From Myxococcales bacterium (GTDB lineage: Bacteria; Myxococcota_A; Polyangia; GCA-2747355), in the NCBI GenBank assembly GCA_020431405.1, contig JAGQIK010000124.1, positions 1-38,281 of the forward strand: a DNA stretch of 38,281 bases. Reading direction: 5' to 3'. The notes below the pieces were generated by a model that ran no database searches, was not told the DNA's origin, and worked only from the letters and a program-made list of their open reading frames with translations. This document shows positions 1-38,281 of this stretch, piece by piece. Both the position numbers and the translations under genes were made by a program. Numbering within the stretch: position 1 is the stretch's first letter; each line of letters begins with the position of its first letter.

Positions 1-629
1 GACGGCGCCGGGAAGCGCGCGCAGAAGCGTGGTCCGTGCACGGCGCGCGTTTGCACCTCGCCGTCGGGCGTCTTGACGAGCACGCGCGCGGCGGCGCGGC
101 GCGCCAGCAGCTGCGGGCGCGCGGCGAGCCGGCCGCAGATGCGGTAGGCGCGGCCGAGGCGCGGGCGCACGGGCGTCAGCGAGACCAGCCGATGCGCGAC
201 GACGACCGTCAGCACCTGCCGGCCGCCTTCGCTGGCCGCGGCGCCGACGCCGACATGGGTCGGGCCGCGCGCCGCCATCGCGCGCTTGGCGAAGCGCGAG
301 AGGCCGCGCTCGAGCTCGGGGCGCGTTCCCACCAGCGCCACGGCGGGGGTGATCGCGTCGTACACCGCGCGGCGCTCGAGCGCCTGGCGCAGGTAGGCGC
401 TCGCGCCGGCGGGCACGGCGCCGTCGACCTCGCACAGCGCGCGGCTGTTGTCGCGTGCCGCCGCGATGAGGGCGCTCGAGGGCAGCGGCGCCGCCAACCC
501 TTGACTTCGCGCCCACCGTTGGATGTAGTGCAGCGCCCACCGTTCGGTGGTGTCTTGGGCCGTTTCGGCGCGCGCGTTCAGAGGGCTTCCGCAGATCAGC
601 GCGAGCGCGATGACGAAGAGTCTGAGCAT
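1..629 (-). CDS. Secreted protein, CAP/SCP-like (3' end off window)
   Basis: An open minus-strand frame runs from an ATG at 627-629 to the window edge: 209 codons with no stop. The N-terminus is a short hydrophobic stretch followed by an Ala-Arg-Ala site, which fits a signal peptide, so the product is probably exported. Further on, a segment reading HVGVGAAASEGG followed by LTVVVAHR resembles the last conserved strand of the CAP/SCP domain in bacterial secreted proteins. That family match is weak. Cysteines near residues 66, 169 and 205 could form disulfides. The gene is divergent from the aminotransferase at 723, sharing a gap of about 93 bp. It cannot be extended because it runs off the left edge. 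Coding is well supported; function is tentative. Confidence 0.7.
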   Translation of the reverse strand, partial: MLRLFVIALALICGSPLNARAETAQDTTERWALHYIQRWARSQGLAAPLPSSALIAAARDNSRALCEVDGAVPAGASAYLRQALERRAVYDAITPAVALVGTRPELERGLSRFAKRAMAARGPTHVGVGAAASEGGRQVLTVVVAHRLVSLTPVRPRLGRAYRICGRLAARPQLLARRAAARVLVKTPDGEVQTRAVHGPRFCARFPAP

Positions 630-711
630 CGAGAAAAGTCGCCGCGTAGCGAGCGGCGATCGTAGCCGAGCGGCGGCCGTGGCGGCAGTTTTCGCAGCGT
701 CTGCACGCAGC

Positions 712-717
712 AAGGAG
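712..717 (+). promoter_or_regulatory. Ribosome binding site deciding a GTG start
   Basis: AAGGAG lies five bases upstream of the GTG at 723. It supports that GTG as the aminotransferase start, since there is no in-frame ATG nearby. Confidence 0.7.
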
Positions 718-722
718 CCGAG

Positions 723-1925
723 GTGACCTCATCGCAGCCCATCGTCGCAGCGCGGCGCACAGAGAACATCCGCTACGCCGTGCGCGACGTCGTGCTCACC
801 GCGCGCGAGGCGGCCGCCGCCGGCAAGGAGCTTCTGTACCTCAACATCGGCGACCCGCTGCAGTTCGACTTCCAGACGCCGCCGCACATCGTCGACGCGA
901 TCTGCAAGGCGCTGCGCGACCAGCACAACGGCTACACCTCGTCGGAGGGGCTGCCCGAGGCGGTGGCGGCGATCCGCAACGACGCCGAGGCGCGCGGCAT
1001 CGGCGTGCGCGACGTCTATGTCGGCAACGGCGGCAGCGAGTGCATCGAGCTGGCGCTCAGCGCGCTGGTCAACGAGGGCGAGTCGGTGCTCACGCCGTCG
1101 CCCGGCTATCCGCTCTACTCGGCGGTGCTGTCCAAGCTGCGCGCGGTCGAGGTGCCCTACTACCTCGACGAGGGCAACGACTGGCAGCCCGACCTCGACG
1201 ACATCGCGAGCAAGATCGACGCGCGCACGCGCGCCGTGGTGCTGATCAACCCCAACAACCCCACCGGCTCGGTGTGCAGCCGCGAGACGTTGGCTGGGCT
1301 GCTCGAGCTGGCTGCGCGCCACGATCTGGTCGTCTTCGCCGACGAGATCTACGACAAGCTGGTGCTCGAGGGCGAGCACGTCTCCATCGCCGCGCTGCGC
1401 GACGACGTGCCGGTGCTGACGTTCAACGGGCTCTCCAAGGCGTACCTCGGCCCCGGGCTGCGCCTCGGCTGGTGCATCACCAGCGGCCCCGAGGCGCGCG
1501 TGCGCCCCTACATCGACGCGATCCACAAGTTCCTGCGCGCCAGGCTGTGCGCCAGCCATCCGGTGCAGTACGCCGTCAAGCCGGCGCTCGAGGGCGATCA
1601 ATCGTACCTGCTCGACGTGAAGACCAAGCTGCTGCGGCGCCGCGACATCACCGTCGCCGGCCTCGACGCCATCGACGGCATCAGCTGCGTCAAGCCGAGC
1701 GCCGCGTTCTACGCCTTCCCGCGCCTCGAGGACCTCGACGAGGACGACGAGATCTTCATCAAGGCGCTGATCCGCGAGACCGGCGTGGTCTGCGTGCACG
1801 GCGCCGGCTTCGGCCAGCGCCCCGGCACGCGCCACTTCCGCGTCGTCTTCCTGCCGCCCGAGCAGACGCTGCAGCGCGCCTTCGATGCGATCGCGGCGTT
1901 TCTCCCGACGCGCCCGCGTCGCTAG
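723..1925 (+). CDS. PLP-dependent class I/II aminotransferase (alanine aminotransferase-like)
   Basis: This 400-residue protein has the length and motifs of a fold-type I aminotransferase. NPNNPTG at residues 176-182 binds substrate and cofactor. K239, in the SKAYLGPGLRLGW segment, is the expected Schiff-base lysine for pyridoxal phosphate. An upstream YTSSEGLPE segment and the ADEIYDKL segment match the AlaA/aspartate aminotransferase-like subgroup, which transfers amino groups between alanine or a related amino acid and 2-oxoglutarate in the cytoplasm. Exact substrate specificity cannot be read from the sequence. The start is a GTG preceded by a good AAGGAG. The gene stands alone: it is divergent from the exported protein on its left, and a short hairpin (1951-1966) separates it from the sigma factor gene. 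Confidence 0.93.
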   Translation: MTSSQPIVAARRTENIRYAVRDVVLTAREAAAAGKELLYLNIGDPLQFDFQTPPHIVDAICKALRDQHNGYTSSEGLPEAVAAIRNDAEARGIGVRDVYVGNGGSECIELALSALVNEGESVLTPSPGYPLYSAVLSKLRAVEVPYYLDEGNDWQPDLDDIASKIDARTRAVVLINPNNPTGSVCSRETLAGLLELAARHDLVVFADEIYDKLVLEGEHVSIAALRDDVPVLTFNGLSKAYLGPGLRLGWCITSGPEARVRPYIDAIHKFLRARLCASHPVQYAVKPALEGDQSYLLDVKTKLLRRRDITVAGLDAIDGISCVKPSAAFYAFPRLEDLDEDDEIFIKALIRETGVVCVHGAGFGQRPGTRHFRVVFLPPEQTLQRAFDAIAAFLPTRPRR

Positions 1926-1950
1926 AAATCTCCAATCCTCGCCAATAGTT

Positions 1951-1966
1951 GCGCCTCCGCAGGCGC
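1951..1966 (+). terminator. Short GC hairpin after the aminotransferase
   Basis: GCGCCT, a CCGC loop and AGGCGC form a perfect six-base-pair stem 25 bases after the aminotransferase stop. There is no T-tract, so it could end transcription only weakly or be incidental. Confidence 0.3.
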
Positions 1967-1978
1967 CGTGGAATAGAT

Positions 1979-2009
1979 CTTCTGGGCACGGGGTTTGTGC
2001 CACCAGAAG
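1979..2009 (+). promoter_or_regulatory. Leader hairpin just before the ECF sigma factor
   Basis: CTTCTGG-GCAC and GTGC-CA-CCAGAAG pair as an 11-base-pair stem with a two-base bulge, around a GGGGTTT loop. The structure ends seven bases before the ATG at 2017, where a Shine-Dalgarno sequence would normally lie; only GAG is present there. It may limit translation in the mRNA, or act as an operator in DNA. Confidence 0.4.
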
Positions 2010-2016
2010 ACGCGAG

Positions 2017-2679
2017 ATGGATCCCAACCGACGAAAAGCCTTCGAGCGCGAAGCGCTGCCCCACCTCGACGCCCTGTACGGCATGGCGCTGCGGCTGACG
2101 CGCAACGAGCGCGACGCCGAGGACCTGGTGCAAGACAGCCTCGTGCGTGCCTTCCGCTTCTACGACCGCTACGAGGAAGGCAGCAACATCAAGGCGTGGC
2201 TCTTCAAGATCCTCACCAACGCCTTCTACAACAACGTTCGCAAGCGAAAGAACCTGCGCCGCCTCGAGTCCGAGGCCGAGGTCGGCGGCCACTACGATCG
2301 CTTCATCAGCGACGCGTCGACCCTCGGGCGCGACGCCGAGAAGGCGCTGATGGAGAAGATCGCGGCCGAAGAGCTGTCACGCGCCATCGAAGAGCTACCC
2401 GAGGAGTTTCGAACCGCCGTGCTGCTCTGCGACGTCCACGACTTCAGCTACCGCGACATCGCCGAGATCATCGAGCGACCGGTGGGCACCGTGATGAGCC
2501 GCCTTTATCGTGGCCGGCGCCTGCTGCAGCGCAAGCTCTACGCCTACGCGGTCGAGCAGGGCTACATCAAGGTGCCCGAGGCTGCGGATGGCGATGATGC
2601 CGGGGTCGGCGCCGACGCGCCGGCGAGCCTCGACGACTACCGCAAGCGGCGTACGACGGGGCGGGGAGGCCAGCGATGA
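2017..2679 (+). CDS. ECF-family RNA polymerase sigma factor (RpoE-like)
   Basis: The ATG at 2017 gives 220 residues, the usual size for an ECF sigma factor. The reading frame extends upstream, but those residues do not look like sigma factor sequence. Region 2 is clear: LYGMALRLTRNERDAEDLVQDSLVRAF, then a WLFKILTNAFYNN segment for -10 recognition. Region 4 follows, with LPEEFRTAVLLCDVHDFSY, then a helix-turn-helix (IAEIIERPVGTVMSRLYRGR) that should read the -35 element. The stop codon overlaps the anti-sigma start (ATGA at 2676-2679), so the two proteins are probably made in a fixed ratio. A tail of about 40 residues after region 4 is rich in Asp and Ala. The hairpin at 1979-2009 may control its translation. 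The regulon is unknown. Confidence 0.93.
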   Translation: MDPNRRKAFEREALPHLDALYGMALRLTRNERDAEDLVQDSLVRAFRFYDRYEEGSNIKAWLFKILTNAFYNNVRKRKNLRRLESEAEVGGHYDRFISDASTLGRDAEKALMEKIAAEELSRAIEELPEEFRTAVLLCDVHDFSYRDIAEIIERPVGTVMSRLYRGRRLLQRKLYAYAVEQGYIKVPEAADGDDAGVGADAPASLDDYRKRRTTGRGGQR

Positions 2680-3554
2680 ACTGTGACGACGTCCAGAAGT
2701 TCATCCACGCCTATCTCGACGGCGAGTTCGACGAGGCCGACGAGGCGTCGCTGCGCACGCACGTCGGCGCCTGCGCCTACTGCCGCGAGGTCGTGGAGTT
2801 CGAGCAGGCCTTCCGGCGCCGGCTGAAGAGCTCGATCACGTCGCCGGCAGCGCCCGCGGGGCTCGTCGCGCGTGTGCTGGCGGCGTTTGACGAGATCGAG
2901 GGCGACGAGCTCGCGCACGAGGAGCAGGTCGCGCGCGACGGCGCGCGCGGCGCGCACGATGCGCACGATGCGCACGATGCGCACGACGCGCACGACGAGC
3001 GCGAGGCGTCGGGGCTGTGGGGCTTCCTCTCGCTGGCGTGGGTGCGCCGTGGGCTGGTGCCTGCGCTGGGGCTGAGCGCTGCGCTGGCGGCGGCCTTCGT
3101 GATGATGCGCGCCAAGTCTACCGAGCAGGCCGAGGACATGGCCGAGGCGAGCATCCGCTGGCACCGGCGGCGCGTGCCGCTCGACGTCAAGGCCTCGAGC
3201 CTGGCGGCGATCCGCCGCTTCTTCAGCGACAAGGTCAAGTTCAACGTGCGCGCGCCGCGCTTCGGCGGTGGCGTGCAGGCGCGGCTGATCGGCGCGCGCT
3301 TGACCAACCTCGGCGCGCACGAGGCGGCCTATCTGGTCTACGACGTCGGCGGCCGGCGGCTGTCCGTGTTTGTCGTCGACAAGCGCGCGCTGCCGAGCGG
3401 CGCCGCGCGCAGCCGCATCGGGGCGCAGCCCGTCTACTGGCATGACGCCCACGGCTACCGCACGGTGCTCTACCAGCACAACGGCACCGGCTACGCGGTG
3501 ACCACCGACATGGACCGCCGCAACCTGGTGCGGCTGATCTCGACGACCAAGTAG
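2676..3554 (+). CDS. Membrane anti-sigma factor with ZAS zinc-binding domain
   Basis: The N-terminal 40 residues carry H29-x3-C33-x2-C36, the zinc motif of ZAS-type anti-sigma factors that bind and hold ECF sigma factors. C3 could be a further ligand. A hydrophobic segment (GLVPALGLSAALAAAFVMM, about residues 128-146) should place the protein in the inner membrane, with the ZAS domain in the cytoplasm and about 145 residues outside. The outer domain is unidentified; it carries an RRVPLDVKASS segment and may sense an envelope signal. Residues 92-106 are five Ala-His-Asp repeats encoded by a 9-bp tandem repeat; this linker could bind metal. The start overlaps the sigma factor stop. Release of the sigma factor by proteolysis is plausible, and an RseP homologue lies 8 kb away, but the link is inferred. 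Confidence 0.88.
   Translation: MNCDDVQKFIHAYLDGEFDEADEASLRTHVGACAYCREVVEFEQAFRRRLKSSITSPAAPAGLVARVLAAFDEIEGDELAHEEQVARDGARGAHDAHDAHDAHDAHDEREASGLWGFLSLAWVRRGLVPALGLSAALAAAFVMMRAKSTEQAEDMAEASIRWHRRRVPLDVKASSLAAIRRFFSDKVKFNVRAPRFGGGVQARLIGARLTNLGAHEAAYLVYDVGGRRLSVFVVDKRALPSGAARSRIGAQPVYWHDAHGYRTVLYQHNGTGYAVTTDMDRRNLVRLISTTK
2950..2994 (+). repeat. Five tandem 9-bp units inside the anti-sigma gene
   Basis: The unit GCGCACGAT occurs three times and GCGCACGAC twice, head to tail and in frame. They encode Ala-His-Asp repeats in the linker before the transmembrane segment. Copy number could vary by slippage without shifting the frame. Confidence 0.9.
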
Positions 3555-3608
3555 CGCCGAGGCGCGCCGCGCCTGCCGATCTTGCGCTCGACCCCACGCC
3601 CGACACGC

Positions 3609-3617
3609 TGATAGAAT
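3609..3617 (+). promoter_or_regulatory. Possible -10 element before the FrzS/AglZ-like gene
   Basis: TGATAGAAT contains TAGAAT, five of six matches to the consensus -10, with an upstream TG. It lies about 50 bases before the ATG at 3666. No convincing -35 is present at 16-18 bases, so this is only a candidate. Confidence 0.25.
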
Positions 3618-3652
3618 CGCGATTACGCTGGTTTGCCGTCTAACGCTCCAGC

Positions 3653-3659
3653 AGGGGAA
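3653..3659 (+). promoter_or_regulatory. Ribosome binding site favouring the ATG at 3666
   Basis: AGGGGAA is spaced six bases from the ATG at 3666. It favours that start over the in-frame TTG at 3633. Confidence 0.6.
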
Positions 3660-3665
3660 CAGTGC

Positions 3666-6353
3666 ATGGATCAGTCGCGCAGGGTGTTGCTCGTCGAAAG
3701 CGATGCAGGCTTCGGCGAGCAAATCCGAGGCTCTCTCTCGGTCTTCAATCTCGACGTCGAGCTCGTCGGTGACGGCACGCAGGCGCTGCAGCGCGCCAAA
3801 GACGCGCCGCCCGATCTGATCTTGCTGTGCGTCGAGCTGCCGAAGATGAGCGGCTACTCGATCTGCAACAAGCTCAAGAAGAACCCGTCGCTCAAGGACG
3901 TGCCGCTGGTGATCATGTCGTCCGAGGCGACACCGGACATCTTCGAGCAGCACCGTAAGCTCAAGACGCGCGCCGAGGAGTACCTGATCAAGCCGTTCGA
4001 TATGAACGAGCTGTTGGGCAAGATCCGGCCGCTGCTCGACGGCGGCGCGCCGCACATCGACGACCCGATGGAGACGAACGTCGAGCTGGATGACCTCGAC
4101 GCCGACGAGACCTCGGTGCTCGGTCGTGATCGCGCCAGCGAGCTGATCGCCGCGTCGCAGACGCCCGAGGTCTCAGACGCCGACGCGATCGAGATCGACC
4201 CCGACGAGCTGATCGACGAGGGCGACTACATCGCCGACGATCCGACGCGCATCAACTTCAGCCAGAGCGACGCGCTCGCCATGCAGGACATCGCCACGCG
4301 GCACTCGCTCGGCGAAGGCGACGACCAGACGAGCACAGACGCCGTGGAGCTCGACGAGGTGGTCGACGACCAGATCGATCTCGAGACGGACGCGGCGTTC
4401 GCGCGGCTCGAGCTCGAGGCGGGCGCCAAGCAGCGCGAGGACGACCGCCCGGTGGTGATCACCATGGCCGAGGCGGCGCAGCAGGGCACTGCGCCCAAGA
4501 CGGCCGGCGACGACGCCATCGACCTCGACGACGACGACATGCCGCTCGAGGTCGAGTCGGCGGCGGAGGCGGCCAATCCGCCCTCGGCGCAAGCGGCCGC
4601 GCGCGGCGGCGCGGCGTCCGAAGACGCCATCGACGTGCTCGAAGTCGAGACGCTGCGCGAGGGTGACGTGATGTCGCACTCCTACGCGCGCGACACGCTG
4701 CCCGGCGACGACGCCAGCATCGCGCTGGCTCAGGCCGCGGCGGCGAGTGAGCCGCCGGTGCGGCCGTCGGCGACGGAGATCGTGCAGGAGCATCTGCACG
4801 GGCGGCCTCCGCTCGACGAGCAGCGCGAGCGCAGCGTGCCCCCCGTGCGTCCAGCCGCGACGGCGGCGATCGAGCCCGATGTGAGCGCCACGCTGCGCAA
4901 CCTCGAAGGGCGCGTCGACGAGCTCGAGGCGGAAAACGAGCGGCTGCAGCGCGAGCTCGAGGTGGAAAACGAGCGCTTTCAGCGCGAGCTCGAGGTGAAA
5001 ACCGAGCGCTTTCAGCGCGAGCTCGATAGCGAGCGCGAGCGCGCCGAGCGGGCCGAAGCGTCGGCTGCGAGCGCCGCGGCGAGCGCCAGCTCGGCGTCGA
5101 GCTCGAGCTTCTCGCGCGATCGCGAGCTGCTGTCGCTGCGCGAGGTCATCAACAAGAAGGAAAAGGAGATCCTCGATCTCAAAGACGACCTCGACGCCAA
5201 GGAACGCCAGATCCTCGACCACAAGGACAAGGTCCGCGAGCTCGAGCGCAAGGCGCGCGACATGGACGAGAAGTTCCTCGCGCTCGAGCGCGAGCTCGTC
5301 GGCGCCAAGGAACGCGTCGAGGCGCTCGAGTCTGACAAGCAGCGCCTCGTCGAACGCGAGGAGGGCGTCAAGAAGCGCCTCGAGCAGGCCAAAGAAGAGA
5401 TCGAGAAGTCGCACCAGGAGTACGACGAGCTCAAGTCGACCTCCGACGCGGAGCTCGAGCAGGCCAAGCAGGCGCACGCCGACGAGCTCGCGCAGGCGCG
5501 CAGCGCGCACCAGAGCGAGGTGGCGCAGCTTCGCGCGGAGCACGAAGAGGCGCAGCAGCAGGCCGAGCAGGCGCACGCCGAGGAGCTGGCCGCGCTGCGC
5601 GACAAGCAGGAAAGCGAGCTCACCGAGCTGCGCAGCAGTCAGGCGCAGGAGGTCGAGCGACTGCGCAACGAGAGCGAGCGCACGCTGGCCGCGCGCGACG
5701 ACCAGCATCAGCAGGCGATGCAGAAGGCGCGCGACGAGGCGCAGTCGGCGCTCGAGCAGGCGCGCAGCGAGCACGCCGGCGAGATGCAGTCGCTCGCCGA
5801 GGGCCACAGCGCCGAGCTCGCGCGCCGCGAGCAAGACCACGAGCAGACCGTGGCTTCGATCAACGAAGCGCACGTCAGCACGGTCGCCGCGCTCGAGAGC
5901 AAGCACGAAGACGAGCAGCAGGCGTTGCTGCAGAAGCACGCCGACGAGGTCGCGCGCCTCGAGAGCGAGCACGCCCGCGCGCAGAGCGAGATGCAGCAGC
6001 AGCACGCCGAAGCGACGGCCGAGGCGCGCTCGCGCCACGAGCACGAGGTCAGCGAGATGGCGAGCGAGCACGCCGGCGTCAAGGCGCAGCTCGAGGGCGA
6101 GCTCGAAGAGGCGCGCGCGGCGATCGCCGATCGCGAGCGTCAGATCGCCGAGTTCGAGGCCAAGGTGGCCGCTCAGGAGCAGCAGCTCGTCGCGGCCTTC
6201 CACAAGATCCGCCACGACGAGCAGCTGAGCGACAAGGCGCAGCGCGCGCTGGCCATCGCGATCACGCTGCTCGAAGAGCAGAAGAAGGTCGCCGCCGAGG
6301 CGCCGGCCGCAGAGGGCGGCGGTGAAGAGGGCAAGCGCGCGCCACAGAATTGA
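3666..6353 (+). CDS. Pseudo-receiver/coiled-coil protein of the FrzS/AglZ type
   Basis: The protein has 895 residues. Residues 5-125 form a receiver-like domain whose CVELPKMSGYSICNKLKK, SSEATPD and EQHRKLKTRAEEYLIKP segments resemble FrzS and AglZ, myxobacterial gliding and polarity proteins. The usual phospho-acceptor aspartate is C55, so the domain probably works by protein binding, not phosphorylation; E11, D13 and the lysine of LIKPF remain. Residues 130-400 are acidic, low-complexity linker. About 405-870 are charged coiled coil: first hendecad repeats, then long stretches with regularly spaced His-Ala and Glu. The C-terminal DKAQRALAIAITLLEE segment also resembles the tail of that family. 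Predicted role: cytoplasmic scaffold for polarity or motility. It lacks other motility genes nearby, so the cellular process is not proven. Confidence 0.85.
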   Translation: MDQSRRVLLVESDAGFGEQIRGSLSVFNLDVELVGDGTQALQRAKDAPPDLILLCVELPKMSGYSICNKLKKNPSLKDVPLVIMSSEATPDIFEQHRKLKTRAEEYLIKPFDMNELLGKIRPLLDGGAPHIDDPMETNVELDDLDADETSVLGRDRASELIAASQTPEVSDADAIEIDPDELIDEGDYIADDPTRINFSQSDALAMQDIATRHSLGEGDDQTSTDAVELDEVVDDQIDLETDAAFARLELEAGAKQREDDRPVVITMAEAAQQGTAPKTAGDDAIDLDDDDMPLEVESAAEAANPPSAQAAARGGAASEDAIDVLEVETLREGDVMSHSYARDTLPGDDASIALAQAAAASEPPVRPSATEIVQEHLHGRPPLDEQRERSVPPVRPAATAAIEPDVSATLRNLEGRVDELEAENERLQRELEVENERFQRELEVKTERFQRELDSERERAERAEASAASAAASASSASSSSFSRDRELLSLREVINKKEKEILDLKDDLDAKERQILDHKDKVRELERKARDMDEKFLALERELVGAKERVEALESDKQRLVEREEGVKKRLEQAKEEIEKSHQEYDELKSTSDAELEQAKQAHADELAQARSAHQSEVAQLRAEHEEAQQQAEQAHAEELAALRDKQESELTELRSSQAQEVERLRNESERTLAARDDQHQQAMQKARDEAQSALEQARSEHAGEMQSLAEGHSAELARREQDHEQTVASINEAHVSTVAALESKHEDEQQALLQKHADEVARLESEHARAQSEMQQQHAEATAEARSRHEHEVSEMASEHAGVKAQLEGELEEARAAIADRERQIAEFEAKVAAQEQQLVAAFHKIRHDEQLSDKAQRALAIAITLLEEQKKVAAEAPAAEGGGEEGKRAPQN
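4920..5051 (+). repeat. 33-bp (11-residue) tandem repeat at the coiled-coil start
   Basis: Three close copies begin at 4920, 4953 and 4986, and a diverged fourth at 5019. Each encodes an 11-residue unit of the form ELEVENERFQR. An 11-residue period is a hendecad, which suits a nearly straight, slightly right-handed coiled coil. Confidence 0.85.
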
Positions 6354-6359
6354 TGCCCA

Positions 6360-6380
6360 GGCCTCGGGCCTCGGGCCTCC
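6360..6380 (+). repeat. GGCCTCG heptamer array, about three units
   Basis: Two exact GGCCTCG heptamers and a third ending in C start seven bases after the stop of the coiled-coil gene. The reverse complement array lies at 6544-6571, so the pair could fold into a long stem. Between them (6381-6543) I see no convincing gene: a 46-codon frame at 6456-6596 exists but runs through the repeats and has no ribosome site. Confidence 0.85.
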
Positions 6381-6543
6381 GGCTTCCGGTCGCGGCCGCC
6401 AGCGTACCGCACGCTGCTACCGAACAACCGCTCGTATCGCGAGCCAGCGCCGACCATGAGCAAGATGCGCAAGACGTCCCTGCGAAGCACGCTCTCTGGC
6501 CTTGCCGAACGTGTTGGTCACCAGGTAGCCGGCGTTGCAGGTC

Positions 6544-6571
6544 CGAGGCCCGAGGCCCGAGGCCCGAGGCC
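6544..6571 (-). repeat. CGAGGCC heptamer array, four units (inverted partner)
   Basis: Four exact CGAGGCC units, the reverse complement of the array at 6360-6380. Together they make an inverted-repeat cassette of about 212 bp in the hflX upstream region. Confidence 0.85.
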
Positions 6572-6592
6572 CTTCGCTCCTCGGGTTCTTCG

Positions 6593-6620
6593 TTGACAGC
6601 TGCGGCGACGGCGCTAAACA
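6593..6620 (+). promoter_or_regulatory. Candidate sigma-70-type promoter for hflX
   Basis: A perfect TTGACA (6593-6598) is separated by 16 bases from TAAACA (6615-6620), which matches the -10 consensus at the first, second and fourth positions. Transcription would start near 6627, leaving a leader of about 55 bases before the TTG at 6683. Confidence 0.5.
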
Positions 6621-6682
6621 TCGCCCGCTGATTCGAGCGTCGACAGTGAGCACGGCGCACAGCGGCTTCGAGACGGGTCGAT

Positions 6683-8341
6683 TTGGCTAGCAACAAGGTT
6701 ACCGGCAACACCAAGGGCCTCAAGGCGAGCGCGCTGCGCGCCGCCGAGCGCATCTTCCGGCGGCGCATACGCCCCAACGACGCGGTAACCCCCGAGTTCG
6801 CCACGTTCCTGTGCGAGGTCTCGCACGAGATGGGGCGGCAGGTGGGTGTGCTGGTCGACCGACGCGGTCAGCCCGACCACGTGTTTGTCGGCGACGCCAA
6901 CCGGCTGTGGCTGCCCGATATCGGCCGCCTGCGCGCCGGTCGCGGCCGACTGCGCGGCCTGCGTTTGATCCACACGCACCTGCGCGACGAGCCGCTGACC
7001 AACGACGATCTCACCGACCTGGCGCTGCTGCGGCTCGACCTGGTGATGGCGATCACCATGACCGCCGACGGGCTGCCCAAGGACGCGCACGTCGCGCACC
7101 TGCTGCCCGAAAACAGCGACGAGGAGATGTGGCGCGTGCTGCCGCGCCAGCCGCTGCATCAGGTGGCGCTCGATCCGCTCGAGCTGACGCGCTCGCTCGA
7201 GGAGGAGTTCGCGCGCGCGTCGGCGGCACGCGAGGCGGGCGGCGCCAACGCCGCGTTGCTGATCCACGTCGCGCTGCGCGGCGAGCGTGCACCCGAGGTG
7301 AGCCTCGCCGAGCTGACCGAGCTATGCGCCACGGCTGGCGTGTCGGTCTTCGATCGCGTGATCCAGCCGCGCCAGTCGCCCGATCCGCGCTACGTCATCG
7401 GCCGCGGCAAGCTCGAGGAGGTGCTGCTGCGCGCCAACCAGCTCGGCGCCGAGATGCTGATCTTCGACTGCGATCTATCGGCGGCACAGGCACGCGCGAT
7501 CTCCGACGCCACCGAGCTGAAGGTCATCGACCGCACCATGTTGATCCTCGACATCTTCGCGCAGCGTGCGCGCAGCCGCGACGGCAAGCTGCAGGTCGAG
7601 CTGGCGCAGCTGCGCTACACGCTGCCGCGGCTGGTCGCCAAGAACACGATGATGAGCCGCTTGACGGGCGGCATCGGTGGGCGAGGCCCCGGCGAGACCA
7701 AGCTCGAGATCAACCGCCGGCGCGCGCGCGATCGCATCGCGCGCCTGACGCGCGAGCTCGAGCAGGTCGGCGAGCGACGCACGCGCCGTCGCTCGCTGCG
7801 CACGCGTCGCGGGCTGCCGGTGGTGAGCCTCATTGGCTACACCAACGCCGGCAAGTCGACGCTGCTCAACACGCTGACGCAGAGCAAGACGCTGGTCGAG
7901 GATAAGCTCTTCGCCACGCTCGACCCCGCCAGCCGGCGGCTGCGCTTCCCGCGCGAGCGCGAGCTGATCCTCACCGACACAGTGGGCTTCATCCACGATC
8001 TGCCGAGCGAGCTGGTGGAGGCGTTTCGCGCCACGCTCGAGGAGCTTGACGAGGCCGACCTGCTGCTGCACGTGGTCGACATCTCCGATCCCTCCTACGA
8101 GGCGCACATCGCCGCGGTGCGACGCATCGTCGCCGACCTCGGCCTCGCGGAGACGCCGACGCTGTTGGTCTTCAACAAGATCGATCGCCTCGACGCCGAC
8201 GAGCTCGAGCGGCGCACCAAGGGGCTCGGCGGCATTCCGCTCTGCGCGCTCGAGCAGCAGAGCGCGCGGCCGCTGATGGGCGCGATGGAAGAGGCGCTGT
8301 GGCGCGGCGGGCACGACGTGCAGCTGCTCGCGTCGAGCTAG
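6683..8341 (+). CDS. hflX: GTPase HflX (ribosome-associated)
   Basis: HflX is a GTP-binding protein that acts on ribosomes, splitting stalled or stressed 70S particles. Here the HflX core starts near residue 190; the [10 protein letters not shown] signature precedes a long helix. The G domain has GYTNAGKST at 385-393 (P-loop), DTVGF (G3) and NKID (G4). At 552 residues it is longer than the roughly 430 of E. coli HflX. The extra N-terminal 185 residues include VTGNTKGLK and [18 protein letters not shown] and belong to an extended form I associate with myxobacteria. The start is taken as TTG at 6683, because VTGNTKGLK lies immediately after it and the next ATG, at residue 51, would cut this conserved part. 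The ribosome site is weak. Inverted heptamer cassettes flank the gene on both sides. Confidence 0.93.
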
Positions 8342-8349
8342 CGGACGAA

Positions 8350-8412
8350 GGCCTCGGGCCTCGGGCCTCGGGCCTCGGGCCTCGGGCCTCGGGCCTCGGG
8401 CCTCGGGCCTCG
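8350..8412 (+). repeat. GGCCTCG heptamer array, nine units
   Basis: Nine perfect head-to-tail heptamers begin nine bases after the hflX stop. This is the same unit as at 6360-6380. An inverted array follows at 8551-8578. The perfect identity of the units suggests recent slippage or active homogenisation. Confidence 0.95.
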
Positions 8413-8431
8413 GGCAGCGCTAGCAGCCGCC

Positions 8432-8451
8432 TGGCTCCAGGCTCGGAGCCA
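8432..8451 (+). terminator. Hairpin downstream of hflX
   Basis: TGGCTCC, a six-base AGGCTC loop and GGAGCCA form a perfect seven-base-pair stem inside the cassette after hflX. There is no T-run. It could terminate hflX transcription or be part of the repeat structure. Confidence 0.35.
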
Positions 8452-8550
8452 AGGAACGTCATGCGAGCGCTTGCGAGCGCTTGCGCGCTTCTCAGCGAAG
8501 TGGTGGCACGGCGCAACTGCGAGCGCGAAGCGCGAGCCTGTGGCGCGACC

Positions 8551-8578
8551 TGAGGCCTGAGGCCCGAGGCCCGAGGCC
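8551..8578 (-). repeat. Inverted heptamer array after hflX, about four units
   Basis: Two TGAGGCC-type variants are followed by two exact CGAGGCC units, the reverse complement of the array at 8350-8412. The span 8350-8578 therefore repeats the layout of the cassette upstream of hflX. The bases between (8413-8550) hold short GCGAGCGCTT direct repeats but no recognisable gene. Confidence 0.8.
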
Positions 8579-8595
8579 GCGCGGCGAAGCCGCGC
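8579..8595 (-). terminator. Strong GC hairpin abutting a minus-strand stop codon
   Basis: GCGCGGC, a three-base loop (TTC on the minus strand) and GCCGCGC form a seven-base-pair stem immediately after the stop of the minus-strand gene ending at 8596. It lacks a T-tract. Position favours a 3'-end or mRNA-stabilising role. Confidence 0.5.
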
Positions 8596-9702
8596 TTACT
8601 TCGGCTTGGCCTTCAGAATCGCCCGCCCGTCTCGGATCACGACCTGAAACTCGACGTCGCGCCCGGCGTGCATCTGCTTGAGCTTGGGCAGCTGGCGGTT
8701 GATCGTTTTGACCAGCGCGTCGTAGCGCACCGAGCTGGCGTCCTCGCCGCAGATCTTCTTGGCCTTGATCAGGCGCCGATAAAGCGAGCGCATCTGCGGC
8801 TCGGGCAGCGAGCCGTCGCTGCCGGCGGACGGCGATGGCGCGGGGCGAGAGCGCGCGGGGCGAGGCGGCGGCCGGCGCATGTGCTCTGGCGGCGGCGCCG
8901 AGACGCGCGCGCGCACGCGCGGCGCCGAGGGGAGATCGTGGGAGTCGTCGTAGGCGGCGGCCGGCGGCGGCGGCGGCTGGCCTTGCTGGGCATAGCCGTA
9001 GTCGTCGCCATAGAACCCGTCGGAGGTCGGCGCGTCGTAGCCGGCATACTGGCGCTGCTGTTGCGGCGGTCGCGACGGTCGGGGGCGGCCCTGCGCGGGC
9101 GCCTCGGGCCACGCGCGCGGCGCGCTGGGATTGGTCTGATCGTCGGGGTCCCAGTTGGTCGCCGCCGGCGCGGCCTCGGGCTGTAGGCCGCCGCTGTCGT
9201 CGAGGTGCATCGGCGCCTGCTGGTTGTGACCATATGGATCACGCAGCTGCTCGGCTGGGCGCCCGCGAAGGTCGCTGGCGCTGCGCCGCTTGATCTCTTT
9301 GTCCTGGTCAGCCGCCTCGCGCAGCGCTTTCTCGAGCTGAACCTCGTTGAGCTGCTTGCCCTTGGCGGGCAGCGCGATGCCCTTGTCGGCGAGGCGCCGC
9401 TTGAGACGCGCCACGTCTCGGTGGTACGTGCCCTTCTCGATCTGGCGCAGGGTGCGGTTCCAGTAGGTGCGGTAGGAGTTGTACTTCTGCATCAAGGTGC
9501 GGAAGCGGAACTTGAGGCCGGTGTTGCGGATAGGCGTCGACTCCAGGAGGCGCATCAAGCGCACTACCTCCTGGCGTTGCATCTGCGGCTCGCGCTTCTC
9601 GATGCCGAGGAAGTACTGCTCGTAGAGCATCCGGAGGCGGTCGAGCTTGTGATGAAAGTCGACGACCGTCGACTCGATCTCTGACTGATCGAGCTCCGCC
9701 AC
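8596..9702 (-). CDS. Hypothetical protein with MXAN_5187-like C-terminal domain
   Basis: This 368-residue protein has three parts. Residues 1-150 are helical and charged, with a YFLGIEKREPQ segment and an IRNTGLKFRFRTLMQKYNSY segment that I associate with conserved myxobacterial proteins. Residues 150-290 are disordered: Pro, Gln, Asp, Tyr and Arg-rich, with a run of five prolines. Residues 295-368 (LYRRLIKAKKICGED, then VEFQVVIRDGRAILKAKPK) resemble the MXAN_5187 C-terminal domain of Myxococcus proteins, whose function is unknown. There is no signal peptide or membrane segment, so it is probably cytoplasmic. It is convergent with hflX and divergent from the lipoprotein gene at 9761. The start ATG at 9702 has a long conserved-looking region right after it. 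I do not assign a function. Confidence 0.75.
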   Translation of the reverse strand: MAELDQSEIESTVVDFHHKLDRLRMLYEQYFLGIEKREPQMQRQEVVRLMRLLESTPIRNTGLKFRFRTLMQKYNSYRTYWNRTLRQIEKGTYHRDVARLKRRLADKGIALPAKGKQLNEVQLEKALREAADQDKEIKRRSASDLRGRPAEQLRDPYGHNQQAPMHLDDSGGLQPEAAPAATNWDPDDQTNPSAPRAWPEAPAQGRPRPSRPPQQQRQYAGYDAPTSDGFYGDDYGYAQQGQPPPPPAAAYDDSHDLPSAPRVRARVSAPPPEHMRRPPPRPARSRPAPSPSAGSDGSLPEPQMRSLYRRLIKAKKICGEDASSVRYDALVKTINRQLPKLKQMHAGRDVEFQVVIRDGRAILKAKPK

Positions 9703-9760
9703 GGCTCAACTCTAACACGCGCGCTTTGTGGGATCGCACAAGGTGTGATAGACGCCCCGC

Positions 9761-11713
9761 ATGGTCAGAAATATTCGCATTATCGCGGTCATCGCCGCGG
9801 TCATGGGCGGCTGTGGGACGACCAAGCCGCCGCCGCCCAAGGCCAAGCCGGCCGGCGCGGCGAACGCGCAGCAGCGCCCGGCCCGCCAGCGGCCGGCGCG
9901 GCGCAAGAACGTCGACATCTCGGCGGATGTGATGGCCACCGCGGTGTTCTCGAGCTTCGAGGCGCTGCTGCAGCGCGGCATCAGCTACGTACGTCCGCAC
10001 CTGCCCAAGGCGGCGCGGCGCCTCGCCGGCGCGGGCATGCTCAAGGCCAAGCTATGGAGCAAGCTGTTTCGCAACGCCCCCGGTCTCGAGAGCACGCTCG
10101 ATCTCGACCGGCCCTTCGGGCTCGCCGTGGCGGACCCCAAGATTTACCGCGCCCGCGGCCTCGGACCGCTGGTGCTCGCCGTGCCGCTCGTCGACGCGGA
10201 CAAGTTCGTAAAGATCCTCGCCGACGCGGCCACCCATGGCGGCCATCGCGCGCTCGACGGCGGCGATCATTTCATCGGCGACAAGGTGGCCGGCATCTAC
10301 GTGCGCATCGTCGGCCGCATGGCGTACGTGGCGAGCGTCGAGCGGCTGATCCAGGGCGCCGAAGGCGTGATGGCGCCGCGCTTGCGCAAGGCGCCCAAGC
10401 TCGGCGGGCGCCTCGTCGTGCACATGCAGCGCATCTACGGCCGCTACAAACACCTCATCGATCGCGGCATCGCCCGGCTCAAGCGCCAGACGTCGATGAT
10501 GCCCGACCCCGGCTTCTTCAAGTACATCGAGATGGTCCCCTCGATGATGAGGCTGCGCGCCGCGCTCGACCTGCGCGCGCAGGCAGTGCACGGCTCGCTG
10601 TCGGTGCGCGCACACGACGGAAGCGAGCTCGCCGCGCTGATCGGCAAGCTCAACGCCGGCCCGGCTTGGGGCGCCGAGCTGATCCCCGACGACGCCTTCT
10701 TCGCCATGTTGACGCGCTTTTCGCCGCAGCTGCAGAAGGAGCGGCTCGGCGCGCTGGTGCAGATGGCGCAGGCGGCGCTGGCAGCGCTGCCGCGGGGATT
10801 GCCCATCGGCGCGATGCTGCAAGGCATCGCCACGCGCTGGCACGCGGCGCTCTCGGCGCTCGTCGATCAGACCAGCGGCGAGTCGGCGGCGGCGATCTGG
10901 TCCGGCAAGAACGGCGGCATCGGCTTCGGCACGGCGGTGCGCGCCAAGGACGGCGCCGCGCTGCGCAAGGCGCTGCTCGGTCTGACGTCGACCATCGCCG
11001 CCGACGTACGCACGCTGGTCAAGCTCGCGGCGGGGATGGCCAAGCTGCCGGGCGTCGGCGTGCGCATCCGCGCCCGCAAAGGCGCCTTCCGCGCGGGCAA
11101 GGTGCGCGGCGACCTGGTGACCTTCGCCATTCGCTACCCGCGCATCACCAAGAAGCTCGCCGGTCGCTTCAACCTCACGGTCAAGGAGGCGCGCGCGCGG
11201 CTGGCCAAGATCCGCAAGACGATGACGCTGCTGTTCGGCAAGACATCGACGATGGCGCTGGTGTCGACCAAGAACGCCGCCGGCGAGGACGTCTCGCTGG
11301 CCACCTTCGGTCGCGACTACCAGACGCGCATCAAGGAGATGCTCGCCGCGACGCGCGGCGCGAAGAAGGGGCGGCTCGCCGGCGTGGTACGCAAGCTGGT
11401 GGGCAAGCGGCCGCTGGTGGCGCTGTTCTATTCGCCGCTGGCGCTGCTGGTCGAGCAGGTGATGCGCGTGGTCGACCAGATCACGACGGTGCCGGCGCAG
11501 CTGCAGGCGCTGGTGCGCGGCGCGCTGCCGCCGGCAGGCCGCGACGTGCCGCTGGCCTTCTTCATGCAGACCGACCGCGATCGCAAGGGACTGCGCTTCG
11601 AGGGCAGCGTCTCGGCGGACTTCTTCGGCATCCTCGTCAAGGCTGGGCTGATGTTCTTCACGCGCGCCAGCCCGGGCAGCATGGCGCCGGCGCCGCCGCC
11701 CCCGACCCCGTGA
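9761..11713 (+). CDS. Large predicted lipoprotein of unknown function
   Basis: The ATG at 9761 starts a 650-residue protein with a signal peptide and a lipobox ending MGGC (C18), followed by a Pro/Lys/Ala-rich linker to about residue 50. The mature part would sit in the periplasm attached to a membrane. It is a long alpha/beta protein whose DRPFGLAVADP, GPLVLAVPLVDADKF and GRMAYVASV segments recall the DUF3352-type repeats of bacterial envelope proteins; I hold that loosely. A further stretch repeats the same theme near residues 375-440. The C-terminus is Pro-rich. Its stop is 27 bases before rseP, so the two could share a transcript. A TGATAGA motif at 9746-9752 could serve as a -10, which would make the mRNA nearly leaderless. 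Confidence 0.75.
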   Translation: MVRNIRIIAVIAAVMGGCGTTKPPPPKAKPAGAANAQQRPARQRPARRKNVDISADVMATAVFSSFEALLQRGISYVRPHLPKAARRLAGAGMLKAKLWSKLFRNAPGLESTLDLDRPFGLAVADPKIYRARGLGPLVLAVPLVDADKFVKILADAATHGGHRALDGGDHFIGDKVAGIYVRIVGRMAYVASVERLIQGAEGVMAPRLRKAPKLGGRLVVHMQRIYGRYKHLIDRGIARLKRQTSMMPDPGFFKYIEMVPSMMRLRAALDLRAQAVHGSLSVRAHDGSELAALIGKLNAGPAWGAELIPDDAFFAMLTRFSPQLQKERLGALVQMAQAALAALPRGLPIGAMLQGIATRWHAALSALVDQTSGESAAAIWSGKNGGIGFGTAVRAKDGAALRKALLGLTSTIAADVRTLVKLAAGMAKLPGVGVRIRARKGAFRAGKVRGDLVTFAIRYPRITKKLAGRFNLTVKEARARLAKIRKTMTLLFGKTSTMALVSTKNAAGEDVSLATFGRDYQTRIKEMLAATRGAKKGRLAGVVRKLVGKRPLVALFYSPLALLVEQVMRVVDQITTVPAQLQALVRGALPPAGRDVPLAFFMQTDRDRKGLRFEGSVSADFFGILVKAGLMFFTRASPGSMAPAPPPPTP

Positions 11714-11740
11714 TAGACTGCCAGCTGTCGTGTTGATGCG

Positions 11741-13387
11741 ATGACGATCCTATATTTCATCCTCCTGATCGGTGTCCTGATCTTCGTTCACGAGCTGGGG
11801 CACTTCCTTTTTGCCAAGCTCTTCAACGTCAAGGTCCTGAAGTTCTCGCTCGGTTTCGGCCCCCGCATGCTCGGGTTCCGCAAGGGCGAGACCGAGTACG
11901 TCATCGCGTGGCTGCCGCTCGGCGGCTACGTCAAGATGCTCGGCGAGGACCCCAACGACGAGATCCGCGAAGAAGACCAAGGGCGCGCCTTCCACCAGAA
12001 GCCGCTGTGGCAGCGCTACATCATCGTGTTCGCGGGCCCGGCCTTTAACCTGATCTTCCCCACGCTGATCTACTTCGTCTTCTACATGGCGCAGACGACG
12101 CTGCCGCCGTCGGTGATCGGCAAGGTCTTCGTCGGGCAGCCGGCGGCGGAAGCTGGCCTCGAAGCCGGCGACACCATCGTCGCGATCAACGGCGAGCGCG
12201 TACGCTACTGGGAAGACATGCAGCGCATCATCAGCGACTCGCCGCGCAAGCCGCTGAAGTTCACGATCAAGCGCGAGGGCAAAACCTTCGACCGCTTCAT
12301 CACGCCTAGCGAGGAGGTGCGCCGCGACCGGCTCGGGCTCGAGCAGCGCGAAGGGCGCATCGGCATCGCCAACTACTCCGAGCCGGTGCAGGTTGGCGTG
12401 GGTTTGCCCAGCTCGCCGGCCGGCCGCGCGGGGCTACAGACGGGCGATCAGCTGACGGCGCTCGACGGCGAGCCGATCGTCAGCTGGTCGTCGCTGCGTC
12501 GCAAGCTACAGCGAAGCCGCGGCAAGTCGCTGCGCCTGTCGTATCTGCGGCCTGGGAAGGTCATCAGCGGCTTCGCCGATCTGCGGCTGATGGCGCCGCG
12601 CATCACCATCGTCGATCCCGAGGCGCTGATGAAGAAGGGCCGGCGCCGCTACGAGACGGGGCTCGATTCGGCGGAGTTTTTTGTCGCCAAGGTGGAGAAG
12701 GGCTCGCCCGCCGAGAAGCTCGGCATCAAGCGGGGCGACCGCGTGCTCGAGTTCAACGGCAAGAAGCTCCACCACTGGGAGACGATCCGCATGACGCTGC
12801 GCTCGCACCTCAAGGCCGAGCACTCGATCACGTGGATCCCCTACGGCTCGACCGCGCCGAAGACGGCCAAGTTCAAGCTCGCGCACGTGACGTACTACGA
12901 CGAGTACAAGCAGAAGCAGGAGCGCTACGTCTTCGGCGCGCACAATCGTCTGATACGCGAGTTCCCGCCCCCGGTGCCGATCGAAGGGCGCTTCACCTAC
13001 GCAGTCTCGCAGGGCATCCAGCGTACGGGCGAGATCGTCGGGGTGATCGCTATCGCCTTCGTGCAGATCTTCCGCGGCGCGATCCCGCGCGACACCATCG
13101 GCGGACCGGTGATGCTCTATCACACCGCCGGTGTGGCCGCGCGCAAGGGCTGGGACCACTTCTTGTCGATGATGGCGCTGATCAGCATCAACCTCGGCAT
13201 CCTCAACCTGCTGCCGATCCCGATCCTCGACGGCGGGCACATCATGTTTTTCACCATCGAGGCGATCAAGCGCCGGCCGCTGAGCCTGCGCGCGCGAGAG
13301 ATCGCGTCGTATATCGGTCTCTTCTTGCTGGTGTCGTTAATGGTGTTCGCTTTCAAGAACGACATCGTGCGCTACTGGTTCAAGTAG
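11741..13387 (+). CDS. rseP: RIP metalloprotease RseP (site-2 protease), three PDZ signatures
   Basis: RseP cuts membrane-embedded substrates such as anti-sigma factors and signal peptides. The first transmembrane segment contains the zinc motif H17-E18-x-x-H21. The second metal-binding site, in NLLPIPILDGGH, includes D497. Between them lie three PDZ-type segments with GLEAGD, GLQTGD and GIKRGD turns (starting near residues 129, 220 and 318); E. coli RseP, about 450 residues, has two. The 548-residue length fits the extra domain. The last 100 residues hold the remaining membrane segments. It sits between the lipoprotein gene and tsaB, the latter 18 bases downstream, and probably shares their transcript. 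The anti-sigma factor at 2676 is a possible but unproven substrate. Confidence 0.95.
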   Translation: MTILYFILLIGVLIFVHELGHFLFAKLFNVKVLKFSLGFGPRMLGFRKGETEYVIAWLPLGGYVKMLGEDPNDEIREEDQGRAFHQKPLWQRYIIVFAGPAFNLIFPTLIYFVFYMAQTTLPPSVIGKVFVGQPAAEAGLEAGDTIVAINGERVRYWEDMQRIISDSPRKPLKFTIKREGKTFDRFITPSEEVRRDRLGLEQREGRIGIANYSEPVQVGVGLPSSPAGRAGLQTGDQLTALDGEPIVSWSSLRRKLQRSRGKSLRLSYLRPGKVISGFADLRLMAPRITIVDPEALMKKGRRRYETGLDSAEFFVAKVEKGSPAEKLGIKRGDRVLEFNGKKLHHWETIRMTLRSHLKAEHSITWIPYGSTAPKTAKFKLAHVTYYDEYKQKQERYVFGAHNRLIREFPPPVPIEGRFTYAVSQGIQRTGEIVGVIAIAFVQIFRGAIPRDTIGGPVMLYHTAGVAARKGWDHFLSMMALISINLGILNLLPIPILDGGHIMFFTIEAIKRRPLSLRAREIASYIGLFLLVSLMVFAFKNDIVRYWFK

Positions 13388-13405
13388 CGGTCTGAGCACT
13401 AGCCC

Positions 13406-14656
13406 GTGCGCCTGCTGGCTCTCGATACGGCGACACCGACGGCATCGGTCGCGGTGGTCGACGAACACGAAGTGCTCGCCCAGCACGATCGCGTCGTGAC
13501 GACGCACAGCGAAGGGCTGCTGGCGTTGATCGAAGAGACGCTGGCGGCGGTGTCGATGCAGCCGAGCGAGCTTTCGGGCGTCGTGTGCGGGCTGGGGCCC
13601 GGCTCGTTCACCGGGCTTCGTATCGGGCTGGCCACCGCCAAGGGCCTCTGCTTCGCGGCGCGCAAGCCGATCTATGGCGTGTGCTCGCTCGATGGCGTGG
13701 CGGCGGCCGTCGCGCGCGAGCTGGGTGACGACCAGGCGGCGATCGCCGTGGTGCTCGATGCGCGGCGCGGCGAGGTGTTCCTGCGCTGCTATCGCGGTCG
13801 TGACGCGCTGGGGCCGCCGCGCGTGCTGCGCCCCGACGCGCTCGAGGCCGAGCTCGATGCGGCGTTTGAAAGTGGCGCGGCGATCACGGTGGCGGGAGAC
13901 GGGGCGCTGAAGTACCACGCGTCGCACCTCTCGCGCTGCCAGCTGGCGCCCGAGGACGCGCACGCGGTGGCGGCTGGCGAGCTGGGGCTCGCCGCGCGCG
14001 CGCGTCACGCCGCAGGTGAGGCCGACGACGTCGCCAAGCTGGCGCCGCTATACCTGCGCGCGCCGGACATTCGGCCGCCTTCGCGCGGGCTCGCCGCGCA
14101 GGGGGCCACGCAGGAGGCGTCGCAGGGGGCCGCGGCGGACTTCAACGAGATGAGCGAGGCCGAGCGTTTCGCCTTCGTCGAGAAGATGCGCCAGACGGGG
14201 CTGCGCCTCGACCGCGAAGGGCGCTGGTGGCACGAAGGCGGCGTGATCGAGCACGCTGGCCTGGTGCGGGCGCTCAACCGCTGGCTCGATCGCCTCGAGG
14301 ACGAAAGAGGCGAAGGCGGCCGTTTCATCCTGCGGCTCGACGCGCGTCGTTATGCCTACGTCGACGTCGATGACGCGCCGTTCATCGTGCGTTCGCTCAG
14401 CTTCGACGACGAGGGCGTGATGCTGCACTTGTCGGACGAGCGCGACGAGCGGCTCGATGCGTCGACGCTCGCGGAGGGCGACGACCACGCGCTCTACGCT
14501 CGCGTGCGCGCAGGGCGCTTCGAGGCGCGCTTTTCGCGTGCGGCGCACAACCTGCTCGCCGAGCACATCGACGAGATCGACGGCGCGTTCGTCTTCGAGC
14601 ACGCCGGCCAGCGCGCGACTATCTCGCCGCGTCGTCGGAGAGCAGCCGCTCGATAG
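13406..14656 (+). CDS. tsaB: TsaB fused to a DUF1285-like domain
   Basis: Residues 1-228 are TsaB, the partner of TsaD in making N6-threonylcarbamoyl-adenosine at position 37 of ANN-decoding tRNAs. [17 protein letters not shown] and [21 protein letters not shown] are diagnostic. TsaB is normally about 230 residues, but this frame continues to 416. A linker of about 20 residues (Ala, Gln, Gly) leads to a second domain, about 249-400, with [16 protein letters not shown], a [17 protein letters not shown] segment and an LSD turn. These resemble DUF1285 proteins, of unknown function. M249 could be an internal start but lacks a ribosome site. The start is GTG, 18 bases after rseP. The last 38 bases overlap the 3' end of the convergent receiver gene. 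Confidence is high for TsaB and moderate for the second domain's name. Confidence 0.88.
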
Positions 14657-14999
14657 TGCGGCGGAATTCGTGGATGTCGAAGGGCTTCTCGATGAAGGCG
14701 CGGCAGCCGAGCTCCAGCGAGCGCTGACGCTCGCCCTGCATCACGTTGGCGCTGACGGCGACGACGGGGATCTTCGAGAGCTCGGGGTCGTCGCGCAGTC
14801 GGGCTGCGATTTCGAAGCCGTTGAGCAGGGGCACGTCGAGGTCGAGCAGCACGAGCGCCGGCCGGCGGGCTTTGACCAGCTCGAGCCCCGCCACGCCATC
14901 GCGCGCCTGCTCGACGATGTAGCCCTTGGAGGACTCGAGCAAGCGTTTCACGAGGCGGAAGTTGTCCGGGTTGTCCTCGATGTAGACGATGACGTGCAT
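14619..14999 (-). CDS. Single-domain response regulator (CheY-like receiver)
   Basis: The whole 126-residue protein is a receiver domain with every expected active-site residue: E8-D9 for magnesium, D53 (LLDLDVP) as phospho-acceptor, S83 (VVAVSAN) and K105 (EKPF). With no output domain it must act by binding a partner, as CheY, DivK and similar proteins do. It is 18 bases downstream of the PilZ gene on the same strand and likely co-transcribed with it. Its 3' end overlaps the tsaB fusion by 38 bases in the opposite direction. The cognate kinase is not adjacent; the kinase at 18230 is the only one in the window, and pairing is unproven. Confidence 0.93.
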
Positions 15000-15017
15000 C
15001 GCGCGAGTCTACACGTA

Positions 15018-15443
15018 TCAGAGGTTGGCGAGCGCCACCTTCATCAGCGCGCGCCGCTTGTCTTGCGGCAGCCACGAGAACTGCACGGCGAAGCCATGGC
15101 CTTCGGCGCTGTGCTCGCAGCGCACGACGAAGGCGCGCGCCGTGATCGTGAGCGGGCCGTCGTTGCCGCCGATGCGAAAGCCGAGCGCGACCTGTGTGCC
15201 GATCTCCGGCAGCACGTCGCAGTGGATGAACGCGCCGCCGCAGCTGACATCTCGCAGCCTGCCCAGCACCGACTGCGGGCAGGCCTGCCAGAGCACGCGC
15301 ACCGGCAGGTCGAGCGCGATGCGCGCGTTGCGTCGCCGCTCCACGCGGCGCATGTGCACGCTCGCGGGATGCGCCTCGAAGAGCACCCAGTGGCGGCGGC
15401 GCATCATGCGCAGCGCCCTGGCCGTGACGTGATCGAGCGGCAT
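15018..15443 (-). CDS. PilZ-domain protein (predicted c-di-GMP receptor)
   Basis: PilZ domains bind cyclic di-GMP through an RxxxR motif before the barrel and a (D/N)xSxxG motif within it. Both are here: R37-x3-R41 and D65-x-S67-x2-G70. The domain fills residues 32-141; the first 31 residues are extra and basic, and later methionines (13, 14, 31) could be the real start because the ATG at 15443 has no clear ribosome site. The product is cytoplasmic. In myxobacteria such stand-alone PilZ proteins often act in motility or matrix production. It precedes a lone receiver gene, suggesting a joint c-di-GMP and phosphorelay input. The 165 bases upstream hold only a GTGACC-type hexamer repeat. Confidence 0.9.
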   Translation of the reverse strand: MPLDHVTARALRMMRRRHWVLFEAHPASVHMRRVERRRNARIALDLPVRVLWQACPQSVLGRLRDVSCGGAFIHCDVLPEIGTQVALGFRIGGNDGPLTITARAFVVRCEHSAEGHGFAVQFSWLPQDKRRALMKVALANL

Positions 15444-15545
15444 CGGTACCGATACCGTGGAGGCGCGCGCGGGAAACGGATGGGTCTTTGTCGAGGTACA
15501 CGTGGGCCTACATGCACCTACGACTTGCGGTCGCCGTGGACCGTT

Positions 15546-15578
15546 GTCCGTGTCCGTGACCGTGACCGTGACCGTGAG
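15546..15578 (+). repeat. GTGACC/GTGTCC hexamer tandem repeat
   Basis: Five head-to-tail hexamers (two GTCCGT, three GACCGT) lie in the 165-bp gap between the PilZ gene and the lipoprotein gene at 15609. They are 31 bases downstream of the lipoprotein stop on the minus strand. Nothing else recognisable is in this gap. Confidence 0.8.
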
Positions 15579-15608
15579 TTGGCTCGCCGATGAGCGGCCG
15601 ACGCGAAG

Positions 15609-16082
15609 TTACGGCTTGTCGACGTCTTCGGGGCGGCGCAGGTAGAAGACACCGAAGATGTCGCTGCCGCGGAAGATCCGCATCTCCACGTGGCTGTCGC
15701 CGTAGAGGCTGACGATCATGGTCGCTGGGCCGCCTTCGCTGGCCTCGTTGACGGGGCCGAAGAGCAGGTAGGAGCGCAGCGGGTCGCCCTCGAAGGTCAG
15801 GCTGCCGAGGGCGTCGCTGGAGGCGCGCGAGACGCGGGTTAGCGGCGTGGCGCTGAACTTGCCATCGTTGGTGGTCAACGTCGCGTCGAGCGTTTGCAGC
15901 GTGATGCCGGCGAGCATCAGCGGGGCGACCTCGGCGTCGGGCGAGAAGCCCTGACGGACGGCGGGGTCTTCGACGATGCTGCCGCGCCACTCGCCTTCGA
16001 AGGAGCGCACATCGACGCAGCCGGCGACGCTGGCGGCGAGCACGAGCACGAGCGCGGCGCGAAGGTGAGCGGTGTACCTCAC
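15609..16082 (-). CDS. Small predicted lipoprotein
   Basis: The 157-residue product begins with a signal peptide ending in the lipobox VAGC (C22), so it should be lipid-anchored at the cell envelope. The mature 135 residues look like a small beta-rich domain: FEGEWRGSIVEDP, LDATLTTNDGKFSA, GSLTFEGDPLRSYLLFG and a MRIFRGSDIFGVFYLRR end. The repeated strand pattern suggests a barrel or lipocalin-like fold, which is inference only. It is divergent from the Omp85 gene at 16175 with a 92-base gap. The family is not one I recognise. Confidence 0.8.
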   Translation of the reverse strand: MRYTAHLRAALVLVLAASVAGCVDVRSFEGEWRGSIVEDPAVRQGFSPDAEVAPLMLAGITLQTLDATLTTNDGKFSATPLTRVSRASSDALGSLTFEGDPLRSYLLFGPVNEASEGGPATMIVSLYGDSHVEMRIFRGSDIFGVFYLRRPEDVDKP

Positions 16083-16174
16083 CCGATGCCTGTTACCACG
16101 GACGGCGCCCGAGCGCGATACAAGCGGCGGCGTGCCTTGACCGGCCTCGCGGTCTGCGGCACGCTGCGCGGGCC

Positions 16175-17587
16175 GTGAAGCGAGTCTATCTCTGCCTAAC
16201 TGTTGCGCTCTGCCTGCTGCTCACGCGCGTCCAAGCGCACGCCGAAGAGAAGCTCACGCCTCGCTACATCATCGAGGCGATCGAGGTCACGGGTAACAAG
16301 AAGACCAAGTCGGATGTGATCCTGCGCGCGCTGCAGGTGCGCGCGGGCATGGCGCTGTCTGTCGACGATCCGCGCTTCGTGCTCTCGCGCTACCGCGTGC
16401 TGTCGTTGGGCTTCTTTTCGGACGTGCGGCTGCGGTTGCGGCGCGGCTCGCGGCGCGGGCGCGTGGTGCTGGTGGTCGAGGTCACCGAGCGCGGCACCAT
16501 CGTGCTCACGGGGCTGTTCTTTGGCACCAGCGAGGCGACGGTGGCCTGGGGTGGGCTCGGCATCGCCGAGCGCAACTTCCTCGGGCGCGGCATCGGCCTC
16601 GAGGGTGCGTTCGTGCTCGGCTCCGACGCGGCCGTCGAGCGCGGCACCGTGCAGCAGGGCTACTCGCTGACGATCACCGCGCCGCGCTTTGGCGAGCGCC
16701 GCTGGGAGTTTCGCGCCAGCTTCCTGTTCCTCGACGGCAACGAGTTCTTTCGCAAGAGCGGGCTCGAGGAGAGCTCCGATCCGGCAGACTTCCTCTCGAT
16801 CCGCTACCGCCGCATCGGCGTCTCGGTGTGGGGCGGCTTCGACCTCGGTCGCTACACGCGTATGAGCCTCGGCTTTCGCGCCGAAGCGATCGAGTCGGAT
16901 GTGCCTGCCGCCGCGGCGCGCCGCAACCCCGACGGTGGCACCGAGCCGATCGACTTCGGCATCCTGCGCGGCGAGAGCCAGCTGTCGATGCTGTCGCTGC
17001 GCTTCACGCGCGACACGCGCTCGGACCCCGTCACGCCGGAGAGCGGCGGCCTGCTCAACATCGGCCTCGACGCGTCGACGAGCCTGCTCGGCTCGAGCTA
17101 CGACTACGTCAAGGTCCAGGTCGGCTACAAACACTTCATCGCGCTGCGCTGGGGTCACATCATCGCGCCGCACGTCGCGGGCGGCGTCGTCTTCGGCGAG
17201 GCGCCGTTCTTCGAGAAGTTCTTCATCGGCGACTTCAACGACCTGGTGCCCAGTCGCGTGATGGGGCTCAACTTCTCGACGCTGCCTTCGCGCGACGTGT
17301 TCGGCACGTCCATCGACAGCAAACGCTACGAGGAGATCGCCTTTCGCCTGGGCACCGAGTACATCATCCCGTGGTTTCGCGGCGGCAAGTTCTTCTACTC
17401 GGGCGACTTCTTCGTCAACGTGGGCGTCATCTTCCTGACCTCCAAGGAGGAGCTGCGCCTGCGTGACAGGCCGCTGTTCCAGTCGATCCCTCTCGACCTG
17501 ACGGTCAACGCCGGGCTGCGGCTCGACACGCGCATCGGCGTCTTTCACCTCTCCATCGGCAACGCCCTCGGGCGCATTCCTTTCTAA
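16175..17587 (+). CDS. Omp85-family outer membrane protein with one POTRA domain
   Basis: The protein (470 residues) has a signal peptide to about residue 24, then a POTRA-like domain: IEAIEVTGNKKTKSDVILRAL through a V-L-S-L-G-F-F-S-D-V-R-L-R-L stretch to about residue 110. The rest is a beta-barrel with repeated amphipathic strands and a FSTLPSRDVFGT loop; the last residue is phenylalanine, as in most outer membrane proteins. BamA has five POTRA domains and about 800 residues, so this is a smaller relative, perhaps handling a limited set of proteins or lipids. The start is GTG. The next gene begins one base after its stop, and the kinase follows with an overlap, so it probably belongs to a unit with DUF4390 and the sensor kinase. 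Confidence 0.88.
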   Translation: MKRVYLCLTVALCLLLTRVQAHAEEKLTPRYIIEAIEVTGNKKTKSDVILRALQVRAGMALSVDDPRFVLSRYRVLSLGFFSDVRLRLRRGSRRGRVVLVVEVTERGTIVLTGLFFGTSEATVAWGGLGIAERNFLGRGIGLEGAFVLGSDAAVERGTVQQGYSLTITAPRFGERRWEFRASFLFLDGNEFFRKSGLEESSDPADFLSIRYRRIGVSVWGGFDLGRYTRMSLGFRAEAIESDVPAAAARRNPDGGTEPIDFGILRGESQLSMLSLRFTRDTRSDPVTPESGGLLNIGLDASTSLLGSSYDYVKVQVGYKHFIALRWGHIIAPHVAGGVVFGEAPFFEKFFIGDFNDLVPSRVMGLNFSTLPSRDVFGTSIDSKRYEEIAFRLGTEYIIPWFRGGKFFYSGDFFVNVGVIFLTSKEELRLRDRPLFQSIPLDLTVNAGLRLDTRIGVFHLSIGNALGRIPF

Positions 17588-17588
17588 C

Positions 17589-18233
17589 GTGCCTGGTCGT
17601 TCGCTTCGCGCGTTGCTCGTGATCTGTGGCCTGCTGCTGGCAGCGGTCACGCCCGCACGCGCGCAGACCAGCGTGGTCGCCAAGCGCTTCTCGTTCGAAG
17701 ACCGCGGCGGCGTGCTGACGATCAGCGGCGGCTTTCGCGAGCTGTTCGACAAGCACCTGCAAAAGCGCCTGCGCAGCGGCTTCGCCACCACGGTGGTGAT
17801 GCGCGTCTACCTTTATCAGCAGGGCGGCGGAAAGCCGATCGTGGTGCGCGCGCGCACCCTGCGCGCGGTCTACGATCTGTGGGAACAGCGCTTCGTCGTG
17901 CGCTTCGAGGACCGGCGCGGCAGGCGTCACCGCAAGTTCCTGCGCGACGGGGCGGTCATCGACCGGCTCACCAGCTTGTGGCGCTTTCCCTTGATGCGCA
18001 TGGCGAAGATCGCGCGCGCGCGAAACTACTTCGTCGCGGCGATCGTCGAGGTCAATCCGATGAGCCGCGAAGTGCTCGCCGAAGTGCGGCGCTGGCTGCG
18101 CCGACCGTCGGGTGGGCACGAAGGCGGTAGCGAGAGCTTCTTCGGCTCGTTTGTCAGCATCTTCGTCAACAACAAGGTCCGACGCTCCGAGCGCACCTGG
18201 AAGATCCGCTCGCAGCTGTTCTACAAGCCATGA
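17589..18233 (+). CDS. Periplasmic DUF4390-like protein
   Basis: The 214-residue product has a signal peptide ending near Ala-Arg-Ala (residue 25) and no membrane segment, so it is probably periplasmic. Features of DUF4390 proteins are the FSFEDRGGVLTISGGF start, the MRVYLYQQ strand and the C-terminal FVNNKVRRSERTW segment. Function in the family is unknown, but DUF4390 genes precede NtrY-type kinases in other proteobacteria, as here. It starts at GTG one base after the Omp85 gene, and its TGA overlaps the kinase ATG (ATGA, 18230-18233). That coupling supports a role with the kinase, perhaps modifying its periplasmic sensing domain. This is inference from position. Confidence 0.78.
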   Translation: MPGRSLRALLVICGLLLAAVTPARAQTSVVAKRFSFEDRGGVLTISGGFRELFDKHLQKRLRSGFATTVVMRVYLYQQGGGKPIVVRARTLRAVYDLWEQRFVVRFEDRRGRRHRKFLRDGAVIDRLTSLWRFPLMRMAKIARARNYFVAAIVEVNPMSREVLAEVRRWLRRPSGGHEGGSESFFGSFVSIFVNNKVRRSERTWKIRSQLFYKP

Positions 18234-19795
18234 GTCGCTTCGAGATCAAGATCGTCGCGACCCTGCTCGGCATCGCGGTGATCCCGCTGGTGGCGTCGGT
18301 GATCCTGGTCGGCCAGGTGATCCGTGTCTCCAACAGCGTGGCCGCCGGACAGACGCAGCGCTTGTCGGTGCCGCTGTCACACGCGGCGGACGCCTATCGC
18401 GCGCTGTTCGTGGCGCGACGGCGCGTGTTCCTGGTCAGCGCCAAGCTGCTGGCGCGCGACGCGGCGCTGCTGTCGGCGTTGGGCTCGTCGGACCGCGAAG
18501 GCCTCTCGCGGCGCGTGGCCGAGCTCGTGCGCAGCCGCGGATTCGCAGGGCTCGGCAGGCTCGCGATCCGCGGGCCCGACGGAAAGGTCTGGGCCAGCGC
18601 GCAAAACGGCAAACAGTATCCCGCGGCGCGCTTTCGCGACCTCGAGGTCAACGAGCCGCTCGGCGGCGGTCACCTCGACGCGACGTTCTACACGCCGCGT
18701 GCGCCGTTTCTCAACTTCCGCGCGCTGGGACGCGCTCAGCGAGCGGCCAACGAGATCACGACGCTGCGCGACGAGCTGTCGAGCATCTATCGCTGGGTGT
18801 TTCTGATCATGTTCGGCGCCGTGCTGCTGGTGGCGACGGGCGTGGGCATCTTCGTCGCGCGGCGCACCACGCGTCAGGTGGCCGTGCTCTCGGGGGCCGT
18901 GCAGGAGGTCGCCGAGGGCGACCTGCGCACGCAGGTCGAGGTCAAGGGGCGCGACGAGCTGGCGGACCTGGCGCGCGCGTTCAACGAGATGGTCGGTCAG
19001 CTGCGCGAGAACCGCGAGCGCATCGGCTACCTCGAGAAGATCGGCGCCTGGCAGGAGATCGCGCGCCGCCTGGCGCACGAGATCAAAAACCCGCTCACGC
19101 CGATCCAGCTCGCCATGCAGCAGGTGCACCGCAAGTACGAGGGCGACGATCCGCGCTTTCGCAAGATGCTCGACGACGCCCACGCGATCATCACCGAGGA
19201 GGTCGAGGGGCTGCGGCGCCTGGTGCAGGCGTTCTCGTCATTCGCGCGGCTGCCCAACGTGCAGCCCGAGCCGGTGGACATCAACGCGTTGCTCGAGGAC
19301 TTCTTCAAGAGCCACGTCGAGGTGACGCAGCGCTGCAAGGAAGTGCGCTGGCGCGAGGTCGAGCCGGTGGTTCAGGTGATGGTCGATCGCATGCTGATGA
19401 AGCACGTGATTTACAACCTCGTGGAAAACGCCGTGCAGGCGGCCGAGGACGCCGGTACGTCGGAGGCGCTCGAGGTCGAGATCAGCGCCAAGCGCGACGG
19501 CCAGCGCGTGACGCTGCAGGTGCGCGACAACGGACCGGGCATGCCCGACGACGTGCGCAAGCGCATCTTCAACCCCTACTACACGACCAAAGAGCGCGGC
19601 ACGGGTCTGGGGCTGGCGATCGTCAAAAAGATCGTGCTCGAGCACGGCGGAAGCATCGGCGTCGACAGCGTGGTCGGCGAAGGCAGCACCTTCACGATCC
19701 GCTTGCTGGCCGTCGACACGGAGCTCGAAGCGGCGACGGTGCGCACGACGATCAGCCGCCTGCTGCGCGACGCGCCCAAGGCCGAGCCGCGCTAG
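18230..19795 (+). CDS. Membrane sensor histidine kinase, NtrY-like
   Basis: The 521-residue kinase has two transmembrane segments (about residues 9-30 and 187-208) with a periplasmic domain of about 155 residues between them, then a HAMP linker (about 210-262). The H-box HEIKNPLTP contains the phosphorylated H283. The catalytic domain has NLVENAVQA (N-box), DNGPGMP (G1), a YYTTK lid and GTGLGLAI (G2). The LAHEIKNPLTPIQLAMQ form is typical of NtrY-type kinases. Its start overlaps the DUF4390 stop. The expected NtrX-type response regulator is not next to it: downstream is a convergent lipoprotein gene, 12 bases away. The real partner is unknown and may be distant. Confidence 0.93.
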   Translation: MSRFEIKIVATLLGIAVIPLVASVILVGQVIRVSNSVAAGQTQRLSVPLSHAADAYRALFVARRRVFLVSAKLLARDAALLSALGSSDREGLSRRVAELVRSRGFAGLGRLAIRGPDGKVWASAQNGKQYPAARFRDLEVNEPLGGGHLDATFYTPRAPFLNFRALGRAQRAANEITTLRDELSSIYRWVFLIMFGAVLLVATGVGIFVARRTTRQVAVLSGAVQEVAEGDLRTQVEVKGRDELADLARAFNEMVGQLRENRERIGYLEKIGAWQEIARRLAHEIKNPLTPIQLAMQQVHRKYEGDDPRFRKMLDDAHAIITEEVEGLRRLVQAFSSFARLPNVQPEPVDINALLEDFFKSHVEVTQRCKEVRWREVEPVVQVMVDRMLMKHVIYNLVENAVQAAEDAGTSEALEVEISAKRDGQRVTLQVRDNGPGMPDDVRKRIFNPYYTTKERGTGLGLAIVKKIVLEHGGSIGVDSVVGEGSTFTIRLLAVDTELEAATVRTTISRLLRDAPKAEPR

Positions 19796-19807
19796 CAGAG
19801 CTGGTAG

Positions 19808-20389
19808 CTAGCGCCCAGCGTCTGCGGCCGAGGCATCTGCAGGTCGCTTGGTGTTGGCGTCTTGCTCGGCGGGCAGCGCGAGACAGAGCGCGAAGGCGGT
19901 GATCACGCCCTGTCCGCGGCAGAACCAGCGCGCGCCAACCGTGTCGTCCTGCTGGTAGCGCTCCGGGCGCGTGGCGTAAATGCGGTCTGCCTCGCAGCCG
20001 CCGCTGACCAGACGTTCGCCAGCGCTGCAAGTGGCCCAGGCCGAGTAGCGGGCTTTGACCGTGCGCACGCGGATCGCGCCGGCGCGGCTCTGGTGCTCTG
20101 CGAGACGCTTGTGCGCTAGCGCGCTGCCCTGCGCGCTGCCGGCGTCGAGCGGCGACAGGCCCGACTGTTTGCGCAGCTCCCGTTCTTTGATCGCGCGGCG
20201 CGCGGCGTGGGTGATGCACTTCCTTCTGAAGCACGTAAGCCCGCGCTTGCAGCGATACCAGCCTTCGTTAGGGGCGCGGCCGCAGTACTCGCCCTCGCCG
20301 CGCCGCTCGGGGCGCTTGCAGGCGGCGCTGGCGAGCGCGAGCGCGGCGAGGATCGCGGCGCAGGCGGCGGGTCGGCGTAGATTGCTCAT
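19808..20389 (-). CDS. Cysteine-containing predicted lipoprotein
   Basis: The ATG at 20389 is preferred because it places the signal peptide at the start; an ATG eight codons upstream is also in frame. The signal peptide ends in lipobox SAAC (C24). The 193-residue product has about ten cysteines, including a CGRAPNEGWYRCKRGLTCFRRKC cluster like small extracellular disulfide modules and a second group, GERLVSGGCEAD and ARWFCRGQGVITAFALC. It would be attached to the envelope and oxidised. The lysine and Asp-Ala rich tail looks disordered. It is convergent with the kinase gene and divergent from the rhomboid gene with a 53-base gap. Family not recognised. Confidence 0.75.
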   Translation of the reverse strand: MSNLRRPAACAAILAALALASAACKRPERRGEGEYCGRAPNEGWYRCKRGLTCFRRKCITHAARRAIKERELRKQSGLSPLDAGSAQGSALAHKRLAEHQSRAGAIRVRTVKARYSAWATCSAGERLVSGGCEADRIYATRPERYQQDDTVGARWFCRGQGVITAFALCLALPAEQDANTKRPADASAADAGR

Positions 20390-20442
20390 GCGCGCGATGT
20401 TACGCGCTATCATCGAAACGTGGGTGCGGGCGAGGGCCAGCG

Positions 20443-21927
20443 ATGATCATCCCGATCGGACACGATCGCGGCGTGATGCGGCTGCCGTATCTGACGGTGC
20501 TGATCATGTTGATCTGCCTCGGCCTGCAGATCTACGCCACCATCAAGCCCCCCGAAGACCGCGCCGCGGCGCTGCGGCGCGAGCTCGTCGCGCTGCAGCG
20601 GCAGGTCTGGCGCGAGCACGGGCGCGATTACGTCACGCTGCAGCGCCCGCAGCTGCTGCGCGCCGTCCAGTCAGCGCGCGGGCGCTTCTCCAAGATGGCA
20701 GCGCACCTACGCATGCAGCGCGAGGTGATGCGCGACTTCGAGAAGGGCCTCGTCGTGCCCGAGGACCACGCGCTCCTGAAGCGCTACCGGAAGCTCAGGC
20801 ACGCGCGCCATCGGGCGCAGGGGCTGTATGCCTACGGCTACCGGCCCGGGCGCAGCCCGAGCTACACGCTCGTGACCTACGCTTTTGTGCACGGCGGCTG
20901 GCTGCACCTGATCGGCAACCTGCTCTTTCTGTGGATGTGCGGCTGCAACATGGAGGACCGCTGGGGCTCGGCGTTGTGGCTGCTGTTTTATCTGGGCGGC
21001 GCCGCGGCGTCGGCGCTGGTGTTCGGCTGGTGGCACGCGTTCCACAGTCGCGCGCCTTTGATCGGGGCGTCGGGTGCCATCGCAGCGGCGATGGGCGCGT
21101 TTCTGGTGGTGCACTACAACGCCCGTATCCGCATGTTCTATTGGATCTACACCACCACCGGCACGTTCACGATGGCGGCCTACTGGGCGCTGCCGCTGTG
21201 GTTCGTGCAGCAGCTGTTCGGCAGCCTGCTCGAAGGCAAGCTCACGGTGGTCGCGTATTCGGCGCACGTTGGCGGCTTCGTCTTCGGCGCCGCCGTGGCG
21301 CTGGTGCTCAAGCTGGCTGGCGTCGACAAGCTGCGCGCGCGCGCGGCCGACAGGAGCGCGACGGTCTACGAGGAGCACCCGCTGTTTCTCTCGGCGCTCG
21401 GGCACATCGACGCGAAGCGCCCCGATCTGGCGCGCGCCGACCTCGAGCGCCTGCTGGGCGAGCACTCCGATCACATCGCGGCGGCGCTCGAGCTGTTTCA
21501 GCTCGAGCTGCGCTCGGGCGAAGAGGCCGCGGCCGAGGCGGCGTCGCGCGCGATCCTGCTCTGCGCGCGAGCGAGAGACGAGATCACTCTGCGACGGGTG
21601 CACGCGGATCTCGCGCAGCGCTTCCCGGACGCGGCAGCGCGGCTCAAGCCCACCGCGCTGATCGCGGTGGCGCAGTCGCTTGCCGCCGACGACGCGCGCG
21701 GCGCGCTCGATCTCTACGAGCTGCTGATCAAGACCCACCCGCAGCACATGGTCGTCCCCAAGGCGTTGCTGGCGGCGGCCGCGCTGCTGCGCGATCGGCT
21801 GGGAGAGCCGCAGACGGCACGCAGCGTGCTCGAGGCGGTGATCCAGCGTGACGAGCGCTCGCTGTTTGCCGACGAGGCTCGCCGGCAGATCGCGCAGATC
21901 GACGAGGGTGCGGCCGGAGCTCCGTGA
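20443..21927 (+). CDS. Rhomboid-family intramembrane serine protease with helical C-terminal half
   Basis: Rhomboids cut membrane proteins with a Ser-His pair. Here S210 lies in the GASGAIAA motif and H275 in YSAHVGGFVFGA, with the HLIGNLLFLW segment supplying the expected oxyanion-side helix. There is a transmembrane start (RLPYLTVLIMLICLGLQIY), a roughly 100-residue loop region before the catalytic core, and six or so core helices to about residue 292. The remaining 200 residues are soluble and helical with TPR-like pairs (for example ARADLERLLGEH and LDLYELLIKTHP), likely cytoplasmic. At 494 residues it is much longer than E. coli GlpG (276), owing to these two additions. The start ATG at 20443 has GGGCGAGGG about nine bases upstream. 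Substrates are unknown. Confidence 0.92.
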   Translation: MIIPIGHDRGVMRLPYLTVLIMLICLGLQIYATIKPPEDRAAALRRELVALQRQVWREHGRDYVTLQRPQLLRAVQSARGRFSKMAAHLRMQREVMRDFEKGLVVPEDHALLKRYRKLRHARHRAQGLYAYGYRPGRSPSYTLVTYAFVHGGWLHLIGNLLFLWMCGCNMEDRWGSALWLLFYLGGAAASALVFGWWHAFHSRAPLIGASGAIAAAMGAFLVVHYNARIRMFYWIYTTTGTFTMAAYWALPLWFVQQLFGSLLEGKLTVVAYSAHVGGFVFGAAVALVLKLAGVDKLRARAADRSATVYEEHPLFLSALGHIDAKRPDLARADLERLLGEHSDHIAAALELFQLELRSGEEAAAEAASRAILLCARARDEITLRRVHADLAQRFPDAAARLKPTALIAVAQSLAADDARGALDLYELLIKTHPQHMVVPKALLAAAALLRDRLGEPQTARSVLEAVIQRDERSLFADEARRQIAQIDEGAAGAP

Positions 21928-22090
21928 CGGGCGCGAGCGCGTGCGGCGGTGCACACAGCGGGTCGCAGCGCGTGCGCGTGCAGTAGCCGTCCACGGGCGA
22001 GGCGTCGACAATCGGTGCGCACGGTCGTCGGCAGTGCTTCTGCGAACAGGCGCTTAGCGCGTGGCGCGGGGCTTGCTGTTCGCGCGCGGC

Positions 22091-23365
22091 ATGAGAATCC
22101 ATCGACTGATCCCGTGTGCATTGCTGCTGCTTGCCGCGAGCTGTCAGCGGACCGAACCGGGCGCCGTGCAGCCGGGAGCGCCGACGCGCGGCAAGGCGGA
22201 CACCGCGGCGACCATCATCGGCAGCTGCGCGCGCTACACGAGCTTTCGCGACGACTTCTGTGGTGCGCCAGGCTGTCGGCCGACCCTCGCCGCGATGGTG
22301 CAGTACATCGGCTCGCTGATGTGCGCGGGCTCGGATCAGCCGGCGACGCTGCGCGGCAACTGCTCGGTGGCGGTGCTCGATCTCGAGAGCGGCACACAGG
22401 CCGCCTATCACGGAGACGAGCAGGCCTACGCGGCGAGCACGATCAAGCTCGTGATGGTGGCGGCGGCGCTCTACTACGGCGTCGCGCCGAGCAGCATCGA
22501 GGCCGACGCGCTGGCGATCTTCGCGCACTCGAGCAACAGCGCACCGGCGCGCGTGCTCGACGCGCTGCAGCGGGTGTTGCCGGCAGGCGCGCGCGCGGCG
22601 GATCGGGTCAACGCGTTTCTGCACGACGTGGCGGGCGCCTCCGCGCGCAGCCAGCTCACCCGTTGGTGTCCAGCAGGCGAGATATGTCATGTGGCCTCGA
22701 GCTGCGGGGCGCTGGGGCGCTGCGGCGATGTGATGCCGGTGCTCACTGCCAACGACGCGCTGCGCGTGCTGCACGTCATCGAGGCCGGAGGCTTCGCCGG
22801 GCGCGCCGCGCTGTCGCGCTGGGCCAGCGTGCGCGACCAGGACCTCGGCCTCTACGGCGTGCGCTCCTGCGGGCTCTCGCAGCTCACCATCGAGCACAAG
22901 GTCGGCAGCCTGTGGTTCGACGAAGAGGGTCTGACCTACAACGACGCCGCGATCATCCGTTTGCCTGGGCGCGCGCCGCTGCTGCTGGCCTTCTTCGACG
23001 GCTACCAGGCACACCAAGGACAGCAGGGCAGGGCGGCGTACGCGCTGGTGCGGCTGCTGCGCGACGGGGTGGTGGATTTTTCGGGCAGCGCGCTGTCGCC
23101 GTCGCCGTCGCCGCCGCCGCCGTCACCGCCGTCGCCGTCGCCGGGGCACGACGCCGGGGCGGCCGACGCGCGCGGCGACGTAGACGTCAGCGCGTTGGGC
23201 GACCCGCGCGCGGCCTGCGAGACCGTGCACCAGATCAACACTTGCTCGCGGCGCCGCGCCGACACGCTGCTCGTCTGTCAGCCCAACATCGAGCGCTACT
23301 ACTGGCAGCGCTGCCCGGCGGCGTGCGTGTACGGCGGTCACATGGCGCCAGACTTCTGCAACTGA
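22091..23365 (+). CDS. Lipoprotein with a compact class A beta-lactamase-like serine hydrolase domain
   Basis: The ATG at 22091 is preferred over 22061 because it starts the signal peptide, which ends in lipobox AASC (C18). In the hydrolase domain S116-x-x-K119 (STIK) should be the nucleophile and its base. S147-S148-N149 fits the SDN position and K270-V271-G272 the KTG position. The STIK to SSN distance is 31 residues, not the roughly 60 of TEM-type enzymes, so the fold is compacted as in some bacterial beta-lactamase2 proteins. The role may be cell-wall hydrolysis or drug inactivation; this cannot be told. After it come a Ser-Pro linker and a six-cysteine tail ending near VYGGHMAPDFCN. The preceding 163 bp hold no gene I can support. 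Confidence 0.82.
   Translation: MRIHRLIPCALLLLAASCQRTEPGAVQPGAPTRGKADTAATIIGSCARYTSFRDDFCGAPGCRPTLAAMVQYIGSLMCAGSDQPATLRGNCSVAVLDLESGTQAAYHGDEQAYAASTIKLVMVAAALYYGVAPSSIEADALAIFAHSSNSAPARVLDALQRVLPAGARAADRVNAFLHDVAGASARSQLTRWCPAGEICHVASSCGALGRCGDVMPVLTANDALRVLHVIEAGGFAGRAALSRWASVRDQDLGLYGVRSCGLSQLTIEHKVGSLWFDEEGLTYNDAAIIRLPGRAPLLLAFFDGYQAHQGQQGRAAYALVRLLRDGVVDFSGSALSPSPSPPPPSPPSPSPGHDAGAADARGDVDVSALGDPRAACETVHQINTCSRRRADTLLVCQPNIERYYWQRCPAACVYGGHMAPDFCN
23095..23143 (+). repeat. Ser/Pro-coding trinucleotide-type repeat
   Basis: Imperfect TCGCCG/CCGCCG repeats encode the Ser-Pro and poly-Pro linker between the hydrolase domain and the cysteine tail. Such tracts can change length by slippage. 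Confidence 0.85.
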
Positions 23366-23413
23366 GGCGCGTTGTCGCTGTCGACACCGTCGCCGCCGCC
23401 GTTGCCGTCGACG

Positions 23414-24580
23414 CTAGCGGATCACACCGCCGCTGCGCAGCTCGGCGAGGGTCGTCTCGTCGAGCGCGAGCTCGCTGCGCAGCACTTCGTCGGTGTGCTG
23501 GCCTTGTGTCGGGGCCGGCGACAGCGCGCGCGTCGCACCGAGCGGCAGGCGCGGCAGCTTGACGCCTTCGTGCTCGAAGAACGCGTCGCGCGCCACGTGC
23601 TGCGGGTGCGCTGACACTTCTTCCATCTCGAGCACGGGTTCGACGCACGCGTCGGCGGGCGCGAGCGTCTCGGCCCACGCGTCGCGGCCATGGGCGGAGA
23701 GCTTGCTTTCGAGCTCGGCGCGGATCTCGCGCTGCCGCTCGAGGGGCGCCACCGGATCGCTCATGTCGGCTTTGCGCCCCAGCGCGCCGTTGAGCGCTGC
23801 CCAGAACTTGGGCTCCAGCGAGCCGACGGACATGTAGCCGTCGTCGCCCGTCGGATAGACGCCGTAGCACGCGGCGCCGCCGTTGAGCGTGTTCTTGCCG
23901 CGACGCAGCGGCGCGCCGCCGGCGCCGAGATCGCCGAACCACGGCACGAGAAACGCGAGCACGCCCTCGGTCATCGAGACGTCGAGGTGCACCGCCTGGC
24001 GCCCCTCGCCGCGGCTCAGCTCTGCCAGGATGCGCACGGCGGCCCACAGCGCGCCGCCGGCGATGTCTGCGATCTGCACGCCGGGCAGCGCCGGTGCGCC
24101 GTCGGCGTCGCCACCCGCGGCCAGCACGCCGGCGAGCGCGAGGTAGTTGATGTCGTGACCTGCGCGCTGCTCGAGCGGCCCGCCTTGGCCGTAGCCGCTG
24201 ATCGAGCACAGCACCAGGCGCGGGTTCGCGCGGCGCAGGGTCTCGAAGTCGAGCCCCAGGCGCGCCAGCACGCCCGGGCGAAAGCTCTCGAGCACCACGT
24301 CGTAGCGCGCGACGAGCTCGAGAAACAGCTCGCGCCCACGCGCCTGTTTGAGGTCGATCGACAGCGAGCGCTTGCCGCGGTTGAGCGCGGCGAAGGCGCC
24401 GCTGGCGCCGCCGCTGGTCAGCGGCGGGATCATGCGCAGGTAGTCACCCCCGCGCGTGTCTTCGACCTTGAGCACCTCCGCGCCGAGGTCGGCGAGGATC
24501 AGCGAGCAGAAAGGACCTGGTAGCAGGCGCGAGAGATCGAGAACGCGAATGCCCTGCAGGGGCGGGAGGGGGGTGGACAT
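23414..24580 (-). CDS. Alpha-methylacyl-CoA racemase (CaiB/BaiF family III)
   Basis: The product interconverts R and S forms of 2-methyl-branched acyl-CoA thioesters so that beta-oxidation can proceed. From the ATG at 24580 it has 388 residues, close to human AMACR (382). H142 in RAGHDINYLALAGVL and D172 in ADIAGGA match the AMACR proton-relay pair. LDLSRLLPGPFCSLILADLGAEV near the start and KNTLNGGAACYGVY later also match; the latter is AMACR-like rather than general CoA-transferase. A much longer in-frame extension exists upstream, but the LQGIRVLDLSR start and the neighbouring gene's end rule it out. SCP2 lies 41 bases upstream on the same strand, so a shared transcript is likely. Confidence 0.92.
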   Translation of the reverse strand: MSTPLPPLQGIRVLDLSRLLPGPFCSLILADLGAEVLKVEDTRGGDYLRMIPPLTSGGASGAFAALNRGKRSLSIDLKQARGRELFLELVARYDVVLESFRPGVLARLGLDFETLRRANPRLVLCSISGYGQGGPLEQRAGHDINYLALAGVLAAGGDADGAPALPGVQIADIAGGALWAAVRILAELSRGEGRQAVHLDVSMTEGVLAFLVPWFGDLGAGGAPLRRGKNTLNGGAACYGVYPTGDDGYMSVGSLEPKFWAALNGALGRKADMSDPVAPLERQREIRAELESKLSAHGRDAWAETLAPADACVEPVLEMEEVSAHPQHVARDAFFEHEGVKLPRLPLGATRALSPAPTQGQHTDEVLRSELALDETTLAELRSGGVIR

Positions 24581-24621
24581 AGGTAAGAAGAGGGGGCGAC
24601 GCCCCCTCCGAAGCGTTGGAC

Positions 24622-24960
<339 letters not shown>

Positions 24961-24968
24961 GGCGTGGG

Positions 24969-24974
24969 CTCCTT
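24969..24974 (-). promoter_or_regulatory. Ribosome binding site for the SCP2 gene
   Basis: AAGGAG on the minus strand lies eight bases before the ATG at 24960 and supports that start. Confidence 0.75.
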
Positions 24975-25009
24975 GCAATCGTGGAGATCTCTTTGTGTGA
25001 TAGCCGGAC

Positions 25010-25023
25010 TGACCGGCGGGTCA
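25010..25023 (+). promoter_or_regulatory. TGACC inverted repeat in the SCP2/glnE divergent region
   Basis: TGACC, GGCG and GGTCA form a 14-base inverted repeat, 50 bases from the SCP2 start and 84 from the glnE start. Its position in the divergent gap makes it a candidate operator, for instance for a TetR- or GntR-type regulator of lipid genes. No regulator gene is adjacent. Confidence 0.3.
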
Positions 25024-25106
25024 TCGCTACCACGCCCGCTTTTGCGCTGTCAACCAACTGCGCGCTGCCTTACCCTGCCGGCGGTGCAGAGGACGGATTT
25101 CACACC

Positions 25107-28100
25107 ATGAGCCTGCAGCGGGCTGAGCTTATCGCCCAGCTCGACGCGCTCGTCGCCGCCATCGACGCCGGCAGCGTCCCGCAAGCCCACCAGCACATCA
25201 GCGACCCTCCGCTGCGCGCCCTCGCCGAGCAGCTGTGCGCCGGGCCGGCGCCGCGCACGAGCCTGCTCTCGGCGCGGCGCTTCGTCGACGCCGCGGCGCG
25301 GCCGCTGCCGTCGTCGCCGCGCGCGTTGCGTGCCCTCGGGCGCGTGCTCGCCAGCGGACCGGCGCTCACGCGCATGCTGGTGCAGCACCCCGAGCGCGTC
25401 GAGCGGCTCGAGTCGCGCGAGCTCGGCCGGCCGATGGCACGCGACGAGCTAGCCGAGGAGCTGCGCTACGGCCTCGATGTGGTCGCCGAAGGCGGCGCCG
25501 GCGCCGCGCTCGATGACGAGCAGGTCTCGGAGATCATCGCAGCGTTCCGCAACGATCACTTCGTGCGCCTGGCGGCGCTCGAGTTCGGCGACACGCCGCT
25601 CGAACAGGTCGGACGCGAGCTTTCGGACCTCGCCGACGTGTGCCTCGAGGCGGCGATGCATCACGCCCTCGCTGCAGAGAACCGCCGCCACGGCGCACCG
25701 CAGCACCGCGTCGCGCCCGACGACGAAGCGCTGGCGCCGACACGTCTGGTGGCGCTGGCGATGGGCAAGTTCGGCGCGCGCGAGCTCAACTTCTGCTCCG
25801 ATATCGACATCGTCTTCGTCTACGAGTCGGACGATGGTGCCACCAGCTCCGGCCGCTCGCTGCACGAGCACTTCGTGGCTGTCTGCCGGCGCGCCACGCG
25901 CATGCTCTCGCAGACCACGCGCGAGGGAGCCGCCTTTCGCGTCGACCTGCGGCTGCGCCCGGAGGGCGAGCAGGGCCCGATCTGCAACTCGCTCGCTTCG
26001 GCCGAGCGCTACTACGAGACGTGGGGCGGCCCCTACGACCGTCTCGCCTGGCTCAAGGCGCGCCCCGCGGCGGGCGATCGCGCGCTCGGCGAAGAGCTGA
26101 TGAGCGTGATGCGCCCGTTTGTGTTTCCGCGCACCGTCGACCATCGCATCACGCACGACATCCGCGAGCTGATGGGCCGCATCCGCGCCGAGCTGCGCGA
26201 GCGCAGCGGCATGACGCCCGGCTGGAACGTCAAGCTCGGCCGCGGCGGCATTCGCGACGTGGAGTTTTTCGTGCAGGCGCTGCAGCTGGTGCACGCGGGC
26301 AAGCAGCCGAGCCTGCGGGTGCCCTCGACGTTGGCGGCGCTCGACCGCCTGCTGTTCGCAGGCCTTATCACCGATCGCGAGCACGCCGACCTCGGCGAGG
26401 CCTACGATCTTTACCGCCGCATCGAGCATCGGCTGCAGCTTCATTCGGGCAACCAGACGCACCTTCTGCCCGACGCGGGGCCGCTGCGCGAGCACGTCAT
26501 CGCGCACCTCGGCTACACGCCGGAGGACTTCGCGCAGACGCTGCAGCGCCATCGCGAGCGCGCCGGCGCCGTCTTCGATACGCTCGAGAGCGACGAGCGC
26601 GGTGACCGGCACAGCCGCGACGAGGATGCCGCGGCGCCGCACATCGACGCGCTGCTCGCCGGCGGCGCCGACCAGCACGCCGCGCTCGAGGCGCTGCACG
26701 CGCTGCAGTTCGCCGAGCCCGAGCAGGCGCTGAGCAAGCTGCGCTCGTTGCAGAGCAAGCCGTGGGGGCCGTTCGGGCGCGCGCCGTCGCCGGCAGCGCG
26801 CCGCATCGCAGCGCCGCTGCTGAGCGAGATCGTCGCATCGCCCGATCCGGATGCAGCGCTGCTGCACGTGGTGGAGCTGTCGCTGCGTTTCGGCCCGCGC
26901 AACGGCCTGTGGCGGCTGCTCGACGAAAACCCCGAGGTCATCCGTCTGCTCGCGAGCCTGTTCGGCACGTCGGACTACATGGCGCGCCTGATGACGAGCA
27001 GCCCCGAGCTGATCGACCGCTTGCTGCTCTCGGGCCAGATGCTGGCCACACGCTCGGCCGACGAGATGCGCGCGACGCTGCGCGCCCGGCTGGCGAAGGC
27101 TGACGACGATGAAGATCCCGAGCGCGCGCTCGAGACGCTGTGCCGCTTTCAGCGCGAAGAGCTCGTGCGCATCGGCCTCGCCGACATCGCGGGAGAGCGG
27201 CCGCACCAGGAGGTGTGGCGCGAGCTGTCCGATCTCGCAGACGTGATCGTCGGCGAGCTGTACCCGCTGGTGCGCGCAGAGATGACCCGCCGCTACGGCG
27301 AGCCGCGGCACGAGGATGGCTCGCCCGCGCGCATGGCGGTGCTCGCGCTGGGCAAGCTCGGTGCGCAGGAGATGACCTACGGCTCGGACGTCGATCTGAT
27401 CTTCGTCTACCGCGGCAGCGGCCGCACCGACGGTGCGCGACAGCTCTCGAGCCGCGAGTTTTTCAGCCGCCTCGGGCAGCGCTTCATCAGCAAGCTCAGC
27501 GCGCGTTACGCCAACGGGCGGCTCTACGAGGTGGACACACGCCTGCGCCCATCGGGCAATCAGGGCACGCTCGTCGCCTCGCTGGACGGATTCCTCACGC
27601 ACCATCGTCGTTCGCGAGACACCTGGGAGCGACAGGTGCTGCTCAAGCTGCGCGCCGTGGCCGGCGACCCCGTGTTGGGCGCCGAGCTCGAAGTCGCGCG
27701 TGACGAGCTGCTTTTTGGCGAGCGCCCCGAGGGGTGCAGCTCGGGCGAGGCGCTGCGCACCGACGTGAGCGCCATGCGCTATCGAATCGAACAAGCGCTT
27801 GCCGACGAAAACCTCGATTTCTACAATCTCAAGCTGGGGCGCGGTGGTCTGTTGGACGTGGAGTTCATCGCGCAATATCTTCAGCTTGCACACGGTAAGG
27901 ACGAGGCCAGCGTGCGCGGACGGGCCACCGTCGAGGTGCTCGAGGCGGCGCAGGCCGCTTCGCTGATCGACGGCGATCGCTGCGCGGCACTTCTCGACGG
28001 CTACATGTTTCTGCGGAAGTTGGAGAGTCGACTGCGCATCGTGCGCGATCGCTCGGCGGCGCGGCTGCCGCGCGCGCCCGGAGCGCTCGAGGTGGTGGCG

Positions 28101-28223
28101 CGGCGGTTGGGCTACCGTGCCCGCCCCGAGGGCGACGCGTCGAGCGCCGGGGCGCAGTTGCTCTCGCACTACCGCGAGCGTACCAGCGAGATCCGCGCCG
28201 TCTTCGAGGAGCTTCTGGCGTGA
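25107..28223 (+). CDS. glnE: Glutamine synthetase adenylyltransferase/adenylyl-removing enzyme GlnE
   Basis: GlnE adds AMP to glutamine synthetase to reduce its activity and removes it again, under PII control. It has two nucleotidyltransferase domains, both seen here. The N-terminal one has G220-K-F-G and S231-D-I-D234 (deadenylylation); the C-terminal has G749-K-L-G and S760-D-V-D763 (adenylylation). Following LGRGGIRDVEFFVQ and LGRGGLLDVEFIAQYLQ segments are the paired helical parts. At 1038 residues it is somewhat longer than the E. coli protein (946). The ATG at 25107 is chosen over 24981, because a GAGGACGG lies about 11 bases upstream and the earlier residues look non-coding. Its TGA overlaps the next GTG start. 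Confidence 0.96.
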   Translation: MSLQRAELIAQLDALVAAIDAGSVPQAHQHISDPPLRALAEQLCAGPAPRTSLLSARRFVDAAARPLPSSPRALRALGRVLASGPALTRMLVQHPERVERLESRELGRPMARDELAEELRYGLDVVAEGGAGAALDDEQVSEIIAAFRNDHFVRLAALEFGDTPLEQVGRELSDLADVCLEAAMHHALAAENRRHGAPQHRVAPDDEALAPTRLVALAMGKFGARELNFCSDIDIVFVYESDDGATSSGRSLHEHFVAVCRRATRMLSQTTREGAAFRVDLRLRPEGEQGPICNSLASAERYYETWGGPYDRLAWLKARPAAGDRALGEELMSVMRPFVFPRTVDHRITHDIRELMGRIRAELRERSGMTPGWNVKLGRGGIRDVEFFVQALQLVHAGKQPSLRVPSTLAALDRLLFAGLITDREHADLGEAYDLYRRIEHRLQLHSGNQTHLLPDAGPLREHVIAHLGYTPEDFAQTLQRHRERAGAVFDTLESDERGDRHSRDEDAAAPHIDALLAGGADQHAALEALHALQFAEPEQALSKLRSLQSKPWGPFGRAPSPAARRIAAPLLSEIVASPDPDAALLHVVELSLRFGPRNGLWRLLDENPEVIRLLASLFGTSDYMARLMTSSPELIDRLLLSGQMLATRSADEMRATLRARLAKADDDEDPERALETLCRFQREELVRIGLADIAGERPHQEVWRELSDLADVIVGELYPLVRAEMTRRYGEPRHEDGSPARMAVLALGKLGAQEMTYGSDVDLIFVYRGSGRTDGARQLSSREFFSRLGQRFISKLSARYANGRLYEVDTRLRPSGNQGTLVASLDGFLTHHRRSRDTWERQVLLKLRAVAGDPVLGAELEVARDELLFGERPEGCSSGEALRTDVSAMRYRIEQALADENLDFYNLKLGRGGLLDVEFIAQYLQLAHGKDEASVRGRATVEVLEAAQAASLIDGDRCAALLDGYMFLRKLESRLRIVRDRSAARLPRAPGALEVVARRLGYRARPEGDASSAGAQLLSHYRERTSEIRAVFEELLA

Positions 28224-30169
28224 GCGACGTCGGACTGCACGCGGCGGGCGGCGCGCCGCTGGTGCTCGTGATCAGCCCGAGCGCGCGCTTTCGCGAGGAG
28301 CTGGGCGACAGCTTCGTCGCGCGCGGTTTCGATGTTGCCGAGGCGGGCACGAGCCGCGAGGCGCTCGCCGAGCTGGCGGCGCGCGACGTGGCGGCGATGG
28401 TGATCGACGACGCCGTGCCGTCTGCGGGCGGCCTCGAGCTCGCCAACACCGTGCGCGACCACGCGCGCGGCGCCGACGTGTCTTTGATCCTGCTCACCGA
28501 GCAGCGCTGGTCCACCGCCCGCAAGGCGGAAGCGATCCAGAGCGTGGAGCTCGTCGACGTCTTGCAGCGCGCGGCCGAGCCGGCGCACGTCGTCGAGATC
28601 ATCGCCAGCGAGCTGGCGTCGCGCTACCCGCAGCCGGTGGAGCGCCTCGCCGGGCCCGACACCGAGGACGAAAAGCGCCACGTCGAGCGCGAGGCGCGCG
28701 CGGCGCGCGCCGGCGAGATCGAGCTTCGCGGCAACCTCGCGACGACGCCCTTTCCCGAGCTCTTGCACAGCCTGTACGTGCAGCGCGCGGACGGTGCGCT
28801 GTTTCTGCTGCGCGACAACGTCAAGAAGATCGTCTATTTCCAGGAAGGCCATCCCGTCTACGTCAAGAGCAACCTGCTCAGCGAGTGCCTTGGCAACGTG
28901 CTCGTGCGCGAGAAGATGATCAGCGAGGAGGAGTGCGAAGACTCGCTCGAGCGCATGCGCAAGACGCGCAGGCAGCAGGGCACGGTGCTGATCGAGATGG
29001 GCGTCATCTCGCCGCAGAACCTGGTGGTGGGCCTCGAGCTGCAGTTGACCACCAAGCTGCTCGACCTCTTCTCGTGGCACCGCGGCGAGTACCTCTTCAA
29101 GCGTGACGCGGCGCTGCCGAGCGAGGTCGTGCGCCTCGAGCTGAGCAACGCGTCGCTGATCGCCGAGGGCGTGCGCAAGCGCTGGGACATCACGCGCACG
29201 CGCGCGGCGCTCGAGCCGTACCTCGAGCGCTACTTCGTGCCGCACAGCGATCCGCAGCTGCGCTTCCAAGAGATCGTGTTCGACGAGATCGAGCAAGCCA
29301 TGCGCGACGAGGCCGACGGTACGCGCACGGTGCGAGCGCTATGCGAGAGCTCGCCGCTGTCCGACGACGAGGCGATGACCGTCGCCTACATCCTGCTCGC
29401 CACCGGTGTCGTCGAGGCGGTGGACGGACCGCGCCACGATTCGGGCAGCGACGCGGGCGTGGCGGGCGAAGAGGAGTCCAACGTGCGCGCGCGGCTCGTC
29501 GCCGAGCTGCACTCGCTGCAGAGCCGTGACCCCTTCGGCGTGCTCGGCGTTTCACCCTCGTCGACGGACCGCGAGGTCGAGCAGGCCTACTCGGCGCAGG
29601 CAAAGCGCTACCACCCCGACCGCTTCCGCAAGTACTCGGCCGACACGCGCCGCGCCGCGCGCGAGGTCTTCGGCGTCTTCTACGCCGCCTACAACCGCAT
29701 CGCCACCGAGGCGCAGCGCGTCGAGTATCGCGATCAGGTCAGCGACTGGGACCTCGACTCGTCGGTGGACGGTCGTCGTGCCGCGCTCGCTTCGCGCGTG
29801 GCGCGCGAGGCGTCCAAGGCGATCGACGAGCAGCGCTACGAAGACGCTGTACGCGAGCTCGAGCGCGCCGCTAGCGATGTGGAGGGCGCCGCCGATCTGC
29901 GCGCGATGCTCGGCTGGGCGCGCTTCTGCGCCGCACCCGACGACGGCGACACCGCGCGTCGCGCGATCCGCGAGCTGCGCGAGGCCATCGACCTGCTACC
30001 CAACGACTATCGAGCGCACCTCTACCTCGGCCGGGTCTACGCGCGCATGGGCAAGCGCATCCTCGCCGAAAAGCAGTTCGAGAAGGCGCTGCAGTGCGAT
30101 CCGAACAGCGAAGAAGCGATGGAGCAGCTGCGCATCCAGCAGGAGCTGCGACCCAAGCGCCGTCGTTGA
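28220..30169 (+). CDS. Receiver/PATAN(DUF4388)/J-domain/TPR signalling protein
   Basis: This 649-residue protein starts at a GTG overlapping the glnE stop (GTGA). Residues 13-130 resemble a receiver, with the IDD acceptor segment in DVAAMVIDDAVP. Residues 165-325 match the PATAN/DUF4388 module of myxobacterial and cyanobacterial signalling proteins (IELRGNLATTPFPELLHSLYVQRADGALFL, then VYFQEGHPVYVKSN). An intermediate helical region follows. A J-domain at about 436-505 keeps H465-P466-D467, needed to stimulate Hsp70 (DnaK). TPR repeats close the protein (AHLYLGRVYARMG and AEKQFEKALQCDPNSEEA). It probably connects phosphorylation to a chaperone or to protein assembly. Coupling to glnE hints at nitrogen control, but that is position only. 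It ends one base from the M61 stop. Confidence 0.9.
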   Translation: MSDVGLHAAGGAPLVLVISPSARFREELGDSFVARGFDVAEAGTSREALAELAARDVAAMVIDDAVPSAGGLELANTVRDHARGADVSLILLTEQRWSTARKAEAIQSVELVDVLQRAAEPAHVVEIIASELASRYPQPVERLAGPDTEDEKRHVEREARAARAGEIELRGNLATTPFPELLHSLYVQRADGALFLLRDNVKKIVYFQEGHPVYVKSNLLSECLGNVLVREKMISEEECEDSLERMRKTRRQQGTVLIEMGVISPQNLVVGLELQLTTKLLDLFSWHRGEYLFKRDAALPSEVVRLELSNASLIAEGVRKRWDITRTRAALEPYLERYFVPHSDPQLRFQEIVFDEIEQAMRDEADGTRTVRALCESSPLSDDEAMTVAYILLATGVVEAVDGPRHDSGSDAGVAGEEESNVRARLVAELHSLQSRDPFGVLGVSPSSTDREVEQAYSAQAKRYHPDRFRKYSADTRRAAREVFGVFYAAYNRIATEAQRVEYRDQVSDWDLDSSVDGRRAALASRVAREASKAIDEQRYEDAVRELERAASDVEGAADLRAMLGWARFCAAPDDGDTARRAIRELREAIDLLPNDYRAHLYLGRVYARMGKRILAEKQFEKALQCDPNSEEAMEQLRIQQELRPKRRR

Positions 30170-30170
30170 G

Positions 30171-32210
30171 TCATCGGTTCCAGCCCAAGTACAGCGCGGT
30201 GGGAACCCGCGGCGCTTCGACCTTGAACGTCCATGTCTTGCGCTTGCCCGTGAGCAGCCCCAACGTCATCGTCTTGCCGGCGCGCAGCACCTGCAAACGG
30301 TGTCGCTTCTGCGGGCGCAGCTGGTGATGCCAGCCAGGCCACACGCGCGGCGTCTTGCCGTCGATGGTCAAGATGCGATCGCCGGGGATAAGGCCCGCGC
30401 GCGCCGCCGGGCCACCACGGCGAACCTTGCTCACGTCGAGGATGCCGCGCGCGCGGCGTTCGGCGTCGAAGCCGTAGTCGGGGTTTTCGCTGGCGCGTCG
30501 CGTGACGCGTACGCCAAAGCGCGCGAGCTGCCGAGCGATGTCGATGTCGCCGGGGCGATCGACCCAGCGCGCGAGCTCGCGCGTTAGGTCGACCTTGGTC
30601 GCGCTCTTGATCGCGTCGAGCAGCACCTGACGATCGACGGCGAAGGTGTTGGGCTTGGCCTGCTGTGCGCGCCGCGACAGCTCGCGCATCACGGAGAGCA
30701 TTCCGCTGCGGCCGCCGCTGCGCGCGCGCAGCTCGAGGTCGATCATCAGGCACGCGACCTGGCCTTTGGCGTAGTAGCTCAGCTCGGTCTGGCTCGGATC
30801 GCGCGGCGGCCAGAACGCGCGGTAGGCGATGTCCGAGAGCGACAGTCGCGCGCGCTCGGGGGCCTGGCGCACCTCGTCGAAGCCACGACCGAGCTCGTCG
30901 AGGAACGCCGTCGCGGAGAAGGCGCCGATGCGCCGCAGCGTGCGGCGCGCGAAATATTCCGTGCACCCTTCGGTGAGCCACAGCGCGCGGCTCGGTTTGA
31001 GCTTGAGGTAGTCGTAGCGTGCGTGCGGCGCGGGGCGGATGCGCTTGCCGTTCCACAGATGGAAGTGCTCGTGGGCGAGCACGTGCAGAAGATCGCGGTA
31101 GCCGCTCTTGCCATCGAGCGTGCTCTGCGGCGCGTAGACGACCGTCCCGCCCTCGTGCTCGAGGCCCGTGAAGCGGTAGCCGGTGCGAAAGTGCAGGCCG
31201 ACGAGATAGCGCTTGTAGGGCAGTGGGCCCATCATGGCGCGCTGTGCGCGCGCGATGGTGCGCAGGTGCGAGACGAGGCGCCGCGCCAGCGCGTAGGCGC
31301 GCTGACCGTGGCGCGAGACTGCGACCGACAGGAGCGAGCCGCCGATCTTCACGCTGGCGACGCGCAGGCGAATACCTGCCTCCACCGGTGCGTCGATCAA
31401 GGCGTCGTAGTCGCGCGCGCGAAAGCTGCTTGTCACCGGTGTGTGGCGTGGCGCACGGGCTGCGGTGTGTTGTCCCCTCGGCAGTGGCGTGACCAGTCGC
31501 CAGCCCTTGGCTGTGACGAATCTCACGTGATGCGGAAGCGCGCGCTGGCGAGGGACGAAGAGGAATACGGATGCACCAACCAACGTTGCCTGTTGGTGGT
31601 CGAGGTAGCTGCTGTCGTCGCCGCGGCGGCCGGCATAGACCTCGTACTGCAGGGTGACGCCCTTAACTTCTCGCGGACGTCTGCTTTGCTTAGCTTTTTC
31701 CGCGCGGGGCTGCGACAGCCACCAGCTGTTGGCGCTCGCGCGCCGCACGTTCAACGCGATCTCGCGCCCGTCGACATCGGCGACGGCGCGCACGAAGCGT
31801 ACGTTGCGCGCCCAGTCCGCGCGCCGATAGGCGCCGGGTGTCCAGCTCGGCATGGCGACGCGCAGCGGCAGACGCACCGCGTCGAGCTTCACCCGCACGC
31901 GTACGAGCTGCTCCGCGGGGCGACGCAGGTCGACCACATATCGCGGCCCACTGCTTGCAGAGCGAGCAGCCGAATGAGGCGCGCGCGCGTGGTGGTGGGA
32001 CTTGGCGGTCCCCTTTGGCCGCGCGCGGGTGCGCGCCTCGGCCGATCGCACCCAAGAAACAACAAGCTCTGGCCGCGCAGCGGTCGTCCGCAGCAAAAAT
32101 GGCTTCGCCGTCGGCGCGGTGGGGTGTAAAACCGTGCCACCGAAAGCGAAGCAAATCACTGTCAGGAAGCGTGCGCTCGCGCGAAGGCGAACGGCTTGCC
32201 GGGCCGTCAT
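30171..32210 (-). CDS. M61-family metallopeptidase with C-terminal PDZ domain
   Basis: The ATG at 32210 starts 679 residues with a hydrophobic N-terminus (FLTVICFAFGG) that may act as a signal peptide. The zinc site is H380-E381-x-x-H384 (HEHFHLWNGKRIRP), with E414 (WLTEGCTEYFA) as third ligand, as in glycyl aminopeptidases of family M61. The last 120 residues contain a PDZ-type segment, RGGPAARAGLIPGDRILTIDGKTP. The first 40 residues are ill-defined, and an alternative GTG at 32246 exists. Family members trim N-terminal glycine or act on small peptides in the periplasm or outside; the substrate is unknown. The gene is divergent from the lipoprotein gene at 32264 with a 53-base gap. Its stop is one base away from the previous gene's stop. 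Confidence 0.9.
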   Translation of the reverse strand: MTARQAVRLRASARFLTVICFAFGGTVLHPTAPTAKPFLLRTTAARPELVVSWVRSAEARTRARPKGTAKSHHHARAPHSAARSASSGPRYVVDLRRPAEQLVRVRVKLDAVRLPLRVAMPSWTPGAYRRADWARNVRFVRAVADVDGREIALNVRRASANSWWLSQPRAEKAKQSRRPREVKGVTLQYEVYAGRRGDDSSYLDHQQATLVGASVFLFVPRQRALPHHVRFVTAKGWRLVTPLPRGQHTAARAPRHTPVTSSFRARDYDALIDAPVEAGIRLRVASVKIGGSLLSVAVSRHGQRAYALARRLVSHLRTIARAQRAMMGPLPYKRYLVGLHFRTGYRFTGLEHEGGTVVYAPQSTLDGKSGYRDLLHVLAHEHFHLWNGKRIRPAPHARYDYLKLKPSRALWLTEGCTEYFARRTLRRIGAFSATAFLDELGRGFDEVRQAPERARLSLSDIAYRAFWPPRDPSQTELSYYAKGQVACLMIDLELRARSGGRSGMLSVMRELSRRAQQAKPNTFAVDRQVLLDAIKSATKVDLTRELARWVDRPGDIDIARQLARFGVRVTRRASENPDYGFDAERRARGILDVSKVRRGGPAARAGLIPGDRILTIDGKTPRVWPGWHHQLRPQKRHRLQVLRAGKTMTLGLLTGKRKTWTFKVEAPRVPTALYLGWNR

Positions 32211-32225
32211 CTTGACAGTAATACT
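32196..32225 (+). promoter_or_regulatory. Possible promoter for the Asp-rich lipoprotein gene
   Basis: TTGCCG (32196-32201) and AATACT (32220-32225) are 18 bases apart and match the -35 and -10 consensus at four positions each. Transcription would start near 32232, at the inverted repeat. TTGACA (32212) is also present but has no good -10. Confidence 0.3.
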
Positions 32226-32228
32226 ACC

Positions 32229-32243
32229 GGAACCTTCGGTTCC
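32229..32243 (+). promoter_or_regulatory. GGAACC-TTC-GGTTCC hairpin or operator
   Basis: This is a perfect six-base inverted repeat with a three-base TTC loop. It lies between divergent genes, just upstream of the ribosome site. At the mRNA 5' end it could protect the transcript; as DNA, GGAACC is also the type of -35 read by ECF sigma factors. Confidence 0.5.
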
Positions 32244-32248
32244 CACAG

Positions 32249-32253
32249 AGGAG
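32249..32253 (+). promoter_or_regulatory. Strong purine-rich ribosome binding site
   Basis: AGGAG within a 13-base purine run, 10 bases from the ATG at 32264. It is one of the best ribosome sites in the window and predicts high translation. Confidence 0.75.
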
Positions 32254-32263
32254 AGAGAGTAAC

Positions 32264-33262
32264 ATGAAGAAGCTTGCCGCCTTGCTTTTCGTACCTGCGC
32301 TGGCGCTCGCCACGATCGGTTGTGGTGACAGCGGCACGACCGTGCAGCCCGACGGTGTGAAGCCCACCCCCGATGGTGGTACCGACACGACGGCGCCGCC
32401 CGCTCAGCTCGACTGCGCCGCCAACACGTGCTCCGACTTCGTCGCGGCGACGCTCAGCCTGCCGGCGGATCAGAACCAGGCCTCCGAGCTTGGCTACGAC
32501 TACGACAAGGACGGCCTCCCGGATAACGCCCTCGGCGGCATCCTCAGCGGTCTCGCTGGCGTTCTGCAGGGCGTTGACCTGCAGGCGAACCTCAACGAGG
32601 TCTTCAACGAGGGTTCGACGATCATCCTCATGAAGGTCCAGGCCAACGACTTCACCAACGAGACCAACGCAGCAGCGCAGGCGTTCCTCGGTGAGAAGGT
32701 CGACTGCTGCCCGACGGACAAGGATCCGACGGCGTGTGCGGCCGAGTCGAAGACCACGTGCTTCGGCGGCAGCTTCTCGTTCAAGGTCGACGCCGCGAGC
32801 GCCGGCACCAAGGCGATCTTCGGCGGCACCATCACGGGTGGCGCGCTCTCGCTCGGACCCTCGTCGCTTTCGCTCAAGCTGCCCATCGCGGGCGCCGAGA
32901 TCAACCTCGTGCTGCAGCAGGCGCGCATCCAGGCCGACGCGATCAGCGCCACGTCGATCACCGGCGGCAAAATCACCGGCGGCATCAGCCAGCAGGACCT
33001 CAACACGGGCGTCATCCCGGCCATCGCCGGCCTCGTCGACGGTCTCGTGAAGGATCCCAACACGTCGCAGAGCACCAAGGACCAGATCCTCAACCTCTTC
33101 GACACCGACAAAGACGGCACGGTCACCACGCAGGAAGTCGCGGACAACAGCCTGATCCAGACCTTCCTCTCGGGTGACGTCGATGTTGACGGCGACGGCA
33201 ACCTCGACCTCACGCTCGGCGTCGGCTTCACGGGCGTCGCGGCCACGATTACGGGTCTGTAA
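32264..33262 (+). CDS. Predicted lipoprotein with Asp-rich calcium-type loops
   Basis: The 332-residue protein has a signal peptide ending in lipobox TIGC (C20) and a Pro/Thr-rich linker to about residue 45. Three Asp-rich loops look like EF-hand or dockerin-type calcium sites: YDYDKDGLPDN near residue 80, DTDKDGTVTTQE near 285 and DVDVDGDGNLDL near 308. The central part (about 165-240) is Gly/Ala/Thr-rich with repeating hydrophobic positions, probably beta structure. Six cysteines in the 50-170 region could be paired. A strong ribosome site and a terminator-like hairpin suggest an abundant single-gene transcript. I do not recognise the family; a calcium-dependent surface or adhesion role is only a guess. 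Confidence 0.85.
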   Translation: MKKLAALLFVPALALATIGCGDSGTTVQPDGVKPTPDGGTDTTAPPAQLDCAANTCSDFVAATLSLPADQNQASELGYDYDKDGLPDNALGGILSGLAGVLQGVDLQANLNEVFNEGSTIILMKVQANDFTNETNAAAQAFLGEKVDCCPTDKDPTACAAESKTTCFGGSFSFKVDAASAGTKAIFGGTITGGALSLGPSSLSLKLPIAGAEINLVLQQARIQADAISATSITGGKITGGISQQDLNTGVIPAIAGLVDGLVKDPNTSQSTKDQILNLFDTDKDGTVTTQEVADNSLIQTFLSGDVDVDGDGNLDLTLGVGFTGVAATITGL

Positions 33263-33268
33263 TCCTAA

Positions 33269-33289
33269 GGGGGGCTGTCCCAGCCCCCC
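33269..33289 (+). terminator. Terminator-like hairpin after the Asp-rich lipoprotein gene
   Basis: GGGGGGCTG, TCC and CAGCCCCCC form a perfect nine-base-pair stem starting six bases after the stop. No T-tract follows, so it is not a textbook Rho-independent terminator, but the position is right. Confidence 0.6.
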
Positions 33290-33295
33290 TCGCCC

Positions 33296-33308
33296 CGGCC
33301 TTCGGCCG
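33296..33308 (+). repeat. CGGCC-TTC-GGCCG mini-hairpin
   Basis: A perfect five-base-pair stem with a TTC loop. It is one of several TTC-loop hairpins in the gap after the lipoprotein gene. Confidence 0.7.
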
Positions 33309-33320
33309 CGGCTCACCCCC

Positions 33321-33441
33321 GATGTCGCGCTTCGCGCGCCTTGGCTCGGGCCTTTGGCCCTCGCGTTTGGCGTGTTGTCGGGATGTCGCGCTTCGCGCGC
33401 CTTGGCACGGGCCTTTGGCCCTCGCGTTGGCGTGTTGTTGG
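33321..33441 (+). repeat. Two tandem copies of a 61-bp hairpin-bearing unit
   Basis: The unit starts at 33321 and again at 33382. The copies differ at one base in the CTCGGG/CACGGG position and by one T deletion. Each holds two short hairpins: CGCGC-TTC-GCGCG and GGGCC-TTT-GGCCC. No gene is visible here. Two adjacent copies without spacers are not a CRISPR array. The gap 33263-33562 is otherwise filled by the terminator hairpin and the hexamer tract. Confidence 0.9.
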
Positions 33442-33460
33442 TGTGGCGCGCGCCCCGCTT

Positions 33461-33560
33461 TCGACTTCGACTTCGACTTCCCCTTCGACCTCGACTTCGA
33501 CTTCCCCCTCGACTTCCCCCTCGACTCCCGCCTTGGCCTTGGCCTTAGCCTTAGGCTTCC
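33461..33560 (+). repeat. CTTCGA / CTTGGC hexamer tract
   Basis: Imperfect CTTCGA, CTCGAC and CTTGGC hexamers give a strongly asymmetric stretch, purine-rich on the minus strand. It follows directly after the stop of the LptF/G gene on the minus strand. No gene is seen. Confidence 0.8.
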
Positions 33561-33562
33561 GC

Positions 33563-34534
33563 TTACCCTTTGCCTCGCAGCGACAGCACCACACCCGCAC
33601 CAACCACCCCCACCCAGACCAACCTCGGCCACAGCGCACTCGTAGCCGCCGAAGCCCCCAGATCCACCACCACATACCCCCCACCCAGCACACACAGCCA
33701 CAACGCCGCCCGCAGCCGCGACCGACAACGCAGCGCGATCGCCGTGGCGAGCAGGGTCAGCGCGCACAGCCACAGCGGCGGAGACGCTAGCCGCCGCGGA
33801 TCGGCGAGCACGCTGGCGACAAACCCCACGTGGGGCGCCACGGCGCGCGCGATGTCGAGCTCGAAGACGAGCCGCTCGAAGCGGACGCGTCGTAGTCGCC
33901 CCGACGCGGCCTTGCCGAGCGGCTGCTGCAGCTCGGCGCCGAAGAGCTCGACGCGCACGCCGGCGCGCTTGCCGATGCGTCTCGCCTCGACTTTGGCGCG
34001 CTCGGCCAACAGCACCTCGCCGCCGCGCTTGGCCAACAGCACGCCGCGCAGCTCACCGGCCCGCGCCCCACGCCCACGCGCGTAGAACGTGCGGCCATCG
34101 CCGAGCTGCACGAAGCGCCCTGGCTGCAGCAACACGTCGACCGCGCCCGCTTCGAGCCGGCTCGCCAGCCGACGCAGCGCAGCCGGCTCGGCGCGCCACA
34201 GCGCCATCGAAGCCGCCAAACAGAGCAGCAGACAGCCGAGCGCCGGTCGCGCCAGCCGCATCCGCGACGCCCCGGCGGTGCGCATCGCCTCGAGCTGCCA
34301 GGTGGCCTGCAAGTAGCCGTAGGTCTCGATCAGTGCCGCTGCGACGCCGAACGGCAACGCGAAGGCCAAAAGGCTCGGCACGGCGCTCAGCAGCAGCGGC
34401 AACAGCTCGGCCGCCCGCACGTGGTGGCCGATGCGCGACAGCTGCAGGAGCAAGACCAGCGCCGCCAGCGTGGTGGTCGCCAGGACGACCCCCGCCAGCA
34501 GCCGGCGCAGGATGGTGCGGTCGAGTATTGACAT
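33563..34534 (-). CDS. LptF/LptG-family permease (lipopolysaccharide export)
   Basis: The 323-residue protein begins MSILDRTILRRLL, the usual LptF/G opening, and has transmembrane segments near residues 13-33, 48-70 and 95-115, then a periplasmic domain of about 130 residues and three more membrane segments to the end. That 3 + 3 layout is the LptF/LptG design. The pair normally works with LptB as the ABC transporter lifting lipopolysaccharide off the inner membrane. I cannot tell whether this is F or G. Only one member is here and no partner is beside it. The gene is divergent from ygeY with a gap of about 98 bases; its ATG at 34534 overlaps a TTGACA on the opposite strand. After its stop comes the hexamer repeat tract. 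Confidence 0.85.
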   Translation of the reverse strand: MSILDRTILRRLLAGVVLATTTLAALVLLLQLSRIGHHVRAAELLPLLLSAVPSLLAFALPFGVAAALIETYGYLQATWQLEAMRTAGASRMRLARPALGCLLLCLAASMALWRAEPAALRRLASRLEAGAVDVLLQPGRFVQLGDGRTFYARGRGARAGELRGVLLAKRGGEVLLAERAKVEARRIGKRAGVRVELFGAELQQPLGKAASGRLRRVRFERLVFELDIARAVAPHVGFVASVLADPRRLASPPLWLCALTLLATAIALRCRSRLRAALWLCVLGGGYVVVDLGASAATSALWPRLVWVGVVGAGVVLSLRGKG

Positions 34535-34632
34535 CCGAAGGCGTCAAAGATACGCAAGATCGTTTTGTGAAACAGCAATCTAGGGCCGGAGGCGCGCGGC
34601 GCGCGCAGCCGAGCCAGATCGGAAGATTTTCC

Positions 34633-35871
34633 GTGAGCAAGATCAACGAGCTCGCGCAGCAATTGACGCCAGACATCGTCAGCTTTCTGCGCGACATCAT
34701 GGCGATCCACTCGGAGAGCGCGGGCGAGCGCGAGGTCGTGCAGCGCATCAAGGCCGAGATGGAGAAGGTCGGCTTCGACGAGGTCAAGATCGACGGGCTC
34801 GGCAACGTGCTCGGCCGTGTCGGCAGCGGCTCGCGCGTGATCGCGATGGACGCGCACGTTGACACCGTGGGCATCGGCGACGCATCGGCCTGGGAGCGCG
34901 ACTGGCTCGCGGGCGAGGTCAAGGACGGCAAGGTCTGGGGCCGCGGCGCCTGCGACATGAAAGGCTCGATGGCCTCGATGGTCTACGGCGGCGCGATCAT
35001 CAAGCGCCTCGGCCTCGAGGGCGACTACCAGCTGTGGGTCACCGGCACGGTGATGGAAGAGGACTGCGACGGCCTCTGCTGGCAGTACATTCTGCGCGAG
35101 GGCGTGCTCGAGCCCGAGGTCGTCGTCATCACGGAGCCCACCAACATGGGCGTCTACCGCGGCCATCGCGGCCGCATGGAGCTCGAGGTTCGCGTGCGCG
35201 GCAAGTCGGCGCACGGCGCGCATCCCGAGCTCGGCGACAACGCCGTCTACAAGATGGCGCCGATCATCGCCGACATCGAAAAGCTCAACGAGCGCCTGGC
35301 GGAGAGCGCCGACCCGTTCCTCGGCAAGGGCACCTGCACGATCTCGCACATCCGATCGACGTCGCCTTCGCTGTGCGCCGTCGCCGACAGCTGCGCGGTG
35401 CACGTCGACCGCCGCCTGACGCGCGGCGAGACGCTCGAGCTGGCGGTCTCGCAGCTCGCCGAGCTCGAGAGCGTCAAGCGCGCGGGCGGCGAGGTGGTCG
35501 TGCTCGACTACGCGCGCGAGGCGTACACCGGCCTGACCTATCCGACCAAGAAGTACTATCCGACCTGGGTGCTCGAAGAAGAGCATCCCGCTGTCAAAGC
35601 CGCCGTCGTCGCCGCCAGCGAGGCGCTCGGCGAAAAGCCGCGCGTGTCGCGCTGGGGATTTTCGACCAACGGCGTCGCCACCTGCGGCATGTTCGGCGTG
35701 CCCTCGGTGGGCTTTGGCCCCGGCGACGAGATCTACGCTCATCGAACCGACGAGCACACGCCCATCGACCAGCTGACCAAAGCGGCAGCCTTCTACGCGG
35801 CGTTCCCCGCCGCCTACCTCGAGGCGCAGCCCGAGCGGCCGCCCAAGCCGACCCCTGGAGAGAGCGTATGA
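34633..35871 (+). CDS. M20-family hydrolase, YgeY type
   Basis: The 412-residue protein belongs to the M20 metal-dependent hydrolases. Metal ligands are H75 and D77 (AMDAHVDTVG), D109 (RGACDMKGSM) and E143-E144 (VMEEDCDGL), plus H372 (the EIYAHRTDEHTP segment). The sequence matches the YgeY group, listed as selenium metabolism-linked hydrolases, better than ArgE or DapE. The GTG at 34633 is chosen since upstream codons are not conserved-looking and GGAAG lies nearby. The next gene starts within its stop (ATGA, 35868-35871). In E. coli ygeY is next to ygeW and other genes of purine-type catabolism; here only the pair is kept. The real substrate is unknown. Confidence 0.9.
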   Translation: MSKINELAQQLTPDIVSFLRDIMAIHSESAGEREVVQRIKAEMEKVGFDEVKIDGLGNVLGRVGSGSRVIAMDAHVDTVGIGDASAWERDWLAGEVKDGKVWGRGACDMKGSMASMVYGGAIIKRLGLEGDYQLWVTGTVMEEDCDGLCWQYILREGVLEPEVVVITEPTNMGVYRGHRGRMELEVRVRGKSAHGAHPELGDNAVYKMAPIIADIEKLNERLAESADPFLGKGTCTISHIRSTSPSLCAVADSCAVHVDRRLTRGETLELAVSQLAELESVKRAGGEVVVLDYAREAYTGLTYPTKKYYPTWVLEEEHPAVKAAVVAASEALGEKPRVSRWGFSTNGVATCGMFGVPSVGFGPGDEIYAHRTDEHTPIDQLTKAAAFYAAFPAAYLEAQPERPPKPTPGESV

Positions 35872-37079
35872 CCAGCGCCGAGATCTCCACCGCCGCGCTG
35901 CGCAGGCGCATCGCCGACCTCGCGCAGCTTCCGGCGACCCTGCACAACCGCGACTTTCTTCTGACCTGGAAGAACACCGACGAGGCCGTGCGCAGCGTGC
36001 TCATCGCCGCCGAGGTGATCGAGCAGCTCTACCGCGGCGGGCTTTCGACGCGGCTGTTTCAGAGCGGCCTCGGCCTGTCGATCTTCCGCGACAAGTCGAC
36101 GCGCACGCGCTACGCGTTCCGCGCCGCCTGCAACCTGCTCGGTCTGATGACCGAGGAGCTCGACGAGAAGACCTCGCAGGTGGCGCACGGCGAGACCGTG
36201 CGCGAGACGGCGACGATGATCTCGTTCGCCACCGAGGTGCTCGGCGTGCGCGACGACATGTATCTCGGCATGGGGCACAACTACATGCTCGAGGTGCGCG
36301 CCGCGCTCGACGAGAGCTTCGCCGAAGGTGTGCTCGCGCAGCGGCCGGCGCTGATCAATCTGCAGTGCGACCTCGATCACCCGACGCAGAGCCTCGCCGA
36401 CCTGCGCCACCTGATCAGTCACTTCGGCAGCCTCGAGGCGCTGCGCGGCAAGCGCATCGCCATGACCTGGGCTTACTCGCCGAGCTACGGCAAGCCGCTC
36501 TCGGTGGCGCAGGGCATCGTCTCGCTGATGACGCGTTTCGGGATGGACGTCGTGCTGGCGCACCCGCCCGGCTACGAGCTGCTCGACGAGCCGCTGCAGG
36601 CTGCGCGCTCGCATGCAGAAGCCTCGGGAGGCTCGTTCGAGGTCACCCACTCGATGGATGAGGCCTTCGAGAACGCCGACATCGTCTACCCCAAGAGCTG
36701 GGCGCCGCTCGCCGTCATGAAGCGCCGCACCGAGCTGCTCTCGCAGCCCGAAAGCGACGCCGCCCTCGGCGAGCTCGAGCGCTCGTGTCTCGCGCAGAAC
36801 GCCGAGCACAAGGCATGGGAGTGCAACGAGGATCGCATGCGCCGCACCAAGGACGGCAAGGCGCTCTATATGCACTGCCTGCCAGCCGACATCAGCGGCG
36901 TCAGCTGCGAGGCGGGCGAGGTCAGCGCGCCGGTGTTTGATCGCTATCGGCTCGACACCTACCGCGAAGCGTCGCACAAGCCGTTTGTCATCGCCGCGAT
37001 GGCGCTCTGTACGCGCTTTGCTGATCCCGCGGCGACGCTCGGTCGCTGCCTCGATCGCAACCAGAAGCGCCGCACGTAG
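35868..37079 (+). CDS. Knotted carbamoyltransferase, YgeW type
   Basis: This 403-residue enzyme is a member of the aspartate/ornithine carbamoyltransferase superfamily. It has S77-T-R-T-R81 (carbamoyl phosphate binding), H171-P-T-Q (second half of that site) and H336-C-L-P. Its length and long loops fit the YgeW group, about 395 residues, rather than ornithine carbamoyltransferase, about 335. YgeW has a trefoil-knot fold, and its natural acceptor has not been settled. Overlap with the YgeY start and stop implies the two work in one pathway, for example transfer of a carbamoyl group followed or preceded by hydrolysis. The 47 bases to metF contain a GC-rich hairpin-like stretch. Confidence 0.88.
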   Translation: MTSAEISTAALRRRIADLAQLPATLHNRDFLLTWKNTDEAVRSVLIAAEVIEQLYRGGLSTRLFQSGLGLSIFRDKSTRTRYAFRAACNLLGLMTEELDEKTSQVAHGETVRETATMISFATEVLGVRDDMYLGMGHNYMLEVRAALDESFAEGVLAQRPALINLQCDLDHPTQSLADLRHLISHFGSLEALRGKRIAMTWAYSPSYGKPLSVAQGIVSLMTRFGMDVVLAHPPGYELLDEPLQAARSHAEASGGSFEVTHSMDEAFENADIVYPKSWAPLAVMKRRTELLSQPESDAALGELERSCLAQNAEHKAWECNEDRMRRTKDGKALYMHCLPADISGVSCEAGEVSAPVFDRYRLDTYREASHKPFVIAAMALCTRFADPAATLGRCLDRNQKRRT

Positions 37080-37126
37080 CCTTACTTTGCCTGCGCCGCG
37101 CCGGCGGCGTAGGATCGTCAACTGTT

Positions 37127-38083
37127 ATGCACGTTATCGAGCACCTCGAACGGGCGCGTCGTCCGCTGGTCAGCGTCGAGATCATCCCGCCCAAACGAGG
37201 CGGCAAGATCGAAGACTTCCACGCGGCGCTCGAGTCCATCGCGCCCTTCGACATCCCGTTCATCAACGTCACGAGCCACGCGGCGGACGTCGAATGGCAC
37301 GAAAAGCCTGACGGCACCTTCGTGCGCAAGGTCAAGCGCAAGAGCCCGGGCACCTTCGGGCTCTGCGCGGTGATCAAATACAAGTTCAACTCCGATCCGG
37401 TGCCGCACCTTTTGTGCGCTGGCTTTACGCGCGAAGAGTCCGAGGACGCGCTGATCGAGCTCAACTACCTCGGTATCGAAAACGTGCTCGCGATCCGCGG
37501 CGACGGCGCTGCGCGCCACAAGCAGCGCAAGGACCGCACCATCAACGAGCACGCCGACGAGCTGGTGCGCCAGATCGCCAACATGAATCATGGCGAGTAC
37601 CAGGACAGCCTCATCGAGGCGGCGCACACCAACTTCTGTATCGGCGTGGCGTGCTACCCCGAAAAGCACTTCGAAGCGCCCAACGCGTCGTTCGATCTCG
37701 AGGTGCTCAAGCGCAAGCAAGACGCTGGCGCGCACTACGCCATCACGCAGATGGTGTTCAACAACCAGCACTACTTCGACTTTGTCGAGCGCGCGCGTGC
37801 CGCGGGGATCACGATCCCGATCATCCCTGGCATGAAGATACTCGCCACCAAGCAGCAGCTGGTCTCGTTGCCGCGCGCGTTTCACGTCGAGATCCCCGAG
37901 GAGCTGACGTCGCGCGTGATGGGCGCCAAGACCCGCGCTCAGGTGCGCGAGATCGGCGTCGAGTGGGCGCTACGGCAGTCGCTCGAGCTGCTCGAGCGCG
38001 GCGCGCCGTCGCTGCACTTCTACATCATGCAGCGCACGCGAAGCTTCATCGAGCTGATGAACCAGCTCAAAGGCACGCTCTAG
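37127..38083 (+). CDS. metF: 5,10-methylenetetrahydrofolate reductase MetF
   Basis: MetF reduces methylene-tetrahydrofolate to methyl-tetrahydrofolate with FAD, feeding methionine synthesis. The 318-residue protein is near the usual 290-300, with a VSVEIIPPKRGGK start, IENVLAIRGDG (folate/FAD site), the GVACYPEKH segment and TQMVFNNQHYFDF, all typical. It follows the YgeW gene by 47 bases on the same strand and could share its transcript. The TAG stop at 38081-38083 is part of the CTAG that borders the MITE-like element; the target already held this stop, so the protein end is not changed by the insertion. No riboswitch-like leader is seen upstream. Confidence 0.95.
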   Translation: MHVIEHLERARRPLVSVEIIPPKRGGKIEDFHAALESIAPFDIPFINVTSHAADVEWHEKPDGTFVRKVKRKSPGTFGLCAVIKYKFNSDPVPHLLCAGFTREESEDALIELNYLGIENVLAIRGDGAARHKQRKDRTINEHADELVRQIANMNHGEYQDSLIEAAHTNFCIGVACYPEKHFEAPNASFDLEVLKRKQDAGAHYAITQMVFNNQHYFDFVERARAAGITIPIIPGMKILATKQQLVSLPRAFHVEIPEELTSRVMGAKTRAQVREIGVEWALRQSLELLERGAPSLHFYIMQRTRSFIELMNQLKGTL

Positions 38084-38216
38084 CAGGGTGCTGAAAAACT
38101 CAGTCGGTGGTTTAGAACCGGGTGCTTTTGATGGTCGAGACCAGGTCTCGACCATCAAAAAGTCCTTCTGCGATAGGTTGGTTTCGAACCTAATCAGTTT
38201 TTCAGCACCCTGCTAG
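38080..38216. mobile_element. MITE-like palindromic element with CTAG duplication
   Basis: A 129-bp element (38084-38212) is bounded by a perfect 17-bp inverted repeat, CAGGGTGCTGAAAAACT at the left and its complement at the right. CTAG occurs on both sides (38080-38083 and 38213-38216), as expected for a 4-bp target duplication. The centre holds a second, nearly uninterrupted palindrome with 17-bp arms (38126-38142 and 38144-38160) around one base. No transposase is encoded, so it would need one in trans, probably from a related insertion sequence. The family cannot be assigned from this alone. The central palindrome could also act as a transcription terminator for metF. Confidence 0.85.
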
Positions 38217-38237
38217 CTCGCGGAGCTGCGCGGTCGC

Positions 38238-38281
38238 TCAGTCGGTCTTGGGGTTGTCGACGCAGGCCTTGAGCGTGGTGC
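38238..38281 (-). CDS. 3' end of a minus-strand gene (partial)
   Basis: On the minus strand a frame enters from the right edge and ends at a TGA (38238-38240), encoding a tail reading TTLKACVDNPKTD. Only 14 codons are visible. The composition fits coding DNA here, but the product cannot be named. Confidence 0.4.
   Translation of the reverse strand, partial: TTLKACVDNPKTD

Follow-up and report, generated by a model that had tools for sequence, protein, structure and literature searches.

Results

Two heptamer cassettes at the hflX locus

The window analysed here, a 38,281-bp stretch of the draft genome of a Myxococcales bacterium (class Polyangia), carries hflX between a response-regulator gene and a convergently oriented neighbour, and a cassette of short GGCCTCG units lies on either side of hflX (Table 1). 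Pfam searches assigned the response-regulator domain to the upstream gene and the GTP-binding N and M regions as well as MMR_HSR1 to hflX, and gave no known family for the convergent gene; an Rfam search of the window returned no matching RNA family.

Table 1. Genes and repeat features around hflX in the window.
Feature	Position	Strand	Remarks
Response-regulator receiver domain protein, long coiled-coil-like tail (flanking gene)	3633..6353	+	
Upstream element, left arm	6360..6387	+	GGCCTCG GGCCTCG GGCCTCC GGCTTCC; 6 nt past the response-regulator stop codon
Upstream element, middle	6388..6543	.	no similarity to the middle of the downstream element
Upstream element, right arm	6544..6571	-	four exact units; 111 bp ahead of the called hflX start
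hflX (ribosome-binding GTPase family)	6683..8341	+	TTG start as called
Downstream element, left arm	8350..8412	+	nine exact units (expanded); 8 nt past the hflX stop codon
Downstream element, middle	8413..8514	.	unique sequence
Downstream element, conserved inner core, type II	8515..8550	-	GGTCGCGCCACAGGCTCGCGCTTCGCGCTCGCAGT on the minus strand; common to many other arms
Downstream element, right four-heptamer arm	8551..8578	-	17 bp beyond the stop codon of the convergent gene
Convergent gene, function unassigned	8596..9702	-	kept beside hflX in three relatives

An earlier note on this DNA had placed inverted arrays at 6360–6571 and 8350–8578, and all four arrays were found there, facing each other as one pair spanning 212 bp and another spanning 229 bp; the 13 exact double units of the window compare with 0 in 100 dinucleotide shuffles. 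The composition given in that note can be refined. The upstream left array, counted as three units, is present but better described as four, two exact and two variant, which is the canonical number, and the downstream right array does have four units, two of them exact and two GGCCTCA. The two middles are unrelated, as had been claimed, but the inner 36 bp of the downstream right arm are a conserved sequence and show, together with the adjoining array, about 90% identity to many other loci of the genome. Elsewhere in the window, a 300-bp convergent intergenic region contains a 61-bp tandem duplication (33321–33438) with GCGCTTCGCGCGCC and GGGCCTTTGGCCC.

A dispersed family of inward-facing pairs

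The two cassettes flanking hflX are members of a genome-wide dispersed repeat family. The genome (11.2 Mb in 733 contigs) contains 275 exact double units, around which about 1.1 Mb was fetched; in this array-centred sample, genes were called with a codon-usage model (91% coding) and arrays were searched with the degenerate unit GGC[CT][TA]C[N]. All genomes used are drafts, mostly MAGs, in which arrays may break assemblies. The search yielded 145 arrays, 106 of which have exactly four units, and a minority of 5–12 units includes the nine-unit array behind hflX. Among neighbouring arrays of the sample, 44 pairs face inward, none outward, and 11 point in the same direction. Of the inward pairs, 36 have a gap of 63–172 bp and the other eight one of 385–698 bp; judging from those inspected, these wide gaps probably arise in part where a small gene stands between two independent arms.

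The dispersed repeat family suggested in the earlier note is thereby borne out by the genome-wide search for inverted GGCCTCG pairs that the note had proposed, with arrays recurring in a paired, inward-facing design. Two outcomes that it had named as contrary evidence were not encountered: pairing is inward only, and not a uniform scatter, and the same design in other, separately assembled genomes shows that the repeat is no assembly artefact, although the nearest relatives are free of arrays.

Inward arrays spaced 1–5 kb apart hold ordinary-looking genes, and an autonomous copy of the element was therefore rejected. The one gene translated between such wide arms (locus L076) looks, from its sequence, like nagA. 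Inverted copies of GCAACGAATCCGAATACATGANCGACGGRACAAAGAACGCG lie on either side of it (760–840 and 2350–2400), just inside the two heptamer arms, and may belong to a further dispersed family or to DNA inserted into the arm pair. In addition, two contig ends (L041, 1–141; L081, 1–132) share a sequence (ATCCTATGCGGGCCGGCTGGACTGGCC...) directly adjoining a heptamer array, probably because the assembly was interrupted there by an insertion present in several copies.

Anatomy of the module

The conserved module comprises about 28–30 bp, i.e., four tandem GGCYWCR units followed by GG, or RGG(CYWCRGG)x4; in aligned four-unit arrays, information extends over positions 1–30 and is at background level outside. 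Units vary mostly at the last base (G to A) and at the fourth base (C to T), and a count of units beside exact blocks made with no degenerate filter shows the same variable sites. Within the unit, the GG pair varies least; where each tract begins, G is replaced by A in about 20–45% of units. Three unit types, GGCCTC, GGCCAC and GGCTTC, coexist in the genome, and the 7-bp period and the unit count are constant across them: the GGCCAC type, which was not used to choose the contigs, has four units in 18 of 18 arrays.

In pairs with four units on both sides (n = 28), the two arms are of the same unit type, with one mixed case. Coevolution of the arms was rejected, as an overall p = 0.002 stemmed from the matching of unit types and no signal is seen within the main type, GGCCTC, where arm likeness amounts to 0.899 within an element and 0.907 between different elements (p = 0.93). 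Arms of one element are thus no more alike than random ones and give no covariation evidence for an arm–arm stem. For the homogenised arms of the earlier note this means that the arms are alike genome-wide but not homogenised locally; the insulating hairpins that it also suggested are conceivable, but gain no support from covariation.

About one arm in two continues into a conserved core, either of type I (approximately GGATCG N3 GCGNNCG N3–5 TGCACGCTTCGC) or of type II (GGTCGCGCCGYAGGCTCGCGCTTCGCGCTTCGC), and all 12 strict type II matches adjoin an array. For the type I core, a bulged stem of 7 bp with pairing in 90% of cells can be drawn; compensatory changes are absent from this stem, and RNAalifold gave no consensus structure for the type I core. 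No identical copies of an element were found, only the arms being alike and all middles different, and target-site duplications at the elements did not exceed chance.

Placement relative to genes

The 139 intergenic arrays include 91 in sense orientation at no more than 30 nt from a stop codon, the median distance of arrays from the stop codon being 9 nt, while random placement in the same intergenic regions gave 28.4 ± 3.8 such arrays with a maximum of 41 in 2000 trials. Counting intergenic regions of 40 bp or more, the sampled contigs have arrays in 44 of 64 convergent, 36 of 292 tandem and 4 of 141 divergent regions; since these contigs were chosen for carrying arrays, the fractions are not genome-wide rates, their ranking being clear nonetheless. 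Solo arms between tandem genes show a moderate bias only (16 sense versus 6 antisense, p = 0.05). The stop codon before an array is TAG in 83 of 107 cases (78%), compared with 493 of 888 (55%) overall; at 55%, TAG is also the commonest stop codon of the sampled high-GC genome.

The earlier note had further considered DNA- or RNA-level control of hflX. As the same modules stand behind many other genes, and the hflX flanks of relatives are free of arrays, control specific to hflX is not supported and was rejected.

Distribution among relatives and within the class

The gene hflX and its convergent neighbour are kept together in two genomes of the same family (G001, G002) and in one of the same order (G003), and the response-regulator gene is kept beside hflX in G001 and G003. 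Between hflX and the convergent gene lie 54 (G001), 49 (G002) and 48 bp (G003), compared with 254 bp here, of which the element fills 229; from the response-regulator stop codon to HflX residue 12, the distance is 363 nt here, 98 in G003 and 46 in G001. No period-7 arrays were found in about 300 kb of G001–G004. The repeat was gained in a lineage-restricted way, and the clean comparison with an empty site comes from this one locus, read from relatives that are about 70% identical. Of the further sites compared, L077 and L099 yielded no clear-cut result, and L048 was rearranged.

Across the class, the degenerate four-unit pattern has a patchy distribution: it is present in 19 of 317 genomes, with 211 matches here, 42 in G518, 28 in G471, 10 in G520 and 9 each in G462 and G113, and this search returned none in family or order mates of the genome under study. 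The design recurs, with differently spelled units, in several of the other Polyangia genomes. Arrays in G471/G472, G133, G518, G462/G520 and G113 have mostly four units (three of six in G113), in a search that required four units and so selected against shorter arrays, not against longer ones; they lie mostly on the stop side and form 11 inward and 0 outward pairs. Among the loci compared between G462 and G520, no orthologous pair of array sites was found. A Myxococcota genome outside the class (G240; L163, 1449–1845) has GGCCTCR/GGTCTCA arrays of 13 and 26 units, which by their great length differ from the four-unit modules described here.

Discussion

Known repeat systems

None of the papers searched prints these repeat sequences in a bacterial context. 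Their architecture has its closest precedent in the GGGAATC/GGGNATC heptameric repeats of Xanthomonas, reported together with GGGGAYT of Nostoc (Rehm et al., 2015; PMC4692102). The Xanthomonas repeats are dispersed and intergenic and prefer four units. They include 70 and 75 pairs facing inward, are found in sense orientation up to 50 bp past stop codons and rarely occur between divergent genes; their four-unit preference was tied to quadruplex formation, and no function could be assigned (PMC4692102). Judged by this published description, the Polyangia family matches them in every architectural respect tested, namely the 7-nt unit with its G-tract, the four-unit peak, dispersed intergenic occurrence, sense placement on the stop side, inward pairs and scarcity between divergent genes. 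Still, it is not the same repeat. Its unit is GGCYWCR, it belongs to another phylum and has several spellings in one genome, and G3 quadruplex capacity is missing from most of its arrays; most non-GGCCTC arrays lack G3 tracts and hence form no ordinary quadruplex. In addition, there is partial self-complementarity within the units, many arms continue into a conserved inner core, and placement between convergent genes is far commoner in the regions sampled here than for the Xanthomonas repeats.

A likeness also exists to the REP/BIME/REPIN systems with their RAYT transposases (PMC3116915; PMC3733652), which share hundreds of short extragenic copies, inverted doublets with variable spacer and many copies just behind stop codons. 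However, REPs consist of a short palindrome tagged by GTAG or CGTC (PMC3116915; PMC3733652), whereas the modules here are tandem heptamers; in a palindrome test against REP, the arrays self-fold and the type I stem is drawable, but neither consensus structure nor compensatory changes emerged. Furthermore, no RAYT is flanked by the modules at the eight Y1 loci examined, and their presence does not follow that of Y1_Tnp. The TAACTGA direct repeats of Beggiatoaceae, abundant intergenic heptamer tandems of 2–6 copies, are A+T-rich, almost never inverted and placed just upstream of start codons (PMC4679880), whereas the present modules stand behind genes.

A REP-like, probably mobile module

We lean towards the view that the cassettes are a REP-like dispersed non-coding repeat, probably non-autonomous mobile DNA, which now lies in 3' untranslated regions. 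The module would have spread as non-autonomous mobile DNA, its four-heptamer end being recognised via sequence and length and not via folding, and would settle where an insertion does little damage, i.e., behind genes and very rarely between divergent promoters. After settling, it would become part of the 3' untranslated RNA, where units 1–2 could fold on units 3–4, or arm on arm, and the folded module may affect transcript ends. Recognition of the sequence by a protein, probably as the end of a mobile element, is what we infer from the constant number of four across unit types, which neither a quadruplex nor a self-hairpin explains. Against mobility stands that no mobilising enzyme was identified and that neither target-site duplications nor identical element copies occur. 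An ordinary MITE, in which the whole element is kept between terminal inverted repeats and bordered by a target-site duplication, is likewise not at hand, since the modules have neither such a duplication nor a conserved middle.

Alternative readings

Alternatively, hairpins that the modules form in transcripts could, between genes, terminate transcription in both directions or stabilise mRNA 3' ends. Their sense orientation at a few nucleotides from the stop codon, the strong enrichment between convergent genes and the near lack of modules between divergent genes would suit such a role, as would the computed self-folding of a four-unit GGCCTCG array at −18.1 kcal/mol and the finding that REPs of E. 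coli reduce translation when they lie no more than 15 nt from a stop codon (PMC3116915; PMC3733652). We nevertheless consider this unlikely. The intrinsic-terminator combination of hairpin and T-run was not found, and that T is not enriched downstream of the arrays speaks against a terminator of the standard intrinsic kind. The computed self-folding energy spans about −17 to −8 kcal/mol across unit types, with GGCCTC at about −17 and GGCTTC weaker at about −8 to −10 kcal/mol, so that a hairpin fails to explain the fixed number of four. Moreover, the two arms of an element do not covary, and close relatives manage without the modules altogether.

Four G-tracts seven bases apart could also keep the unit number at four by forming a DNA or RNA quadruplex, as proposed for the Xanthomonas GGGNATC repeats. 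With these, the modules agree in the four units, the sense location on the stop side and the inward pairs; no part of the unit varies less than the GG pair, and a G3 quadruplex motif occurs in 52 of 121 GGCCTC-type arrays. Yet this motif is found in none of the 24 GGCCAC- and GGCTTC-type arrays of this genome, which have four units too, and in 2 of 26 four-unit arrays of other than GGCCTC type from other Polyangia. In view of the frequent replacement of the first G of the tract by A, and of a Watson–Crick hairpin being preferred even when quadruplexes are allowed in the folding, the quadruplex appears improbable as the reason for four units, two-tetrad quadruplexes being possibly compatible with the G3-motif and folding computations.

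Enlargement of ordinary heptanucleotide tandem repeats by polymerase slippage in tolerant intergenic DNA has been proposed in the literature for bacterial heptamer repeats (PMC4692102; PMC4679880) and would suit the minority of longer arrays, e.g., the nine units at 8350–8412. This reading is already disfavoured, and we hold it to be very improbable here: the unit count peaks sharply at four, alike across unit types, and inward-only pairs, shared inner cores and precise placement at stop codons are not products of slippage.

Finally, that the modules are classical REPs or REPINs moved by a Y1 tyrosine transposase (RAYT) is scarcely credible and was rejected: in spite of REPIN-like inverted doublets with variable spacers, a drawable type I stem and 12 Y1_Tnp matches in the genome, a four-heptamer pair was seen around none of the eight Y1 loci inspected, arrays occur without Y1_Tnp in the draft genomes G462 and G520 and 17 Y1_Tnp without arrays in G028, and the type I core has neither consensus structure nor compensatory change, so that RAYTs, which do not track the arrays, are an unlikely enzyme. 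The genome does contain repeat ends GGGGTCACTCT...AATCAAAGGGCGC...CACAATGACA that flank a Y1-type transposase gene (L119, 1111–1958, the same site as L108, 11880–12727), with a gene-less copy at L044 (4471–4600); these look like a separate REP/IS200-like family of this genome.

Implications

Returning to the REP-like module, we put forward as a tentative generalisation that four-by-seven modules in facing pairs behind stop codons may be one kind of element, found in at least two distant groups of bacteria, Xanthomonas and Polyangia, with the spacing as its trait and not a quadruplex or hairpin. That the same architecture is kept by unit types lacking the needed G-tracts and differing in self-folding opens the quadruplex account to direct testing, and suggests that the modules are recognised by something able to count four heptamers. 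The patchy distribution within the class, with some species carrying the repeats and their close relatives not, is well suited to asking whether the repeats move. If such an element kind exists, it would imply that four heptamers are read by a protein or transposition system hitherto undescribed.
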